The notes under the pieces are model-generated. The model did no database searches. It had not been told where the DNA came from and saw only the letters and a list, made by a program, of their open reading frames with translations. DNA of 64,000 nucleotides, from contig NZ_CP152020.1 in assembly GCF_038624605.1 (NCBI RefSeq), positions 992,001 to 1,056,000 of the forward strand. The letters are read 5' to 3'. The position numbers and the translations under genes are program-made. This DNA is from Psychrobacillus sp. FSL K6-4046 (lineage in GTDB: Bacteria > Bacillota > Bacilli > Bacillales_A > Planococcaceae). Position 1 is the first letter of the stretch; every line of letters begins with the position of its first letter. Of this stretch, positions 1 to 64,000 are shown one piece after another.

Positions 1-84
1 ATGTACAACCACGACAGCAAATCATTAAAGGATAGTAAAATTCTATGGTATGATATGTGTTGATTTTGCTAGGAGGTATTTTTT

Positions 85-1173
85 ATGGATTTGTCTATCT
101 TTATGTCGTATGTCTTTTGGAAGAACCTTGGTATTTCCATTGCCATACTGTTAGTTTTCCTTATTTTGAGAAAAATTTTCTCGAAATATGTATTTAACCT
201 ATTGATCAAGCTAAGTGATAAAACACCGACTGATGCATTGACTCACCTTTTTCGGTCCTTCGAAAAGCCTATTCAATGGATGTTTATCATAGTCGGAATT
301 TATGTGGCGGCTAGCTTCTTTCCACATTTTGATGAAACAAATAAATTATTTCTGGTGCTTATAAGAGTCTCCTATATTATTCTGATCAGCTGGGGATTAT
401 ACAATATGTCCTCTGATTCCTCTACTTTCTTCACTAAAATGAGAAACAGATATAATTTGGATATTGATGATATACTCATTCCTTTTCTTTCAAAGGCATT
501 GCGAGTTATTATTGTTGTCATAAGTATTAGCGTAGTTGCTGAGGAATTTGGTTATAACGTGAGTGGATTTGTTGCGGGACTAGGCTTAGGTGGAGTAGCA
601 ATCGCCTTTGCTGCAAAGGATGCGCTTTCTCATCTATTGGGTGGCTTTGTTATTATTACAGAAAAGCCTTTTAGAATTGGTGACTGGATATTGACTCCTG
701 ATGTGGAGGGGACGATTGAAGAAATTACTTTTCGTAGTACAAAAATCCGTACCTTTTCACAAGCTATTGTTACTGTTCCGAATGCCATGATTGCCAATGG
801 ACCAATTACCAACTGGAGTAAAATGGGGAAAAGGCAAATTAACTTTAATCTAAGGGTATCTCAAGAGACGCCGAAGGAAAAATTAGAGCTTGTAGTAAAA
901 GAAATTGAACAGCTAGTGAGCAAGCATACAGGTGTCCATCCTGAAACAATTTTTGTGAAATTTGATGCATTTAAAGAAAATGGCTATGACATTTTCTTAT
1001 ATTTCTTTACGAACACAACGGTTTGGGCAGAGTTTTTAAAAGTGAAAGAGGATATTAACTTTGGTATTATGGAAATTTTAGAACGAGAAGGAGTTTCTAT
1101 AGCCCTTCAAAGTCGAAAAGTTTATGTGGATAATGAATTAATTCAGAATGAACCAAAGAGCATAGAGGAATAA
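85..1173 (+). CDS. MscS-family mechanosensitive ion channel
   Basis: The 362-residue protein is an inner-membrane small-conductance mechanosensitive channel that would release solutes on hypo-osmotic shock. Hydrophobic segments lie at about residues 12-28, 60-78, 87-105, 135-152 and 158-178. The last is the Gly/Ala-rich pore helix (GLGLGGVAIAFAAKDALSHL), followed by the beta-domain sequence KPFRIGDWI typical of MscS. The C-terminal third is the cytoplasmic alpha/beta cage. A good RBS (AGGAGG) lies about 7 bp before the ATG. It is close to the B. subtilis YkuT/YhdY group; which paralogue it is cannot be decided. A terminator follows directly. Confidence 0.93.
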   Translation: MDLSIFMSYVFWKNLGISIAILLVFLILRKIFSKYVFNLLIKLSDKTPTDALTHLFRSFEKPIQWMFIIVGIYVAASFFPHFDETNKLFLVLIRVSYIILISWGLYNMSSDSSTFFTKMRNRYNLDIDDILIPFLSKALRVIIVVISISVVAEEFGYNVSGFVAGLGLGGVAIAFAAKDALSHLLGGFVIITEKPFRIGDWILTPDVEGTIEEITFRSTKIRTFSQAIVTVPNAMIANGPITNWSKMGKRQINFNLRVSQETPKEKLELVVKEIEQLVSKHTGVHPETIFVKFDAFKENGYDIFLYFFTNTTVWAEFLKVKEDINFGIMEILEREGVSIALQSRKVYVDNELIQNEPKSIEE

Positions 1174-1177
1174 TAAG

Positions 1178-1208
1178 TACCGCTGGGATGATTCTCAGCG
1201 GTATTTAT
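1178..1208. terminator. Bidirectional Rho-independent terminator
   Basis: The arms TACCGCTG and CAGCGGTA (1178-1185, 1196-1203) form a hairpin between two convergent genes. It overlaps the stop codon of the minus-strand gene that ends at 1205. Confidence 0.7.
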
Positions 1209-1744
1209 ATGGACTTAAGTTTTTTTGAAAAAATTACTGGGGCTTGTGTCGGGATAGACGTGTCTATTACAGCAATTTCTTTAATATATCCCTTTATGTT
1301 CTGAGCTTGAGTAGTGCAATAGAGGAAAGCTTCTAATAATTTTTGGTTGGATAAACGATTTGCTATAGTACAGTGTGGAATCCATTGTCCTGGATTATAC
1401 AAGGATTGTGCGTCATTAAAGTCCTTAAAATAAGTATGAAAGTCGTTGTGAAAATGAAAAAGATCCTCTGTAATAACAGGTGTATAAAAAAGTGTACCAG
1501 ATCCCGTAAACGATCCAATAGAAGGAAACGTGATTTCAATACTTTTTTTATCTGCTAAGTAGCTATCTAAGCGATCTACAAAAGATTTAATATCTAATTT
1601 GCTGTAACTTGCAATAGTAATATGTGGATTCCGATCACTTACCTCAAATGCATAGGAAGAAATAGATTCATCCTTTAACTCTTGCCAAAGTTTCAAAATC
1701 CGCTTATTTAACTGATCATCAAATAACGCAATTATTCCATACAT
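1205..1744 (-). CDS. 2H phosphoesterase / 2'-5' RNA ligase-like protein
   Basis: This 179-residue soluble protein carries two H-x-T/S-x signatures, NPHITIASY near residue 40 and IPHCTIANR near residue 126. They define the 2H phosphoesterase superfamily (LigT/2'-5' RNA ligase-like, YjcG). The two histidines would form the active site acting on 2',3'-cyclic phosphates or related nucleotides. The substrate is unknown. It is a single-gene unit convergent with the mechanosensitive channel gene. Confidence 0.8.
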   Translation of the reverse strand: MYGIIALFDDQLNKRILKLWQELKDESISSYAFEVSDRNPHITIASYSKLDIKSFVDRLDSYLADKKSIEITFPSIGSFTGSGTLFYTPVITEDLFHFHNDFHTYFKDFNDAQSLYNPGQWIPHCTIANRLSNQKLLEAFLYCTTQAQNIKGYIKEIAVIDTSIPTQAPVIFSKKLKSI

Positions 1745-2037
1745 ATTATTCGCCTTCTTTTTTAAAAAATTCTTTTTTATTATCCAACGATTTATATATC
1801 TGATAAAAGATTGGAAAGTATGCCACTGAAGATAAGATTCAATCAGTTAATACTAATTTTGAGTAGACTAAAAAATATTTCGTTTGATTATATCATATAA
1901 ATATTTCATTTATTGATAAAAGTTGTTAAAAGAAAGGATATTTTCATGCTCTTGTACTATTTGCTCGGCAGTATAAACAGATGAATATTGCAAAAGATAG
2001 GAAGGAATCACAGCAATTAATGAGAGGAGTGTTTTTA

Positions 2038-2214
2038 ATGGAGAGTATTCGCGAAGGGTTAATACCAACAGTTTTAGGGACAGCCGTAACTACAACTGGA
2101 GTAGCGCTTAGGAACAATAGAAGCATTTCACCATTAATCACGAGTTCGATTATCGGATTTGGCTTAGCGCATATTGTGTTGGGGGCAATCGATTTAGTTG
2201 AACATCGCCGCTAA
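2038..2214 (+). CDS. Small hydrophobic membrane protein
   Basis: A 58-residue protein with two hydrophobic stretches (about residues 7-23 and 31-50) and a short charged tail ending EHRR. The ATG at 2038 is chosen because a GAGAGGAG ribosome binding site lies just upstream; the frame is open further back, to 1981, without such a site. Similar small two-helix proteins occur next to envelope genes in Bacillales. No function can be assigned. The next gene is also a small membrane protein. Confidence 0.6.
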   Translation: MESIREGLIPTVLGTAVTTTGVALRNNRSISPLITSSIIGFGLAHIVLGAIDLVEHRR

Positions 2215-2292
2215 AGATTCAGGGTGGAAGGAACTTTCCTTCCATTCTTACTACCTAGCTCCACCTATACAAATTGAAGGAGGTGTTGGTCC

Positions 2293-2676
2293 GTGTCAGT
2301 ACTATCTCGGATTGCTTTAGCATTAGTTATCATTGGTGCATTAAACTGGGGTTTAATCGGATTTTTTGAATTTGACTTAGTTGCATCTATTTTTGGTGGA
2401 CAAACTTCTGCCTTTGCTCGTGTTGTGTATGCACTTGTTGGTTTAAGCGGGATTGCTTGTATACCACTACTGTTTGCTCAAGAGGACGAAGAAAGCAGTA
2501 CTTCTACCAGCGATGGGAAAAGTCAAAATTACAGAAATCTAAGCTACGAAACAGAATTTGCTGAAGAAGAGGAAATTATTGTGGCAGATCCACAAACTAA
2601 TGCTTCATCGGATAATTCTACAACAAACTCGCCTACAAATTATTACAAAAAAACTTCTAAGAAAAAGAAGAGATAA
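2293..2676 (+). CDS. DUF378 family membrane protein (YuzA-like)
   Basis: The first 65 residues match the DUF378 pattern: a first helix with ALNWGLIGFF, a linker with FDLVASIFGG, and a second helix ALVGLSGIACIPLLF. The remaining 60 residues are an acidic then Ser/Thr/Asn-rich tail ending in a Lys cluster, longer than in the minimal family (about 70 residues). It starts at GTG 2293, 9 bp after GAAGGAGGTG. Function is unknown; it is probably an integral membrane protein with a cytoplasmic low-complexity tail. Confidence 0.85.
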   Translation: MSVLSRIALALVIIGALNWGLIGFFEFDLVASIFGGQTSAFARVVYALVGLSGIACIPLLFAQEDEESSTSTSDGKSQNYRNLSYETEFAEEEEIIVADPQTNASSDNSTTNSPTNYYKKTSKKKKR

Positions 2677-2697
2677 TTTTGTACGGCATCAAAAAAT

Positions 2698-2732
2698 CTG
2701 ACGCAACGTTAAAACGTGCGTCAGGTTTTTTG
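2698..2732 (+). terminator. Rho-independent terminator
   Basis: The arms CTGACGCAACGTT and AACGTGCGTCAG are followed by GTTTTTTGTTTT, just after the DUF378 gene. Confidence 0.85.
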
Positions 2733-2819
2733 TTTTATAAAGGAGTTTAAGAATAAATAATCGAATATAAATATTAACCACGGAAAGCGGTGGAACGAGT
2801 AAATTATTGGAGGAACAAG

Positions 2820-3563
2820 ATGAATACCAAGACATTAGAAATAAACAAAACAAGCTGGGAAAAGTCTGCAAATCGTTTTTATGGTAGAAATCCTCTTCCC
2901 GAGTATGGACCAATGGCTCCGCGTGAAGAACATTTAAATCTATTAGGAGAAGTAAAGGATTTGAAGGTTTTAGATATCGGCTGTGGCAGTGGTCATTCCC
3001 TACAATATATGGCGAAGAGAGGAGCAGGAGAGCTTTGGGGAATTGACTTATCAAACAACCAGCTATCTGCTGCAAAAGAATTATTGAAGGATTATGGATC
3101 TTCCGTAAAACTAATTCAATCTCCTATGGAAACTAATCCTGGATTGCCATCAAACTATTTTGACATCGTTTATTCGATTTTTGCACTAGGATGGACTACT
3201 GATTTAGACAAAACATTAGCCAATATCTATTCTTACTTAAAAGTAGGAGGCATTTTTGTATTCAGCTGGGAGCATCCTCTACATAGCAGAGTGAAGCATG
3301 AGGAAGGGAAGTATCTCTTCAACAAATCCTATCAAGAGGAAGGGCCGTATGACCACGATTTTTGGGATACACAAGCAATCATGCAACAATTTAAAGTGAG
3401 TACTTATATTAATAGACTTATAAAGGCTGGGTTTAAAATTGAAGAGGTTGTAGAAGAGGTCTACATGGCAGAGAAGGATTTAGAGCGACATGTAAATAGG
3501 TGGTACTCCTTTGAAAAAGCACAACTTATACCGACAACATTAATTATTAAGTGTAGTAAATAG
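2820..3563 (+). CDS. SAM-dependent class I methyltransferase
   Basis: 247 residues. Motif I VLDIGCGSGHSL at about residues 50-61 binds S-adenosylmethionine; post-I is LWGIDLS and motif IV is FDIVYSIFALGW. It starts at ATG 2820 because GGAGG sits 7 bp upstream; the in-frame ATG at 2790 has no such site. It is followed at 18 bp by a metallopeptidase gene and then a second methyltransferase, apparently one transcript. The substrate is unknown. Confidence 0.85.
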   Translation: MNTKTLEINKTSWEKSANRFYGRNPLPEYGPMAPREEHLNLLGEVKDLKVLDIGCGSGHSLQYMAKRGAGELWGIDLSNNQLSAAKELLKDYGSSVKLIQSPMETNPGLPSNYFDIVYSIFALGWTTDLDKTLANIYSYLKVGGIFVFSWEHPLHSRVKHEEGKYLFNKSYQEEGPYDHDFWDTQAIMQQFKVSTYINRLIKAGFKIEEVVEEVYMAEKDLERHVNRWYSFEKAQLIPTTLIIKCSK

Positions 3564-3581
3564 TTAAAGGGGGAAAGCAAA

Positions 3582-4439
3582 TTGAAGATTATAGATACAG
3601 TGCCTTTCTTTTTAAACAATTACATCCCATCCATTAGCTTTTTACGAAGCTATTATGAAAAGTACCCAGAAATTTTTACAGAATATTTTCCTCGTCATTG
3701 CAAAGACACCGAGGAACGACATAACCAGTCAATGGAGAAATACCCTGGCAGCTTCCGTGAAATCCAACAAGTGCATGAAAATATAACACCTATTATTGAA
3801 GAAGTAGTGCGCGAATATGAACGATTATACGATGTTACTTTTCCAATACAGGTCAATTTGATCGTTGGAGGATATGGTTCAAATGCATATACGTACCAGC
3901 AAATAATTCCTAATATCACCTTTGCGTTAGAGAAGCTTTCGCCTGATCCAAATCATTTGAGGGTAATCGTTGCTCATGAGTTTGGTCATGCAGCACAAAA
4001 TATTTTAACAGACAGGGCCGGGATGGATTGGACGACTGCCCAATGGACTCATCCATTCAACTGGTTATATAGGGAAGGAATTGCAACGTACCTATCTGAA
4101 AGAATTATTCCTCATTTAAAGAAATCCGTTTATTTTACTTACGATGATGAAGGCGCAGAATGGCTTAATTTTGCTCAACAGAATGTTAAAGAAATAAAAA
4201 AGGCATTTATAGAGGACTATCGAAAAATGTCTAGAAACGAAATATCTCGTGATTGGTTTTCTATTAATGGAGTAAATACCTTTGGGTACAGTAGATTTGG
4301 CTATTTCCTTGGAGAGCTATTTGTACAAGAGGAAATGGAAAAGCATGGGGAACTTGAGACAATCATCGCATGGGAAAATCCTCACTACCTAGAGAAGGTA
4401 GAGAATTGGCTACTTCAAGTTGAAGGAGAACTGGTATGA
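3582..4439 (+). CDS. Predicted zinc metallopeptidase (HEXXH gluzincin type)
   Basis: 285 residues, no signal peptide. The zinc motif HEFGH lies at about residues 130-134. REGIATYLSE about 35 residues later probably supplies the third ligand, a glutamate, as in DUF2268/YjaZ-like predicted zinc proteases. The start is TTG 3582 after AAGGGGGAAAG. The last 4 bp overlap the next methyltransferase start (ATGA), so translation is coupled. The substrate is not known. Confidence 0.75.
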   Translation: MKIIDTVPFFLNNYIPSISFLRSYYEKYPEIFTEYFPRHCKDTEERHNQSMEKYPGSFREIQQVHENITPIIEEVVREYERLYDVTFPIQVNLIVGGYGSNAYTYQQIIPNITFALEKLSPDPNHLRVIVAHEFGHAAQNILTDRAGMDWTTAQWTHPFNWLYREGIATYLSERIIPHLKKSVYFTYDDEGAEWLNFAQQNVKEIKKAFIEDYRKMSRNEISRDWFSINGVNTFGYSRFGYFLGELFVQEEMEKHGELETIIAWENPHYLEKVENWLLQVEGELV

Positions 4440-5218
4440 CGAATCGCATTCAACTAGATAATTTAGAGGAATATGATGATCCAGCAGCCTATGACCAGGA
4501 AAATAATCATTACGTAGGGGAACTTCCATTATTACTAGAATGGACAGGGAAAGTAAATGGTCCAATTATAGACTTAGCCTGTGGAACTGGGAGGCTGACC
4601 TTGCCATTAGCCAAAGAGGGCTACCAATTAATCGGTATTGATGTTCATAAAGGAATGTTGGAGCAGGCAGCTAAAAAAGCCGGAAAGCTTAACTTGGATA
4701 TACAGTGGCTGCAGCAGGATTGTACAAATTTCCAAGCAGGCATTAGAAGTCCGTTTATTTATATGGTGGGTAATTCCATACAGCATTTCCATACAAATGA
4801 GGCACAGGATCAACTTTTATCCTCTATAAAACAACATCTTCAGGAAGATGGTATTTTTATATTTGATACTAGATTTCCTTCTGCCGAGGAGCTTCTTCAA
4901 CCGGCAACAGAGGAGTATTGGAAAACTTATATGGATGGAGAATACGAGGTAGATGTCTACACAATTAGTAGATACGATTCGTTAAAACAAATCCAGCATT
5001 ACACAACCATTCGAAAATACAAAGATCATAGTGCAATAATAATTGATGAAAAGGTAACTAATATAAGCTTACGATGTACCTATCCCTTAGAGATGGAGAG
5101 GTTATTAAAAGAACATAACCTGGAAATTGTAAATGTCTATAAAGATTGGAAGGGCACACCGCTTGATTCCGAAAGTGATAATATGGTGTATATATGTAGA
5201 AAACTTCCTCCTAGATAA
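4436..5218 (+). CDS. SAM-dependent methyltransferase
   Basis: 260 residues. Motif I IIDLACGTGRLTLPLA is at about residues 43-58, followed by LIGIDVHKGMLEQA and IYMVGNSIQHF. It overlaps the preceding metallopeptidase gene by 4 bp and ends the cluster, as a terminator hairpin follows about 35 bp later. It is only distantly similar to the first methyltransferase of the cluster. The substrate is unknown. Confidence 0.85.
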   Translation: MTNRIQLDNLEEYDDPAAYDQENNHYVGELPLLLEWTGKVNGPIIDLACGTGRLTLPLAKEGYQLIGIDVHKGMLEQAAKKAGKLNLDIQWLQQDCTNFQAGIRSPFIYMVGNSIQHFHTNEAQDQLLSSIKQHLQEDGIFIFDTRFPSAEELLQPATEEYWKTYMDGEYEVDVYTISRYDSLKQIQHYTTIRKYKDHSAIIIDEKVTNISLRCTYPLEMERLLKEHNLEIVNVYKDWKGTPLDSESDNMVYICRKLPPR

Positions 5219-5252
5219 ACTAAGCCATTGGGAAATAACTAGTCAATAAATA

Positions 5253-5290
5253 TAAAAATGTGAAATCGGCAATCTGATTTCATATTTTTA
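5253..5290. terminator. Terminator hairpin between convergent units
   Basis: The arms TAAAAATGTGAAATC and GATTTCATATTTTTA flank an 8-bp loop. A/T tracts on both sides suit termination of the methyltransferase cluster (plus) and of the GNAT remnant module (minus). Confidence 0.75.
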
Positions 5291-5382
5291 TATTTAAGTT
5301 ATGTTAAAGCTAAAGTTGATTTAAATACATATAACAAATGAGTTGGGTACTTTCTCCAAGCTCTTTTTAATTTGTTTTCCTA

Positions 5383-5404
5383 TTTTACTAAAACATCCGA
5401 CTAG
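5383..5404 (-). repeat. Module-boundary repeat, 3' type, diverged
   Basis: The plus strand reads ACTAAAACATCCGACTAGT, a diverged copy of ACTAAAGCACCCGTTAGT found at 6977, 8855 and 11577. The stop codon of the minus-strand GNAT remnant lies inside it. Confidence 0.5.
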
Positions 5405-5534
5405 TAACCATTGTATAATAACTACTACCAGGGGGATAATCTTTGATTTCACCAACAACTTTATATCCTTTTAGTTCATAGAAAAAACGAGCTTGAAATT
5501 CAAAAGTGTAACATTTCACAAGCCATATCCGAAA
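5388..5534 (-). pseudogene. C-terminal remnant of a GNAT acetyltransferase
   Basis: The minus strand reads about 48 codons, open only from an in-frame stop just upstream of 5534. They encode the last strand-helix-strand of a GNAT acetyltransferase, with FEFQARFFYELKGYKVVGE then IKDYPPGSSYYTMV. This is the usual end of small antibiotic- or amine-acetyltransferase-like GNATs (FYxxxGYxxxGxxxDYPPG). The acetyl-CoA-binding part and start are missing. The stop TAG falls inside a boundary repeat, as also happens for the gene ending at 7550. Confidence 0.6.
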
Positions 5535-5584
5535 TCAACTTAATGTTTTGGACATAAAAAATAGACCATAAATGATGGATTATT

Positions 5585-5609
5585 TTGCTAATGCACGCGT
5601 TAGTTTAAG
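5585..5609. repeat. Module-boundary repeat
   Basis: CTAATGCACGCGTTAGTTTAAG is an imperfect palindrome (CTAA/TTAG arms with GC inside). It belongs to the AACTAACG...TTTAGT family that recurs through this island. Confidence 0.55.
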
Positions 5610-5885
5610 TACAATACTTCACAATCTTTTCTATGACTTTATGAACTTAATTCCTTAAATGCGTTATCAATGCAAAAATTACGCTACCTTTTTGGGTTCT
5701 AGCCAGATTTTTGTGGATTTACAACGATTAGTAATATGCAAAATCTTATGCAATAACTGAGATTGTACAGCATTGTTGAATTAACGGGAATAGTGTGACA
5801 ATATATCAATTTCAAATTTATCCCTTGAACCTCAAGTTACTTGAGGTTTTATAATGAACTTATACTTTTGTTGGGAGGAATTTTG

Positions 5886-6656
5886 ATGAATAACAATAAC
5901 AAGTTTTCCATTGGGGAGTTTTCAGAAAAGACAGGAATACCTATTCCTACTTTACATTACTATGATGAAGTTGGTTTATTACGACCAGAAAAGAATCCTT
6001 CTTCAGGGCATCGCATTTACAATTATCCAGATATTATAATTTTACAAAAAATTCTAAGTTTAAAATTCCTAGGATATAGTCTGGATGAAATAAAAAATTT
6101 ATTAAATAAAACAAGCTTTACCGTTGATTTAAACGAAAGCTTGTCTCTCCATCTTCAAGCTTTAGAAAAAGAGAAAAAACAAATCGAACAGTCAATGAAA
6201 TCTATTAATAGAGTAATTAGGTTAATGGAGGAAGAGGGAACAGTGGATAGTAACTTATTATTTACCCTTCTTCACGGTATGCGTACTGACCATATACAAG
6301 AAGAATGGATCAATCGTCATATGTTAACGGATATCATGGAAGAGTTAGAAAAGAAATCGGAAGAAGAAAAAATCTCTTTAGATAAAACGTTTACTCAATT
6401 GTCTAAAGAAGTGAAACAATTATATGGTAAACCCGTAGAGGACCTGAAAGTACAGCGAATGATTAAGAACTATATAGAAGGAGTTTTTTCATTTTTTGAT
6501 GAGGATTTGATGCAAAAACTCGCTGATACGAATATAGAAGGAGAACCTGATTTTCAAGAATTTGATAATATGACACCATCTCCTTTTACAGAAGATGAAC
6601 AAAAATGGTTTGAACAAGCGATAGAATATTATATTCAGCAAGAAGAAAAGGAATAG
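5886..6656 (+). CDS. MerR-family transcriptional regulator
   Basis: 256 residues. The N-terminal winged helix reads FSIGEFSEKTGIPIPTLHYYDEVGLLRPE and is followed by the usual dimerisation coiled coil (about residues 80-115, EKEKKQIEQSMKSINRVIRLMEEEG). The C-terminal part is a long acidic helical domain, as in TipAS-like or multidrug-type MerR proteins, with no clear metal-binding cysteines. It starts at ATG 5886 after GGGAGG; the frame opens at 5841 without a site. No partner target gene is adjacent. It is the only plus-strand gene in the left part of the island. Confidence 0.85.
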   Translation: MNNNNKFSIGEFSEKTGIPIPTLHYYDEVGLLRPEKNPSSGHRIYNYPDIIILQKILSLKFLGYSLDEIKNLLNKTSFTVDLNESLSLHLQALEKEKKQIEQSMKSINRVIRLMEEEGTVDSNLLFTLLHGMRTDHIQEEWINRHMLTDIMEELEKKSEEEKISLDKTFTQLSKEVKQLYGKPVEDLKVQRMIKNYIEGVFSFFDEDLMQKLADTNIEGEPDFQEFDNMTPSPFTEDEQKWFEQAIEYYIQQEEKE

Positions 6657-6756
6657 ATATTAATGAGCTATACTTTTAAATTATAGTTGGTCTATCTTAT
6701 TTAAAACAACACACTTGATTTTCCATTATAGGGCGATTTAATGAAGTAACTAAAGT

Positions 6757-6795
6757 CTAATTTCTCACTTATAAACCGAGAAATTAGGTTTTTTT
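6757..6795 (+). terminator. Rho-independent terminator
   Basis: CTAATTTCTC and GAGAAATTAG are followed by GTTTTTTT, 100 bp after the MerR gene. Confidence 0.85.
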
Positions 6796-6976
6796 ATGTT
6801 TAGATTTTCTTATAGCAGTAAATCTTCAAAATTCTTACGCCCCCCTAAAATGCTACCAAAGCTGGTTTGGGGGCATTTAGTGAATAAACAGCTAAAAACA
6901 AATCCCCCATTCAAATGATGAAGGGGTAGCTGGGAAATGTATCTCCATGCTTATTTATTTTGATGTCCGATTTTTT

Positions 6977-6995
6977 ACTAAAGCATTCGTTAGTT
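6977..6995 (-). repeat. Module-boundary repeat, 3' type
   Basis: The plus strand reads ACTAAAGCATTCGTTAGTT. It lies 12 bp beyond the stop codon of the VanZ-like gene on the minus strand. It matches the copies at 8855 and 11577 with few changes. Confidence 0.75.
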
Positions 6996-7007
6996 AAAAT
7001 TACTGTT

Positions 7008-7472
7008 CTATCTAAGCAGTTTCTGAACAAACTTTGTTTTCCAAATTCCAAATCCTATTAAAGCACCAAGCATATTAAGAATAAAATCATCAATATCAAA
7101 ACTTCCTCTTCTAGTAACTACTTGAACTACTTCAATTACCACTAGCAATATACTCAACGAAATTATAAAAACACTTATCTCTTTTGCCTTTCTTATGCAG
7201 TAAGGTAAGTAAATCCCCGCTGGCAAAAACATAAATAAGTTACCAAAGAGATTTTTAATAGGTATATCTATATTCATACTTCCGTCAAACAATGCCCTTA
7301 TATATGTATTTATAGTTTTAAAGGGTATAAAATTAGATGAGTTCTTTATATACTCTATCATTGTTATACCAGACCATAAAAAGCCTCTAGTGCCTAAGAA
7401 CAATAGAACTACTAATGCAAATAAATAAAACACGAAACTTATGTTAAGAACAATCTTTATTACTTTTTTCAT
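7008..7472 (-). CDS. VanZ-like family membrane protein
   Basis: 154 residues with four hydrophobic helices (about 5-25, 72-92, 98-118, 128-145). The family pattern is clear: an initial helix ending in RG, NFIPFKTI, NLFGNLFMFLPAGIYLP, then EVVQVVTRRGSFDIDDFILNMLGALIG. VanZ homologues are integral membrane proteins; the founding member gives low-level teicoplanin resistance. The actual role here is unknown. It is flanked by a boundary repeat at its 3' end and GTTCAATAAG, a piece of the 5' type repeat, just upstream near 7500. Confidence 0.85.
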   Translation of the reverse strand: MKKVIKIVLNISFVFYLFALVVLLFLGTRGFLWSGITMIEYIKNSSNFIPFKTINTYIRALFDGSMNIDIPIKNLFGNLFMFLPAGIYLPYCIRKAKEISVFIISLSILLVVIEVVQVVTRRGSFDIDDFILNMLGALIGFGIWKTKFVQKLLR

Positions 7473-7533
7473 TTTATCTCCCTGTACTTGATATCCTTTT
7501 GTTCAATAAGAAAATGGCTTTACTCCTTCTTGA

Positions 7534-7553
7534 AGTAACACCCATTAGTTCAA
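7534..7553 (-). repeat. Module-boundary repeat overlapping a stop codon
   Basis: The minus strand reads TTGAACTAATGGGTGTTACT. The TGA of the first bases is the stop codon of the small membrane-protein gene. Confidence 0.6.
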
Positions 7554-7804
7554 AAAATAATGAATAAAGGAATGAAAATTAAACCAATTACAATCCATAC
7601 ACTAAGTTGATTATCAATCCGTTTATCTAAAAATTTTAAATGTCCTTCAAACCTTTTGGAAAAATAACTTAGAGTAAAGAAAACTAGTGCAAATATCAAA
7701 AATTTGAACCATACATTCTCTTTAATAACAGGTTCAATAAAATAAAAATAAATACCAAACGCAATCATAGCCGTTAATAATTGTATCAAGCTGAATAGTC
7801 TCAA
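7550..7804 (-). CDS. Small three-helix membrane protein
   Basis: 84 residues, three predicted helices (about 3-25, 30-48, 66-84) separated by a charged loop SKRFEGHLKFLDKRID. The TTG start follows GGGAGTGGATTCAA on the minus strand. The protein ends abruptly in the last helix, where the stop codon belongs to the boundary repeat. It could therefore be a slightly shortened gene. No recognised family. Confidence 0.6.
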   Translation of the reverse strand: MRLFSLIQLLTAMIAFGIYFYFIEPVIKENVWFKFLIFALVFFTLSYFSKRFEGHLKFLDKRIDNQLSVWIVIGLIFIPLFIIF

Positions 7805-7872
7805 TTGAATCCACTCCCGTTTATTGCCATACTCCCTATATTAACTACTTCGACGTCTTTCAAAAAATGACT

Positions 7873-7900
7873 TCTTCAAATAAACTGCGGCGTTAGTCAA
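7873..7900 (-). repeat. Module-boundary repeat, 5' type
   Basis: The plus strand reads AAATAAACTGCGGCGTTAGT within 7878-7897. It lies between the divergent small membrane gene (minus) and the tyrosine recombinase (plus) and resembles the copy at 12019. Confidence 0.65.
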
Positions 7901-7974
7901 AATACACCCTTTGTCTATAATTCTATTAAGTTGGCAATAATCCTTTTAATATTACTATTTTAGGGGGAATAACA

Positions 7975-8814
7975 TTGTTACTGTCAAAAGCATGGGCTTC
8001 GTTTGAAGCGGACAAGCGAATAGAGGGCTTTTCGCCACAAACCTTGAAGGCCTACCAGTTACAGTCTTTGCTATTAATTGGTTATTTTAAAGATGTAGAG
8101 ATGGCATTGCTGGATACAAATCAACTAAAAGAGTATCTTGCTGTATCCGGTAAGCATTTAAAACCAGCCAGTCTTGCACATCGTATTCGCTTTATGAAAT
8201 CATTTTTTCGGTGGTCTCATGAAGAAGGACACCTTAGTAAGAATCCAACTTCCAAAATTAAAGAACCCAAAGTAGGGAAGCGGATACCTAAGTATTTAAC
8301 AGAACGGGAGATCGAACACCTTCGTGAATCCTGTCATTCCCCAATGGAAAAAGCTATTTTTGAATTCATGTTTTCTACCGGTTGTCGAATTGGAGAAATA
8401 GTTTCGTTAGAAAAGAACCATATTAATTGGTCCAATCAATCGGCGATTGTTCGAGGTAAAGGTGATAAGGAAAGGGAGGTATATTTTAATACACGTTGTG
8501 ACATATGGCTTAAACGTTATATAGAAAGTCGGAATGACCATAATCCTGCTATCTTTGTGACAGCAAGACAGCCGCATAAAATGAGTGTCGCCCAGATGAG
8601 ATATATCATCAAGCGGATCTCCAATCGTGCAGAAATTAATAAAGAAATTCATCCACACCAACTTAGGCACAGCTACGCAACTCATTTGATGAATAATGGA
8701 GCTCCTATTGAAGTCATACAAAGTCTTATGGGGCATGAGAAGAGTGAAACCACCAAGATCTATGCTCAGCTAAGCGGAAGGTTAAGAAAAGAGTATTACC
8801 AGAAGTACTTTTAA
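7975..8814 (+). CDS. Tyrosine recombinase / integrase (XerC/D-like)
   Basis: 279 residues. An N-terminal SAM-like core-binding domain (about 1-85) precedes the catalytic domain. Active-site residues are present: Arg in STGCRIGEIVSL, Lys in GKGDKEREV, His-x-x-Arg in HPHQLRHSYATHL, His in LMGHEKSETT and the nucleophile Tyr in KIYAQLS. The start is TTG 7975, 7-8 bp after AGGGGGAA. It would cut and rejoin short inverted sites. It is flanked by boundary repeats (7873, 8855) that are candidates for its sites, though no link is proven. An IntI-type extra helix is not evident. Confidence 0.92.
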   Translation: MLLSKAWASFEADKRIEGFSPQTLKAYQLQSLLLIGYFKDVEMALLDTNQLKEYLAVSGKHLKPASLAHRIRFMKSFFRWSHEEGHLSKNPTSKIKEPKVGKRIPKYLTEREIEHLRESCHSPMEKAIFEFMFSTGCRIGEIVSLEKNHINWSNQSAIVRGKGDKEREVYFNTRCDIWLKRYIESRNDHNPAIFVTARQPHKMSVAQMRYIIKRISNRAEINKEIHPHQLRHSYATHLMNNGAPIEVIQSLMGHEKSETTKIYAQLSGRLRKEYYQKYF

Positions 8815-8823
8815 ATGCAAAAG

Positions 8824-8855
8824 GAGCAACGTCATAAGGGACGTTGCTCTATTTG
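8824..8855. terminator. Bidirectional terminator hairpin
   Basis: GAGCAACGT (8824-8832) and ACGTTGCTC (8841-8849) form a strong hairpin after the integrase stop. On the minus strand it follows the boundary repeat of the next module and ends in CCTTTT. Confidence 0.75.
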
Positions 8856-8878
8856 ACTAAAGCACCCGTTAGTTGAAC
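8855..8878 (-). repeat. Module-boundary repeat, 3' type
   Basis: GACTAAAGCACCCGTTAGTT, then GAAC. It is the clearest copy of the 3' boundary type, 15 bp beyond the stop of the minus-strand gene 8894-9205. Confidence 0.75.
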
Positions 8879-8893
8879 AAGAATAGATATAGT

Positions 8894-9205
8894 TTAGTCC
8901 CCAGCAATATGTACCTTGCCTATTTCCGAACTGGACAATTGTTTTATAAATCCTTCATATTCGTTGATTTTATTTATCGAAATAAATACTTTGTAATTAT
9001 TAAGGTCTGTTATTAGGTTGGAAAGTCTCTCGCCTGAAAAAGTCTCATTAGTAAGATAAAAATCGCTTAATCTTCTGAGTTCCAAATAACTACGCCACAG
9101 TTTCTTAGAATTAAATATTTCATTATGTAGACTTTCTCTTAATTCGTAAAATCCAATCTCACTACCTTCTTGATTATATAAAACAACATCAAATCCCAAA
9201 TGCAA
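8894..9205 (-). CDS. Small soluble protein of unknown function
   Basis: 103 residues, no membrane segment, with a charged helical middle (RESLHNEIFNSKKLWRSY). It starts at TTG 9205 five bases after GGAGGG. I do not recognise the family. N-terminal LGFDVVLYNQEGSEIGFYELRES recalls small DUF proteins of immunity-like or accessory modules, but that is only an impression. It is a single-gene module of the island, followed by a boundary repeat and a terminator hairpin. Confidence 0.55.
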   Translation of the reverse strand: MHLGFDVVLYNQEGSEIGFYELRESLHNEIFNSKKLWRSYLELRRLSDFYLTNETFSGERLSNLITDLNNYKVFISINKINEYEGFIKQLSSSEIGKVHIAGD

Positions 9206-9326
9206 TACCCTCCTTAAAACAGCTATTACTCAACTTTACCATATTGATTTCCCCCCTCTGTTAGGATAGAAGTCGTACGAGGCTAACGTGATATGATTAA
9301 GTAAAATACACGGAGGTCGATCGTTA

Positions 9327-9839
9327 ATGACAAAACAAAATGGAACACGTTACACACAAGAACGAAAAGCAGAAATTTTGAAGCGTATGATGCCACCTAA
9401 CAACGAAGCGGTTTCGCAAATTTCCAAAGCGGAAGGTATTTCAGAAGTGACGCTATATAAGTGGCGAAAGCAAGCTCGCGTAGCTGGAACTGCAACGCCA
9501 GGTAATGGACAAACAAGCGACAAATGGAACAGTCAAGATAAGTTTTTAATCGTGATGGAAACATTTGCGATGAATGAACTGGAGCTTGCGGAGTATTGCC
9601 GTAAAAAGGGTTTGTATCTGGAACAGATTGAAGCATGGAAGAGTGTTTGCCTTCAGGCAAATGGGCAAGCATTTGATCAGTCCAAGCAGTTGAATGTTCA
9701 ACTAAAAGAAGAACAGAAACGTGCAAAAGCATTAGAAAAAGATTTACAAAAGAAGGAGAAAGCGTTGGCGGAAGCTGCGGCATTACTACTTCTAAGAAAA
9801 AAGGCCCAAGCGATTTGGGGGGACGACGAGGACGAATGA
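9327..9839 (+). CDS. IS3-family transposase OrfA
   Basis: 170 residues. The N-terminal helix-turn-helix (YTQERKAEILKRMMPP ... ISKAEGISEVTLYKWRKQAR) binds the element ends. The C-terminal part is a coiled coil (about 115-155, LKEEQKRAKALEKDLQKKEK) used for multimerisation. The frame contains the slippery heptamer A AAA AAG at 9797-9803, with AAA and AAG as zero-frame codons. A -1 shift there joins directly to the OrfB frame to give the OrfAB transposase. Confidence 0.9.
   Translation: MTKQNGTRYTQERKAEILKRMMPPNNEAVSQISKAEGISEVTLYKWRKQARVAGTATPGNGQTSDKWNSQDKFLIVMETFAMNELELAEYCRKKGLYLEQIEAWKSVCLQANGQAFDQSKQLNVQLKEEQKRAKALEKDLQKKEKALAEAAALLLLRKKAQAIWGDDEDE
9797..9803 (+). promoter_or_regulatory. 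Programmed -1 frameshift site (A_AAA_AAG)
   Basis: The heptamer is in the correct phase relative to OrfA. The -1 frame continues without a stop into OrfB (9803 and 9815 differ by 12 bases). A_AAA_AAG is the classical IS3-family slippery sequence. Confidence 0.85.
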
Positions 9840-10894
9840 TTGACCCGGCAAATCGCACACTAGCCGTGAAATTAATACAAGAAGCCAATCAAAATGGTGC
9901 ACGAATAGCGAAGGCTTGTCAGGAGCTACACATCAACGTACGTACGTATGAGCGTTGGGTATCCGATGGCGGAGTGAAAGTCGATCAGCGACCACTTACA
10001 AAACGTCCCGTACCGAAAAATAAATTATCACCAGAAGAAAGAGACGAAATTATCACCGTTGTGAAACAAGCAGATTACGCGGATTTACCACCAACACAAA
10101 TCGTTCCGAAGCTCGCAGATAAAGGTACTTATATTGCATCTGAATCCACCTTTTATCGTGTATTAAAAGAAGAAAAGATGCAAAATCATCGGGGACGTAG
10201 TGGTAAGCCACAGCGAAGAATCCCAGAAAGCCATCTTGCGACGGCTCCCAATCAAGTGTGGACATGGGATATTACCTGGTTGGGTGGACCCGTGAAAGGT
10301 TTATTTTATCGACTCTATTTGATTCTAGATTTGTTTAGTAGAAAAGCAGTCGGCTGGGAAGTATGGGAAACAGAAGAATCCAAACATGCGGAAGCACTCG
10401 TGAAAAAAGCAGTGATCAGTGAAAAAATTCAAGGAACGCCACTTGTTCTACATTCGGACAATGGTAGCCCGATGAAAGCTGCGACATTCCTAGTGTTACT
10501 CGAGAAACTGGGCATTCAAAGTTCCTTTTCAAGACCACGTGTGAGTAATGATAATCCGTATTCAGAAGCGATGTTTCGGACGCTAAAATATCGACCTGAT
10601 TTCCCGCATAAAGGCTTTGAAACACTCGAAAAAGCAAGACAATGGGCGCAAAAGTTTGTCCATTGGTACAATGAGGTTCACTTACACAGTGGGCTCAATT
10701 ACGTAACGCCAGTACAGTGCCATACGGGAGCACATTTGGCGATATTAGAAAGGCGAAAAGATGTGTACGAAGTTGCGAAAGAGAAGCATCCTGAGCGATG
10801 GGCTCGGAAAACGAGAAACTGGGCACCACATGAACAAGTAGCGCTTAATCCCATGCGGGATGAGGCTAAAAAAGAAGTATTAGTTAAACCGTAA
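9815..10894 (+). CDS. IS3-family transposase OrfB (DDE integrase domain)
   Basis: 359 residues if read from TTG 9815; ATG 9836 is the first ATG, but the product is probably made mainly as an OrfAB fusion through the -1 frameshift at 9797-9803. An HTH_21-like segment precedes the rve integrase core. Catalytic residues are all present: Asp in TWDITW, Asp in LHSDNGSP, and Glu in NPYSEAMF exactly 35 residues after the second Asp. The element therefore looks active. Confidence 0.93.
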   Translation: MGGRRGRMIDPANRTLAVKLIQEANQNGARIAKACQELHINVRTYERWVSDGGVKVDQRPLTKRPVPKNKLSPEERDEIITVVKQADYADLPPTQIVPKLADKGTYIASESTFYRVLKEEKMQNHRGRSGKPQRRIPESHLATAPNQVWTWDITWLGGPVKGLFYRLYLILDLFSRKAVGWEVWETEESKHAEALVKKAVISEKIQGTPLVLHSDNGSPMKAATFLVLLEKLGIQSSFSRPRVSNDNPYSEAMFRTLKYRPDFPHKGFETLEKARQWAQKFVHWYNEVHLHSGLNYVTPVQCHTGAHLAILERRKDVYEVAKEKHPERWARKTRNWAPHEQVALNPMRDEAKKEVLVKP

Positions 10895-10905
10895 TCCCCC
10901 GTTAC

Positions 10906-10957
10906 CCTGTTGGTTGGAATGGAAAGAACGCTCTTCCTTTCCATTCCAATCAACAGG
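10906..10957. repeat. Long inverted repeat / hairpin inside the IS
   Basis: Two 21-nt arms (10906-10926, 10937-10957) with one G:T pair surround a 10-nt loop, just after the OrfB stop. There is no T tract. It could block read-through transcription into or out of the element. Confidence 0.7.
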
Positions 10958-11039
10958 CCAGCAAGCACAGCGCGGTAGCCTAGACTGAATTAGGGGTTAC
11001 AAGATTATAAGAACATGTATTTTTAAAATACTAAACTAG

Positions 11040-11417
11040 CTAAATGCGACAACTATATTGACAAACACCGTCTTTAAAATACTTTTTAATGATTTCATCA
11101 AAACCGCTTAATCTCATTGCTTGAGCAAGAATAAAAGTATTGCCGCCTCTTACCCAAATAACATCGTATTGATCAAGCTTTTCTTTCAATCCTTCGGGTT
11201 TATGGAAGTACATTTTTAAATCTAAAATATCCACTGTGAAACCTATTCTTTGCAGTTCACTTACGTCTGCAACATCACTTTTATTTTTTCTTTCTAAATC
11301 AGTCGCAAAGTCTAATGCATTATTGATATATGCTACTTTTTTATTCCCATTTTTCGTTAATTCGATTAGCTTCCGTTCTTCGTTTCCAATTTTAAAAGAT
11401 GAAAGATAAAATTTCAT
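11040..11417 (-). pseudogene. Truncated peptidase E (S51 family)-like gene
   Basis: 125 residues match the N-terminal half of Bacillus peptidase E/S51 proteins: KFYLSSFKIGNE, KVAYINNALDF, and the conserved WVRGGNTFILAQAMRLSGFDEII. The family is normally over 200 residues and uses a Ser nucleophile in GYSAG. Here the frame ends in VCQYSCRI, where that motif should be, so the nucleophile region and everything after are lost. The break lies about 40 bp from the IS3 element. It is probably non-functional. Confidence 0.7.
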
Positions 11418-11511
11418 ATTGTCCCCCTTATTGTGGATTTCAATTGCTCACTTTCTAAGCTTTCCTTTTCTGTTAAATGGCAAGATTGTTGAACACAAGT
11501 TAAAAACACTC

Positions 11512-11542
11512 TTCAACTAAACTGTCTCCTTAATTCAATAAG
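11512..11542 (-). repeat. Module-boundary repeat, 5' type
   Basis: The plus strand begins TTCAACTAAACTGTCTCC and ends TTCAATAAG. With the preceding ACAAGTTAAA it matches the copy at 12019-12047. It lies about 95 bp upstream of the broken peptidase E gene. Confidence 0.65.
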
Positions 11543-11566
11543 TAAAAAGAGTTGCCTAAGCAACCC
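11540..11566 (-). terminator. Terminator hairpin (minus strand)
   Basis: On the minus strand GGTTGC TTAG GCAACTC is followed by TTTTTAC. It comes after the boundary repeat at 11577, the same order as at 8824-8878. Confidence 0.7.
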
Positions 11567-11576
11567 TATGATCTTT

Positions 11577-11602
11577 ACTAAAGCACCTCGTTAGTTGAAT
11601 AG
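11577..11602 (-). repeat. Module-boundary repeat, 3' type
   Basis: ACTAAAGCACCTCGTTAGTT followed by GAATAG; one base longer in the centre than the copy at 8855. It lies 62 bp beyond the stop of the minus-strand gene 11664-11954. Confidence 0.75.
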
Positions 11603-11663
11603 AAAAAGGGGCTCTCTCTGTTTAAAAGCACTTTTACAATACTCTATTATTAGAGACAAATTA

Positions 11664-11954
11664 TTAACTTAAAAGTAATTCAAAAAAGAATATTCCGAAA
11701 GAAAAACCTAATAGTAATATAAAAGCATATAACAACTTCATTTTCATTGTTTGGTCATCGAAAACCATTCCTGAATAACGATACATCCAATAAATTATTG
11801 GTAAAACTACTACAATACAAAAAATACTTTCAAAGGAAAAACTGAGATTAACGGTAGTGCTAATCTTTGACAGAAGAGATGTTAAGCATCCTACCACAAA
11901 ACCAATTGTATACCCACCTAGTAAAAAGTGTTTTAATTCAACTTTTCTTTCCAA
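11664..11954 (-). CDS. Small membrane protein of unknown function
   Basis: 96 residues with three hydrophobic helices (about 9-29, 40-58, 74-95). TTG start (LERKVELKHFLLGGYTIGF) with GAAGGTGAAAGG upstream. I recognise no family. It is a single-gene module: a 5' type boundary repeat lies 65 bp upstream (12019-12047) and a 3' type one downstream, followed by a hairpin. Confidence 0.6.
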   Translation of the reverse strand: MERKVELKHFLLGGYTIGFVVGCLTSLLSKISTTVNLSFSFESIFCIVVVLPIIYWMYRYSGMVFDDQTMKMKLLYAFILLLGFSFGIFFFELLLS

Positions 11955-12018
11955 GACCTTTCACCTTCTTAAAACTGTTTTTTTAAACAAAAGATTTTCT
12001 TACAAGTTAAACAACATT

Positions 12019-12047
12019 CTTCAACTAACCTGCCGCGTTACTTTAAG
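12019..12047 (-). repeat. Module-boundary repeat, 5' type
   Basis: TCTTCAACTAACCTGCCGCG then TTACTTTAAG. The match to the copy at 11512 extends about 18 bp further left (ACAAGTTAAACAACAT), making this type about 45 bp long. Confidence 0.65.
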
Positions 12048-12059
12048 TGTAATAATTCA

Positions 12060-12183
12060 CATATTTCTCTTGTAGCTTTGCCACTAGGACTTTTCATTTA
12101 TGTGTTTATCAGCATCGCGATCATATTATTACAGGCCTTTTTATGGGTTGGTTTTATGGCTATGCAGCTATAGGAAATTATTC
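12060..12183 (+). pseudogene. Remnant of a membrane-protein gene
   Basis: A plus-strand frame without a start codon encodes a strongly hydrophobic stretch, LVALPLGLFIYVFISIAI then ILLQAFLWVGFMAMQL, and stops at TAG 12181. It begins right at the end of the boundary repeat at 12047. It looks like the C-terminal helices of a lost transporter or channel, cut off by the island edge. The family is not identified. Confidence 0.35.
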
Positions 12184-12290
12184 TGCTCTAGTAGTATCTA
12201 TAAGGGCTATAGAAAAAAGTAAAAAGCTATTGAAGTCTTTACACAGTTTCGTAAGAATTCTAGAATGCGTATCTTTATATTCCTTTATTT

Positions 12291-13862
12291 TCAGGTTTCC
12301 AAATCTTCCTTTAAAAAAATCCGATAATTAATCGTCAAAAATGGAATACTGAAAATACGCATCTCATGTTTGGCAGTTAGAGTTTCATTATTCTCCTCTA
12401 AAAGAAATTGCTCCTCCAAAGGAAGCTTAAAGATGGTTCCTCTAAAGGCCAAGTAAATCCCAGCATCAGACCCTAAGGTACTTTTGCTAGTTAAGAGAAG
12501 CTTTCCTTCTTGCTCTTCTAATGCTAATACGCCAACCATCGACGACCATGGTAAAGGGAGGGAGATATTCATAAAGGTTTTCTCTTCTCGAGTATGTATG
12601 GAATATAGTGCAACAAAGATGGTGCTTGTTTCAATTTTTCGTATCCAAGCTCTTGTATTGGTACGTCCATCCTCGATAGCTACTATATCTCCAGTCATTT
12701 CCATCTCCCTAGAGGTAAATGGTAGATTCAGCTGCTGCAGCCTGGAACTAAACAATCTATATAAAGCGGCAAAAGGCTTGAACCAAGCATGCCAATGAAC
12801 AGTGGAAAATAGTCGGTAATGCATTGTTTGCTCATAAAAATTACTAATCATAGGAGGGAGTGACTCTTTATCTACAAAAATGCTCATATCATCGACTAAG
12901 CCCGTATAGTTTTTATTTAAGTGATAGGCACCTAAAACTTTCTCACCAACAGTTCCTTTACCTTTGATCTTGCTAATAGGAAACTGCAACTTTTTATAAA
13001 GTTCCGGTGGTGTCCAAATGGACCAGCCGACAATACCGACGAACGCAAATATTAGGCAATTAAAGAATCCATGAAACTTAAGCATGAAATCTATCGTTAC
13101 GCCAAAAATACCAAACGCATTCCCTGTTGCATACAAAAGGGAGAACAGGATTGTTACACCTAGAGCTCCAAAGGAAGTAACAATCAGGCTTTTCTGATAC
13201 CCGTTTTTATATGTTGCCTTAATAGCTAGAACGATAGAACCATATATGCCAATCATATATAAAAGTACGGATATAAATTCTAAAAGTGTAGAAAAAGTGA
13301 TTCCGATTGCAACGACTAAAGGAGATATTAAAATGATAGCTGTAAGCCAAGGGTAGCTGGCAGGTTTATAAACTCTCCCTAAAAAACCTATAAAAACAGG
13401 CAATAAAAAGGAAGAATAATGAAAGTGAATTCCTGTCAGCCACGTTAAAATAGGAGTAAATCCTGTATCTATTTCAAGAACAGAAGCAACAAACCAAAGT
13501 CCTCCGATGAATAAATACATCATCCCCATATCAATCGCAAACTCTTCTATATTGGTGAAGCCTCTGTTAATAAAACGTTTAAATCCAACCATGGCAATGA
13601 TAAAAGTAAAAAGTAGATAGATAAGTGCGAGCAAGGAATCAATCCTTGAATCTTCGGTAATCTGTAAAATAGAAACAGCTATCACAGCTGGAATGACAAA
13701 GTAATAAATCAGATGATCATCTTTCAAAACTAATTTTAAGACGAGTGGAACAAATAATATCTGAGCTACGGATAGCATAAGAAAATACCAGGGCTCTACG
13801 CTAAAAGCAGCAACTATGAGAAATAAAATAGTGTGGGAGATTGCAATTCTTTTATAGGTCAT
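12291..13862 (-). CDS. yndJ: YndJ family membrane protein
   Basis: About 523 residues. The first 300 are strongly hydrophobic with some nine to ten predicted helices; the last 220 are a soluble domain with beta character. B. subtilis YndJ has the same architecture and gene neighbours of the DUF4166 type. Function is unknown. The start is set at ATG 13862 (MTYKRIAISH), which overlaps the end of the upstream DUF4166 gene by 11 bp and has AAGGGGTG upstream; the longer frame to 13901 lies inside that gene. It is the last gene of the operon. Confidence 0.8.
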   Translation of the reverse strand: MTYKRIAISHTILFLIVAAFSVEPWYFLMLSVAQILFVPLVLKLVLKDDHLIYYFVIPAVIAVSILQITEDSRIDSLLALIYLLFTFIIAMVGFKRFINRGFTNIEEFAIDMGMMYLFIGGLWFVASVLEIDTGFTPILTWLTGIHFHYSSFLLPVFIGFLGRVYKPASYPWLTAIILISPLVVAIGITFSTLLEFISVLLYMIGIYGSIVLAIKATYKNGYQKSLIVTSFGALGVTILFSLLYATGNAFGIFGVTIDFMLKFHGFFNCLIFAFVGIVGWSIWTPPELYKKLQFPISKIKGKGTVGEKVLGAYHLNKNYTGLVDDMSIFVDKESLPPMISNFYEQTMHYRLFSTVHWHAWFKPFAALYRLFSSRLQQLNLPFTSREMEMTGDIVAIEDGRTNTRAWIRKIETSTIFVALYSIHTREEKTFMNISLPLPWSSMVGVLALEEQEGKLLLTSKSTLGSDAGIYLAFRGTIFKLPLEEQFLLEENNETLTAKHEMRIFSIPFLTINYRIFLKEDLET

Positions 13863-14463
13863 CTGTTTGAAACACCCCTTTATACTCGAATAATGTACCA
13901 AGTAAAGGATTAGTAATTAACACATGAATGGAAAATACGTCTTTCTTTTCTACATAACACTCTTTAACAAGAACATTTCCTTTTAACAGCCTTGGTAAGG
14001 GGATTTCCAGCTTGCCTAATACAAGACGCTGTTTACTAGATTCAATTTGAAGATGTCCTTCCTCTGTGACAATGAATACGAGCTCAGAATAGAACAAGCT
14101 CGGCTCCCCAAGATAGTCCCTTACTACACGCTTACTCTGATCTAAGCTCATAAGCGCATTGAAATGCCTTGTTTGGTTTGGGAAGAAGAATGTTCTTTCC
14201 CAGTGGACCTGTTGCTCCCCATTTGGACCAAGCTTCCCTTTGTTTACGATTTGAAATGGTACATTCTCTCCTTGCTCAGGAAATAATAACTTCCAACGAG
14301 TGGCTATACGAAAGAAAGGTGACAACCATTTCGGACCACTAGTTATTTTTGTCATGACTCCTGTTGCCTGGAAGGCCTTTTCAGAAGAAATAGTATACCG
14401 CCGCTTGAGCTTTGGCTGCAGTCGCTCGAATTGTTCTCCAAGCATTTCTTTATAAATAGACAT
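13852..14463 (-). CDS. DUF4166 domain protein
   Basis: 203 residues, soluble. Conserved-looking features include LQPKLKRRY near the N-terminus, GPKWLSPFFRIATRWKLLFPE, and a strand-rich C-terminal half. Proteins of this type are found between a DoxX/SRPBCC-like gene and yndJ in Bacillus. No enzymatic role is known. The stop overlaps the yndJ start, and the upstream gene ends 12 bp before, so it is translated as part of one minus-strand operon. Confidence 0.7.
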   Translation of the reverse strand: MSIYKEMLGEQFERLQPKLKRRYTISSEKAFQATGVMTKITSGPKWLSPFFRIATRWKLLFPEQGENVPFQIVNKGKLGPNGEQQVHWERTFFFPNQTRHFNALMSLDQSKRVVRDYLGEPSLFYSELVFIVTEEGHLQIESSKQRLVLGKLEIPLPRLLKGNVLVKECYVEKKDVFSIHVLITNPLLGTLFEYKGVFQTDDL

Positions 14464-14475
14464 ATGAAAAACTCC

Positions 14476-15378
14476 TTATCTTGAACGCTTACAGCTTTTG
14501 GCAGTTGGAATGTCTTTACTAACCAGCAATCCGATAACGGATAGAACAAACAGCGTTAAGTTAAATGTAAGGGGGTTAAATGGATCACCAAATACGGTGG
14601 CGTCTCCTATTAAAGTGGAGAGTGTAAGTAATGGAAAAACAACGACTTGGATTTTCAGTAATCTTCGCTTATTACTATAAAGTACCCACAGAATACCAAA
14701 TACTATTTCAATAACGCCTGCTGTTGATACGATATTTTGAGCTTCGTTCACCGTTAAGGGGAGCATGCCTTGGGTCATTGATACTTCCTCGGGATGCATC
14801 AATAGTAATTTTGGAACGAGGCCGTGATACACCCAAACAAAAAAGAACAGAATGGTAATAAGCCAGTGACTGAAGAATCGTACATACTGACTAGAGGGAG
14901 TATCTCCCTTTTCAAGCCACCTCTTAAATACATCAAAGCTAAGAGCAGTGGCCCATCCCATTATCGGGCGAAATAGGACGCGATCTATCATTTTTCCAAG
15001 TGTTCCAAAACGAACATCGTAATCATACTGCGTAAAAAATTTAACGCCATCTTGCTCAGGCTCATACTTCCAATATCCCTTGCCTTCTTTTATAGGAGAA
15101 ATCTTTTGGGCAGTACCGAAATGCAGTGAGGATGTTCTAGAGTTGTCCTTCGCATGAAAGGTACCGACACTTTTCCCCCAACCTGCAATACTAAATCCAA
15201 ATCCTATATTCGTTTTATATTCAAATAGCTGTGGTTCATTTTCTTTTTTGGGTAAATAGGTGATAGAAGAAAAACGTAAATCCCATTGTTCATGTAGCTC
15301 GGGATTTTGAGATGCCTCCCATACCTTTTCCATATCGCTAGAGATACTAGTCTCTACATAAATTGGTTTATTTTTCAT
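14476..15378 (-). CDS. SRPBCC-DoxX-like two-domain membrane protein
   Basis: 300 residues. The first 160 look like a START/SRPBCC-type lipid-binding domain (begins with IYVETSISSDMEKVWEASQN, includes YDYDVRFGTLGKMIDRVLFRP). The last 125 form four hydrophobic helices (about 170-188, 215-232, 240-260, 270-288) of a DoxX-like module. It is the first gene of the DoxX-DUF4166-YndJ operon, with AAGGAGGTGAGATA before its ATG. A role in envelope lipid handling is only an inference. Confidence 0.7.
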   Translation of the reverse strand: MKNKPIYVETSISSDMEKVWEASQNPELHEQWDLRFSSITYLPKKENEPQLFEYKTNIGFGFSIAGWGKSVGTFHAKDNSRTSSLHFGTAQKISPIKEGKGYWKYEPEQDGVKFFTQYDYDVRFGTLGKMIDRVLFRPIMGWATALSFDVFKRWLEKGDTPSSQYVRFFSHWLITILFFFVWVYHGLVPKLLLMHPEEVSMTQGMLPLTVNEAQNIVSTAGVIEIVFGILWVLYSNKRRLLKIQVVVFPLLTLSTLIGDATVFGDPFNPLTFNLTLFVLSVIGLLVSKDIPTAKSCKRSR

Positions 15379-15479
15379 TATCTCACCTCCTTATAAGATT
15401 ACCATAAAGGACTTTATGTAAGTGACAAAGAATAAATTAGGGAGGAGAAAAAATAGGCTCAAGAAATGAGGGTGAAAAA

Positions 15480-16502
15480 ATGCAACTGAATAAAAATATA
15501 CAGGCTAGATTTAATCCAGTAATTGATCATGTAAAAAATACATATAACTCCGTCTATGCTACTGGAGCGGCAGTTATAGTCATTCATAAAGATGAGATTG
15601 TGGCAGAAAGATATTGGGGCACTCAATCTAGCAGACCAGAAGCTAGGGAAGTACAGGAGGATACCCAGTTTCACGTGGCATCTGTTCGCAAAAGCTATAT
15701 AGGATTTGCAGTCGCATATGCGGTGCATCATGGTTATATCGATTCGATAGATGATGAAGTGACAAAATATATTGCGGATTTGGAGGAAGAAGTTTTTCGT
15801 GGAACTACAATTAGACATTTATTGACACATACGCATGGGTTAACGGAGCTAGAAGGTAAAGTTATTCGAGAGTTTTTACCAGGGGAGAGCTGGGCCTATA
15901 GACAAGTTAATATAAACCTGCTTACTCAAATAGTAAAGGTTGCAACAGGCCAAACAGTAGCAGATTTACTAAAAGAAAAAGTATTTCGACCACTCAGCTT
16001 GAATGAGAGTGACTGGTACACAGAAATTCAACCTAAGCTTGCAGAGGTCATTGATCCGTCCGGCCAACCAAAACAAATACCAACAAACAGTACAAAGGGC
16101 GATCAAATTAATATGTTCACTTCTGCAAGAGATTTAGCCTATTGGGGTTACCTTCATTTAAAGCGGGGATACATAGATAACAAGCAAGTAATACCAAAAG
16201 AAGTTATTCAGCTATCTACGTCTCTTATAAGTCCGAGTACAATTGATAAGGATTTGCCTCAGCATGGTTTCCTTTGGTTTGTAAAGGATTTACCGGCAAG
16301 TAAAACGGAGCTTGGAGAATTAGTTCCGCGTGGCTCGTATCAAATTTTAGGATTCACAGGTGTTGCAGTGCTAGTCGTACCTGAACACGAAATCGTGGCA
16401 GTTCGGATGGTCAATAGCTATGGGTCACCAGAGAACCATGATTTTCTTGCGGACATAAGGACCTTTGGAGATAGTGTAATGAAAAGTTTACAGGAGGGGT
16501 AA
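15480..16502 (+). CDS. Serine hydrolase, beta-lactamase family (class C/EstB-like)
   Basis: 340 residues, no signal peptide, so probably cytoplasmic. The active-site motif S-x-x-K is Ser68-Val-Arg-Lys71. The second motif, normally Y-x-N, reads YRQ (in WAYRQVNINLL), so the Asn is replaced. The later G-F/T-G loop appears as LGFTGVAVLVV. Such proteins act as esterases or D-aminopeptidases rather than true beta-lactamases. The substrate is unknown. The next gene starts 4 bp after its stop. Confidence 0.85.
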   Translation: MQLNKNIQARFNPVIDHVKNTYNSVYATGAAVIVIHKDEIVAERYWGTQSSRPEAREVQEDTQFHVASVRKSYIGFAVAYAVHHGYIDSIDDEVTKYIADLEEEVFRGTTIRHLLTHTHGLTELEGKVIREFLPGESWAYRQVNINLLTQIVKVATGQTVADLLKEKVFRPLSLNESDWYTEIQPKLAEVIDPSGQPKQIPTNSTKGDQINMFTSARDLAYWGYLHLKRGYIDNKQVIPKEVIQLSTSLISPSTIDKDLPQHGFLWFVKDLPASKTELGELVPRGSYQILGFTGVAVLVVPEHEIVAVRMVNSYGSPENHDFLADIRTFGDSVMKSLQEG

Positions 16503-16506
16503 AGGA

Positions 16507-17064
16507 ATGATTATTATTAAGCAATTTGATCATAGCGTCCATGTAGCAGAAGAAATGGCTATGCTTTATCAAGCAGTATGGCAAAAAGAAGAGGATGACT
16601 TCTTCGAAAGAATACAAAAGCATGCCAATTATGATGGTTTTCTTGGAATTGTAGCATATTCCGATACCAACGAATGCATTGGATTTGCCTATGGTTATAA
16701 ATCAGAGGATGGACAGTATTACCGAGGACTTCTGGAGCAGGAACTAACCGTGGAAGAAGCAAACGAATGGTTAACAGATTGCTTTGAATTTGTAGAGCTA
16801 TTAGTTCACCCCTCTTATCGTGGGAATGGATTAGGTAAAAGATTATTAGAAAAATTAGTGAACAATTGCTCGATGAAGACGTCTGTATTAACAACCAAGG
16901 CTAGTAATTTAGCAGCTCAAGCTTTATATGCAAAATCAGGATGGGTAGTGGTAAAAGAAAATTTCTTTCCTTCTGCAAATGATGGACCATATGTCATTAT
17001 GGGAAAGGACTTGAGAAGGGAAGAGCTTGTAAGTAAGTTAATACAAGAGGGGAAAGAAAAATGA
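16507..17064 (+). CDS. GNAT-family N-acetyltransferase
   Basis: 185 residues. The acetyl-CoA-binding motif A is LLVHPSYRGNGLGKRLLEKLV (Q/R-x-x-G-x-G/A) at about residues 99-119, and the C-terminal ALYAKSGWVVV is motif B. The acceptor substrate is unknown. The RBS GGAGGGG lies in the end of the preceding serine hydrolase gene and the stop overlaps the next ORF by 4 bp. The five genes from 15480 to 18026 therefore appear to be one transcript. Confidence 0.87.
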   Translation: MIIIKQFDHSVHVAEEMAMLYQAVWQKEEDDFFERIQKHANYDGFLGIVAYSDTNECIGFAYGYKSEDGQYYRGLLEQELTVEEANEWLTDCFEFVELLVHPSYRGNGLGKRLLEKLVNNCSMKTSVLTTKASNLAAQALYAKSGWVVVKENFFPSANDGPYVIMGKDLRREELVSKLIQEGKEK

Positions 17065-17246
17065 TATGGCTTTTAATCATTCCCGCACTTGGAGTGCTGT
17101 TATTTTTAAATATAATTACACTGCTACAAAAATTAAAAGATGGTAAAAATTATCACAATCAAAAAGTACTGGGTGCAGTAATTCTATTCATTCTATTATT
17201 TTTCCTTACTCTTTTTCTATTGGAGGGATCAAATGTACAGTATTGA
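17061..17246 (+). CDS. Small two-helix membrane protein
   Basis: 61 residues, helices at about 2-21 and 36-54 with a charged loop QKLKDGKNYHNQK. Start ATG 17061 overlaps the stop of the acetyltransferase gene (ATGA), and its 3' end overlaps the next small membrane gene by 14 bp. This tight packing supports its being a real gene. No family recognised. Confidence 0.6.
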   Translation: MIWLLIIPALGVLLFLNIITLLQKLKDGKNYHNQKVLGAVILFILLFFLTLFLLEGSNVQY

Positions 17247-17556
17247 AGCTTTTAGTACGTTCACATTAATGAGACCAGTCTTTATAACGTTTCTAGTTTT
17301 AGCTGTAATTTTACTTATAGCGGTAGTGCTCTTTAAAACTCCAAAATGGATAACAGCCTTCACCATTTCTATTGTCTCTATTATTTCTATTGTAGTTTGT
17401 GCTCAACTTTTATTTTTGGAAGGAATTATTGTAGATGAGCTTAATTTATCAGGTGACCCAGCTTCTTTGTATATGTTTTTTGCTATTACACTGTTGAGTA
17501 TATTAAATCTTCTTATTTACTCTTTTAGACTGGAGAAAAGGAGAGGAAGCGCTTGA
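17233..17556 (+). CDS. Small three-helix membrane protein
   Basis: 107 residues with three hydrophobic helices (about 12-33, 37-60, 76-95). It starts at ATG 17233 after TTGGAGGGATCAA inside the end of the previous gene. The end overlaps the next gene's TTG start by 4 bp. No recognised family. Its partner may be the preceding two-helix protein. Confidence 0.6.
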   Translation: MYSIEAFSTFTLMRPVFITFLVLAVILLIAVVLFKTPKWITAFTISIVSIISIVVCAQLLFLEGIIVDELNLSGDPASLYMFFAITLLSILNLLIYSFRLEKRRGSA

Positions 17557-18026
17557 GCTATATACTTCAACCGATGACTCAGGAGCAGGCCGAGGACATA
17601 GCTTATAACTGGCACTACGAGGAGCCGTATTCCTTTTATAATATGGAAGCAGACGAGGAGGACCTGGAGGAATTTCTAGACCCGGTAAGCCGTAAGGACG
17701 AATACTACGTCGTTATGGAGAAGGAGAAGCTGATAGGCTTCTTTAGTTTTACTTTCGTAGCCCCTCAAGTAATGGATATTGGACTGGGAATGCAGCCAAA
17801 TTTAACGGGTAAGGGTAAAGGAATCGATTTCTTGAAGGCAGGCTTACAGTTTGCTCAAAGTATGTTCAAACCGGCAGCCATTACTTTATCCGTAGCTACC
17901 TTTAACAAACGAGCTATAGCGTTGTATAAACAGATAGGCTTTAAAGAGCTTGAGACTTTTAATCAGACTACTAATGGTGGGAGCTATGAGTTTGTTAAAA
18001 TGCTTTATGAAACAGCTAAGGAATGA
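17553..18026 (+). CDS. GNAT-family N-acetyltransferase (RimJ/RimL-like)
   Basis: 157 residues, TTG start with GAGAGGAAG upstream. The core is IGLGMQPNLTGKGKGIDFLKAG (motif A with GKGKG) and ATFNKRAIALYKQIGFKELETF (motif B). This layout is common in RimJ/RimL-type acetyltransferases of Firmicutes. The substrate is unknown. It is the last gene of the five-gene cluster. Confidence 0.85.
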   Translation: MSYILQPMTQEQAEDIAYNWHYEEPYSFYNMEADEEDLEEFLDPVSRKDEYYVVMEKEKLIGFFSFTFVAPQVMDIGLGMQPNLTGKGKGIDFLKAGLQFAQSMFKPAAITLSVATFNKRAIALYKQIGFKELETFNQTTNGGSYEFVKMLYETAKE

Positions 18027-18166
18027 GTTTCCTTGGTTGTTTTTATTATTGCTAATTAAGTGAGGTATTAAAAGTTAAGGTAGCGTTAAGGGAACTTTTA
18101 TAAAAGATTTCTAAACTAGGGTTTGGTGACATTGCTTACTCATTCATTAAGATTTCAGAAAAACCT

Positions 18167-19189
18167 TTAAACCTTCGGAAAAAGCAGCTGAATGGTAAAA
18201 CCACGTTTGTGTTCTGACTTAACCTCAATTTCAATCTGCAGATTGTCACATAATTTTTTCACTAAAAACAATCCCAACCCTGTAGACCGCTTTTGATTAC
18301 TAGCATCTCCTGTAAAACCTTTATCAAATATAAATGGTAAATCTGATTGTAAGACGCCTAGTCCATTGTCAGCTACTTTAACATAATAGCTGTCTTTTGT
18401 ATGGTCAAAACCTGTTTCTATCCAAATGAAACTTTCACTATTTACGTTTCGATATTTAATTGCATTTACAAGTAATTGGATCAAAATAAAATGAAGCACT
18501 CTTTCATCAGATACAACGGGTATGTCCTTTATCTCTCTATGAACAAGTACATGCTGCTCTTCCAATAACGATTGTAGCTCTAGTAATACATCTTCAAAGC
18601 ATTCCACAATAGAGACCTTTTTCAAGCTATAGTCAACATGTGCAGCTTGTAGCTTTGCATAAAATAATATGCGTTCTACGTGATCATGAATCGTTATATT
18701 TGCATGATTTAGCCGTTGATAAACCAACGGGGACATTTCATCTTGACGATTTTGTAAGACAAAATGAAGTAACGATAGTGGTGTTTTAATTTCATGCACC
18801 CAGCTTTCGATAAAGGTTTCATATTCTTTTGACTGGTACTTTGCACCTTGTAATTCATCAGATAGATGACGTAATTGATTAGCCAAATCATGCAGTGGTT
18901 CCTTATGTGTGTCACCTAAAACTTGTAGCAACTTAGCCTCATGCTCAGCGGAAGGCTCTCTTAAAAATTGATAAAATGTGTTTCTTTGCTTTCGTTGTTT
19001 TTTCCATGTAAAAAGCACACCAATCAAAATGGTTACAAAAGTAAAAATGAGCATCGTCAATATTAATAATTTAAATGACTCTGGATATGCAACCCAGGCT
19101 AAAAAAATAAAAAAACCGCTATTTACACATAGAAGCAAAATCCATTGCCGCGATTGCTGTAAACTAGGGAGCCAATTTAGTTGCCTCAA
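18167..19189 (-). CDS. Bce-type intramembrane-sensing histidine kinase
   Basis: 340 residues. Two helices at about 14-32 and 37-56 are joined by only a few external residues, so it has no real sensor domain. Such kinases sense through the associated transporter. The H box is ESWVHEIKTPLSLL with phospho-acceptor His near 132; N box LVNAIKYRN, then DNGLGV and RSTGLGLFLVKKL. TTG start; the first bases overlap the stop of the response regulator (TTGA). Last gene of the module. Confidence 0.9.
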   Translation of the reverse strand: MRQLNWLPSLQQSRQWILLLCVNSGFFIFLAWVAYPESFKLLILTMLIFTFVTILIGVLFTWKKQRKQRNTFYQFLREPSAEHEAKLLQVLGDTHKEPLHDLANQLRHLSDELQGAKYQSKEYETFIESWVHEIKTPLSLLHFVLQNRQDEMSPLVYQRLNHANITIHDHVERILFYAKLQAAHVDYSLKKVSIVECFEDVLLELQSLLEEQHVLVHREIKDIPVVSDERVLHFILIQLLVNAIKYRNVNSESFIWIETGFDHTKDSYYVKVADNGLGVLQSDLPFIFDKGFTGDASNQKRSTGLGLFLVKKLCDNLQIEIEVKSEHKRGFTIQLLFPKV

Positions 19190-19863
19190 GAGGACTCACC
19201 CTCTATCAATTGATAGCCAACGCCTCTGACCGTTTTAATCTGTGATGATACGCCTACTTTATCTAATGTTTTACGAAGTCTGGTCATGTTTACTTGTAGT
19301 ATATTTTCGTCCACAAATTCACTACTTCCCCACAATTCATGGAAAAGTTTCTCCTTTTCCACAACAGCCGGTGCATATTGTATTAAAAGCTTCATAATGG
19401 CACTTTCATTTTCAGATAATGAAAGTGAATTGTGACCAATATATAATTCATTCGTTTTCACATCTAATTGGAATTTCCCCCAATTTAAAAGCATCGGCAT
19501 TTTGGCATATAGTTGTTGTAACTTTTGTACTCTTGCAATGAGACGTTTCGGATGACATGGCTTCGTTAAAAAGTCATCGGCTCCTAACTCTAATGCATGC
19601 AACTCATCTCGTATCTGATTGCGAGCAGTTAAAATTAGAATCGGACCAATTCCTTTCATTTTCAAAGTACGACAAATTTGAAAACCTGATAAGTTAGGTA
19701 AATTTAAATCTAACAATACTAACCCCGGTTTGGCAGCGATGATATCTTCAACAGGTGTATTAAAAGAAGAGATACTTACTACAAAGTACCCCTCCTTTTG
19801 TAAAATATTTTGTAATTCTTCGCGGAGGAAAATGTCATCCTCTACAATGACAATATTCGCCAT
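19186..19863 (-). CDS. OmpR-family response regulator, BceR-like
   Basis: 225 residues. The receiver has VEDD near the start, phospho-acceptor Asp in LVLLDLNLPNLSG and the Lys in FLTKPCHPKRLIARV. The C-terminal winged helix reads LSLSENESAIMKLLIQ ... VNMTRLRKTLDKVG. Start MANIVIVEDD at 19863 is preferred over the longer frame to 19881, as AGAGGTGAT precedes it. Probably activates its own operon by binding the inverted repeat at 22762-22778. Confidence 0.9.
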   Translation of the reverse strand: MANIVIVEDDIFLREELQNILQKEGYFVVSISSFNTPVEDIIAAKPGLVLLDLNLPNLSGFQICRTLKMKGIGPILILTARNQIRDELHALELGADDFLTKPCHPKRLIARVQKLQQLYAKMPMLLNWGKFQLDVKTNELYIGHNSLSLSENESAIMKLLIQYAPAVVEKEKLFHELWGSSEFVDENILQVNMTRLRKTLDKVGVSSQIKTVRGVGYQLIEGESS

Positions 19864-19873
19864 ACCATCACCT

Positions 19874-21928
19874 CTACTCAATTTCTTTTAACTTCCTGAT
19901 TTCCTCATCACTTTTTCGTTGAATCATTCGAATATAGCCAACTTCAATTACAATAAATAATAGCACTACTAAACCAATAATAATTCCATTTTGAAGACTG
20001 AAAATAGTAGCCGGCATTGCTTTTAATAAAGACCAAATGCCAAAAATTCCACTAACCAACGCGACCGAAATAGCTAAGATGAAGTATAACCAAATTTGCT
20101 TGCGAGCAGATTTACAAATTGATTCCACATCTGCACCGAGCATTGCTAATGTTTGATAGCGACTACGCGTGCTTATTTGCTGCATTAAAAAGTTTAGACC
20201 TAGTACAGTATTAGCAATAATTAAAAACATCACGCCTAAATAAAACGTTGTATAACTGCTTGCTACCGTATAAAATAACTGTCTACCCATGCTCGCAAGA
20301 TAGCTCTCATATTGCAAGCCTGTCGAATTAAGTACTTGATCGACTTCAAGCATCGCCTGCATAAGCCCTTTTTCTTCAATGAACTCGTCTTTTAACGTCA
20401 TATTCCAAAGCCAAGTTTCCTCAGCGTCAAAATATTGCTCATATAATGCATCAGGTACAATCAACGAATACATTAACGTAATAGCTCGATCTGCCACAAT
20501 TTGATCCGAATATAACGTCGGCAATAATGTGTATTCATTTTCCGCAATTTCGACTGTTGGATTTTTTTTCAATGTGTCTTTTAATATATCATATGGCGCT
20601 CCTGTATCGTCACTTGTATACATGGCCACTTCATTATCAGCTAACTGAATTGGATTCTTTCCAGCTGTCTCAAGCATCGTGTTATAGCTCGATAATGAAA
20701 TAAAATACGGCGTGTGCTGCATCGATAAGTTGTTTAATAAAATCTCTTTTGGCTCTGAATCAGCTTGACTCGATACTGTTTCTATTAAGCCCGTCCATGC
20801 AAAATAATAATTTAATACTGATTCATCTGCAGGTGTGTAGAAATTATGTAACTCCATCCCATAATAACTATCAACATAAGGTGCTAGCTCATCGGATTTA
20901 ATCAAAGGGTTAATTTCATCTTCATTACCATTAAACGTATAATCAACAGTTCGATTAGCTACAGCGCTATTCATTAACGCTGTCGATGTACCAAAAGCGA
21001 AGCAGACCATCGCCATTAGAATCAGTAAGGATGATATAGCGAGTGAACTCCATTGATGCAATACATTTTCTTGTAGCTGTCTCGCCGAAAATATCGATAA
21101 ACCTGTCGAAGAACTTCCTTTTTGCTTCACATAAACACCAATCATACTTCCTAAGCCACGAAATAAAATAAATGTCCCACACACACCAACAAACAAAATC
21201 AACGCAAATACGCGGTAATCAAAATTTCGTAAATATAAAATCGCCATACCATAAGCGATGCTTAAAAAAATCGTCCCGAATAATAAAGCCGCTCCAGATA
21301 GTAAGCTCACGGCTCCCCATTTAGGCGTCATTGTAGTTTGTGACTTTTCCTTATCCTCATGAAGTAATTCAATCGGCTCTTTTCGACTCATTGTAAAGCT
21401 TAAAATAAGCATCGCTAGCAGTTGCACAAGGAAGAAACCACAGATCGTCAAGCCAATACCTGTCCATGAAATACGGAACGCATGACCTATAATCCCCATG
21501 CCAACTAACCGTGATGTCGCTAAATTGATCAGCTCTGTTAAAAACAATGAAATCGGCAAACCAATACTCAGGGCCACAATCCCGTTCCAAATCGTTTCGC
21601 CCGTAATCATGAGAAACAGCTTACTTTGCTTCATCCCCATCATTAAATACAAACCGAACTCATGACTGCGACGCTGAAGCTGGTAGCGATTTGCAAAATA
21701 CACGAGGAAGAATACGAACAATAATGAAACTGCATAAAGCACTGGAATTAATAACAACAATCGCTCGACTGCATCGCTTTCAATCGTCTTCAAATATAAC
21801 ATGACATCTTGCTCACCTAGTGACAAAATCACATAAAACGCCACAATTGACACGACAAGCGATGCAAAATACACACCGTTTTCCTTCCGGATTTTGCGGC
21901 TATTACGCTTCACAAATTCAAAGAACAT
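19874..21928 (-). CDS. BceB-type ABC transporter permease (FtsX domains)
   Basis: About 684 residues with ten predicted helices: one at 17-36, three at about 55-180, two further pairs near 205-310, then a roughly 210-residue external domain (about 320-525), and a last FtsX set of three. The large extracellular domain between helices 7 and 8 is the hallmark of BceB/PsdB permeases, which recognise peptide antibiotics such as bacitracin or lantibiotic complexes. Start is ATG 21928 after GGAGGTAGTAGTA, overlapping the ATPase gene end. Confidence 0.9.
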   Translation of the reverse strand: MFFEFVKRNSRKIRKENGVYFASLVVSIVAFYVILSLGEQDVMLYLKTIESDAVERLLLLIPVLYAVSLLFVFFLVYFANRYQLQRRSHEFGLYLMMGMKQSKLFLMITGETIWNGIVALSIGLPISLFLTELINLATSRLVGMGIIGHAFRISWTGIGLTICGFFLVQLLAMLILSFTMSRKEPIELLHEDKEKSQTTMTPKWGAVSLLSGAALLFGTIFLSIAYGMAILYLRNFDYRVFALILFVGVCGTFILFRGLGSMIGVYVKQKGSSSTGLSIFSARQLQENVLHQWSSLAISSLLILMAMVCFAFGTSTALMNSAVANRTVDYTFNGNEDEINPLIKSDELAPYVDSYYGMELHNFYTPADESVLNYYFAWTGLIETVSSQADSEPKEILLNNLSMQHTPYFISLSSYNTMLETAGKNPIQLADNEVAMYTSDDTGAPYDILKDTLKKNPTVEIAENEYTLLPTLYSDQIVADRAITLMYSLIVPDALYEQYFDAEETWLWNMTLKDEFIEEKGLMQAMLEVDQVLNSTGLQYESYLASMGRQLFYTVASSYTTFYLGVMFLIIANTVLGLNFLMQQISTRSRYQTLAMLGADVESICKSARKQIWLYFILAISVALVSGIFGIWSLLKAMPATIFSLQNGIIIGLVVLLFIVIEVGYIRMIQRKSDEEIRKLKEIE

Positions 21929-22700
21929 TACTACTACCTCCAGCAAGTTGCGCCATCACCATAACGATTCGCTCATAAAATGTCTCCTGAGATTCTCCCG
22001 GTACATTTCTACGTAGTTCATGGAAAATGACACCGTCTTGGATAAACAAAATTCTTGAGCAGTAGCTAGCCGCATTCGCATCATGCGTCACCATTAAAAT
22101 AGTAGATGCCTGTTTTTGATTATGATCAGACAGCTTCTTCATTAAAATCTTGGCGTTTTTAGTATCTAACGCACCAGTCGGCTCATCCGCTAACACAATG
22201 CTAGGATTTGAAATTAGCGCTCTCGCTGCTGCAATCCGTTGCTTTTGCCCTCCAGATAATTGTGACGGAAATTTATTTAGCAGTTCTTCTATATCGAATA
22301 TTTTTGCTAATTGCAGCAACTCTTGTTCTTGTGCCTTTATATTAATTCCATGAATTGCTAACGGCAACATGATATTTTCTTTCGCCGTTAAATTATCAAT
22401 CAGTTCAAATTGCTGAAATAAATATCCGATTTGATTGCCTCTATATGCTGCGAGTTGTGATCCTTTGAACGACGAAATATTTTGCCCGTCTAGCAATATT
22501 TGCCCTGATGTTGGCTTTTGCATTGTGGCGATTACATTTAGTAGCGTCGTCTTGCCTGAACCGCTCGCACCCATAATGCCAAGAAATTCCCCTGGTAAAA
22601 CATCAAAAGTTACGCCTTTTAATGCCATTGTTTCATTTTGCCCCTCACCAAAAACTTTTCGTACTGCTTTCACTTCAAGTAATTTATTCGAAGCATTCAT
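21918..22700 (-). CDS. BceA-type ABC transporter ATP-binding protein
   Basis: 260 residues. Walker A GASGSGKTT, Q loop YLFQQFELI, signature QLSGGQKQRIAAARAL, Walker B IVLADEPTGALD and H loop MVTHD are all intact. With the permease it would remove peptide antibiotics from their lipid targets and signal drug load to the kinase. It is the first gene of the four-gene module ATPase-permease-regulator-kinase; the order differs from bceRS-bceAB of B. subtilis, with all four genes on one strand. Confidence 0.92.
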   Translation of the reverse strand: MNASNKLLEVKAVRKVFGEGQNETMALKGVTFDVLPGEFLGIMGASGSGKTTLLNVIATMQKPTSGQILLDGQNISSFKGSQLAAYRGNQIGYLFQQFELIDNLTAKENIMLPLAIHGINIKAQEQELLQLAKIFDIEELLNKFPSQLSGGQKQRIAAARALISNPSIVLADEPTGALDTKNAKILMKKLSDHNQKQASTILMVTHDANAASYCSRILFIQDGVIFHELRRNVPGESQETFYERIVMVMAQLAGGSSNVL

Positions 22701-22761
22701 CTGTATAGCCTCCCATTTTCATTCCTAGCAATACCTTACTACAAAAAAACTGCAAATTACT

Positions 22762-22778
22762 CTTACAGTTGTTGTAAG
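22762..22778 (-). promoter_or_regulatory. Candidate BceR-like operator upstream of the ABC module
   Basis: A 17-bp inverted repeat CTTACAGTTGTTGTAAG lies about 60 bp before the ATPase ATG. On the minus strand it is followed by TTGCAG, 16 bp, TATTGC, a possible promoter. BceR-type regulators bind such repeats just upstream of -35 boxes. Confidence 0.6.
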
Positions 22779-22958
22779 ATTGAGAGAACTTTATGTCTGT
22801 TTAAATCAAGTTGCTAGTAGGAATCGGTAAAACGAGGTGGGACGCAAACAAAAAAATGAAAAATGTTGCTGATTTTGTTACAAATAAATTCGTTGAAGAT
22901 CGTATTGGTTATGCAATAGAATGGTTTGAGACAATTTAAAAGTAATAGGTACCCTTTT

Positions 22959-22997
22959 TTCTTATTGAACTAACGGTTTAGTTTAGTTGAATAAGAA
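22959..22997. repeat. Boundary-type hairpin repeat
   Basis: The arms TTCTTATTGAACTAA and TTTAGTTGAATAAGAA pair with one mismatch. The core AACTAACGG...TTTAGTT is the same family as the island repeats at 5.4-12 kb. It lies upstream of the TPR-Arr module. Confidence 0.7.
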
Positions 22998-23039
22998 AAT
23001 TTGTTAAAAGTACTATATTTTTATATGAGAATGTTATAA

Positions 23040-23297
23040 GAAAGGGATTCAAAGTGGCTATTTATTTCAATAAATAATTACGGAAAATTAAAAGACACTC
23101 ACTTACACGATTCTGAATTTCAAAATATATTGGTTAATTACAGTAAAAAGGAAATAGAAATAAGTCTAAGAACAGCGACGAATCAAGACACAGGTTCAAA
23201 GGAAATTAAGTTGTTTTTAATGAGAAGATATGGTCGTTTAAATAAGAGTTTTGGAGAAATGTATTTCAAAAATGTTATTTCATTAATTGGGAGGTAA
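23040..23297 (+). pseudogene. Remnant of a small unknown protein gene
   Basis: About 85 codons are open from a stop at 23037 to TAA 23295, reading NNYGKLKDTHLHDSEFQNI ... SFGEMYFKNVISLIGR, but there is no start codon in frame near the 5' end. A GTG with an RBS-like AGAAAGGGA lies at 23054 in a different frame that stops after seven codons. The gene therefore seems to carry a small frameshift or a lost start. LHDS followed by strand-rich sequence resembles small Imm50-like proteins; this is weak. Confidence 0.4.
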
Positions 23298-23303
23298 GAT
23301 TAG

Positions 23304-24053
23304 ATGAGTATAAAATTTGACCAAAACAACGTCGTTATTAAACTCTGTATGAATGGAATGAACATGGAAGATGGCGGAAATGTTGAAGGTGCAACCACCA
23401 TGTTTCATCAAGCATGGCACGAAGCAAAAGACGACTATGAAAGGTTTATTGCAGCATATCATTTGGCTCGTAAACAAAAGAGTATTACAGGGAAATTGAA
23501 ATGGATGGAAACCTCTTTACAGTGTGCACTAAATATAAATGATGATAATGTTAAGAGTGCATACTCAACGTTATATTTAAACATTGCCAAATGCTATGAG
23601 GAGTTGTGTGATTTTGATAATGCAAAAAGAAATTATGAATTATCAAACTCATATAACGATACACCTTCTGATGAAGGACCATTTTATCATGGGACAAAGG
23701 CAGATATACAGGTTGGTGATTTGCTGACAGCGGGTGGAAATTCAAATTACAAACCTGGGCTTAAAATGAACCACATTTATTTCACTGCTAATGCCAATGG
23801 TGCAGGACTTGCAGCAGCATTAGCAAAAGGAGAAGGAAGAGAACGGGTTTATAGAATAGAACCAACAGGTAAATTTGAAAACGACCCAAATGTTACTGAC
23901 AAAAAGTTCCCGGGTAACTTAACACGATCTTATCGTTCTCAAGAACCTTTAAGAATTATTGGCGAAGAAACTGAGTGGGCGAAACTGACAACAACGGAGC
24001 GAAGTAAATGGCGCAAAAATTTAGCCAACAACAAGGGTGAAATTATTAACTGA
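23304..24053 (+). CDS. arr: TPR-rifampin ADP-ribosyltransferase (Arr) fusion
   Basis: 249 residues in two parts. Residues 1 to about 113 are helical with a TPR-like repeat (LYLNIAKCYEELCDFDNAKRNYE). They resemble a stand-alone accessory TPR protein of Bacillus. Residues about 118-245 are a complete Arr domain, which inactivates rifamycins by NAD-dependent ADP-ribosylation: GPFYHGTKADIQVGDLL (catalytic His), MNHIYFTA (Tyr), NDPNVTDKKFPGN (Asp) and TRSYRSQEPLRIIGE. Arr proteins are normally about 140 residues and alone. Start ATG 23304 has GGGAGG upstream. It lies in an accessory module bounded by repeats at 22959 and 24104. Confidence 0.88.
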   Translation: MSIKFDQNNVVIKLCMNGMNMEDGGNVEGATTMFHQAWHEAKDDYERFIAAYHLARKQKSITGKLKWMETSLQCALNINDDNVKSAYSTLYLNIAKCYEELCDFDNAKRNYELSNSYNDTPSDEGPFYHGTKADIQVGDLLTAGGNSNYKPGLKMNHIYFTANANGAGLAAALAKGEGRERVYRIEPTGKFENDPNVTDKKFPGNLTRSYRSQEPLRIIGEETEWAKLTTTERSKWRKNLANNKGEIIN

Positions 24054-24103
24054 ACATATTTTAAATGGAGTAAAATTGTTTAAAATTACCTATATTCTGT
24101 AAT

Positions 24104-24120
24104 GTGGGCTTTAGTAAAAT
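24104..24120 (+). repeat. Boundary-type repeat half
   Basis: GTGGGCTTTAGTAAAAT matches the end of the 3' boundary type (GGGTGCTTTAGTAAA). It lies 50 bp after the arr stop, on the strand of that gene, as in the island modules. Confidence 0.5.
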
Positions 24121-24134
24121 AAAAGAACCAAATA

Positions 24135-24204
24135 AAAATGAACTTGGAAAATATCCAGCTCATTTTATATGTATTTTAAGTCCACCTTTAGCATTAACAT
24201 AGCC
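24135..24204 (+). repeat. Direct repeat, copy 1 (before the PlsY module)
   Basis: About 70 bp that recur at 25444-25516, including an identical stretch CACCTTTAGCATTAACATAG. The left half can fold (AAAATGAACTTGGA / TCCAGCTCATTTT) like a terminator. Confidence 0.75.
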
Positions 24205-24279
24205 GAAAGGTTTGAAGGAAAAAGTATACAACAAAGAGAAATACTTAAATAACAAACTGAGTGGGGAGATAACATTACT

Positions 24280-24867
24280 TTGAACATTTTAACTCTGATT
24301 TTAAGTTATTTAATCGGTTCCATTTCATTTGCTTTAATCGTCGGTAAAATATTATATAAGAAAGATATTCGTGATTATGGTAGTGGTAATCTTGGTGCAA
24401 CTAATGCTTACAGAGTTTTAGGCATTAAAGCAGGAGTAATTGTTGCAATTGCTGATATATTAAAAGGCACACTTGCTTGTTTTCTTCCCCTAATACTAAG
24501 TTCTACTATTAATCCAATTGTATGTGGCTTATTAGCTATATTAGGTCACGTATTTTCTGTGTTTGCTAGTTTTAAAGGTGGAAAAGCTGTTGCGACAGCA
24601 ACTGGAGTTTTTTTATTTTTAACCCCTTTAGGTGTTTTTGTTGGTTTTCTTGTGTTTGTGCTAACTTTGGTATTAACAAAGTATGTATCACTAAGTTCAA
24701 TGTTAGCTTGTATAGCTTTATTTGTTTACAGTCTAATATTTGAAGATAAAGTTATCATAGGACTTTCTCTATTAATAAGCGTATCGATCATCATTCTTCA
24801 TCGACAAAATATAAAAAGAATTCTAGATGGATCAGAAAACAGGATAGTAGCGCCACAGGATAGTTGA
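24280..24867 (+). CDS. plsY: PlsY-family glycerol-3-phosphate acyltransferase
   Basis: 195 residues, five to six helices. Family motifs: first helix LSYLIGSISFALIVGK, then DIRDYGSGNLGATNAYRVLG (the S-G-x-G-x-x-N acyl-phosphate motif), and LGHVFSVFASFKGGKAVAT (the H and G-K-G-G-K motif). PlsY transfers acyl from acyl-phosphate to glycerol-3-phosphate, the first step of phospholipid synthesis. A TTG start at 24280 follows GGGGAGATAACATTAC. Its position in a repeat-bounded accessory module suggests an extra copy beside the housekeeping gene. That is inference; the other copy is not in the window. Confidence 0.88.
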   Translation: MNILTLILSYLIGSISFALIVGKILYKKDIRDYGSGNLGATNAYRVLGIKAGVIVAIADILKGTLACFLPLILSSTINPIVCGLLAILGHVFSVFASFKGGKAVATATGVFLFLTPLGVFVGFLVFVLTLVLTKYVSLSSMLACIALFVYSLIFEDKVIIGLSLLISVSIIILHRQNIKRILDGSENRIVAPQDS

Positions 24868-24915
24868 AGAAAGATGTTTTACTTATGTAGACATTAGTAA
24901 ATGGGGTGGGATTGG

Positions 24916-25356
24916 ATGAAGAATAATTTATTTATCAACATTAATTTAACAGAAAGTAATGTTGATTTCCAAAGTTATAATTACTGGTTTTCTTTAATTG
25001 ATTATTTCATAACATCTGCAAATTTTATAGAATTCCATGTGTGGAATGAAGAAGTTGAAACAATTGAAGAATTAAGTTTGAAAACTAATCTTGAAAAAAT
25101 TGATTTGCACCCTATGAAAATGGTCTGTTTTCAAGGGGATATAAACAAAAAAATAATTAATTTCATTTTACAAGAGAGTTTAAGTCAGAATGGAGAAATA
25201 AAATGGTTTTCACTTTTTTTGAAATATAATGGTAATTGTTTCTTTGAATCATCACATTGGGGCTCTGAAATTAATATAGAAAATCCTTCTGAAAAAGAAA
25301 TTATAATGTTTAAAAAATTTATGCCAAAGAATGCAATCTTTCATCATTTCAAGTAA
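24916..25356 (+). CDS. Protein of unknown function
   Basis: 146 residues, soluble, rich in Asn, Phe and Ile. I do not recognise a family. ATG 24916 is preferred over 24901 because GGGGTGGGATT would then be its ribosome binding site. Features include IDYFITSANFIEFHVWNEEVE and ESSHWGSEINIENPSEKEI, suggestive of a mixed alpha/beta fold. It shares the repeat-bounded module with the PlsY-family gene 48 bp upstream. Confidence 0.55.
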   Translation: MKNNLFININLTESNVDFQSYNYWFSLIDYFITSANFIEFHVWNEEVETIEELSLKTNLEKIDLHPMKMVCFQGDINKKIINFILQESLSQNGEIKWFSLFLKYNGNCFFESSHWGSEINIENPSEKEIIMFKKFMPKNAIFHHFK

Positions 25357-25443
25357 AACTATTTAATGAGCGTTCGGTAATAGCGCTCGATTGCGGAATG
25401 AGTACACGAACGAGGTACGTAAGCCAAAAATAATATCAAAGTA

Positions 25444-25516
25444 AAATGAGCGAGGAGAAAATATCCTAGCTCATGTTTATGTGTATTATAAGTCACCTTT
25501 AGCATTAACATAGCTA
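25444..25516 (+). repeat. Direct repeat, copy 2 (after the PlsY module)
   Basis: Second copy of the 24135 repeat with the shared block CACCTTTAGCATTAACATAG at its right end and the AAATGAGCGAGGA / TCCTAGCTCAT fold at its left. Confidence 0.75.
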
Positions 25517-25522
25517 AGGTTA

Positions 25523-25566
25523 AAAAGGAGGATGATCGTGAACTATTCACAACATCCTCCTTTTAA
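25523..25566 (-). terminator. Rho-independent terminator (minus strand)
   Basis: AAAAGGAGGATG and CATCCTCCTTTT arms just after the crotonase gene; on the minus strand it ends CCTCCTTTTTAACC. Confidence 0.8.
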
Positions 25567-25568
25567 AA

Positions 25569-26345
25569 TTATTTCCCTTTAAATACAGGTTTTCTTTTTT
25601 CACTAAATGCATTTAATGCTTCTACTCGATCCTCTGTCGGAATCGTAATCTCATACGCCTTACGTTCAATTTGCAATCCAGTTTGCAAGTCCACATTCAT
25701 CCCTTGTTTAACAGCAAACTTGGCTTGTTGAAGTGCAATTGGTCCGTTCGCTAACATAAGTGCTGCGAAGCTTTCCGTTTCTTGCTTTAATGTTTCTCGA
25801 CTCGCAATTTTAGTTAAAAGTCCATACGTAAAGGCTTCATGAGCCGTTAATCGTTTAGCAGTTAAGATTAACTCTAAAGCTTTGGATTCCCCAATGAGGC
25901 GAGGTAAACGTTGTGTACCTCCTGCGCCCGGGATAATTGCGAGGCTTGTTTCGGTTAGTCCCAATTGTATATCGTCTGCTGCAATTCGGAAATCACATGC
26001 AAGCGCTAGCTCTGTCCCTCCGCCAAACGCATAACCATTTAACATGGCAATCGTTGGCTGAGGTAAGCTTTCGACTAAAGAGAATACTTCACCTATTTTA
26101 TATATATTACGTTTGACTCTTTGTTCAGTTAACGTTCGGCGTTCTTTCAAATCTGCTCCGACACTAAACGATTTTTCACCAGATCCAGTAAAGATTACTA
26201 CTCTAATGTCCGGATTGATACGGATCGATTCTGCAATTTCTCCTAATTCACATAACATTTCATAGTTGAAAGCGTTCAAAGCTGTAGGTCGGTTTAATGT
26301 GACAATTCCAATATTCCCCTGTTGTTCATAAGTAATAGTTTCCAT
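25569..26345 (-). CDS. Enoyl-CoA hydratase/isomerase (crotonase family)
   Basis: 258 residues from ATG 26345, which has TAGGGGGAGA upstream; the frame to 26393 lacks one. Crotonase features are clear: SVGADLKER (CoA/oxyanion loop), GYAFGGGTELALACDFRIA with the first catalytic Glu, and GLTETSLAIIPGAGGTQRLPRLIG with the second Glu. Both glutamates suggest a true hydratase of short-chain enoyl-CoA in fatty-acid or amino-acid breakdown. It is a single gene, with no other beta-oxidation genes nearby. Confidence 0.9.
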   Translation of the reverse strand: METITYEQQGNIGIVTLNRPTALNAFNYEMLCELGEIAESIRINPDIRVVIFTGSGEKSFSVGADLKERRTLTEQRVKRNIYKIGEVFSLVESLPQPTIAMLNGYAFGGGTELALACDFRIAADDIQLGLTETSLAIIPGAGGTQRLPRLIGESKALELILTAKRLTAHEAFTYGLLTKIASRETLKQETESFAALMLANGPIALQQAKFAVKQGMNVDLQTGLQIERKAYEITIPTEDRVEALNAFSEKRKPVFKGK

Positions 26346-26495
26346 TATATCTCCCCCTAATACGCTAAAATTCTTCACTATTAAACATATCATTTTATGA
26401 TAATCCTGTCATCAAAGGAAAAAATAGGTCGTTTTTCATCCTTATCTTTGATACAATAGTATCAATTACATTTCTTAAGAACATGAGGAAATTAA

Positions 26496-27728
26496 ATGGA
26501 GATTTTTATTGCAAGGCAGCCAATTTTTAATATGAACGAGTCATTATATGGATATGAATTGCTTTATAGGAATAATGAAGACAATTCTTTCCCTGACGTG
26601 GATGCGGATATGGCAACGATTGATGTGCTGACACATTCATTTCTGACCATAGGAATAAATGAAATTGCAGGCGATAAGCTATGCTTTATTAATTTCACTG
26701 AAAACCTTCTGGATAAGGCGGTATTAAGAAAGTTCCCATCTAACAGGATAGTGGTAGAGATATTAGAAAATATTACGATAACTCCCCGTCTTATTAAACA
26801 AATTAGACAAATAAAAGCAATGGGCTTTCTTCTTGCATTGGATGATTTTGTTTTAAAACAAAATGTTGACTATTATGATGAACTGTTTAGCTTAGTTAGC
26901 TTTATTAAGATAGATTTTCTTGCCACTACAGTGGAAGAGAGAAAATCGGTCGAGAAAATTGTCCAAACCAACTATCCCAATATTGTACTGCTAGCTGAAA
27001 AGGTTGAAACACGAGAAGATTTTTACGAAGCTAAATCTGCTGGCTATAAATTGTTCCAAGGCTACTTCTTTGCTAAGCCTGAAATTATTAAGGCCACTGA
27101 TATACCTGCTAACGTAGTGCAATACATTAGACTGATCAATCTTTTACGCAAGGAAGAAGCTTCTATGGATGAAATTGCGTTAGAAATAGAGAGAGACGTT
27201 TCCTTGACCTTTAAAGTGTTAAAAATGGTCAATTCTCCAGTTGCTCGACCACGTTCCAAGGTTCGCTCGATTAAACAGGGTGTTTTAATGTTAGGGCTGG
27301 AGGAGATTAATCATTGGCTTCATGTCTTGTTACTGCGAGAGGTACATCAAAACTACAAAGGGGATGGACTAGCTATTGTAGAAGCATCCTTATTTAGAGC
27401 GAAATTTTGTGAGCTACTTGCTAAACAGAAAAACCTGACAAATTCCTCTGAATATTTATTAGTAGGCATGTTCTCTCTAATGGACACCATCTTACATAAG
27501 AAGATGGATCAGCTAGTTAAAGAGTTACCTCTTTCTGATGATGTAGCGGCTACTTTGGTTGGGTCCAGCACAGAGATGACGCCTTTCTTAGATTTAACCA
27601 TTGCCTATGATGAAGTTCGTTGGAACGATATGCTCGAAGGAGCTAATAATCTAGAAATCGATTTTCCAAGTCTTAATAATTTTTATAAGGAAGCTCGTAA
27701 GTGGGCAACTGACATAGTAACACAGTAA
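26496..27728 (+). CDS. yuxH: EAL-HDOD protein, YuxH/PdeH-like c-di-GMP phosphodiesterase
   Basis: 410 residues: an EAL-type domain (about 1-200) then an HDOD domain (about 205-400). EAL signature positions are changed but largely retained: YELLYRN for EALLR, INFTEN, VVEILEN, LALDDFVL without the usual GTG, IKIDF, LAEKVETREDF and LFQGYFFAKP. B. subtilis YuxH (PdeH) has the same length and architecture. Activity is therefore likely but the loop after DDF is atypical. Monocistronic, ends in a terminator. Confidence 0.88.
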   Translation: MEIFIARQPIFNMNESLYGYELLYRNNEDNSFPDVDADMATIDVLTHSFLTIGINEIAGDKLCFINFTENLLDKAVLRKFPSNRIVVEILENITITPRLIKQIRQIKAMGFLLALDDFVLKQNVDYYDELFSLVSFIKIDFLATTVEERKSVEKIVQTNYPNIVLLAEKVETREDFYEAKSAGYKLFQGYFFAKPEIIKATDIPANVVQYIRLINLLRKEEASMDEIALEIERDVSLTFKVLKMVNSPVARPRSKVRSIKQGVLMLGLEEINHWLHVLLLREVHQNYKGDGLAIVEASLFRAKFCELLAKQKNLTNSSEYLLVGMFSLMDTILHKKMDQLVKELPLSDDVAATLVGSSTEMTPFLDLTIAYDEVRWNDMLEGANNLEIDFPSLNNFYKEARKWATDIVTQ

Positions 27729-27730
27729 TT

Positions 27731-27762
27731 AAACTGCCATTCTTAGGATTGGCAGTTTTTTG
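27731..27762 (+). terminator. Rho-independent terminator
   Basis: AACTGCCAATC-like arms: AAACTGCCATTC and GATTGGCAGTTTTTT. Confidence 0.85.
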
Positions 27763-27814
27763 ATTGAAGTTCTTTTCTTTCCATTGCATTTTCTTTTAAA
27801 AGTTGTAAAATATA

Positions 27815-27828
27815 AGAACAAATGTTCT
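27815..27828 (+). promoter_or_regulatory. LexA-box-like palindrome before the YhjD-like gene
   Basis: AGAACAAATGTTCT fits the Bacillus SOS consensus (CGAAC-N4-GTTCG) except at the outermost bases. It lies 22 bp before the start codon, where a repressor would block transcription. Confidence 0.5.
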
Positions 27829-27850
27829 TTTAAAAGAAAGGTGAATGAAG

Positions 27851-28204
27851 ATGCCCTTAATACCAGAAGAGGCAATTCCATATTTCGAAAAAATGATTTA
27901 TCTTCCCATGGTATTTACCATCTTGGAAAAGGATCGAACCATTATTGAAAAAGCCCCATTCAAATTAAACAGACCTTATTTGACTCTCGTAGAAGGAGCA
28001 GCAAAGCAAGTTCAAAAAGAGCTAAAAGACACACATGTCTACATGAGAAGGCATAGTATGAAAGTGATTAGAGGAGAAGGAGATGATATGTTCACAGAGT
28101 ACGTGTTTTTTCATGGAGGATACGAGGAGCACCGTCGTTATCTGAACGTCCGTCTTCGTAACCGCGTAGAAGAACTGCTTTCTATGTACTTAACCATTAC
28201 CTAA
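27851..28204 (+). CDS. yhjD: YhjD-like conserved protein
   Basis: 117 residues, soluble. The sequence PEEAIPYFEKMIYLPMVFTILEKDR, EKAPFKLNRPYL, then FFHGGYEEHRRYLNVRLRNRVEELL resembles B. subtilis YhjD along its length. Function is not known. ATG 27851 is preferred over 27845, since GAAAGGTG then has normal spacing. The gene is convergent with comK, its stop directly abutting the comK stop. A LexA-like palindrome lies upstream. Confidence 0.75.
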   Translation: MPLIPEEAIPYFEKMIYLPMVFTILEKDRTIIEKAPFKLNRPYLTLVEGAAKQVQKELKDTHVYMRRHSMKVIRGEGDDMFTEYVFFHGGYEEHRRYLNVRLRNRVEELLSMYLTIT

Positions 28205-28747
28205 TCAGTTGCGAATGTTTTTACGCATAGATGCTTGTCTAGAGGTGGCATATCCGTTGTTTAAAAGATGGCTCATTCGTTTTAGGAATTGGGTGCTTAA
28301 TATGTTGGCATACGCCACTTGACGATTCATAGTGTTAGGCGAAACAGGAACATCAATGGTATCCCCATTAGAAAGAACAACGGTAGATCCCTTTTTATTT
28401 GGGTAAAAAGTTTCGATGGCCTGATAGGAAAACCATATATTTAAATCTGACTTTGGAGAAAGAACCGGAATCCATATACAAGGTGATCCAAAGTCATGAG
28501 CTAGTATGATTGGTAGCTTAAAATAGTTGCCAATCGTTTCTCGGGAAAGGTTTACTGCGTGTTGAAAGGAAGAACCGTAGAAGGAGCAGGAATAACGAAC
28601 GATTTCGTATGGCTTTTTACTTACCATGGAGGTTTCACCAGAAAAATTAGTAACTTTCGTGTAAACTTTGTTATTTACTACAGAAGGTTGAAGTAACGCG
28701 GTCTCGAAGGAGATAAGATGGGATTTATTTTCAATTTTATTAGTCAG
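28205..28747 (-). CDS. comK: ComK competence transcription factor, non-ATG start
   Basis: About 180 residues if begun at CTG 28747, near the normal ComK length (about 190). Conserved parts: LLQPSVVNNKVYTKVTN at the N-terminus, IVRYSCSFYGSSF (compare RSCRFFGSSY), then STVVLSNGDTIDVPVS and NRQVAYANILSTQFLKRM. The first ATG, at 28627, would drop some 40 conserved residues and has no RBS. AAGGAG (28757-28762) stands 9 bp before an in-frame CTG; the next alternative is ATT at 28738. ComK is the master activator of DNA-uptake genes. Confidence 0.8.
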   Translation of the reverse strand: MTNKIENKSHLISFETALLQPSVVNNKVYTKVTNFSGETSMVSKKPYEIVRYSCSFYGSSFQHAVNLSRETIGNYFKLPIILAHDFGSPCIWIPVLSPKSDLNIWFSYQAIETFYPNKKGSTVVLSNGDTIDVPVSPNTMNRQVAYANILSTQFLKRMSHLLNNGYATSRQASMRKNIRN

Positions 28748-28927
28748 AAAATTTCACTCCTTAGTATATTATAATTTAAATTATAGTTAATTTTGGAAAT
28801 AAATCAAGCTAATGTATCTAAAAATTAAAAAATACTTCTATTTACTGTATAATCTAAATTTTCTCAAAATGATTGCAACTAGCCTTAAGCTTTTATATAA
28901 TATAAAAAAGGCATCGGGGTGATTGAA

Positions 28928-29158
28928 ATGGACAAACAATATTCATATACAGATTTTATGAAAGCAATGGGACAAACAGGGAAAGAAAGCTCTGCAGAAA
29001 AGTTGTTAAACGAGATTTATCTTGATATGTTTTTAAATGTTGTCCACCGGGAGCAGAGAAGTTTTCGGCTAATGGGTTTAATTGACGAGGCATTGGATCG
29101 CAAGGATAAAGAAGCATTTAACGAGTACACGAACGTGTTACTTCATCTGAAAAATTAA
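28928..29158 (+). CDS. IDEAL-domain protein
   Basis: 76 residues. The C-terminal half, SFRLMGLIDEALDRKDKEAFNEYTNVLLHL, is an IDEAL domain (named after the I-D-E-A-L motif), a short helical module found in small Firmicutes proteins and in YpiB. ATG 28928 is preferred over GTG 28919 because GGGGTGATTG would be its RBS. The domain binds partner proteins, but the partner here is unknown. Monocistronic, followed by hairpin-rich intergenic DNA. Confidence 0.8.
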   Translation: MDKQYSYTDFMKAMGQTGKESSAEKLLNEIYLDMFLNVVHREQRSFRLMGLIDEALDRKDKEAFNEYTNVLLHLKN

Positions 29159-29241
29159 GTTGCTAATGGGCCGGGAATTCGTGAGGAATTAATAGTTAAT
29201 ATATGTTGAGGATGGGGCTGAGATAATCTAATCATGCCCCC

Positions 29242-29276
29242 AAAAAGTGAGATTGCGATATGCAATCTCACTTTTT
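29242..29276. terminator. Perfect hairpin, probable bidirectional terminator
   Basis: AAAAAGTGAGATTGC and its exact complement GCAATCTCACTTTTT flank GATAT. Preceding CCCC and flanking A/T tracts fit a terminator of the IDEAL gene. Confidence 0.8.
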
Positions 29277-29370
29277 GCATTTAATTTGGGTAAATGTCTT
29301 TCAAAAAAGTAGTTCGGAGATAAGGCGGCGAACTTAATAAAAACAACGGCTATGAAGAAAATATAAAAAT

Positions 29371-29414
29371 AAAGCAGTTCAAATTTTACAATGAGTGAAA
29401 TTTGAACTGCTTTT
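29371..29414. terminator. Second perfect hairpin before uvrB
   Basis: AAAGCAGTTCAAATTT pairs with AAATTTGAACTGCTTT across an 11-base loop, followed by TAGTTTTG. Confidence 0.65.
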
Positions 29415-29586
29415 AGTTTTGATAAAAAGTCTATTCTTTTGATGTTAAAAAACTAACATTCTTATATTGTTGCAAGATAAAATGTAGCTTTTTCTGTAAA
29501 AGAGGGTAGTAACAGATAGGAAGAGATTTTTACTACTAAGTCATTGATATGACAAAGGTTGAACCTACTCTGAAAATTTATTTTAA

Positions 29587-29599
29587 AAACGTATGTTCG
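29587..29599 (-). promoter_or_regulatory. LexA (SOS) box of uvrBA
   Basis: AAACGTATGTTCG (reverse complement CGAACATACGTTT) fits the Bacillus LexA consensus CGAAC-RNRY-GTTYC. It lies 66 bp before the uvrB start. SOS control of uvrBA is established in B. subtilis. Confidence 0.85.
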
Positions 29600-29664
29600 T
29601 TTTAATAGTGTTAGAAAAATGATTATGTTAAACTAAATTTAATAAGAACACGGGAGGCATACAT

Positions 29665-31647
29665 ATGGAACAAATTTTTGATTTACAATCTCCGTATGAG
29701 CCAGCAGGGGATCAAATAGAAGCAATAAAAGAGCTAGTAAAAGGAGTAAATGAGGGCAAAAAGCATCAAACATTACTAGGGGCCACAGGTACTGGTAAAA
29801 CCTTTACTATTTCAAACGTAATCCAACAAATCAATAAGCCAACCCTTGTCATGGCCCATAACAAGACACTTGCAGGGCAGCTATATAGTGAGTTCAAGGA
29901 ATTCTTTCCTAACAATGCAGTAGAATACTTTGTCAGCTATTATGACTACTTTCAACCAGAGGCATATGTGCCACAAACGGATACGTATATAGAAAAAGAT
30001 TCTAGCATTAATGAAGAAATTGATAAATTGCGACATTCAGCCACTTCTTCATTATTCGAACGTAAGGATGTCATTATTATCGCTTCTGTTTCCTGTATTT
30101 ATGGACTCGGAAATCCAGAGGAATATAAAGAAATGGTTGTGTCACTAAGAGTTGGCATGGAAATCGATCGAAACCAGCTATTAAGAAAGCTAGTGGATGT
30201 GCAATATGAACGAAACGATATTAATTTTACTCGTGGAACATTTCGAGTTCGTGGAGATGTAGTGGAAATTTTCCCTGCCTCTCGTGATGAGAGATGTCTA
30301 AGGGTAGAATTTTTTGGTGATGAAATAGATCGGATTCGAGAAGTGGATGCGTTAACAGGAGAAATATTGGGTGAACGAGATCATGTAGCTATTTTCCCGG
30401 CATCCCACTTCGTAACACGAGAAGAAAAGATGAAAATAGCCATAAATAATATTCGTCAGGAACTAGAGGAGCAGCTCACTATTCTTCGTAGTGAGGATAA
30501 ATTATTAGAAGCTCAAAGACTCGAGCAGCGAACGAATTATGATTTAGAAATGATGGAGGAAATGGGCTTCTGTTCAGGGATAGAAAACTACTCTCGTCAC
30601 TTAACATTAAGACAAGCGGGGGCAACCCCTTATACATTATTAGATTATTTTCCGAAGGACTTCTTACTGGTAGTAGATGAAAGCCACGTTTCATTACCAC
30701 AGGTTAGAGGAATGTTTAATGGAGACCAGGCGCGGAAATCTGTGCTAGTAAATCATGGTTTCCGGTTACCTTCTGCATTAGATAACCGTCCGCTCACTTT
30801 CCAGGAATTTGAGGGGCATGTGAACCAGGCTATTTATGTATCCGCAACTCCGGGACCATACGAATTAGAGCATACACCAGAAATGGTCGAGCAGATTATC
30901 CGACCTACGGGATTATTAGATCCTATTATTACAGTGAAGCCGATTGAAGGACAAATAGATGATTTAATTAATGAAATATATGAACGATCTGCTAAGAATG
31001 AACGAGTCTTAATAACAACCTTAACAAAGAAAATGTCCGAGGATTTAACGGATTACTTAAAGGAAATTGGTATAAAAGTACAATATCTGCACTCAGAGAT
31101 AAAAACATTAGAGCGAATTGAGATTATTCGAGAGCTTCGTTTAGGAACGTATGATGTCCTGATAGGAATTAACCTATTGCGAGAAGGATTAGACTTACCT
31201 GAGGTTTCACTGGTCGCTATTTTGGATGCGGATAAAGAAGGCTTCCTACGTTCAGAGCGTTCATTAATACAAACTATTGGGCGAGCTGCCCGAAACTCTA
31301 ACGGTGAAGTTATTATGTATGCCGATAAAATGACAGATTCTATGACAAAGGCCATTAGTGAAACGAAGCGTCGTCGTACCATTCAAATGGAATATAACGA
31401 AAAGCATGGCATCACACCTAAAACGATTGAGAAGAAAATTAGAGAAGTAATACGAGCCTCTCAAGTGGCGGAAGACGAAGAAAGCTATGTACAGCAATTA
31501 ACTAGCGGAAAAGTCTTAACGAAGGAAGAAAAGGGTAAACTATTAGACAAACTCGAAAAAGAGATGAAAGATGCTGCAAAAGCGCTTAACTTTGAACGAG
31601 CTGCTGAATTACGTGACGCAATTCTAGAGCTCAAGCTGGAAGGATGA
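29665..31647 (+). CDS. uvrB: Excinuclease ABC subunit UvrB
   Basis: 660 residues, full length. Walker A GATGTGKT at 39-46, the damage-probing beta-hairpin region [21 protein letters not shown] near 90-115, DESH box VVDESH near 335, helicase motifs TPGPYE and QTIGRAARN, and a C-terminal UVR domain ([22 protein letters not shown]) that contacts UvrC. UvrB verifies lesions handed over by UvrA in nucleotide excision repair. Start ATG has GGGAGG upstream. uvrA follows after 3 bp. Confidence 0.98.
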
Positions 31648-31650
31648 TGA

Positions 31651-34524
31651 TTGGTGAAAAACCAAGAAATTAATATTCAAGGTGCTCGAACAAATAATTT
31701 AAAAGATATAAGTATTAAAATACCAAGAGATAAGCTTGTCGTCATGACAGGTTTATCTGGTTCTGGTAAGTCATCATTAGCTTTTGATACGATCTATGCG
31801 GAAGGGCAAAGACGTTATGTCGAATCCTTGTCAGCCTATGCAAGACAATTTCTTGGCCAAATGGATAAGCCAGATGTGGATTCTATAGAGGGTCTGTCTC
31901 CTGCTATTTCAATCGATCAAAAAACAACAAGTAAGAATCCAAGATCTACTGTCGCAACAGTTACGGAAATTTATGATTATATGCGATTATTATATGCTCG
32001 CGTAGGGAAACCGATTTGTCCAAAACATGGGATAGAGATTTCCTCCCAAACAATCGAGCAAATGGTTGATAGACTCATTGAATATCCGGAAAGAACAAAA
32101 ATGCAAATTCTTGCCCCGATTGTTTCTGGACGCAAAGGGACACATGTGAAATTGCTTGAGGACATGAAAAAGCAAGGATACGTACGTGTTCGCATTAATG
32201 GAGATTTAATAGACTTAGATGACGATATAACTTTAGACAAAAATAAGAAGCATAATATTGAAGTAGTCATCGACCGAATTGTTATAAAAGAAGGGATTGC
32301 TGCACGAATAAGCGATTCCTTAGAATCCGCATTGAGACTTGGAGATGGACGAGTTTTAATAGATGTAATGGAGCAAGAGGAGCTGCTATTTAGTGAGCAT
32401 CATGCATGTCCAATTTGTGGTTTTTCGATTGGAGAGCTAGAGCCTAGAATGTTTTCATTTAACAGTCCATTTGGTGCATGTAACGATTGTGATGGATTAG
32501 GTGTCAAATTAGAGGTTGACCCGGATATAGTCGTTCCAGATAAAAGCTTAACTTTAGAAGAAGGCGCCATTGTCGCATGGCAGCCAACTAGCTCTCAATA
32601 TTATCCGAAGCTACTAGAGGCAGTGTGCAAGCATTACAAAATAAAAATGAATGTACCAGTCGAAAAGTTACCAATTGATCAATGGAACAAAATTATGTAC
32701 GGTTCGGGTAAGGACAAAATTCGTTTCCGTTACCAAAACGAATACGGCCAAATGAGAGATAATCTAATTCAATTTGAAGGCGTGCTTGCAAATATAGAAA
32801 GACGTTATAGAGATACATCTTCCAACTACACACGTGAACAAATGGAAAAGTATATGGCAGAGCATGACTGTCCTACTTGTAAGGGATATCGTTTAAAAGA
32901 AGAAACAATGGCCGTAAAAGTGGATTCTATGCATATCGGGCAAGTATCTGAGTTTTCCATCGAAGAAGCATATAAGTTCTTTAAGGAATTAAAGCTATCA
33001 GAGAAGGATATGCAAATAGCTCGACTAGTTTTAAGAGAAATTGATGAACGTCTGAGCTTCCTTGATAATGTAGGGTTAAATTACCTGACGCTTAATCGCG
33101 CATCTGGAACATTATCTGGGGGTGAGGCTCAACGCATTCGATTAGCAACTCAAATAGGCTCAAGGCTTACGGGTGTACTTTATATTCTGGATGAGCCTTC
33201 TATTGGTCTCCACCAAAGGGACAATGATCGCTTAGTTGCAACACTCAAGGATATGAGAGATATAGGAAATACGTTAATCGTAGTTGAGCACGATGAGGAC
33301 ACGATGATGGCAGCAGACTATTTAATCGATGTGGGACCAGGTGCTGGTGTCCACGGTGGGGAAATTGTTGCAGCTGGAACACCAGAGGAAGTAATGAAAG
33401 ATAGTAATTCACTAACTGGACAATACTTAAGTGGTAAAAAGTATATTCCGCTACCTATTGAACGAAGAAAGCCAGATGGTCGTTATATCAAGATTAAAGG
33501 TGCTACTGAAAATAACCTGAAGAATGTGAGTGTCGATATCCCGTTAGGAGTATTTACAGCAGTCACAGGGGTATCCGGATCAGGAAAAAGTACATTGGTG
33601 AATGAGATTCTTTATAAATCATTGGCACATCAAATTAATCGAGCTAGAACGAAGCCAGGTGCACATAAAACAATAGAAGGAATTGAAATGCTTGATAAGG
33701 TAATTGAAATCGATCAGTCTCCTATTGGGCGCACTCCTCGTTCGAATCCTGCAACTTATACAGGGGTATTTGACGATATAAGAGATCTCTTTGCCTCAAC
33801 AAACGAGGCGAAAATTCGAGGATATAAAAAGGGGCGCTTTAGCTTCAATATAAAAGGTGGACGTTGTGAAGCCTGTCGCGGAGACGGTATTATCAAAATA
33901 GAGATGCACTTTTTACCAGATGTCTATGTACCTTGTGAGGTTTGTCATGGAAAACGATACAACCGGGAAACACTTGAAGTATTGTATAAAGGAAAAAGTA
34001 TTGCAGACATTTTGAAGATGACGGTTGAGGATGCTTTAGCATTCTTTGAAAATCATCCAAAAATAAGTCGCAAGATCCAAACAATCTTTGATGTAGGTTT
34101 GGGATACATGGAGCTGGGACAACCAGCTACTACTCTTTCAGGTGGAGAAGCACAACGAGTGAAGCTAGCATCGGAGCTGCATAAGCGTTCTAATGGTAAG
34201 TCATTTTATATTCTAGACGAACCAACTACTGGATTACATGTAGATGATATAGCGAGACTGCTTGGCGTGTTACAACGCTTAGTTGAAAATGGAGACACAG
34301 TTTTAGTGATTGAGCATAACCTAGATGTGATTAAGACGGCAGATCACTTAATCGATTTGGGGCCTGAGGGTGGAGACAAGGGCGGAACCATTTTAGCAAC
34401 AGGGACACCCGAGAAAATTGCAGAAGCAAAAGGCTCTTATACTGGAAACTATTTAAAGCCTATTTTAGAGCGAGATCGTAAAAGAATGGAAGAAGGCATT
34501 AATAAAGCAACAACAAAAAGTTAA
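31651..34524 (+). CDS. uvrA: Excinuclease ABC subunit UvrA
   Basis: 957 residues, full length. Two ABC modules: Walker [10 protein letters not shown] near 32 and GVSGSGKST near 640; signatures [15 protein letters not shown] and [15 protein letters not shown]. Zinc-finger cysteines are in CPICGF...CNDC and CEACRGDG...CEVCHGK. Damage recognition subunit of nucleotide excision repair. Start is TTG or GTG next to GGATGATGATTGGTG; the call at 31651 uses the first, but GTG 31654 is equally possible. Co-transcribed with uvrB. Confidence 0.98.
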
Positions 34525-34625
34525 AGCCTAAAAAAACGTAAGTGAAACCTTTTGGCTCACAGAACGTATAACTAGTAGGAAGATATTTGTAATATACTTT
34601 TAAATTTATGAGGAGGCCTTTAACT

Positions 34626-35747
34626 ATGCAAGAAGAGCGTAAACGTATTTTGGATATGGTTGAAAACGGCACGATTACTGCACAGGAAGCACTGGCACTT
34701 TTAGAAGAGCTAGGTAAGCAAGCAACAATTGTAACTCCCCAAGTAAATACTCAAAAGTTTGAAGAAGAGAAAAAAACAGAGCAAGTCAAACAAGGTAGCG
34801 CAGATTTTATCGAGGACTTAAAACGTGATTTTACAATGGTAGGAGATCGTTTTATGCAGTTCATGCAAGGGACTGTAGATAAAATGAAGGATTTCGAGTT
34901 TGAAATGAAATTCAATGATCCTGTTACTTTTGAAGAGAAGTTTGTAAAACAAGATGTGCAATTTGACGATATCTCGATTAACCTTACAAATGGTAAAGTG
35001 AACATCTTTCCATCGGAGGAGCCATTTGCTCATGCTACGGTGAAAGTCAAATCCTTTAAGAACTCTACAGAGGAAGAGGCAAGAAAGAGATTCCAAGAAG
35101 AGTTTATATTTACTACTGAAGGAAACAAGCTACGCGTTTATAGCGATATGAAAACTATTTCCGTACAAGTAGCTTTGTTTGTTCCAGAAAAAGAGTATAA
35201 CCATATTTCTGCTCGTTTGTTTAACGGTGATTTTGTAGCACAAAATCTAGAGGCTAATACATTCAAGATTAAAACAACAAATGGTAAGGTTGAATTAGAA
35301 AACAGTAAGTTCCATCGTGCAGATATAGAAACAGTAAATGGCTCTGTTCAGCTTCAACATGTCGAAGGTGATACTGTAGAAGTAGAAACAATGAATGGCC
35401 GCATTTATGTAGATGGTAAACTGAAGGAAATTGAAGGTTCATCCGTTAGTGGACATGTTATTTTAACAACGAAAGACAAAGAGGCTCGTAAAATTGAAGG
35501 GACAGCTGTAGCTGGCACGGTAGAAATCTATGTGCCTAAAGATATTTCCTTAAAAGGTGAGACTACTACTCAGCTAGGTCGTATCGATGTACAGCTTACA
35601 GATGTAACTCAAATAAATCAGTCAGAGCAAGTGCTCAATAAACGTGTTGCTTTCACAAAGGTTGTTGACTCTGAAAAAGAGCCGTTAAGAATATATGGAG
35701 ACGCTAAAACAGGATCCGTAGTAGTAAGATATACAACAGAAGCATAA
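34626..35747 (+). CDS. yvlB: DUF4097 beta-strand repeat protein (YvlB-like)
   Basis: 373 residues. The N-terminal SHOCT-like helix pair (EERKRILDMVENGTITAQEALALLEELG) precedes a linker, and the C-terminal 230 residues form a DUF4097 beta-helix with repeats such as FKIKTTNGKVELENS, IETVNGSVQLQH, VETMNGRIYVDG. B. subtilis YvlB is similar and belongs to the LiaRS-linked yvlABCD operon; here it stands alone. ATG 34626 is chosen because the in-frame ATG at 34608 is followed by the RBS itself (GAGGAGG). Confidence 0.85.
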   Translation: MQEERKRILDMVENGTITAQEALALLEELGKQATIVTPQVNTQKFEEEKKTEQVKQGSADFIEDLKRDFTMVGDRFMQFMQGTVDKMKDFEFEMKFNDPVTFEEKFVKQDVQFDDISINLTNGKVNIFPSEEPFAHATVKVKSFKNSTEEEARKRFQEEFIFTTEGNKLRVYSDMKTISVQVALFVPEKEYNHISARLFNGDFVAQNLEANTFKIKTTNGKVELENSKFHRADIETVNGSVQLQHVEGDTVEVETMNGRIYVDGKLKEIEGSSVSGHVILTTKDKEARKIEGTAVAGTVEIYVPKDISLKGETTTQLGRIDVQLTDVTQINQSEQVLNKRVAFTKVVDSEKEPLRIYGDAKTGSVVVRYTTEA

Positions 35748-35753
35748 AAAAGA

Positions 35754-35785
35754 AAGACCAAATCGATTAGGATTTGGTCTTTTTT
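35754..35785. terminator. Rho-independent terminator between convergent genes
   Basis: AAGACCAAATC and GATTTGGTCTTTTTT. Confidence 0.88.
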
Positions 35786-35811
35786 AATGGATTCATTTTT
35801 ACTATTAATCT

Positions 35812-36462
35812 TTAAGGCAGCCAATCATGACAATTATTAGCTAATTTCTGTAACTCCTCAAAAAATAGACTTGCGTGGTATCCATCACAAACTGCATGAT
35901 GAATTTGTAGGGTAATAGGCAACAATGTTTGACCGTTCTGGTGAAAATATTTTCCACCTGTAATTATAGGTAATAAATAGTCGTTGTCATTATTCATATT
36001 AAGGTTAAAACCAGTAAAAGAAACCCATGGAATACTTGATATATTAAAATTGTTTGTTGGTACATTATCTTTTGATTCCAGTTTCTTAACATTCGTATAT
36101 TGCTGTATATCCTCTTGGCAGCTCTTATAAAAGGCACTAAATTCATTAGAAAACACAGTCCATATGCTTGAGAATGTCTTGCTATCCTGATGGAAAATTG
36201 TATAACTTGGAATCATTTCATTCCAGTATCCCAAGATTCCCTCCTCATTAAAGCTAAATCTAAATTCTTTATGCGAATTTACTGTACGGGTGACCATGTA
36301 AATAAATGCGGGATATAATTTAAATCCCTTATTCTGAAGCTGTGTTAGCAATGCTGTGATGTTAATATTTGTTGTTATGCTAAAAGTACATTGTTGACTA
36401 ATAAAATGATCAAAGTATTCTTTTCTCTCCCAATTCTCTCTATCAATTATATTAAATTTCAT
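35812..36462 (-). CDS. cat: Chloramphenicol O-acetyltransferase, type A
   Basis: 216 residues, full family length. It aligns along its whole length with Gram-positive CatA enzymes: FNIIDRENWERKEYFDHF, QQCTFSITTNINIT, YPAFIYMVTRTVNSHKEFRF, SYTIFHQDSKTFSSIWT, IPWVSFTGFNLN and the catalytic HHAVCDGYHASLF. Acetylates chloramphenicol with acetyl-CoA. ATG with AGGAGG 8 bp upstream, which a leader stem would hide (see attenuator). No plasmid or transposon genes surround it, so it seems to be a chromosomal accessory gene. Confidence 0.95.
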   Translation of the reverse strand: MKFNIIDRENWERKEYFDHFISQQCTFSITTNINITALLTQLQNKGFKLYPAFIYMVTRTVNSHKEFRFSFNEEGILGYWNEMIPSYTIFHQDSKTFSSIWTVFSNEFSAFYKSCQEDIQQYTNVKKLESKDNVPTNNFNISSIPWVSFTGFNLNMNNDNDYLLPIITGGKYFHQNGQTLLPITLQIHHAVCDGYHASLFFEELQKLANNCHDWLP

Positions 36463-36466
36463 TTGA

Positions 36467-36504
36467 TTAACCTCCTATACAATGTGTGTTTTTTAGAAGG
36501 TTAA
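36467..36504 (-). promoter_or_regulatory. Predicted translational attenuator of cat
   Basis: On the minus strand TTAACCTTC (36504-36496) can pair with GGAGGTTAA (36475-36467), nine base pairs with one G:U, and a 20-nt loop. This hides the cat RBS. A ribosome stalled in the leader ORF would open it, as known for cat-86 and catA. Confidence 0.7.
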
Positions 36505-36525
36505 TTGGTCTACCTTCGCCAACAC
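36493..36525 (-). CDS. cat leader peptide (10 codons)
   Basis: GTG 36525 to TAA 36493 encodes MLAKVDQLTF. AAGAGGTGAG lies upstream. The last codons overlap the left arm of the attenuator stem, as expected for a leader in which drug-bound ribosomes stall. GTG 36531 is an alternative start giving 12 codons. Confidence 0.5.
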   Translation of the reverse strand: MLAKVDQLTF

Positions 36526-36699
36526 CCTCACCTCTTAAGGAAAATTAACTAAAGATATTCTTTCACTAAACTACAGGAAATTAATCCTTTTAGGGTTAAA
36601 GTCACGAATATATGAGACAACTTTCAAAGCACAGATTTTCTACTGGGAAGCTCTATATCAAGTAATATTAGTCCAATAATAACTTTAGGAACCGCAATA

Positions 36700-36912
36700 T
36701 TATTTAGTGCTTCTTATAACCTTAAAGGACAGGCTCGATAATATAAACGACACAACTATTAGCACCGGAGTTACAACAAAGATGGTTAATAGATCGGTTT
36801 GAACATTCCAAGGCACAAAAGCATTCCAAAATAAGCCCATAAGTCTCCAAAGTGTGGTGAAAATAAATATGGTAAATACAAAATAGATAATCTTTGCTAC
36901 TACTTGATTCAA
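36700..36912 (-). CDS. Small two-helix membrane protein
   Basis: 70 residues with helices at about 6-26 and 40-62; the link contains WNAFVPWNVQTDLL. TTG start with AAAGGGGGGTTAG upstream on the minus strand. No recognised family. It is a single gene between cat and a lipoprotein gene. Confidence 0.55.
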   Translation of the reverse strand: MNQVVAKIIYFVFTIFIFTTLWRLMGLFWNAFVPWNVQTDLLTIFVVTPVLIVVSFILSSLSFKVIRSTK

Positions 36913-37023
36913 CTTATCTAACCCCCCTTTGGTAAGAATGATTACTATAATAGGAATTCAAAATACAGGGATTAATAGTTGAACACCCTAAATGGCATGG
37001 ATAAACTAAAATAAATATTCGAT

Positions 37024-37401
37024 TTAGTCAATTGTTGCATTATCAAAAGGTATTGATTCACCATTCAATGTAACATCTAACACATCATGCTTCGGGTCTG
37101 ATGTAAAATAATAGGTATGCTGCTTAACAACATCATCCAGATTAGTTACATTGAACTTTATAGTGACAGTATCTCCCTTTGTTTCTAAGTCTGACTTAAC
37201 ATTTCCGCTTGAATGAAAAATAATATATTTACCTTCTGCATCATTGGTGATGGATTGAAGGGTTAAGTTGGGATCGACTTTGTCTTGCACATGATCCGGA
37301 ACATTTTCAATTTCACTAAAGCTTAATGTGGATGAACTACAGGCAGATAAAATCGAACTGACCAATAATCCTAATACAAATAGTTTCTTCAAACCTTTCA
37401 C
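37024..37401 (-). CDS. Small lipoprotein of unknown function
   Basis: 125 residues. Signal peptide MKGLKKLFVLGLLVSSILSAC with lipobox LSAC, so the mature protein would be lipidated at Cys21 (by Lgt, also in this window) and held on the outer face of the membrane. The mature part is strand-rich (YIIFHSSGNVKSDLETKGDTVTIKFNV ... DVLDVTLNGESIPF), perhaps a single beta-sandwich. No family recognised. Confidence 0.75.
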   Translation of the reverse strand: MKGLKKLFVLGLLVSSILSACSSSTLSFSEIENVPDHVQDKVDPNLTLQSITNDAEGKYIIFHSSGNVKSDLETKGDTVTIKFNVTNLDDVVKQHTYYFTSDPKHDVLDVTLNGESIPFDNATID

Positions 37402-37555
37402 TCCCTCTGTCTTTTAATTATATACGACCTAAGTAAATATAGGTTCCATGTATAGATAAATTTTCCATATGCTCAATTGCTAATCTCTATTGTTAGAAAC
37501 CAACTAACAATAAGTAGAAATTTTAAAAAGCATTACTGAGTTGCACTTAGGCTGA

Positions 37556-37592
37556 ACAAAAAAGAGGTATAGGGAGCACCCCCTATACCTCT
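37556..37592 (-). terminator. Rho-independent terminator (minus strand)
   Basis: AAGAGGTATAGGG and CCCTATACCTCTTTTTTGTT on the minus strand, starting right at the amidase stop codon. Confidence 0.88.
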
Positions 37593-38146
37593 TCTAATTG
37601 AAACTTTTTAACCCAAAGTTTTATGCCTGTTGCAATTCCAGTGGCACATTTTAGACGGTAATCATCCGTTTGTAGTAGTCTTGCTTCCTCTTGGTTAGTC
37701 ATGAATCCGCATTCCACTAGAACAGCTGGCATGTTCGTATCTCGTAAAACAGCTAGATCCTTCTTTTTAACCCCTCGATCTTTCCTTTCCACAGCGGTGC
37801 AGAGAGATTCCTGAATATGCTTGGCAAGTATGACAGAATCGGCAGAAGGCTTTGTGTAAGTGAAGGTTTCTATACCATTAACATCGTTCCAGTTTGAACC
37901 ATAAGCATTAGCATGGATGGAGATAAATGCTTGCACTTTTAATTTGTTGGCAAGGGAGGTTCGTTCGCGTAAAGGCACATCTTTTTCGTCAGAATGACTA
38001 AAAATTACTATTATTCCGAAGCGATCTAGCTCCTTCTTTATTAATCTCGTGACTGTGCTGTTAAACTCATATTCCTTCATCTTTCCATCTGGCGTTCTTT
38101 TTCCTGCGGTGTTAGGGCCATGACCTGCATCTAAAATAATCTTCAT
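37583..38146 (-). CDS. N-acetylmuramoyl-L-alanine amidase (Amidase_3)
   Basis: 187 residues consisting of the catalytic domain alone. Zinc ligands and catalytic Glu are visible: ILDAGHGPNTAGKRT (His), EYEFNS (Glu), ISIHANAY (His) and LVECGFMTNQEEARLL (catalytic Glu). It cleaves the amide bond between MurNAc and the stem peptide. There is no signal peptide and no cell-wall-binding repeat, as in phage-type or sporulation mother-cell amidases (CwlC/XlyB-like). The ATG has AAGGAGGAAG upstream. Confidence 0.9.
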   Translation of the reverse strand: MKIILDAGHGPNTAGKRTPDGKMKEYEFNSTVTRLIKKELDRFGIIVIFSHSDEKDVPLRERTSLANKLKVQAFISIHANAYGSNWNDVNGIETFTYTKPSADSVILAKHIQESLCTAVERKDRGVKKKDLAVLRDTNMPAVLVECGFMTNQEEARLLQTDDYRLKCATGIATGIKLWVKKFQLEEV

Positions 38147-38263
38147 TAAACTTCCTCCTTTTAATTAATAAATAGGTAGAGAAAAGATAAATGGATACTA
38201 ATTAAATGTTTATTCATGCTAAAATAAGAACTAAGTTTATCAGAGGTTAAAGGAGTGGGAAAT

Positions 38264-39193
38264 GTGTCTCATGTGACGAGTAAAGATATACAAGAGAAAT
38301 TTAATTTGTCCTTAGTTAGCGGACAAGAGGGTATTGGACGACACATTTCTATCAGTGATATTTCAAGACCTGGTATAGAAATGGCTGGTTACTTTATGCA
38401 CTATCCTTCCGATCGAATTCAGCTATTGGGGAAAACAGAGGTTTCTTTTTTTGAATTACTAAAGCCGAAAGAGAGAACAGATCGGATGACGAAGCTTTGT
38501 GCACAGGACACACCAGTTATTATTGTTGCCCATGGCATGGAAGTTCCTAATGAGCTAATTATAGCATCTAACGAGAAATCAGTCCCTGTTCTTACTACTA
38601 GTATGCCGACCACTAGATTCTCAAGCTTGCTGACAAATTATTTGGAGAGTATGCTAGCTCCGACTACTGCCGTTCATGGAGTATTGGTTGATATTTACGG
38701 AGTAGGTGTACTAATCACAGGAAAAAGTGGTGTAGGTAAGAGTGAAACGGCACTTGAACTAGTGAAGAGGGGCCACCGATTAGTAGCCGATGATTGCGTG
38801 GAAATTAGGCAGGAGGGCGAGGACACTTTAGTAGGAAGTGCTCCAAAATTAATAGAGCATCTTTTGGAAATTCGTGGATTAGGTATAATAGATATTATGA
38901 CGTTGTTTGGCGCTAGTGCCATTCGCAGCTATAAGCGAATTACGCTTGTGATTGAGCTAGAAATCTGGGATGAAAAGAAAAGCTATGACAGACTAGGTCT
39001 CGAGGAAGAGAAGATGGAGATTATCAACACCGCAGTGACTAAACTCACAGTGCCAGTCCGTCCTGGGCGAAACTTGGCAGTTATCATCGAGGTTGCAGCT
39101 ATGAATCACCGATTGAAAAGAATGGGTGTAAATGCAGCGGAGGATTTTGCAAAGCGGCTAGATGATGTAATAAGCCAAAATGGAGAATTTTAA
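38264..39193 (+). CDS. hprK: HPr kinase/phosphorylase
   Basis: 309 residues. N-terminal domain with [22 protein letters not shown]; Walker [10 protein letters not shown]; HPrK signature [19 protein letters not shown]. It phosphorylates HPr and Crh on Ser46 in response to glycolytic intermediates and removes the phosphate when sugars are scarce. GTG 38264 is chosen (AAGGAG 9 bp upstream); GTG 38255 overlaps the RBS. First gene of the conserved hprK-lgt-yvoD-ppaX-yvoF operon. Confidence 0.97.
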
Positions 39194-39221
39194 ATGATGT
39201 ACATAGTGGAAAGGAGCTTTT

Positions 39222-40031
39222 ATGAATATTCTACAAGCAATTGACCCGGTCGCTTTTTCCTTAGGGCCGTTAGAAGTAAGATGGTACGGAGTAATTATTG
39301 CGTTTGGAATTGTGCTTGCTTTTATAGTCGGGCAGCGTGAAATGGTAAAAAGAGGGTTTCACCCTGATTATTTAACTGATTTACTACTTTGGGCCGTTCC
39401 AATCGCTATTATTAGTGCACGTATTTACTATGTAATTTTTAAATGGGATATCTATAGTCAGCACCCGGAGAATATTATAAAAATATGGGAGGGTGGAATA
39501 GCGATTCACGGTGCCTTAATTGGATCGTTTTTAACCGCTTACTTCTTTACGAAAAAAAGAAAGAGCTCATTTTGGAAGGTTACGGACATATTAGCTCCAA
39601 GTATTCTAATCGGCCAGCTAGTCGGTCGTTGGGGTAACTTTATGAACCAGGAGGCACATGGAGGAGAGGTAACAAGAACCTTCTTAGAAAATCTATTCCT
39701 TCCTAATTGGATCATAGAGCAAATGTATATCGACGGAAAGTATTATCACCCAACGTTCCTTTATGAGTCTGTTTGGAACCTGATTGGTGTCATTATTCTA
39801 TTGCTGCTTCGTAAGGTAAACCTTCGCCGTGGAGAGATGTTCCTCTTCTATTTAACTTGGTATTCGGTGGGACGTTTCTTTATTGAGGGAATGCGTACGG
39901 ATAGCCTTTATTTAATAGGAGATTTGCGTACTGCACAAGTAGTGTCACTAGTGACGATTGCAGTCGCAGTTATTATATTTATTTATAGAAGAAAAATGGT
40001 TAAGCCAGTGGTGCGTTATCAAGATAAGTAA
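39222..40031 (+). CDS. lgt: Prolipoprotein diacylglyceryl transferase
   Basis: 269 residues, seven helices. The family signature [14 protein letters not shown] lies near residue 142, and [10 protein letters not shown] near the N-terminus. It moves diacylglycerol from phosphatidylglycerol to the lipobox Cys of preprolipoproteins. It ends 5 bp before yvoD. Confidence 0.97.
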
Positions 40032-40036
40032 GAAAG

Positions 40037-40993
40037 ATGGGATCGGGTATGGAAATGGGAACTCTTAAAAGGGGATTGTCCGCTGGTCTAAAGACAACAT
40101 GGACATTAAGCAAGGTTATCTTTCCAATTACATTAATCGTAGTTATTTTGCAATATACTCCTGTTTTGCCGTGGATTATACAATTTATAGAACCATTTAT
40201 GGGTTTGATTGGCTTGCGAGGGGAAGCGGCTATTCCTCTTGTCTTAGGTAATGCCTTAAATCTGTATGCAGGTATAGCAGGAATTTTGTCATTAGAGTTA
40301 ACTGTAAAAGAAGTATTTATATTAGCAACGATGTTATCGTTCTCCCACAATATTTTCATTGAAACAGGAGTGGCACTAAAGGTTGGAGTGAAGCTGTGGG
40401 TCGTATTACTCGTCCGTTTTGGGCTCGCTATTATTTCTGCAGTTATTATTAACCTAGTGTGGCAGGGCGGAGGCGAAGTGGCTAAGTATGGAGTAGTTAC
40501 AGCTACACAAAGTGTACCAGATGGCTGGCTTGAGATCATATTACTTGGTGTTCAAAAGGCTACCTTTGGTGTGTTGCAGCTTGCGCTGATCGTCATCCCA
40601 CTAATGGTGATTATTCAATTCTTAAAAGACCGAAACTATTTACAAAAGTTTTCAGAGAAGCTGGCGCCATTCACAAAAGTAATTGGGGTGCAGCCAAATG
40701 CATCTATGACTCTAGTTGCTGGTCTTGTTATCGGCTTAGCTTATGGAGCCGGAGTAATGATACAGGCAGTTCAGGAGGACGGCGTTAGTAAGAAAGATGC
40801 AACATTAGCCTTTATCTTCCTAGTAGCCTGTCATGCGGTCGTGGAGGATACGTTAATCTTTGTTCCATTAGGTATCCCAATTTTACCGCTCTTGCTCATT
40901 CGACTAATCACGGCTTTTGTCTTGACGATTATTGTCGCTTATATTTGGCGTAAATCAGAACAGAAAAAAACCAAGGAAGTGCTTACGACATGA
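40037..40993 (+). CDS. yvoD: YvoD-like membrane protein (nucleoside-recognition domain)
   Basis: 318 residues with eight or so helices and two Gate-like/nucleoside-recognition segments (GLRGEAAIPLVLGNALNLYAGIAG; ATMLSFSHNIFIETG; AFIFLVACHAVVEDT). The repeated H-N-I/A-x-x-E/D pattern suggests transported ligands but the substrate is unknown. Same position as B. subtilis yvoD. ATG 40037 has a weak site; ATG 40049 (MEMGTL) is also possible. It overlaps ppaX by 4 bp. Confidence 0.9.
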   Translation: MGSGMEMGTLKRGLSAGLKTTWTLSKVIFPITLIVVILQYTPVLPWIIQFIEPFMGLIGLRGEAAIPLVLGNALNLYAGIAGILSLELTVKEVFILATMLSFSHNIFIETGVALKVGVKLWVVLLVRFGLAIISAVIINLVWQGGGEVAKYGVVTATQSVPDGWLEIILLGVQKATFGVLQLALIVIPLMVIIQFLKDRNYLQKFSEKLAPFTKVIGVQPNASMTLVAGLVIGLAYGAGVMIQAVQEDGVSKKDATLAFIFLVACHAVVEDTLIFVPLGIPILPLLLIRLITAFVLTIIVAYIWRKSEQKKTKEVLTT

Positions 40994-41646
40994 ACGAAGT
41001 AACATACAAGGCTTTGCTTTTTGATTTTGATGGCACGTTATTAGATACCAATGAGCTCATTATCGAAAGTTATTTACATATTTTAGGAGATAAATTTCCT
41101 GGGAAATATGATCGAGACTCAGTCATTCCTTTCTTAGGACCGTCCCTTCAGGAAACCTGTGAAGCGATTGATCCTACGCAAACTGATTCGCTCATTTTGT
41201 CATACAGAGAATGGAACCTGGAGCATCATGACCAAATGGTTGCACCATTCGATGGAGTTGTCGAAACGCTTCATAAATTAAAGAATGACGGCTATAAGCT
41301 AGCAATCGTTTCGACTAAAAGAAGAGAAATGATTGATAGAGGACTTCAGCTGATGGGGTGTCAGTCATTATTTGACACGATTGTTGGATTGGAAGATGTT
41401 TCTCGTACAAAGCCAGATCCAGAACCAATATTACTTGCTTTAGAGCATTTGAATGTCTCAAAAGAGGATGCCCTTATGATAGGAGATAATTTTCATGATA
41501 TAGTGGGCGGACAAAATGCTGGAGTGGACACTGCCGGGGTCGCTTGGTCTATAAAAGGCGAGGATTTCTTGTCCACATACAATCCAACGTACATGCTCCA
41601 TCATATAAATGACTTACTTTCTATTAAAAAAGGACAGCTGCTATGA
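40990..41646 (+). CDS. ppaX: Pyrophosphatase PpaX (HAD family)
   Basis: 218 residues. HAD motif I DFDGTLLDT, motif II/III AIVSTKRREM and motif IV MIGDNFHD. PpaX hydrolyses the pyrophosphate released when HPrK dephosphorylates P-Ser-HPr by phosphorolysis, which explains its place in the operon. It overlaps both neighbours by 4 bp. Confidence 0.96.
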   Translation: MNEVTYKALLFDFDGTLLDTNELIIESYLHILGDKFPGKYDRDSVIPFLGPSLQETCEAIDPTQTDSLILSYREWNLEHHDQMVAPFDGVVETLHKLKNDGYKLAIVSTKRREMIDRGLQLMGCQSLFDTIVGLEDVSRTKPDPEPILLALEHLNVSKEDALMIGDNFHDIVGGQNAGVDTAGVAWSIKGEDFLSTYNPTYMLHHINDLLSIKKGQLL

Positions 41647-42152
41647 GGAAAACCGAGAGATTTCCTGTAAAAGGTGCGAATTCACTTTGGCATGTATACG
41701 ATACCGTGCCGTTTTGGAAGGTCATTAAAAACTTTATTTTTATTCAAGCTGCGAGATATTCTCCTTTCTTAAGCTGGAAAAACTTTTTTTACCGTACCTT
41801 TCTTCGTATGGAGGTCGGCAAAGAAACCTCCTTTGCTTTAATGGTCATGGTCGATGTGATGTTCCCTGAAAGGATTAAAGTGGGGAACAATACGATTATC
41901 GGCTATAACACAACGATTTTAGCACATGAATATTTAATCGATGAATACCGAATTGGTGATGTTATTATCGGAGATCGTGTTTTAATAGGTGCGAATTCTA
42001 CGATTTTGCCTGGAGTAACAATCGGTAACGATGCCATTATTTCTGCGGCAACATTAGTAAATGCGGACGTACCAGAGGGCTGCTTTGTTGGAGGCAATCC
42101 GATGCGCATTATCTATACAAAGGAAGAAATGCTAGAGCGCAATGCAAAATAA
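41643..42152 (+). CDS. yvoF: YvoF-like hexapeptide-repeat acyltransferase
   Basis: 169 residues. The left-handed beta-helix repeats run from about 75 to 150 (IKVGNNTIIGYNTTIL ... IIGDRVLIGANSTILPGVTIGNDAIISAATLV), followed by GGNPMRII. It is a putative sugar or amino-acid O-acetyltransferase; B. subtilis YvoF is the last gene of the same operon. Terminator follows. Confidence 0.92.
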   Translation: MRKTERFPVKGANSLWHVYDTVPFWKVIKNFIFIQAARYSPFLSWKNFFYRTFLRMEVGKETSFALMVMVDVMFPERIKVGNNTIIGYNTTILAHEYLIDEYRIGDVIIGDRVLIGANSTILPGVTIGNDAIISAATLVNADVPEGCFVGGNPMRIIYTKEEMLERNAK

Positions 42153-42161
42153 GTATGAACT

Positions 42162-42214
42162 AAAACTGTACGACTATTTGTTAGCTACTAACTAACATGG
42201 TCGTCAGTTTTTTT
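42162..42214 (+). terminator. Rho-independent terminator of the hprK operon
   Basis: AAACTGTACGAC and GTCGTCAGTTTTTTT with inner TTAGCTA/TAACTAA pairing. Confidence 0.8.
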
Positions 42215-42272
42215 GTGCGAATCAAAATACTTGATTAATTATTTTAATAAATTATAATTGACGAATCAACAG

Positions 42273-42284
42273 TTGACTGGTCAA
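42273..42284. promoter_or_regulatory. Candidate MarR operator
   Basis: TTGACTGGTCAA is a near-perfect palindrome (centre TG/GT) 27 bp before the marR-type gene, with another TTGAC at 42258. Autoregulation is typical of the family. Confidence 0.4.
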
Positions 42285-42310
42285 GAGTTCAGTCTGTTAG
42301 GAGTGGAAAG

Positions 42311-42733
42311 ATGGCTAAGTCCTTTAAAGAAATAAAACAAACATTACTTATGCTTAAAAGTTTGGATAGGCGCATAGCTCAAAACTTTGAAAAGAAGACA
42401 GGTATTAGCCTAACTAGATATGAAATGCTGAACACCATATTTGAACGCGCACAGCTTTCCCAAATAGAGCTACAGCAAACGTTGAAAATAGATCAAGGGG
42501 CAATCACAAGACATTTAAAAATACTTGAAGAGAAAAACTTTGTCGTTCGCAATCGTAATAAGCAAAATAATAGAGAAGTCATTGTCCAAATCACGGAAAC
42601 TGGTATCGCTACTTTGGAAGACTGTGATTTAGGTAAAAATGAATTCATAGACGAATTATTTAATGGATTTACCGATCAAGAGATTCAACAGCTTCAAACA
42701 CTAGTCAAGAAATTGATTGATAACACGAACTAA
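42311..42733 (+). CDS. MarR-family transcriptional regulator
   Basis: 140 residues. Winged helix: LTRYEMLNTIFERAQLSQIELQQTLKIDQGAITRHLKILEEKNFVVRNRNKQNNREVIVQIT at about 33-95. It has no cysteine pair suited to redox sensing in the DNA-binding part. It lies 34 bp before a nitroreductase gene that it probably controls, a common pairing (compare YodB/YodC, MhqR). Start ATG with AGGAGTGG upstream. Confidence 0.9.
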   Translation: MAKSFKEIKQTLLMLKSLDRRIAQNFEKKTGISLTRYEMLNTIFERAQLSQIELQQTLKIDQGAITRHLKILEEKNFVVRNRNKQNNREVIVQITETGIATLEDCDLGKNEFIDELFNGFTDQEIQQLQTLVKKLIDNTN

Positions 42734-42767
42734 AAAAATCATTAAAATTTGAAAAGGGGTTTTTTAT

Positions 42768-43394
42768 ATGCAAAAAACACATACAACAATCGACCAATTG
42801 ATTCATGAAAGAAAATCAGTTCGTAAATATAAAGAAAATGTCGTTATTCCACATGAGGATCTTCAAACTTTGTTACAAAAAGCAATTACTGCACCTTCCT
42901 CAAGTAATATGCAGCCATGGCGCTTTCTAGTTATTGAGGACCAGCAGGTTAAAAAGGAATTGCGACCAATCGCTAATAATCAAGAACAAGTAGAGACATC
43001 ATCGGCTATTATCGCTGTACTCGGTGACCTAGAAATGTACAAGAATACAGAAAAAATTTATAATACAAATTTTGAAAAGGGCTATATGAGTAGAGAAATA
43101 GCTAATTTCATGATAGAAAGCTCACTTTCTTTATACGGTAATCTTCCTGAAGAAGTCATGAAAAATATTGTTCATTTTGATGCAGGACTTGTATCCATGC
43201 AGATCATGCTATTAGCGAAGGACATGGGCTATGACACAGTTCCAATGGGCGGATTTGACAAAGTGAAATTTGCGGAGAAATTTAATTTACCTCAAAATGA
43301 AATCCCTATTTTACTTATTGCAATTGGTGAAGCAGCAGCTCCTGCTTATGGATCTTCACGTCTTCCTCTTGAACAAATAGTAAGATATATTTAA
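42768..43394 (+). CDS. Nitroreductase family protein (FMN-dependent)
   Basis: 208 residues. N-terminal FMN-binding RKSVRKYKENVVIPHED and ITAPSSSNMQPWRFLVI are typical, as is the C-terminal GYDTVPMGGFD and ILLIAIGEAAAP. It reduces nitro compounds or quinones with NAD(P)H as donor. Follows the MarR regulator in what looks like a two-gene operon ending in a terminator. Neither gene belongs to the B. subtilis order here. Confidence 0.92.
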   Translation: MQKTHTTIDQLIHERKSVRKYKENVVIPHEDLQTLLQKAITAPSSSNMQPWRFLVIEDQQVKKELRPIANNQEQVETSSAIIAVLGDLEMYKNTEKIYNTNFEKGYMSREIANFMIESSLSLYGNLPEEVMKNIVHFDAGLVSMQIMLLAKDMGYDTVPMGGFDKVKFAEKFNLPQNEIPILLIAIGEAAAPAYGSSRLPLEQIVRYI

Positions 43395-43431
43395 ACAAAA
43401 AGAGGGCAGCGCAAAGCCGGCCGCATAATAA

Positions 43432-43478
43432 AAAACAGTTTCAATTTTACTTATTGTAAGATTGGAACTGTTTTTTTG
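43432..43478. terminator. Rho-independent terminator
   Basis: AAAACAGTTTCAAT and ATTGGAACTGTTTTTTT. Confidence 0.85.
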
Positions 43479-43488
43479 TAGTTTTAAG

Positions 43489-43788
43489 CTAATCTCTTGT
43501 AAAAATTATGATTGCACCAGCTAAAAAAACACCTATTAAAATTATTAGTAAAAGACTAAAAACTGACTGATTTGAAAAATACCTAATAAAAACAATAGGT
43601 GTGCCAATCATAGCCAAAATGGAAACAAACTTCATATAGCGGACAACTTTTGGGGAAACCTCAGGTTCTTCTTCGTACATCCAGCGTTTTCCCCATAAAA
43701 AGCTTTCTTCAGGAAAATTGTAAGTCCAAATAAAGAAGGCATAAAGCGGTATCATTAAGACTACTAGGATGAAGATTTCGCCTATCAT
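43489..43788 (-). CDS. Small membrane protein
   Basis: 99 residues from ATG 43788 (GGGGGGAAAACAAA upstream); the frame continues to 43830 without a site. Three helices at about 4-22, 50-68 and 76-95; the first loop contains FPEESFLWGKRWMYEEEPEVSPKVVRYMKF. No family recognised. Alone between the nitroreductase and the AAGTGTTGC array. Confidence 0.6.
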   Translation of the reverse strand: MIGEIFILVVLMIPLYAFFIWTYNFPEESFLWGKRWMYEEEPEVSPKVVRYMKFVSILAMIGTPIVFIRYFSNQSVFSLLLIILIGVFLAGAIIIFTRD

Positions 43789-43972
43789 TTTGTTTTCCCC
43801 CCGGACAATAAAAGAATATAGATCACCCAAACTAAACTTTGGTTTTACTTTAATACGGTTGAGAATAGTGCAGGTTCCAAATTTAGATGAATTTTACATT
43901 TAAAATGAATGAAACCCTGGGGATAAGTAAAAGTATTTGGAGGAATCCGGTGAAAATGTCCGGGACGAGGCA

Positions 43973-44344
43973 AAGTGTTGCGTCAAAATAGAAAGTGTTG
44001 CAGAAACGGGTAGAAGTGTTGCGCGAAATTCAAAAGTGTTGCGGAAAACGAGTTAAGTGTTGCGCGAAATTAAAGTGTTGCGGAAACGGGTAGAAGTGTT
44101 GCGCGAAATTCAAAAGTGTTGTGGAAAACGAGTTAAGTGTTGCACGAAATTAAAGTGTTGCGGAAACGGGTAGAAGTGTTGCGCGAAAATCCAAAGTGTT
44201 GCAGAAAACGGGTTAAGTGTTGCGCGAAATTCAAAAGTGTTGCGGAAAACGAGTTAAGTGTTGCACGAAATTAAAGTGTTGCAGAAACGGGTAGAAGTGT
44301 TGCGCGAAATTCAAAAGTGTTGCAGATAACCCGCTAACTGTTGC
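43973..44344. repeat. Tandem array of AAGTGTTGC monomers, about 20-bp period
   Basis: Eighteen copies of AAGTGTTG start at 43973, 43993, 44014, 44034, 44055, 44073, 44094, 44114, 44135, 44153, 44174, 44194, 44215, 44235, 44256, 44274, 44295 and 44315; a nineteenth, degenerate copy (AACTGTTGCG) is at 44337. Two variants alternate: core + GGAAA(A)CGRGT and core + CGAAATT. Spacings of 21, 20, 21, 18 form an 80-bp higher-order unit (43993, 44073, 44153), with one extra dimer. No ORF runs through it. Confidence 0.95.
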
Positions 44345-44415
44345 GCCAAACGCTGAACCTGCTGGGGAGTGGTTGAGTGAATTAAAAGGGCTCTGAAATC
44401 TATAAGCTTATGAAG

Positions 44416-44444
44416 TTGACGAATAGTCTGAAATAGTATAAAAT
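44416..44444 (+). promoter_or_regulatory. SigA-type promoter of the his operon
   Basis: TTGACG (44416-44421), 17-bp spacer, TAAAAT (44439-44444), 57 bp before hisZ. No T-box or leader is evident in the short 5' region. Confidence 0.75.
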
Positions 44445-44501
44445 TTATTTAATTTATTATATTAGCACTCTACTACAGTGAAGTGAATTAGGGGTGGGAC
44501 A

Positions 44502-45680
44502 ATGAGTAAAATTCAAATGTTTGAGAAGCCGCTTGGTATGCGAGATTCGTTCCCAGAGGTTAATGAGCAAAAAGAATACATAAGATCCGTTGCGAGAGAG
44601 TTTATTCGCACCAAAGGATATGATTTTATAAAAACACCATCAGTTGAGTATTTTGAGACGATTGGGAAGGCGTCGGCAATTGATGAGTCCTCATTATTTA
44701 AATTGGTGGATAACCAAGGAGAGATGCTCGTTTTACGACCTGATATGACGACTCCTATCGCTAGAATAGCAGCATCCAAGCTATTAAAAGAAAAGAATCC
44801 ACTTCGCCTTGCGTATTATGCCAATGTATTTCGTGCGCAGCAACGGGAGGGTGGAAGGCCAGCGGAATTTGAACAGCTAGGCTTAGAGCTGATCGGTGAT
44901 TTTAGTCCTTACGGAGACAGTGAAATTATTTATACGGCTGTGGAGCTCATTAAAGCGTTAGGCGTGGAACATTTTCAAATTACGATTGGGCACGCGGGGC
45001 TTTTGACAGCTATTCTCTCAAATAATACAAACAAGTCGGAGCAGGTGGAAACGCTAAGAATGCTCCTAGTCGAAAAGAATTTTGTAGGATTTATGAAAAT
45101 GCTGGATGACTTAGAGCTATCCGCTTTTCAACAAGAGAATTTGACTATGCTGGTGGATCATACGATGGCAGCGAAATCCGTGGAAGATTTTAGACAGCTT
45201 TTGACAAACGAGCAGCAATATTTAGTAGATCAGATTATACAGCTCCAGCAGCTATTAGAGCTTCAGTTGAGTGATCCCTCTGTTTATTCCTTCGACTTTT
45301 CATTAGCAAGCCATATGAGCTATTACACAGGCATGCTGTTTGAGATACATGCTGCTGGCAGTGGCTTTCCTCTTGGAAATGGTGGAAGGTATGACGAGCT
45401 ATTTAAGCAATTTGAACAAAATGTAGGGGCAACCGGCTTTGGATTAAGAGTAGATCGGCTGCTAGAGGTTCTCCCTAAAAAAGAGAAAAATGAAAAACAT
45501 ACACTTATTTTATTTGATAAAGGCTCCTTCCTAAAAGCTAATGTTCTAGCAGAGGCAAGACGTAGTATTGGGGAGCGCGTAACGCTTCAATATGAGGGCA
45601 GTGTCCATGATTTAGAGGCCTACCAATATAGCTTTCAGGAAATAATTAAGGTAGTAGAAGGTGGTTTTGCAGGTGAATGA
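44502..45680 (+). CDS. hisZ: ATP phosphoribosyltransferase regulatory subunit HisZ
   Basis: 392 residues, a class II aminoacyl-tRNA-synthetase paralogue (HisRS-like) without tRNA charging. [57 protein letters not shown] and [12 protein letters not shown] are recognisable. It is needed to activate the short HisG that follows. The 3' end overlaps hisG by about 8 bp. Confidence 0.96.
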
Positions 45681-46302
45681 ATTAACGATTGCGATGCCGA
45701 AAGGGCGCATTTTTGAGGAAGCCTATCAACTATTTGTCGAAGCAGGGTTTAATTTACCAGCTGAAATTAGCGATTCTCGCAAGCTGATCGTAGAAGCGCC
45801 GGATGAGCGTATCCAGTTCATCCTAGCGAAGCCAATGGATGTCCCGGTTTACGTCGAGCACGGGGTCGCTGATATTGGAATAGCTGGCAAGGACGTTTTA
45901 CTGGAGCAGCATCGAGATGTGCATGAATTATTAGATTTACATATTAGTAATTGCTATATTGCAACTGCGGGGCTGCCGAATACGGTGATGAATGAGATTG
46001 CCCCTCGTGTTGCAACTAAATATCCAACAATAGCTACTAATTTCTATAAGGAAAAAGGGGAGCAGGTGGAAATCATTGAGCTGAACGGTTCGATAGAGCT
46101 GGCTCCAATGATTGGCCTAGCCGACCGGATCGTGGATATCGTGTCGACAGGACAAACACTAAAAGAAAACGGCTTAGTCGAATACGAAAGGATCGTGGAT
46201 ATATCCTCTCGATTAATCGTGAATCCTGTAAGCTATCGTGTAAAAAGTGAGCGGATTCGAGAGTTCGTTGCCAAGCTAAATAAAGAACTTCAAAAAAGGT
46301 AG
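45673..46302 (+). CDS. hisG: ATP phosphoribosyltransferase, short form
   Basis: About 209 residues, the short HisG that lacks the C-terminal regulatory domain and works with HisZ. Contains [25 protein letters not shown] and the PRPP-binding segment [28 protein letters not shown]. First step: ATP + PRPP to phosphoribosyl-ATP. GTG 45673 is preferred (GAAGGTGG 9 bp upstream); GTG 45661 is the outer limit. Confidence 0.96.
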
Positions 46303-46310
46303 GGAATACC

Positions 46311-47597
46311 ATGATGAAAATAGAAAAGCTAACAGAAACCATCTCCTTACAGCGTTCGGTGGAGCAGGCTAATATGAACCACCTCACAACCGTTCGAGAG
46401 GTTATTTCAGAGGTACAAGCAAATGGAGACCAAGCATTACTCGCCTATACGGAAAAGTGGGACGGAGTGAAGCTTTCAAGCCTAAGAGTTTCCCCAGAGG
46501 AGATCGAAGAGGCCTTCATCGGCTTTGATCCTCAGCTGATAGAGGATTTGAAGGAAGCAGCGAATAATATTCGTACATTTCATGAGAAGCAGGCGAGACA
46601 AAATATTGAATTGGCTCTAGAAAAAAACTCGTATATTCAATATAGAATCTCACCATTAGATGCAGTCGGCTTATATGTGCCAGGTGGGACAGCGGCATAT
46701 CCATCGTCCGTACTCATGAATGCTATTCCAGCCATTGTCGCAGGTGTAACTCGAGTAGTTATCGTATCGCCGCCTTCTAAGGATGGCAGGCTTCCTGCTT
46801 CGGTTCTAGTCGCAGCAAAAATAGCTGGAATAACAGAAATCTATAAGGTAGGAGGCGCTCAAGCGATTGCGGCGCTGGCTTACGGAACAGAATCTATTCA
46901 ACCTGTGGATAAAATAACTGGACCAGGTAACAGCTATGTGGCACTTGCGAAACGAGAAGTGTTTGGCAAGGTGGCAATCGATATGATTGCTGGGCCAAGT
47001 GAAATAGCGATTATTGCCGATGACACTGCCTATGCAGATGAGGTAGCAGCCGATTTATTGGCACAGGCGGAGCATGATGCCTTTGCGAGTTCGGTTTTAA
47101 TTACCACTAGTGAGCGTTTAGCCAAGCAGGTTTCAATAGAAGTAGAGAGACAGCTAAAGCAGCTTCCTCGTGAAGAAATTGCACGGGCCTCTATAGAAAA
47201 CTACGGTCGTATCTATTTGGCACAATCACTTCAAGAGGCGGTCAAGGCAACAAATGAGCTGGCCCCTGAGCATTTAGAAATTATTACGGAAAATGCAAAA
47301 GAGCTGAGTGAGCAGATCAAGCACGCTGGAGCTATATTCATTGGTCGATATAGCAGTGAGCCAGTCGGCGACTATTTTGCCGGTACGAACCATGTGCTTC
47401 CAACGAACAGTACGGCTCGTTTTTCGAGTGGCTTAAATGTAGACGATTTTGTAAAGAAAACGAGTGTCGTGTATTATTCGGAGGAAATGTGGCAGGAGCA
47501 ATATCCTAAAATCGCTCGTTTGGCTAGACTCGAGCAATTAGAGGGACACGCTCGATCTGTCGAATCAAGAAGCTGGGAGAAGGGGAATGCAAAATGA
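46311..47597 (+). CDS. hisD: Histidinol dehydrogenase
   Basis: 428 residues, full length. VGLYVPGGTAAYPSSVLMN, GGAQAIAALAYGTESI, DKITGPGNSYVALAKREVFG, IDMIAGPSEI, AQAEHDAFASS, and the C-terminal GDYFAGTNHVLPTNSTARFSSGL with zinc ligand His. Two-step NAD-dependent oxidation of histidinol to histidine. Overlaps hisB by 4 bp. Confidence 0.97.
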   Translation: MMKIEKLTETISLQRSVEQANMNHLTTVREVISEVQANGDQALLAYTEKWDGVKLSSLRVSPEEIEEAFIGFDPQLIEDLKEAANNIRTFHEKQARQNIELALEKNSYIQYRISPLDAVGLYVPGGTAAYPSSVLMNAIPAIVAGVTRVVIVSPPSKDGRLPASVLVAAKIAGITEIYKVGGAQAIAALAYGTESIQPVDKITGPGNSYVALAKREVFGKVAIDMIAGPSEIAIIADDTAYADEVAADLLAQAEHDAFASSVLITTSERLAKQVSIEVERQLKQLPREEIARASIENYGRIYLAQSLQEAVKATNELAPEHLEIITENAKELSEQIKHAGAIFIGRYSSEPVGDYFAGTNHVLPTNSTARFSSGLNVDDFVKKTSVVYYSEEMWQEQYPKIARLARLEQLEGHARSVESRSWEKGNAK

Positions 47598-48190
47598 AAC
47601 CAAATCGAATTGCTAAAATAGATAGAATGACAAATGAAACAAAGGTTTATGTAGATATTAATCTGGACGGAGAGGGCAAGGCGGATATTGAGACTGGCGT
47701 TCCTTTTATGGATCATATGCTGGACCTGTTTACGAAGCATGGCCTGTTCGATGCCACGATTAAAGCAAATGGCGATACACATATAGACGACCACCACACA
47801 ACGGAAGATATCGGTATTGTATTAGGGCAAGCAGTAAAAGAGGCACTAGGAGACAAAAAGAGTATCAAGCGCTATGGAAATGCTTTTGTTCCAATGGATG
47901 ATGCATTAGCCCAGGTTGTAATTGACATTTCAAACAGACCTCATTTAGAGTTCAGAGCACAGTTTCCGACACAAAAGGTAGGGAACTTTGATACAGAGCT
48001 GGTTCACGAATTTCTTTGGAAATTTGCATTAGAGGCTCGTATGAACGTCCATGTCATCGTACATTACGGAGCAAATACCCACCATATGATCGAAGCGATT
48101 TTCAAGGCACTAGCTCGAGCGATCGACGATGCCATTACAATAGATGATCGAGTGAAGGGTGTTCCTTCTACAAAGGGTCTACTTACATAA
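47594..48190 (+). CDS. hisB: Imidazoleglycerol-phosphate dehydratase
   Basis: 198 residues. Metal-binding motifs DDHHTTEDIGI, FMDHMLDLF, HLEFRAQF and ANTHHMIEAIFKALARA. Converts IGP to imidazole acetol phosphate. In B. subtilis hisH would follow; here hisA begins 11 bp after the stop. Confidence 0.97.
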   Translation: MKPNRIAKIDRMTNETKVYVDINLDGEGKADIETGVPFMDHMLDLFTKHGLFDATIKANGDTHIDDHHTTEDIGIVLGQAVKEALGDKKSIKRYGNAFVPMDDALAQVVIDISNRPHLEFRAQFPTQKVGNFDTELVHEFLWKFALEARMNVHVIVHYGANTHHMIEAIFKALARAIDDAITIDDRVKGVPSTKGLLT

Positions 48191-48201
48191 GGAGGAATTT
48201 C

Positions 48202-48942
48202 ATGAGCTCAATACAAGTATATCCCGCAATCGATATGAAGGGCGGTAAATGTGTACGCCTGTATCAAGGGGATTATGAACAAGAAACTATATATGGAGAC
48301 TCTCCATTTGATATGGCAAAAAAGTTTGTCGATGAAGGGGCAGCCTGGATTCATTTGGTTGATCTAGACGGGGCAAAGGATGGCGAAAAGATTCATGCCA
48401 AGGAGGTCATCCGTATTGCGAAAGAGCTACCGGTTAACGTTCAAATAGGCGGAGGAATACGATCTAGCGAGGATGTGAGCTACTATCTTGATCACGGGGT
48501 CAATCGTGTCATTATAGGTAGTCTTGCCATTTCACAGCCAGAGCTTGTTGCCGATCTGATTCAAGAGTATGGCGGTGATCGAATCGTCATTGGGTTAGAT
48601 GCGAAGGACGGCATGGTAGCAACACATGGCTGGTTAGAAACGTCTAGCCAGTCAGCCATTGAAGTAGGGCAATACTTTGCCTCAAAAGGTGCGAAACACG
48701 TTATTTTTACAGACATTGCGACGGATGGAACATTGCAAGGTCCCAACTTAAAGGCGAACAAAGAGCTAGCAGAAGCAACCGGACTGTCGATTATTGTCTC
48801 GGGAGGAATCAGCTCCTTAGAAGACATCGAGGCAGTAGCGGAACTCTCTAAAATTTCTAGCGTTAGCGGAGTAATCACAGGAAAAGCGTTATACAACAAT
48901 CGTTTTACATTAAAAGAGGCGCTACAAACAATAAGTAATTGA
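48202..48942 (+). CDS. hisA: ProFAR isomerase HisA
   Basis: 246 residues, (beta/alpha)8 barrel. Begins IQVYPAIDMKGGKCVRLYQGD, with the catalytic Asp in AIDM and the second in FTDIATDGTL; phosphate loops GGGIRS and VSGGISS. The sequence CVRLYQGD and DMKGGKC mark it as HisA rather than HisF. hisF is missing downstream, where hisIE begins at 48968. Confidence 0.95.
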   Translation: MSSIQVYPAIDMKGGKCVRLYQGDYEQETIYGDSPFDMAKKFVDEGAAWIHLVDLDGAKDGEKIHAKEVIRIAKELPVNVQIGGGIRSSEDVSYYLDHGVNRVIIGSLAISQPELVADLIQEYGGDRIVIGLDAKDGMVATHGWLETSSQSAIEVGQYFASKGAKHVIFTDIATDGTLQGPNLKANKELAEATGLSIIVSGGISSLEDIEAVAELSKISSVSGVITGKALYNNRFTLKEALQTISN

Positions 48943-48967
48943 GCAAGCCTTGAAGGGGAGTAAGAAT

Positions 48968-49594
48968 ATGGCTACATTAACATTTGACGATAAAGGACTA
49001 ATCCCAGTAATTGTACAGCATGCCGTTACAAGAGAGGTTTTAACGCTTGCATATATGAATGAAGAGGCATATGAAAAAACAGTGGAGACGAGAGAGGCAT
49101 GGTTCTTTAGCCGAAGCAGACAAGAGCTTTGGCACAAAGGTGAAACGTCTGGAAATACTCAGCGTGTTGTATCCATTCAAACGGACTGTGACTCCGATGC
49201 ACTCGTACTAGAGGTGCTGCCTAGTGGACCTGCTTGTCATACGGGAGAAGAGACATGCTTCCATAAGAGCCTAGAACAATTCGAGGAGGCGTCTGGCTAT
49301 AATGTAATGACTAAATTGATTAAAACAATCGAAGAACGTCAACAAACAATGCCAGAAGGTGCTTATACTACTTATTTGTTTGAAAAAGGTGTCGATAAAA
49401 TTTGCAAGAAGGTCGGGGAGGAAGCCTCAGAGGTAATCATAGCCTCTAAGAACAATGATGCAGAGGAGCTGAAATGGGAAGCTGCAGATCTCATTTATCA
49501 CTTGCTTGTTTTATTGCAAAACCAAAAAGTCAGCTACTATGATTTATTACAGGTGTTACAAAAAAGACATGAAGCGAAAGCAGATAAAAAATAA
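48968..49594 (+). CDS. hisI: Bifunctional HisIE
   Basis: 208 residues. The HisI half (PR-AMP cyclohydrolase; EAWFFSRSRQELWHKGETSGNTQRV, DCDSDALVLEVLPSGPACHTGEETCF) is followed by the HisE half (PR-ATP pyrophosphatase; GAYTTYLFEKGVDKICKKVGEEASEVIIA, EAADLIYHLLVLL). ATG 48968 has GGGGAGTAAG upstream; the longer TTG frame is unlikely. Last gene of the operon. Confidence 0.96.
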   Translation: MATLTFDDKGLIPVIVQHAVTREVLTLAYMNEEAYEKTVETREAWFFSRSRQELWHKGETSGNTQRVVSIQTDCDSDALVLEVLPSGPACHTGEETCFHKSLEQFEEASGYNVMTKLIKTIEERQQTMPEGAYTTYLFEKGVDKICKKVGEEASEVIIASKNNDAEELKWEAADLIYHLLVLLQNQKVSYYDLLQVLQKRHEAKADKK

Positions 49595-49621
49595 TACTTT
49601 ATGATATACTGAAAATATACT

Positions 49622-49658
49622 AATAAGGAGCGTTTCCGTAACGTTCCTTATTATTTTT
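49622..49658 (+). terminator. Rho-independent terminator of the his operon
   Basis: AATAAGGAGCGTT and AACGTTCCTTATT then ATTTTT. It ends only 13 bp before the yvcD start, so yvcD must use read-through or a promoter within hisIE. Confidence 0.85.
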
Positions 49659-49670
49659 CGGAGGAGTATC

Positions 49671-51200
49671 TTGAATAAAAAAAGAAGTAAGAAACTAGAC
49701 AAAGAAAATATAATTTCATTTTTGCCGACTGGCGAATATTACTATAAAAAAGCATTAGATGAGCTTCAAAAAGATGAGTTACAAAAAGCACAAAAATATT
49801 TAAAGCGAGCAACTGATTTAAGCCCAGACGAACCAATGATCTTATTGCAATATGGGATCCTCCAAATGGAGTTCGATAACTATGATTACGCTCATGAGCT
49901 ATTGAGAAGCGCGTATTCACTAGATCCGAACGAAGGAGATATCATTTTCTTTTTAGCTGAGGTAAACGCTCATTTGGGAAACTTTATAGAGGCAAATCGC
50001 TTTGCCAAAATCTATTTAGAAAAGGAAGTTAACGGAGAATATATGGAGGAAGCAATGGAAATCATTGATTTCACCGAGCAGGAGGATATCGTAAACCTTC
50101 AGCTGGATACCCCCTCTAGTGAGGCGCTTTTCCTTCAAGAAAAAGCCCGACGCTTTATGGAGCAGGGTAAATTTGTAGAAGCAGTTGAGCTGCTAGAATC
50201 GATCATTGCAGACCATCCGGATTTTTGGGCAGCGTTCAATAACCTAGCGCTTGCTTATTTTTATTTAGGAGAGGAAGAACAGGCTAAAGCATTACTGCAT
50301 CAGGTATTACGAGAGAACCAAGGGAATATCCATGCATTATGTAACTTGGCTGTTATTCACTACTATGAAAAAAATAACGAGGAGCTTGAGGAAATCACAG
50401 CTCTTTTATCTAAAATAAATCCTTATTTTATCGAGCATCGCTATAAATTAGGGGCAACTTTTGCGTTAATAGGGAAATATGAACAAGCCTTCAAATGGTT
50501 GAGAAGCATTCAACGAAAAGGATTTGAAGCAGATCCAGGCTTCTATTTTTGGCTTTCGCATTCTGCTTATTTTGCAGGGCATGAGGAAGTGGCGCGTAAT
50601 GCGTGGAAAGCGCTTTTAAAGCTGGATCCGGAAAAAGCAGGCTTCGAGCCGTGGCTCCCACAAATGAAGGAGCTAGTAGAGCCAAATAACGAGGAACAAA
50701 AGAATTTAATCTTAGAAAAGCTAGAAAACAAAAATATTAGTGAACGTATTTTTGGCTTCTATCTGTTAGGGAAGTCTCGTCATCGCCAGGAAATTATCGC
50801 ACACCCTAAGTGGATTGTAGTGGAGGAACTGACTACAATGGAGAAATTGTTTTTAGCTAATTCTCTTGGGCATAAATTCGATGAGAAATCTCCGGCAGAA
50901 AAAGCATTTTTGAGAGCCATTGCAGCTACGGATTTACTTTATGACAACAACAAGTCACTGGAGCAGTCAGAGACACTGTTATTACAAATGTGGTTTGTGC
51001 TAGTAGAGCGTGCGCTAGAAAAAGGGTATGGCTTTAAAAATCCGCGTGCTTTGGCAGCAGCGACTGAGTATATGTTCGTATCCTCACGAATGAAAAACGT
51101 GACGAAAAAACAATATGCGGAGCAATACGGAATCACTACAGCAACGCTCACGAAATATGTCAACGAGCTAATCCAATTCTTACCTTTTTCTGACTCCTAA
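49671..51200 (+). CDS. yvcD: YvcD-like TPR protein
   Basis: 509 residues, with TPR units at about 20-95 (ALDELQKDELQKAQKYLKRATDLSPDEPMILLQYGILQME) and 155-285 (FWAAFNNLALAYFYLGEEEQAKALLHQVL). The C-terminus carries a helix-turn-helix-like segment, KKQYAEQYGITTATLTKYVNEL. It lies between hisIE and trxB as yvcD does in B. subtilis. TTG start after GGAGGAGTATC. Function unknown; protein-protein scaffold likely. Confidence 0.88.
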   Translation: MNKKRSKKLDKENIISFLPTGEYYYKKALDELQKDELQKAQKYLKRATDLSPDEPMILLQYGILQMEFDNYDYAHELLRSAYSLDPNEGDIIFFLAEVNAHLGNFIEANRFAKIYLEKEVNGEYMEEAMEIIDFTEQEDIVNLQLDTPSSEALFLQEKARRFMEQGKFVEAVELLESIIADHPDFWAAFNNLALAYFYLGEEEQAKALLHQVLRENQGNIHALCNLAVIHYYEKNNEELEEITALLSKINPYFIEHRYKLGATFALIGKYEQAFKWLRSIQRKGFEADPGFYFWLSHSAYFAGHEEVARNAWKALLKLDPEKAGFEPWLPQMKELVEPNNEEQKNLILEKLENKNISERIFGFYLLGKSRHRQEIIAHPKWIVVEELTTMEKLFLANSLGHKFDEKSPAEKAFLRAIAATDLLYDNNKSLEQSETLLLQMWFVLVERALEKGYGFKNPRALAAATEYMFVSSRMKNVTKKQYAEQYGITTATLTKYVNELIQFLPFSDS

Positions 51201-51257
51201 GCATATTAGTTGATGAAGGGTACAAAATTAGTTAGATTGTTGGTATGTAGTACGTAG

Positions 51258-52220
<963 letters not shown>

Positions 52221-52320
52221 TTTAATTTTATCTTAATTTAACTGTAACTGTTCTGAAACATATTAAGTGTATAGTAAAGTATATAAATTGACCCCCTTTT
52301 TATATATGCAAGATTTGAAC

Positions 52321-52360
52321 AGGCTGTTTTGCGATTTAAATCGTGAAGCAGCCTCTTTTT
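52321..52360 (+). terminator. Rho-independent terminator
   Basis: AGGCTG ... CGATTT/AAATCG ... CAGCCTCTTTTT hairpin about 100 bp after trxB. Confidence 0.8.
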
Positions 52361-52413
52361 GTGCAAATTCATGTATAATATAAGGTAACTACAGACAGAT
52401 GGAGTGACCATAC

Positions 52414-52884
52414 GTGCAAAGAATCGCTAATTTACTTATTTGTAAAGACGACAAAGTTTTGTTATTAAAGAAACCACGTAGAAACTGGTATGTTGCACCA
52501 GGCGGAAAAATGGAAGAAGGAGAATCTATTCTTATTTCTGCTGTTCGTGAGTTTACGGAAGAGACAAACACTGTACCGATCAATCCACATTTAAAGGGAA
52601 TCTATACAATGCTCATTGAAGAGGATGGGAAACGTCTAGATGAATGGATGTTATTTACCTTTATCGGCACAGATATAGAAGGAACTCCATATAAAGAAAC
52701 TAAAGAAGGTGTGCTCGAATGGCACCCGGTTGAAGATTTAGCACATCTACCGATGGCAGAGGGAGATCGAACAAATCTATTGTTTGCTGTAAAGGAAAAG
52801 GGTATGCAATACGGTACTTTTGTATATACTCCAGATTTCGCATTAATCAGTGAAACTATTCAACATTCATGGGAGGATAAATAG
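52414..52884 (+). CDS. yvcI: NUDIX hydrolase YvcI
   Basis: 156 residues. Nudix box GGKMEEGESILISAVREFTEET (G-x5-E-x7-REuxEE) at about 31-52. Substrate uncertain (nucleoside diphosphate derivative). GTG start after ATGGAGTGACC. First gene of the five-gene yvcI-rapZ-glmR-whiA-crh cluster, followed 3 bp later by rapZ. Confidence 0.93.
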   Translation: MQRIANLLICKDDKVLLLKKPRRNWYVAPGGKMEEGESILISAVREFTEETNTVPINPHLKGIYTMLIEEDGKRLDEWMLFTFIGTDIEGTPYKETKEGVLEWHPVEDLAHLPMAEGDRTNLLFAVKEKGMQYGTFVYTPDFALISETIQHSWEDK

Positions 52885-52887
52885 ATA

Positions 52888-53772
52888 GTGGAAACTCAGC
52901 AGAAGCCAGAAACAGAAGTAGTCATCATTACTGGAATGTCAGGAGCAGGAAAAACAGTAGCTATCCAAAGCTTTGAAGACCTAGGCTATTATTGCATAGA
53001 CAATCTTCCTCCTGAGCTCCTAAGCACTTTTATCAAGCTAATGATTGAGTCAAATCAGCAACCGCGAAATATAGCAGCGGTAATGGATTTGCGTGGAGGG
53101 AAAATGTTTCATTCACTCGTTGACTCCGTTAACCAGCTTCAAGAAGCAACCTCGGTAACTCCAAAGGTGTTGTTTTTGGATGCACAGGATGAGGTTCTTG
53201 TCCGAAGATATAAGGAAACTAGACGCTCCCATCCGTTAGCAAATGCAGGATTGCCATTAGAAGGTATAAAAAAGGAAAGAGAGCTTCTTTCTGACTTAAA
53301 AGGCAGAGCACAATTTATTTATAATACATCCAAGATGAAGCCACGCGAGCTTCGAGAAAAAATTCAAGAGGAATTTTCGACAAATGGAAGCCAGGTCTTT
53401 ACAGTGAACGTTATGTCCTTTGGATTTAAGCACGGAATTCCTATTGATGCAGATTTGGTTTTTGACGTTCGTTTTCTTCCAAATCCGTATTATATCGAGG
53501 AGCTTCGCTTAAAATCAGGACTAAATGAAGAGGTTTCTAGCTACGTTTTAAAATGGGCAGATACGAAGACGCTTATCGAAAAACTAAAAGACTTGTTTGC
53601 CTTTATGATTCCGCAATACAAGCGAGAAGGCAAGACGCAGCTTGTTATTGCCTTTGGCTGTACGGGCGGTCAGCACCGTTCTGTAACACTAGCAGAATAT
53701 TTCGGTAAGGTTTTTAAGGAAGACGATGAAACAGTAATAACTCATAGAGATGTTACTATCAGGAAGGAATGA
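52888..53772 (+). CDS. rapZ: RapZ-family nucleotide-binding protein (YvcJ)
   Basis: 294 residues. Walker [11 protein letters not shown] near 17-26, then [12 protein letters not shown]; the C-terminal domain has [28 protein letters not shown] and [16 protein letters not shown], as in E. coli RapZ, an adaptor for glmS-regulating sRNAs. In Bacillus, YvcJ is a GTPase affecting competence. GTG start after GGAGG. Confidence 0.95.
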
Positions 53773-53776
53773 CTTA

Positions 53777-54754
53777 ATGGGTCGTACAAAACACCGTAAA
53801 AAAATAGTCATCATTGGTGGTGGTACTGGCTTATCTACCTTGCTTCGAGGACTTAAAAAACTTCCATTAGATATTACTGCCATTGTTACAGTTGCAGATG
53901 ACGGAGGGAGCTCCGGTAGATTAAGAGATGATTATGATATTCCACCACCTGGTGATATCCGTAACGTCTTAGCAGCCTTATCAGAGGTAGAGCCGCTCGT
54001 AGAAGAAATGTTTCAGTTTCGCTTTACTAATTCCAGCGAACTCGAGGGACATTCCTTAGGCAATCTAATGATTACTGCTTTAACCTCGATTACAGGAGAT
54101 TTCGCACATGCAATCACGGAAATGAGCCGTGTTTTAAATATTCATGGAAAAGTGCTTCCTGCTGCCAATCAGCTAGTCACACTCCATGCACAATTTGAGG
54201 ATAAAACTATTGTTACAGGGGAATCTAAAATACCGGACTATGGGAAAAAGATAGAAAAGGTATTTATTACTCCTGACGATGTAAAGCCACTGCCAGAGGC
54301 AATTAACCTAATCCGCCAAGCGGATATTATAGCAATTGGACCAGGTAGCCTTTATACTAGTATTTTGCCTAATCTCTTAGTCGAAGATATTCGTAAGGCA
54401 GTCATCCGTTCGAAGGCTAAAAAAGTGTACATTTGCAATCTGATGACACAAGCTGGAGAAACGAATAACTATACGGCGTATGATCATGTAGAAGCATTGA
54501 TCGACCATGTAGGCGAGAACTTTATAGATTCTTTGTTGATAAGTAATGAGGAAATTCCTGAAAATGTTCAGTATTTATATAAGCAGGAGAAGGCTTCTCC
54601 CGTTAAAATTGATATAGAGAAATTAGAAACACTAGACATAGAAATCGTTAAGAAGGACATTTCCATCGTATATAATGGCGCTGTCCGTCATGATGCGATA
54701 AAAGTAGCGAAATGGCTTTACGAATATGCAGGCCAAAAAGGATTCAAACAATAG
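53777..54754 (+). CDS. glmR: GlmR (YvcK), gluconeogenic growth factor
   Basis: 325 residues from ATG 53777 (AGGAAGG upstream); the frame reaches 53750 inside rap[18 protein letters not shown] binds UDP-sugar; [30 protein letters not shown] and [16 protein letters not shown] are family signatures. It stimulates GlmS and so amino-sugar supply for peptidoglycan. Confidence 0.96.
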
Positions 54755-54785
54755 AGAGGCTCTGCAAGAAAGGGGGAAACGTTAT

Positions 54786-55727
54786 ATGTCGTTTGCTTCT
54801 GAAACAAAAAAAGAGATGACACAGGAGGAGGCTGAGCCTTGCTGTTCGAAGGCAGAGCTTTCAGCGCTCATCCGTATGAATGGTTCTCTTTCTTTTAGCA
54901 ACAAAATGCTTAGCTTGGATGTTCAAACCGAAAATGCGGCGATTGCCCGAAGGCTGTACACGTTGATCAAATCGTTGTATAAGCTGAATGTGGAAGTACT
55001 TGTTCGTAAAAAGATGCGTCTTAAAAAGAATAATGTCTATATTTGCCGAGTAAGAGAAGGCTCCAAGAGGCTACTAGAGGATTTAATGATTTTGAAGGAA
55101 GGCTTTGAATTTGAGTATTCGATTTCACAGGAGCTTGTCAAAAAGAACTGCTGTAAAAGAGCTTACCTACGTGGAGCTTTCTTAGCAGGAGGCTCTGTCA
55201 ATAATCCAGAAACTTCCTCTTATCACTTAGAAATTTACTCCTTATATAAAACACATAGCGACGCATTAGTCGATTTAATGAACTTTTATGAATTAAATGC
55301 AAAAACCATTGAACGTAAAAAAGGTTTTGTGGCATATTTAAAGGAAGCAGAAAAAATTTCTGACTTTTTAAGCATCGCTGGAGCACATCGTGCCCTCTTA
55401 AAATTTGAGGATGTGCGAATCATCCGAGACATGCGGAACAGTGTTAATCGCTTGGTCAACTGTGAAACGGCCAATTTGAACAAAACCATCAGTGCAGCTA
55501 TCCGACAAGTGGATAACATCCGTTTTATCGATAATGCAATCGGGCTGGATCAATTGCCTGAGAAGCTTCGAGAAATTGCCCGTCTTCGTGTCGAGTATCA
55601 GGATGTAACCCTAAAGGAGCTAGGCGACATGGTATCCACTGGAACTGTAAGTAAATCAGGTGTTAACCATCGCTTGCGTAAGCTGGATGAAATAGCAGAT
55701 GCTTTAAGAAGAGGCGAATCAATTTAA
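54786..55727 (+). CDS. whiA: WhiA-family DNA-binding protein
   Basis: 313 residues. Begins [12 protein letters not shown] with the LAGLIDADG homing-endonuclease-like fold ([23 protein letters not shown]) and ends with a helix-turn-helix, [31 protein letters not shown]. It is involved in cell division and chromosome segregation in B. subtilis. ATG 54786 has AAAGGGGGAAACG upstream; the longer frame begins inside glmR. Confidence 0.96.
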
Positions 55728-55746
55728 AGAAATGGGGCTAAGGATT

Positions 55747-56004
55747 ATGGCGGAACAACAGGTCGAAGTAAAATTACAATCAGGACTACAAGCGAGACAA
55801 GCAGCTTTATTTGTACAAGCAGCGAATCGTTTTATAGCAGATGTGTTTCTTGAAAAAGATGACAAAAAGGTAAACGCTAAAAGTATCATGGGAATCATGA
55901 GCCTTGCGATTAGCAAGGGCGCTACTGTTACTTTGAGTGCTGAAGGCTCTGATGAAGAGGAAGCTGTGGAATCATTAGTTAAGTTCATTTCTAATGCTGA
56001 ATAA
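55747..56004 (+). CDS. crh: Crh, catabolite-repression HPr-like protein
   Basis: 85 residues from ATG 55747. Gln15 (LQSGLQARQAAL) replaces the PTS histidine of HPr, so it cannot carry PTS phosphate. Ser46 in NAKSIMGIMSLAI is kept for HprK phosphorylation and CcpA binding. The numbering of Q15 and S46 supports this start over ATG 55732. Its kinase gene hprK is at 38264. Confidence 0.95.
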   Translation: MAEQQVEVKLQSGLQARQAALFVQAANRFIADVFLEKDDKKVNAKSIMGIMSLAISKGATVTLSAEGSDEEEAVESLVKFISNAE

Positions 56005-56012
56005 ATAAAGAG

Positions 56013-56055
56013 AGCTGTTATCTAGTCCGCTTGGATTAGATAACAGCTTTTTTTT
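56013..56055 (+). terminator. Rho-independent terminator after crh
   Basis: AGCTGTTATCTA ... TTAGATAACAGCTTTTTTTT. Confidence 0.92.
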
Positions 56056-56066
56056 GTAGAATGACA

Positions 56067-56333
56067 TTAAATATGGTTAAGCACCTTATCTACATATTTC
56101 TTTGCTGGTACTAGTCCTAAGCCTGTTTCATTCCGAACAAGCTTGACCATTTCAACCTGGCTGCTGTCATTATTATTCATCTCTACGATTTGTTTTTCTA
56201 AGGCTTTGTCTCCTTTAAACGGAAGGGCCTGTTGTGATTCTAATTTTTTTATTTTGCTTTGTAGACTTACGATGTAAATGACTAAGGACAATATGATTAA
56301 CAGAGAACTTATTGTATATAGCAAATGGAACAC
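56067..56333 (-). CDS. Small membrane-anchored protein with L7/L12 C-terminal-like domain
   Basis: 88 residues. Helix at about 4-24, charged linker KIKKLESQQ, then VEMVKLVRNETGLGLVPAKKYVDKVL. The last segment closely follows the ribosomal protein bL12 C-terminal pattern (K-x-x-R-x-x-T-G-L-G-L-x-x-A-K-x-x-V-D). No bL12 stalk function is expected from a membrane protein; it may bind a translation factor or be a convergent helix pair. Lies between crh and clpP. Confidence 0.65.
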   Translation of the reverse strand: MFHLLYTISSLLIILSLVIYIVSLQSKIKKLESQQALPFKGDKALEKQIVEMNNNDSSQVEMVKLVRNETGLGLVPAKKYVDKVLNHI

Positions 56334-56355
56334 AACCTTTCATCTTTTTATAAAA

Positions 56356-56388
56356 AAATCCAAGGCAGAGAATGACCGCCTTGGATTT
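56356..56388 (-). terminator. Rho-independent terminator of clpP
   Basis: On the minus strand AAATCCAAGGC ... GCCTTGGATTTTTTTAT. Confidence 0.88.
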
Positions 56389-56396
56389 ATATTATA

Positions 56397-56999
56397 TTAT
56401 TTTACATCTTTTTTCATGTCGCTGCGTGAGATGATATGGTCGATTAGACCGTATTCTAATGCACGCTCTGCTGGCATGAAGTTATCGCGATCTGTGTCTT
56501 TTGAAACGACTTCAATCGGTTGACCAGTACGTTCAGCCATAATTTGGTTTAGCTTGTCGCGTAGGTATAAGATACGTTTTGCTGCAATCTCGATTTCCGT
56601 TGCTTGCCCTTGAGCTCCACCAAGTGGTTGGTGAATCATAACCTCAGCATTTGGAAGTGCATAGCGTTTGCCTTTTGTTCCAGCTGTAAGTAAGAAAGCA
56701 CCCATTGATGCTGCCATACCGATACAAATAGTTTGTACGTCTGGTTTAATGAATTGCATTGTATCGTAGATAGCCATACCTGCTGTAATACTTCCGCCTG
56801 GGCTATTGATATAGATAGAGATATCTTTTTCTGGATCCTCTGCTTCTAGGAATAAAAGCTGGGCAACGATCGAGTTTGATACGTTGTCATCAATCGCGCT
56901 ACCAAGCATGATGATGCGGTCTTTTAATAATCTAGAATAAATGTCATACGCACGCTCGCCGCGATTTGTTTGTTCAATAACTGTAGGGATTAAATTCAT
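56397..56999 (-). CDS. clpP: ATP-dependent Clp protease proteolytic subunit
   Basis: 200 residues. Catalytic triad Ser in [11 protein letters not shown], His in MIHQPLGG and Asp in DTDRDNF. Forms the tetradecameric barrel that works with ClpC/ClpX. Start ATG has GAAGGAGG upstream. Promoter and CtsR box lie about 90-110 bp upstream, so it is heat- and stress-regulated. Confidence 0.98.
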
Positions 57000-57072
57000 C
57001 CTGGATTGCCTCCTTCAAGGTAATTGTTAGTGTTTTTTTAGTGTGTACTGAGAAATTCTGCCTCAGTTGTAA

Positions 57073-57107
57073 CTTTATCATACATGGAATGGTCAAGGAA
57101 GGTCAAA
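57073..57107 (-). promoter_or_regulatory. clpP promoter with CtsR operator
   Basis: GGTCAAGGAAGGTCAAA at 57091-57107 matches the CtsR heptad repeat (RGTCAAA-NAN-RGTCAAA) with one change. On the minus strand TTGACC, 18 bp, TATGAT form the promoter; the operator covers the -35. Confidence 0.88.
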
Positions 57108-57129
57108 TATTAAGCTTTGAAATGTTTAC

Positions 57130-57158
57130 TTGAATTATTCCTATACCATTTGTATAAT
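57130..57158 (+). promoter_or_regulatory. Promoter of the tRNA gene
   Basis: TTGAAT (57130-57135), 17 bp, TATAAT (57153-57158), 13 bp before the tRNA. Confidence 0.75.
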
Positions 57159-57171
57159 AGAAAGGTCGCTT

Positions 57172-57243
57172 GCCCCTGTAGTTTAATGGATATGACGTAA
57201 GATTCCGGTTCTTGAGATGGGGGTTCGATTCCCTCCAGGGGCG
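57172..57243 (+). tRNA. tRNA-Arg (anticodon CCG)
   Basis: 72-nt cloverleaf: acceptor GCCCCTG/CAGGGGC, D arm GTTT/TGAC with one weak pair, anticodon stem TAAGA/TCTTG with loop TTCCGGT (CCG), variable loop of 4, T arm GGGGG TTCGATT CCCTC, discriminator G. CCA is not encoded. Reads CGG codons. Monocistronic, with promoter and terminator. Confidence 0.93.
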
Positions 57244-57257
57244 TCCATAACAGTTAG

Positions 57258-57287
57258 AAACACTCGAATTCGTTCGAGTGTTTTTTT
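57258..57287. terminator. Rho-independent terminator after the tRNA
   Basis: AACACTCGAA TTCG TTCGAGTGTTTTTTT. Confidence 0.92.
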
Positions 57288-57317
57288 ATGCTCATTTACT
57301 ATGTGTTTGGGGCTTTC

Positions 57318-58259
57318 TTATTCATTCTTACTTCTCCTCTCATATGATTCAGCATATGCTCCACTTCGAAAGTGTAGTATGGGATCGTCTGTTAGCTCGA
57401 TTCCCTTTGGAACAATCGTTGGGTCGAAAACAATGTCTTCCTTAGGATGTATTTTATTTCTAATTTCCAAACGACCTATATTCACTTTTCTTCTATCTTC
57501 TGGCCACATATCCGTCGCATCGTTTGGGTTATCCCCTTCCTCTGCTAAGCGGATGAACAGATCAAACTGGACTGGCCCCCGTTTTAATCGGTCGTCTAGC
57601 TCCTCCGTCAAATAGTTGGCTGAAATCGATTTGCTTGTTAGAGTAGAATCTTTTGTTTCATCAACTGGGACCCATTCGTATTTGATTGCTTGGCGTTCGC
57701 CGTCTTTATTAACGAAATAGAAGGCGTGGATAGGATAGTAGTGAAGCTCAGCGTAGCTCGTTGGTGGCTGCTTTGCCTGCTCCTTAATGATTTGAATGAC
57801 CTCTTTGCTATGTGGATATTTTTTAGAAACTAGCTCCACCATATTAATGGCCCGGTCAATCGTTTTAATCCCAGTTTTTTTATCCGTAAATATTTCGATC
57901 ATATCGATAAACTCTCTAGGACTGCTTGTGACGAACATCGGTACAGTAGAGCTCACTAAATTGGTGAAGCTTCCATCGGGTAGCTGAAATTGAACGGCGA
58001 GCCCTTTGGCAGGAACAAGATAATCGACGGAGGCAGGGTTAGGGGGGCTATTGGAAAAACGAGCAGTAGCAGGAATTGCTTCTCTATGAAGATGGGGTGC
58101 AACCGTATAGGGTACAGCATTCCCATTCGGAAGAAATGTTGCCTCATACATATCCCCCTTAGCGTGTGCGCGCCTCGCTCCAGGGAATTTTCCTTGAATC
58201 TTCTCCAGTGCATCAATGGCTTCTTTTGGTGTTAAATCCTCGTTATGTACTTGGTCCAT
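57318..58259 (-). CDS. Catalase-family heme peroxidase (SrpA-like, short)
   Basis: 313 residues, much shorter than a full catalase (about 480 or more). Distal His in ARRAHAKGDMYEATF, Asn-region RFSNSPPNPAS, and proximal heme ligand in DDPILHFRSGAYAESYERR. These minimal catalases (SrpA group) may act more as organic-hydroperoxide peroxidases. Start ATG with AAGGAGGTAAACAA. Single gene. Confidence 0.88.
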   Translation of the reverse strand: MDQVHNEDLTPKEAIDALEKIQGKFPGARRAHAKGDMYEATFLPNGNAVPYTVAPHLHREAIPATARFSNSPPNPASVDYLVPAKGLAVQFQLPDGSFTNLVSSTVPMFVTSSPREFIDMIEIFTDKKTGIKTIDRAINMVELVSKKYPHSKEVIQIIKEQAKQPPTSYAELHYYPIHAFYFVNKDGERQAIKYEWVPVDETKDSTLTSKSISANYLTEELDDRLKRGPVQFDLFIRLAEEGDNPNDATDMWPEDRRKVNIGRLEIRNKIHPKEDIVFDPTIVPKGIELTDDPILHFRSGAYAESYERRSKNE

Positions 58260-58416
58260 TTGTTTACCTCCTTTATTTACTGTCTAATCTATATCATTAC
58301 CACTCTTTTCCTATATTAAACTCGTAAAAGGGACTTCTAATAGTCATAATTCATGTATAATATAATTAACTTATCAGAATAAAATAAAAATGATGAGACT
58401 GCAGGCTGAAAGGGGA

Positions 58417-59079
58417 ATGGCACTGTTGAAAAAAACAATACATCTGCTAGTTATAACCTTCCTTATTTTGTTGTTCTCTCCTTTAAGTACAGGGGCTGCT
58501 GGGGATATATCAAAGGATACCTATTTAGTAGATGAAGAGAACTTTTTAACAGAAGAAACGAAGCAGGAAGTAAAAATACTGGGAGATAAATTAAAAAAAG
58601 GAACGACTGCTCAGCTAGTTGTGATGATTATCGAGCATGTAGGAGACCAGTCGGCAAGTGAGTTTAACATGGACGTCATTCGAGAAAACCAAATAGGAAG
58701 TGTACGAAATAAGAATGGCTTACTATTTTTAATCGAGACGGATCCGGTTAACGGAGGAGGTCCGGCAGTAGAGATTACAGTGGACCGTGACTTGGAAAAA
58801 GCACTTTCAGATGCCAAAATAGATCAGATAATCGATCGGTATACAATGCCTTATTTAAACCAGGGTCTAATCGATGAGGCTGTAATCTCCACCTATCAGG
58901 CATTGTCCAATGAGGTTTCCAAGCATTACGGTATTACGGAGGGGCTAACGAAGCCACAGCCCTATACGAGTAACAGCCTACAGGACAGTATCTCTATCCC
59001 AACCATAATCATTATCCTTTTAGTCATCTTCCTCCTATCTAGAATGGTAAATGGTAAAAGAAAAAAGCAGAGAGATTAA
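58417..59079 (+). CDS. TPM-domain membrane protein (YgcG-like)
   Basis: 220 residues from ATG 58417 (GAAAGGGG upstream; the frame opens at 58390). Signal-like helix (LLKKTIHLLVITFLILLFSP), then the TPM domain: YLVDEENFLTEETKQEVKILGDKL, AQLVVMIIEHVG, NGLLFLIETD and EITVDRDLEKALSDAKI. A C-terminal helix IPTIIIILLVIFLLS anchors it, without the Gly-rich tail of many homologues. The domain is exposed outside the cell. Biochemical role is not settled. Confidence 0.85.
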   Translation: MALLKKTIHLLVITFLILLFSPLSTGAAGDISKDTYLVDEENFLTEETKQEVKILGDKLKKGTTAQLVVMIIEHVGDQSASEFNMDVIRENQIGSVRNKNGLLFLIETDPVNGGGPAVEITVDRDLEKALSDAKIDQIIDRYTMPYLNQGLIDEAVISTYQALSNEVSKHYGITEGLTKPQPYTSNSLQDSISIPTIIIILLVIFLLSRMVNGKRKKQRD

Positions 59080-59100
59080 TAAAAGAAACGGGGAAGCAGA

Positions 59101-59547
59101 ATGAAACTAGTAGAAATAAATAAGGATAACTGGCTGAAAACAGTCCTTCTAACAACTAACGAGGATGGCAAAGGAACCGTAGTAGAGAAATTTGTTGCCT
59201 CCAACGCATTATCCATCACCCAATCAGTCTATGAAACTGGATGGACTATAAAAGGTGTCGAAGCAGAGGACAAGCTCATTGGCTTTGCCATGTACGGGTT
59301 TGATGAAGAAACTGCAAACTACTGGATCTGCCGCTTTATGATCGATCATAAAAGCCAAGGAAAAGGCTATGGCAGAAAAGCAGTAGAGCTAGTGCTGGAT
59401 GAAATGAAGCAATTGGACGGCTGCAATTCCATCTATTTATCAACGGAGCCGGAAAACGAAATAGCCATCAAGCTCTATGAAAGCCTCGGCTTCCAGAAAA
59501 CGGGCAACATTAACGAAGGCGAAGCAGAGTTTGTGTTAAAGGTTTAG
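59101..59547 (+). CDS. GNAT acetyltransferase, BltD/spermidine-acetyltransferase-like
   Basis: 148 residues. DKLIGFAMYGFDEETANYWICRFMIDHKSQGKGYGRKAVELVL and the end IKLYESLGFQKTGN match the BltD-type diamine/polyamine acetyltransferases. Substrate assignment is inference. Begins 21 bp after the TPM gene and may share its transcript. Confidence 0.87.
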   Translation: MKLVEINKDNWLKTVLLTTNEDGKGTVVEKFVASNALSITQSVYETGWTIKGVEAEDKLIGFAMYGFDEETANYWICRFMIDHKSQGKGYGRKAVELVLDEMKQLDGCNSIYLSTEPENEIAIKLYESLGFQKTGNINEGEAEFVLKV

Positions 59548-59921
59548 AGAAATTAAGGTGGGAGAAATAGATTAACTGGCTCTGTACACGGGGAGAGCAC
59601 GTAAAAAAGCAAAGCAAATGGGGATACAATTCTTCTAATTGCACTGCTAATAATTTTGTTAATTGGAGGAAGAAAATTGTTTTGAAATCACTGGAACAAT
59701 GATATTAAATTCATAACCCTTCTCAATTTTAAAAAATTTGACCCATAAATATCGAGTAATCTTCCACTTAGATTCTCATAATGGAATAAACAATAAAAAT
59801 TCCTTCTTTTATAAAGTAGGAATTTTTATTGTTTTAATATATTTTGTATTGCTTAAAAGACTAGTTCCGCATGGTGAACTTAAAAAGTGAGACGCCCTAT
59901 ATAAATTCCCGTTTATATATG
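59548..59921. other. Gene-free stretch with terminator
   Basis: 374 bp. A start-less frame near 59610-59690 encodes a hydrophobic tail (GDTILLIALLIILLIGGRK), perhaps the end of a lost small membrane-protein gene. A hairpin at 59791-59831 (ATAAAAATTCCT/AGGAATTTTTATT) is a probable bidirectional terminator. Confidence 0.5.
59791..59831. terminator. Probable terminator hairpin
   Basis: CAATAAAAATTCCT and AGGAATTTTTATTG are perfect complements around a 13-base spacer. Confidence 0.7.
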
Positions 59922-60320
59922 TTAGGCAGACATTTTTGATTGATTTCTTAATGGATTCGAGCGCATCACCAATGTGAACCAGATGGCAAACCCAAGGTAA
60001 ACTAATGTCAAAATAACAAATATGAAATGAAAATCCTCTGCCAGATGCCGTATTAGGGCAAAAAAGACAACGAGGCAATGTATCAGATTTCCCAATACGA
60101 CAGGTCTGTTATAGATGCCGCCGATTAGGGAAGAACGTGTAAACCAGTTCAGCATTGCAAAACCTAAATATAGTCCTCCAATGATTTGCAGAAGAATCAG
60201 AGTAATGGGCGAGGGTTCAATTTCTAATATATTTGAAATTTCTTCGGGAACAAAGGTTCCTGCCAACCCCAACAAGCCCATCACTACGGCACTACTACTC
60301 AAAAGCCATTTTGTTTTCAT
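59922..60320 (-). CDS. Small four-helix membrane protein
   Basis: 132 residues from ATG 60320 (AAAGGGGAAAC upstream; the ATG at 60338 sits before the RBS). Helices at about 6-24, 40-60, 72-92, 100-120. FVPEEISNILEIEPSP lies in the first outer loop. It resembles uncharacterised DoxX-like or DUF4345-type proteins, but the family is not certain. Monocistronic. Confidence 0.65.
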   Translation of the reverse strand: MKTKWLLSSSAVVMGLLGLAGTFVPEEISNILEIEPSPITLILLQIIGGLYLGFAMLNWFTRSSLIGGIYNRPVVLGNLIHCLVVFFALIRHLAEDFHFIFVILTLVYLGFAIWFTLVMRSNPLRNQSKMSA

Positions 60321-60796
60321 TTTGTTTCCCCTTTTCATCTAAGCTTGTGTTTCACAGCAACCAGAAAATTTTAATAAGGAATGTATGAGTTTCAAAATGC
60401 AATAAAGCTATCGTTAAACGATAAATTATTATATTCAACGGCATCCCGTTTTTAACCTTTATGGAAGAGCTAGCTTCAATAAATTTTTGACGTTTTCTAA
60501 TCAAGAGCATTTCATCAGCAAGAATGACTTTCTTTTCTCATGTTTGTGATCATTCTGGTTTATTACTCGTTGATTACGTTCTCGTGTCTTCTTCTCATCA
60601 AACGAATCCGTTAGAACACGCTGCTCTTTTGGGGGTAGTGGTAGGGGGAGTAAGAAACGTTGATTGTAGGAAAACGTGGAGTAATTGTCGTCGTTTTTAA
60701 TCTCAAATTGTTCTCTTATGACAACATTTAGTATACCCTGCTGCCACCACACATAAGATGGATTATTAATAAAATGAAGTGAAGGGATTGATAAAA
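60321..60796. other. Gene-poor stretch with short repeats
   Basis: 476 bp between divergent genes. It contains ATCGTTAAACGAT near 60410 (small hairpin), a poly-G run near 60630-60655, and the ATTGTMG repeats at 60663-60714. The minus-strand ORF crossing here has no RBS or family support and I read it as spurious. Confidence 0.5.
60663..60714. repeat. Short ATTGTMG repeat cluster upstream of the cupin gene
   Basis: ATTGTAGGAA at 60663, ATTGTCGTCG at 60684 (21 bp apart) and ATTGTTC at 60707. The A/C alternation and 21-bp step are the same as in the larger array at 61682-61815 beyond the gene. Confidence 0.6.
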
Positions 60797-61582
60797 ATGT
60801 ATTATGCACCTTATATGTATCAATATCCTTATTATGCAAATTCTCCACAGTATATCTACGGAAACACTCATGGTTATTGGGCAGTTCCGAATGAGGTGGC
60901 ATTTGGTTCACACCATTCTTATTATGAGAACGTGTTAAAAGACTATGGAGCAAACCCTTTTGTTATTAATATTAATGAAGCAACCAAAGTAAATCAGACG
61001 TTTCGTACTGCACTATGGACAGGAAGTCGTTTGCAAGTCACTTTAATGAGCCTTAATGTAGGGGAAGATATTGGTTTGGAAATACACCCTGAGGTGGATC
61101 AATTTCTACGTATTGAACAAGGTCAAGGAATAGTTCAAATGGGTAACAGTAAAGATAATCTAAATTTGCAATGGAGTGTATTCGATGACACAGCAATTGT
61201 AATACCCGCTGGAACGTGGCATAATCTTACAAATACCGGAAATGTTCCTTTGAAACTATATTCCATCTATGCCCCGCCAAACCACCCATTTGGTACAGTT
61301 CATAAAACTAAAGCGGATGCAATGGAGATGGAACATGGAAATGGAAATACAAAATATTATGGGAAGACTCCAGATGAGTGGGTTAAGCACACAGAATTTC
61401 TGGTTAAAGAAGGCATGGAAGACGTTGAAAGAGGAATTAATATGACACATATCCTTCAAGAGTTTATTTTAATGGGAGTTCTTGTTGGAAAGGGATATTC
61501 TCCTGAAAAAGCATATGAAACAGTAGAAGAATGGGAACGTACAGGAGAATCACAAATTCTCCAGCAAAGCAAAAAAATGTAG
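60797..61582 (+). CDS. Cupin-domain protein with Tyr-rich N-terminus and helical tail
   Basis: 261 residues. A Tyr/Pro-rich segment (MYYAPYMYQYPYYANSPQYI) recalls spore-coat proteins. The cupin barrel lies at about 65-170: GEDIGLEIHPEVDQFLRIEQGQG (metal-binding His and Glu/Asp) and VIPAGTWHNLTNTG (second motif His). A C-terminal helical region of about 75 residues (DEWVKHTEFLVKEGMEDVERG ... KAYETVEEW) is extra. Start ATG 60797 after GAAGGGATTG. A spore-coat role is only an inference. Confidence 0.8.
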   Translation: MYYAPYMYQYPYYANSPQYIYGNTHGYWAVPNEVAFGSHHSYYENVLKDYGANPFVININEATKVNQTFRTALWTGSRLQVTLMSLNVGEDIGLEIHPEVDQFLRIEQGQGIVQMGNSKDNLNLQWSVFDDTAIVIPAGTWHNLTNTGNVPLKLYSIYAPPNHPFGTVHKTKADAMEMEHGNGNTKYYGKTPDEWVKHTEFLVKEGMEDVERGINMTHILQEFILMGVLVGKGYSPEKAYETVEEWERTGESQILQQSKKM

Positions 61583-61610
61583 AGCCTAAGAGGCAATCAA
61601 ATAAAAAACA

Positions 61611-61646
61611 AATGAAGAAAACGAATCGTTTTTTTCATTTTTTTTT
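61611..61646 (+). terminator. Rho-independent terminator after the cupin gene
   Basis: AATGAAGAAAACGA and TCGTTTTTTTCATTTTTTTTT. Confidence 0.85.
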
Positions 61647-61681
61647 GTGAAGATAAAGGCTATTATCTTTCGTTATGAGGT

Positions 61682-61815
61682 ATTGTAGTAAACTACGCTG
61701 TGATTGTCGTAAAAATTCATCAGAGAGAGTCCATGGGATTGGATTGTAGTAATCTTCGAGGGTATTGTCGTAAACTAGGCAGTGATTGTAGTAATCCATG
61801 GAGTGATTGTCGTAA
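61682..61815. repeat. ATTGTMGTAA array, 21-bp period
   Basis: Six copies: 61682 (A), 61703 (C), 61743 (A), 61764 (C), 61785 (A), 61806 (C), where A or C is the sixth base (ATTGTAGTAA / ATTGTCGTAA). The 40-bp gap at 61723 fits one decayed copy. The two forms strictly alternate. No tRNA, promoter or protein gene explains it. Confidence 0.9.
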
Positions 61816-61884
61816 ATTAAAACGCTAGGAATCTCAGGTAGACTAGCCAGCTGGTGAAGGTAGGCGGCAAAAGGGTTGGGGTCT

Positions 61885-62088
61885 ATGAGTGAACGGTTTG
61901 AATTAAGTTTTAAAAACAAGGAAGTAAGAATGTGGTGTTATTTAGCTATACCAACATTTATTATAATAATCCTTATGGTTAATTATAGTGATACAAACTA
62001 TCAGTTTGTTGTTCTTTTAGCATTTTGGGTGATTTTTTATACTTGGCGTTATTTTTATCGGAAGAAAAACAAAGATAAAACGAGCTAG
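61885..62088 (+). CDS. Small two-helix membrane protein
   Basis: 67 residues from ATG 61885 (GGTTGGGG upstream). Hydrophobic helices at about 16-34 and 40-58, then a basic tail (RKKNKDK). No family recognised. A hairpin terminator overlaps the stop codon. Confidence 0.6.
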   Translation: MSERFELSFKNKEVRMWCYLAIPTFIIIILMVNYSDTNYQFVVLLAFWVIFYTWRYFYRKKNKDKTS

Positions 62089-62105
62089 TCATAACCAGCT
62101 CGTTT
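62078..62105. terminator. Bidirectional terminator hairpin
   Basis: AAACGAGCT and AGCTCGTTT between convergent genes, overlapping the stop of the small membrane gene. Confidence 0.7.
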
Positions 62106-62127
62106 CAATCAGGAATCATTTTCTCTG

Positions 62128-63258
62128 CTAGTCTACTTCTTTAAATGTTTGAAGCATCTGAATAACCTTCTTGTAGACATCTCGATGAGAGCCTATCGTG
62201 ATATCGCCAGTAATCCCCATGTCCAAGCCAGGAGCGTACACTAGCTTGCCATCATCGTATAGAGTCACCGTGTATAATGTCTTTTCTTGATTTGCTTCGT
62301 TTGTTAAATAGATTTGATAGCTGTTCCTTTGAGACAACAATTCAGCTCTCCAGCTGCTTTCCTCCTCGGTAACCTCTTGAATAGGTAAATCGTTAATGGA
62401 TTCCATTATTTCATTTATTTGAACTGTGTCAGTTGTACAGCCGTTTATTTGATTGGAGCCAGTTCTTCCATTGAAGCAAATGGAATCGAACGAAACGTCG
62501 ATAACTGGCTTCCTGTTATTAAAATAGGCATCAAAATTTGGGATGATATCATATAGATGTTTGCCATCTGTAGCTAACATTAAGTTATATCTCCCTATTT
62601 TTCCAGGCTCTGTTTTAGAAAAGATATATTCTTCTTTTAACGTGTGAAAGATTTTCTGGTCTTTATCGTTTGTCAAGGAAACCTCCACGGTAGCTCGATA
62701 AATAGTTGGATGATCCTTATCCTGTGTTATCTGGACCTTCTCTAATTGCATGTCTAAATTGCTGTCTATTAATTGGGAATTATATTTGAACACCATTACA
62801 GTGCTAATAGCCTGTTCCATCATATCTTTTGTGAAATAATCACCAAAGCTTTTGTAAAAATAATTAGTATAATCTGTACTTTCCTTCGATTGTAGCAGCT
62901 TATTGTACTCATCCTGGTTCTTTGTAGGGGTTTTACTTTGCAGTTCAAACCATGCCCTTAGTAACCTTTCAAGTTCCATATCCGGCCCATTATATTCTTT
63001 TTCAATGACGGCCATAATCACTTCCTCATTCGTAAGAGGTTGTGCTGTTTGCTCAGTTTCTGCTGGAATCATATTTGTGAACAGGAAAAAGGAGGCGATG
63101 GCAATTGCTGCTAATGCAAGGATGGCGGGAAATATTCTACTTTTTTTCTTTTCCATTCGTTCCTTTATCGCTAGCCATGTATTTCGTCTTGCTTCATTAG
63201 AACGTTCAACATGCTTCATTTCCTCAAAAAGCTCATCAAATTCCTTTGACGGTTCCAT
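62128..63258 (-). CDS. Probable anti-sigma factor, membrane-anchored
   Basis: 376 residues. A cytoplasmic N-terminal segment (about 1-40, charged, helical) would hold the sigma factor, one helix at about 43-60 (FPAILALAAIAIASFFLF) crosses the membrane, and about 310 residues are outside. The start overlaps the sigma-factor gene by 23 bp, so the two are coupled. No zinc-binding HxxxCxxC motif is seen. The outer domain has no recognised family. Confidence 0.75.
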   Translation of the reverse strand: MEPSKEFDELFEEMKHVERSNEARRNTWLAIKERMEKKKSRIFPAILALAAIAIASFFLFTNMIPAETEQTAQPLTNEEVIMAVIEKEYNGPDMELERLLRAWFELQSKTPTKNQDEYNKLLQSKESTDYTNYFYKSFGDYFTKDMMEQAISTVMVFKYNSQLIDSNLDMQLEKVQITQDKDHPTIYRATVEVSLTNDKDQKIFHTLKEEYIFSKTEPGKIGRYNLMLATDGKHLYDIIPNFDAYFNNRKPVIDVSFDSICFNGRTGSNQINGCTTDTVQINEIMESINDLPIQEVTEEESSWRAELLSQRNSYQIYLTNEANQEKTLYTVTLYDDGKLVYAPGLDMGITGDITIGSHRDVYKKVIQMLQTFKEVD

Positions 63259-63757
63259 TTACATAACCCCCTTTTTGATGAAATTCCTTTTTTAGCGCCT
63301 CGAGTGCACGCATCATTTTCATCTTGACCTTTGCCTCGGTCCATCCGAGAATGTAGGCAGTTTCCTGGATGGAGCATTCCTGGATTTTTCGCAGGATGAT
63401 TACCTCTTGATAATCCTTCTTTAGCAGGCGCAAGGAATCATACATCCGTGTCAGCTTTTCTTTTTGTTCGACGTGACTTTCTGGGGAAAGCCCCTTTGTT
63501 TCTATATCATGATTCTTTTCAAATGAAAAAAATTGAACCACTCGTTTTCTTCTGAAATAATCATAGGTAACATTGCGAGCAATTTTTAGGATCCACGTAG
63601 CAGTCGATGCTTGCTTATCAAACGTTTTAAATCCTTTAAATGCTTTGTAAAAGGTTTCCTGTGTAAGGTCCTCAGCACTTTCTTTATGACGGACAAGTAA
63701 GTAAATATAGCTGTAAACCCGGTCGCTGTGATCTCTATATAGCTGTTCCATTTCCAT
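63236..63757 (-). CDS. ECF RNA polymerase sigma factor
   Basis: 173 residues. Region 2: YSYIYLLVRHKESAEDLTQETFYKAFKGF and TWILKIARNVTYDYFRRKR; region 4: DYQEVIILRKIQECSIQETAYILGWTEAKVKMKMMRALEALKKE. Small group-4 sigma of the SigX/SigY/SigV kind; the regulon is unknown. GTCAGGAGATGG precedes the ATG. Co-transcribed with the downstream anti-sigma gene. Confidence 0.92.
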   Translation of the reverse strand: MEMEQLYRDHSDRVYSYIYLLVRHKESAEDLTQETFYKAFKGFKTFDKQASTATWILKIARNVTYDYFRRKRVVQFFSFEKNHDIETKGLSPESHVEQKEKLTRMYDSLRLLKKDYQEVIILRKIQECSIQETAYILGWTEAKVKMKMMRALEALKKEFHQKGGYVNGTVKGI

Positions 63758-63888
63758 CTCCTGACCCCCTTAGTGCAATAGACGAACGAATAAATGAAAA
63801 GTATCGCTTTTATTAAATAGAATGTGAATTATCCAATAAAGTCCTAGTGGAATAGCCCTTCACCAATCAAACACGAACATTTTCTTTC

Positions 63889-64000
63889 TATTGATTGAAG
63901 CGGCAGGCGACGACACCAGTGGGATGAGTGAGACAGATAAGACATCACAACCACGCGCGTAAGCGATGGGTGATGGCTTATCGCTCACCCCACGGAAAGC
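63889..64000. repeat. Dispersed Bacillus-type repeat, runs off the window
   Basis: From TTGATTGAAGCGGCAGGCGA through GAGTGAGACAG to CACCCCACGGAAAGC at the window end. This follows the pattern of a widespread dispersed element in Bacillaceae (GCGGAAGGCGGCGACTCC ... GAGACAG ... CCGCGGAAAGCG). A short piece, CCACGGAAAGCGGTGGAACG, is also at 2779-2798. Confidence 0.6.

Follow-up and report, generated by a model that had tools for sequence, protein, structure and literature searches.

A dispersed family of intergenic repeat arrays with 21-bp pitch and lineage-specific cores in Psychrobacillus and some other Bacilli

An array of short direct repeats occupies positions 43973..44344 (plus strand) of the window, the 64,000-nucleotide stretch of the Psychrobacillus sp. 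FSL K6-4046 genome that was analysed. Its right neighbour is hisZ (44502..45680, plus strand), which matches the NCBIfam models NF008941 (equivalog) and TIGR00443 above cut-off; on the left lies an ORF of 113 amino acids with a TTG start and without a family match (43489..43830, minus strand), the 5′ end of which faces the array. Genes for a MarR-type regulator (42311..42733, plus strand) and a nitroreductase family protein (42768..43394, plus strand) are inserted between a yvoF-like gene and hisZ, and a terminator-like hairpin, a consensus match only, is found 3′ of the nitroreductase gene (43431..43475, plus strand). On the downstream side of the array a promoter-like site, TTGACG-17-TAAAAT, precedes hisZ (44416..44444, plus strand). 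This is also a consensus match only, with one site found as compared to 2.8 in shuffled sequences; its location between array and hisZ agrees with an earlier note on this DNA, which had placed the array before the his promoter. The same note regarded the array as lying in an insertion that splits yvoF from hisZ. The MarR gene, the nitroreductase gene and the 113-residue ORF do intervene, but the array is separate from this insertion. In P. faecigallinarum Sa2BUA9 (G002) the end of the nitroreductase gene precedes hisZ, yet the array is absent there, and in several species the yvoF-like gene abuts the gap and a 21-bp array of different sequence stands before hisZ. Array and insertion are therefore separate things. 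In the hisZ leader, from the promoter to the hisZ start (window 44440-44500), a TATTAGYWCTCTAGTG...AAAGT-like motif is readable in most of the hisZ upstream regions compared within the genus and may represent a conserved leader.

In the array, 18 exact AAGTGTTG units are followed by a degenerate last core, AACTGTTGC (44336..44344, plus strand). The exact units start at 43973, 43993, 44014, 44034, 44055, 44073, 44094, 44114, 44135, 44153, 44174, 44194, 44215, 44235, 44256, 44274, 44295 and 44315, which gives steps of 20,21,20,21,18,21,20,21,18,21,20,21,20,21,18,21,20,21 bp up to the degenerate core. The eighteen monomers at 18-21-bp steps and the 21-bp base pitch that had been read from the sequence are thus recovered, with steps of 18, 20 and 21 bp. 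The short 18-bp units (44055..44072, 44135..44152 and 44256..44273, all plus strand) are not peculiar to this array, as they are also present in further arrays with the same core. According to the unit profile each unit consists of the 9-bp core AAGTGTTGC, followed by R, two free bases, an A-rich pair and a spacer. Two variants had been said to alternate strictly; as [GA]GAAA and [GA]CGAAA they do so in units 2-17, but the first unit has GTCAAA at this place and the eighteenth AGATAA. Likewise, the 80-bp sets of four exist, but they are about 90% alike and there are no exact copies. Tandem Repeats Finder recovered block periods of 80, 121 and 41 bp (scores 497, 503 and 461), in agreement with the proposed higher-order duplication. 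Such duplication accounts for copy number, not for a conserved core beside drifting spacers.

No ORF of at least 60 amino acids overlaps the window array, as expected for a non-coding element, and the 20- and 18-bp steps would disrupt any reading frame, so a coding repeat was rejected. An assembly artefact, named in the earlier note as grounds for discarding the array, is unlikely because the array recurs at this position in a separate assembly of the same species, Psychrobacillus sp. BL-248-WT-3 (G011). The copy number at the hisZ site differs between the two: counted alike, there are 15 units in G011 and 19 in the genome under study (G000).

A search of this and related genomes, as the earlier note had proposed, showed that the window array belongs to a dispersed family. 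Paired AAGTGTTG sequences at 15-25-bp steps occur 54 times in G000, and the reversed control pattern is found 0 times. The pairs lie at 12 places, one of which (3854496) is probably a chance pair, leaving 11 or 12 intergenic places, and the arrays of this genome are intergenic and on both strands. An ORF of at least 80 amino acids crosses the array in 9 of the 18 loci examined; we take these ORFs as spurious, since the 20- and 18-bp steps would break their frames. Among 19 Psychrobacillus genomes, AAGTGTTG pairs are present in three (G000, G011 and G002), and three others have a single occurrence of the reversed pattern. Four array places (L055, L057, L059 and L062) are matched in all three AAGTGTTG genomes. 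A sister unit of 21 bp, AACCTTGC, adjoins some arrays and elsewhere stands alone; arrays of this unit were observed at further places of G000 (171686, 650071-650509 and 742306-742662). Two arrays are adjoined by another repeat, GTCCCTGTGTCA plus CACACAATT and farther on GGGATTTAT, in L053 (reverse strand, about 5468-5822, with two occurrences) and L054 (about 5072-5232). The pair at genome position 3854496 (L065, near 4976) reads AAGTGTTGTGGATATGTGGATAAGTGTTG and stands beside an ORF that we take to be rlmH-like; it resembles DnaA-box DNA and, rather than an array, is probably a sequence that fits the core pair by chance. Distance from the origin was considered as a factor and rejected: in G000 the arrays are separated from the nearer contig end, the assumed origin, by 0.67-1.52 Mb, but G493 has matches at 71 and 93 kb.

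The three AAGTGTTG genomes yielded 292 units from 28 loci, chosen by core similarity. Not counted among these loci are L058 and L065, where matches were single or due to chance, and L218, L220, L233 and L234, which have no AAGTGTTGC array. Among the 222 units that are 21 bp long, the core, on which selection was made, carries 1.40-1.96 bits per position, the purine following it 1.11 bits and the A at position 14 1.35 bits, as compared to 0.02-0.34 bits for positions 15-21. Between loci of G000, identity is 0.83-1.0 in the core and 0.24-0.41 at positions 15-21. Degraded units that are skipped appear as 38-42-bp steps, of which this set has few, 17 against 243 single steps. Comparison of G000 and G011 covered 63 of the 82 units of ten orthologous loci, with partners picked by spacer likeness; the other 19 had no equal-length unit or too dissimilar a spacer. 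Differences amount to 19/567 in cores and 56/721 in spacers (p=7e-4), and to 600/7926 at the 4-fold sites of nine of the ten loci. The core therefore changes at less than half of the 4-fold rate (p=7e-5), whereas the spacer equals it (p=0.83). The non-coding flanks differ at 196/6796 (2.9%), and with 3.4% the core is no slower than these flanks, which may themselves be constrained. Among 64 matched units, four differ in length, and three of these stand at the end of an array.

These rates bear on the idea that the arrays are functionless tandem repeats growing by slippage. Copy number does differ between strains (the 19 and 15 units at hisZ), block duplications are visible, and among the matches listed in a scan of genome contigs, period-21 repeats of many kinds occur across many bacteria. 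Neutral growth, however, would not keep the core slower than 4-fold sites next to spacers evolving at the 4-fold rate, nor would it let core and pitch persist while spacers differ between loci, and we consider it very improbable.

Other members of the genus carry the same design with other cores, so that the description of a single array given in the earlier note is incomplete. Pairs of CTTGCGATT with 21-bp pitch are found in 13 of the 19 Psychrobacillus genomes and in 0 of the 3 AAGTGTTG genomes (reversed control 0); no genome has both kinds of pair. A third core, TAGTTGGAATTTT, is present in 4 of the 19 (reversed control 0). The region upstream of hisZ illustrates this variety: it contains AAGTGTTGC arrays in G000 and G011, CTTGCGATT units at 21 bp in G006, G008, G012 and G014 with a remnant in G017, and TAGTTGGAATTTT units at 21 bp in G007 with single copies in G001 and G016, and no array was seen there in the remaining nine of the 19 genomes. 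Flanks of the AAGTGTTG arrays were compared to those of CTTGCGATT arrays, for which 7 of the 13 genomes supplied 40 stretches, together with the hisZ loci. At four sites one core kind per lineage occupies corresponding gaps in the same orientation. L064 and L063 have orthologous genes on both sides (L063 with an extra ORF), and at hisZ and L062 only the genes on the right side are common. If 13 and 28 gaps are drawn from a total assumed to be 800-3000, the chance of at least four shared sites ranges from 7e-4 to 4e-6; the test took 28 CTTGCGATT gaps, where the flank comparison resolves about 22-25. Either ancestral arrays have swapped their core everywhere, or arrays prefer the same gaps.

Outside Psychrobacillus, the letters of the core proved not to be special. 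TTGC was tried as a universal core and rejected: a five-unit TTGC pattern matched 41 of 398 Bacilli genomes and its reversed control 35 (hand count), which indicates that both sets hold unrelated repeats. Of ten control genomes that were viewed, four (G338, G024, G178 and G232) share the design by eye with other cores, and the other six have near-identical or coding-like units or 7-base repeats. Three-unit scans with family-level and order-level scope covered the identical 261 genomes, and the family scans matched 19 versus 5 and 11 versus 4 genomes for pattern and reversed control (controls hand-counted). In total, seven cores in eight genomes of other genera show a core plus free spacer at several loci, as judged by eye: GTTTGTTTGCRG in G105 and G124, TTTGCTTGCA in G204, TAATTGCACG in G493, TTTACTCYCGTTC in G338, GARACGTTRA in G024, AGTTCTCGTT in G178 and AACGTTGCATACTTT in G232. 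Both here and in Psychrobacillus, spacers are dissimilar between loci and core and pitch persist.

Some of these genomes have arrays of defined size. Six units make up 25 of the 46 arrays of the eight genomes, including 13 of 15 in G105 and G124, and none in G338, G178 or G232. All six arrays sampled from G204 end in TTTGCTTGCAAGT; five have six units, with steps of 21,21,21,21,20 bp, and one has five. For one G204 array the orthologous arrays of two relatives (88% identity) were compared, and the steps of 21,21,21,21,20 bp are identical in the three species, with pairwise changes of 2/60, 6/60 and 7/60 in the core and 18/54, 21/54 and 17/54 in the spacer. The gene preceding this array was searched in 31 genomes, 15 of which gave no match, and in 13 more distant relatives (72-74%) no array was found within 330 bp after the same gene. 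A defined length and end, absence after the same gene in these relatives, and the different cores in corresponding gaps, as target preference would produce, are what could be expected of a non-autonomous mobile module, in which a block of about six units would be copied by a putative recombinase or transposase into terminator-adjacent gaps and the core would be the site of the enzyme. On the other hand, an idle insertion is not expected to show constraint on its core and its spacing where orthologous sites are fixed; in G338, G178 and G232 the number of units per array is not constant, and no target-site duplication or clean empty site has been demonstrated. We regard this origin as unlikely.

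The spacing of units follows a narrow set of values. Steps were tallied over nine sets without restriction on length, with orthologous arrays counted separately, so that the counts are not independent. Steps of 18 bp occur 30 times, 19 bp 13 times, 20 bp 36 times, 21 bp 637 times, 22 bp once, 26 bp once, 28 bp three times, 29 bp 24 times and 30 bp once. Within 10-35 bp there are 716 steps at 18-21 bp, 28 at 28-30 bp, and one each at 17, 22 and 26 bp, so steps of 22-27 bp are almost missing between the two classes. Double steps of 38-42 bp number 50, with strays at 4, 17, 50, 55 and 60 bp. Arrays of CTTGCGATT often repeat as 4×21+29 = 113 bp, and those of AAGTGTTGC as 4×21+18 = 102 bp, or 80 bp in the window array; one CTTGCGATT array (L310) runs as 4×21+18. 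The 18- and 29-bp units differ by 11 bp, one helical turn, and the larger repeats correspond to 102/10 = 10.2 and 113/11 = 10.3 bp per turn. This suggests that the 18- or 29-bp unit corrects helical phase; alternatively, each may derive from one founder module by shared ancestry.

In other genera the arrays lean toward the 3′ ends of genes. The 46 arrays in the eight genomes of other genera lie in gaps of type −− (24), +− (12), ++ (9) and −+ (1), and 45 of them touch a gene 3′ end. Background gaps comprise 32 co-directional, 7 divergent and 5 convergent ones at the same loci, and 151, 61 and 39, respectively, in Psychrobacillus. Relative to these two backgrounds, divergent gaps hold fewer arrays than expected (p=0.03 and 2e-4), and the enrichment in convergent gaps is not significant (p=0.11 and 0.09). 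Psychrobacillus arrays also use divergent gaps, 8 of 51 in all. Among the 12 AAGTGTTG arrays only the window array does so; the 39 CTTGCGATT arrays contribute seven cases, and four of these represent one orthologous gap. The 3′ location is therefore a bias and no rule. A terminator-like site within 120 bp points at the array in 56 of 102 cases, as compared to 265 of 1900 random placements, coding sequence included in the latter. In co-directional gaps of the eight genomes the strands are used unequally, 24 −− to 9 ++ (p=0.014), an imbalance not required of a purely symmetric element.

Proximity to 3′ ends and terminator-like sites, together with this strand bias, could point to a role as RNA, either as a loading site for Rho or as a site for an RNA-binding protein in 3′ transcripts, and the empty centroid that the window array gave in two of three folds of its minus strand fits such a role. 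In the rut site of a Rho-dependent terminator, the RNA that has the sense of the facing gene is richer in C than in G. Reading from the nearest facing 3′ end takes the plus strand of the array in 39 of 88 cases and the minus strand in 49, and C exceeds G in that RNA in 45 of the 88 arrays, with no skew toward the facing gene. The rut reading was rejected on these figures, and a structured RNA element was rejected as well: six folds of the window array revealed no RNA structure (z −0.24 to 2.03), and the single Rfam match in window 43380-44560 lies outside the array (E 0.98, 19 bits versus a gathering score of 54). Nor is there an obvious RNA cause for the near absence of 22-27-bp steps. An RNA role thus appears highly improbable, and on balance we favour DNA rather than RNA as the working form.

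No named family that was compared fits the arrays, in line with the statement in the earlier note that no named element has this structure, and no description of such arrays was found in the open-licence literature, although subscription papers could hold one. STAR elements are closest in kind, and REP/BIME elements and plasmid iterons are also near. The REP/BIME elements of enterobacteria are palindromic hairpin units present in many copies at intergenic 3′ locations, with proposed roles in supercoiling and at transcript ends. Similar to these, the arrays occur in many intergenic copies, but they are non-palindromic direct repeats, and no RNA structure was evident in the window array. The iterons of plasmids are direct repeats, with units of about 20-22 bp, and are confined to one origin that adjoins a rep gene. 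The arrays share with iterons a row of direct repeats of about two helical turns, and since there are several per chromosome they might be thought to serve as iteron-like or ParB-like replication or segregation sites that organise the chromosome. Unlike an origin, they are scattered over intergenic gaps on both strands, at 11 or 12 chromosomal places in G000; the neighbours of the window array, hisZ and the 113-residue ORF, include no initiator gene, and a search of 72,556 plasmid records with the window array gave no match at E 1e-5. Such a function is quite improbable.

CRISPR spacers measure roughly 25-40 bp. The free part of the array unit is about 8-12 bp, and is inherited vertically with drift, and the arrays are present at many places, in contrast to a CRISPR locus. 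The alternation of conserved repeats with unlike spacers of fixed length is shared with CRISPR arrays and with false-CRISPR tandem repeats (PMC5294841). The STAR elements of Staphylococcus have a GC-rich 14-bp core, T[GAT]TGTTG[GT]GGCCC[CA], successive cores being separated by 40 bp or more, and stable positions, with spacers that mark lineages and no function assigned (PMC3532100). Both are dispersed intergenic direct repeats with a short conserved core and variable copy number, but the arrays have many cores of about 9-13 bp at 21-bp pitch, and the window family has the core AAGTGTTGC at a pitch of 18-21 bp.

The reading that we prefer, tentatively and with a little less than even confidence, is that the arrays are helix-phased rows of binding sites for a putative lineage-specific DNA-binding protein and perhaps mark the boundaries of transcription units. 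A sequence-specific protein would recognise the core and, as the head-to-tail sites recur about every two helical turns, would form a phased row along the DNA, in which the odd 18- or 29-bp unit would reset the helical phase. Core and protein would co-evolve; the core differs between lineages at constant pitch. The loaded row would mark a neighbouring transcription-unit boundary by blocking read-through or by constraining supercoils; a similar action has been proposed for the REP/BIME elements of enterobacteria. The arrays are missing from many genomes and are therefore not essential. A broader proposal, possible but made with somewhat more reserve, is that Bacilli have a previously unnamed class of chromosomal elements: dispersed arrays of two-turn pitch in which the core is replaced genome-wide, from lineage to lineage, along with a putative fast-evolving DNA-binding protein. 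Such a class would parallel, in bacteria, the satellite arrays that co-evolve with the proteins bound to them, and would mark transcription-unit boundaries. If the protein exists, several genera of Bacilli would possess an unnoticed chromosome-binding system of which the specificity shifts by lineage while the geometry stays constant. This would offer a natural series of specificity switches for studies on concerted change of a protein and its sites throughout a genome, and repeats that a gene finder might mistake for short ORFs would acquire a role. The varying copy number makes the arrays candidate loci for strain typing.

The contig scan mentioned above returned at least 120 stretches and at least 80 loci among the matches listed, and matches outside Bacilli were not used as relatives. 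Among the matches listed, L097 and L100 (Filobacillus milosensis) and L104, L152 and L154 (Sporolactobacillus) are period-21 arrays, for example of AATTGTTGCACTCACAAGAAT and AAAAGTTGCTCCGAATCCCGG, with little diverged spacers; these are perhaps young members of the same class. Also among the matches listed, the 21-bp repeats of L137 and L138 (Bacteroidales) read as KVATSDQ-like peptides in stop-free frames of 1977 and 996 nt, and are probably coding and unrelated to the arrays.
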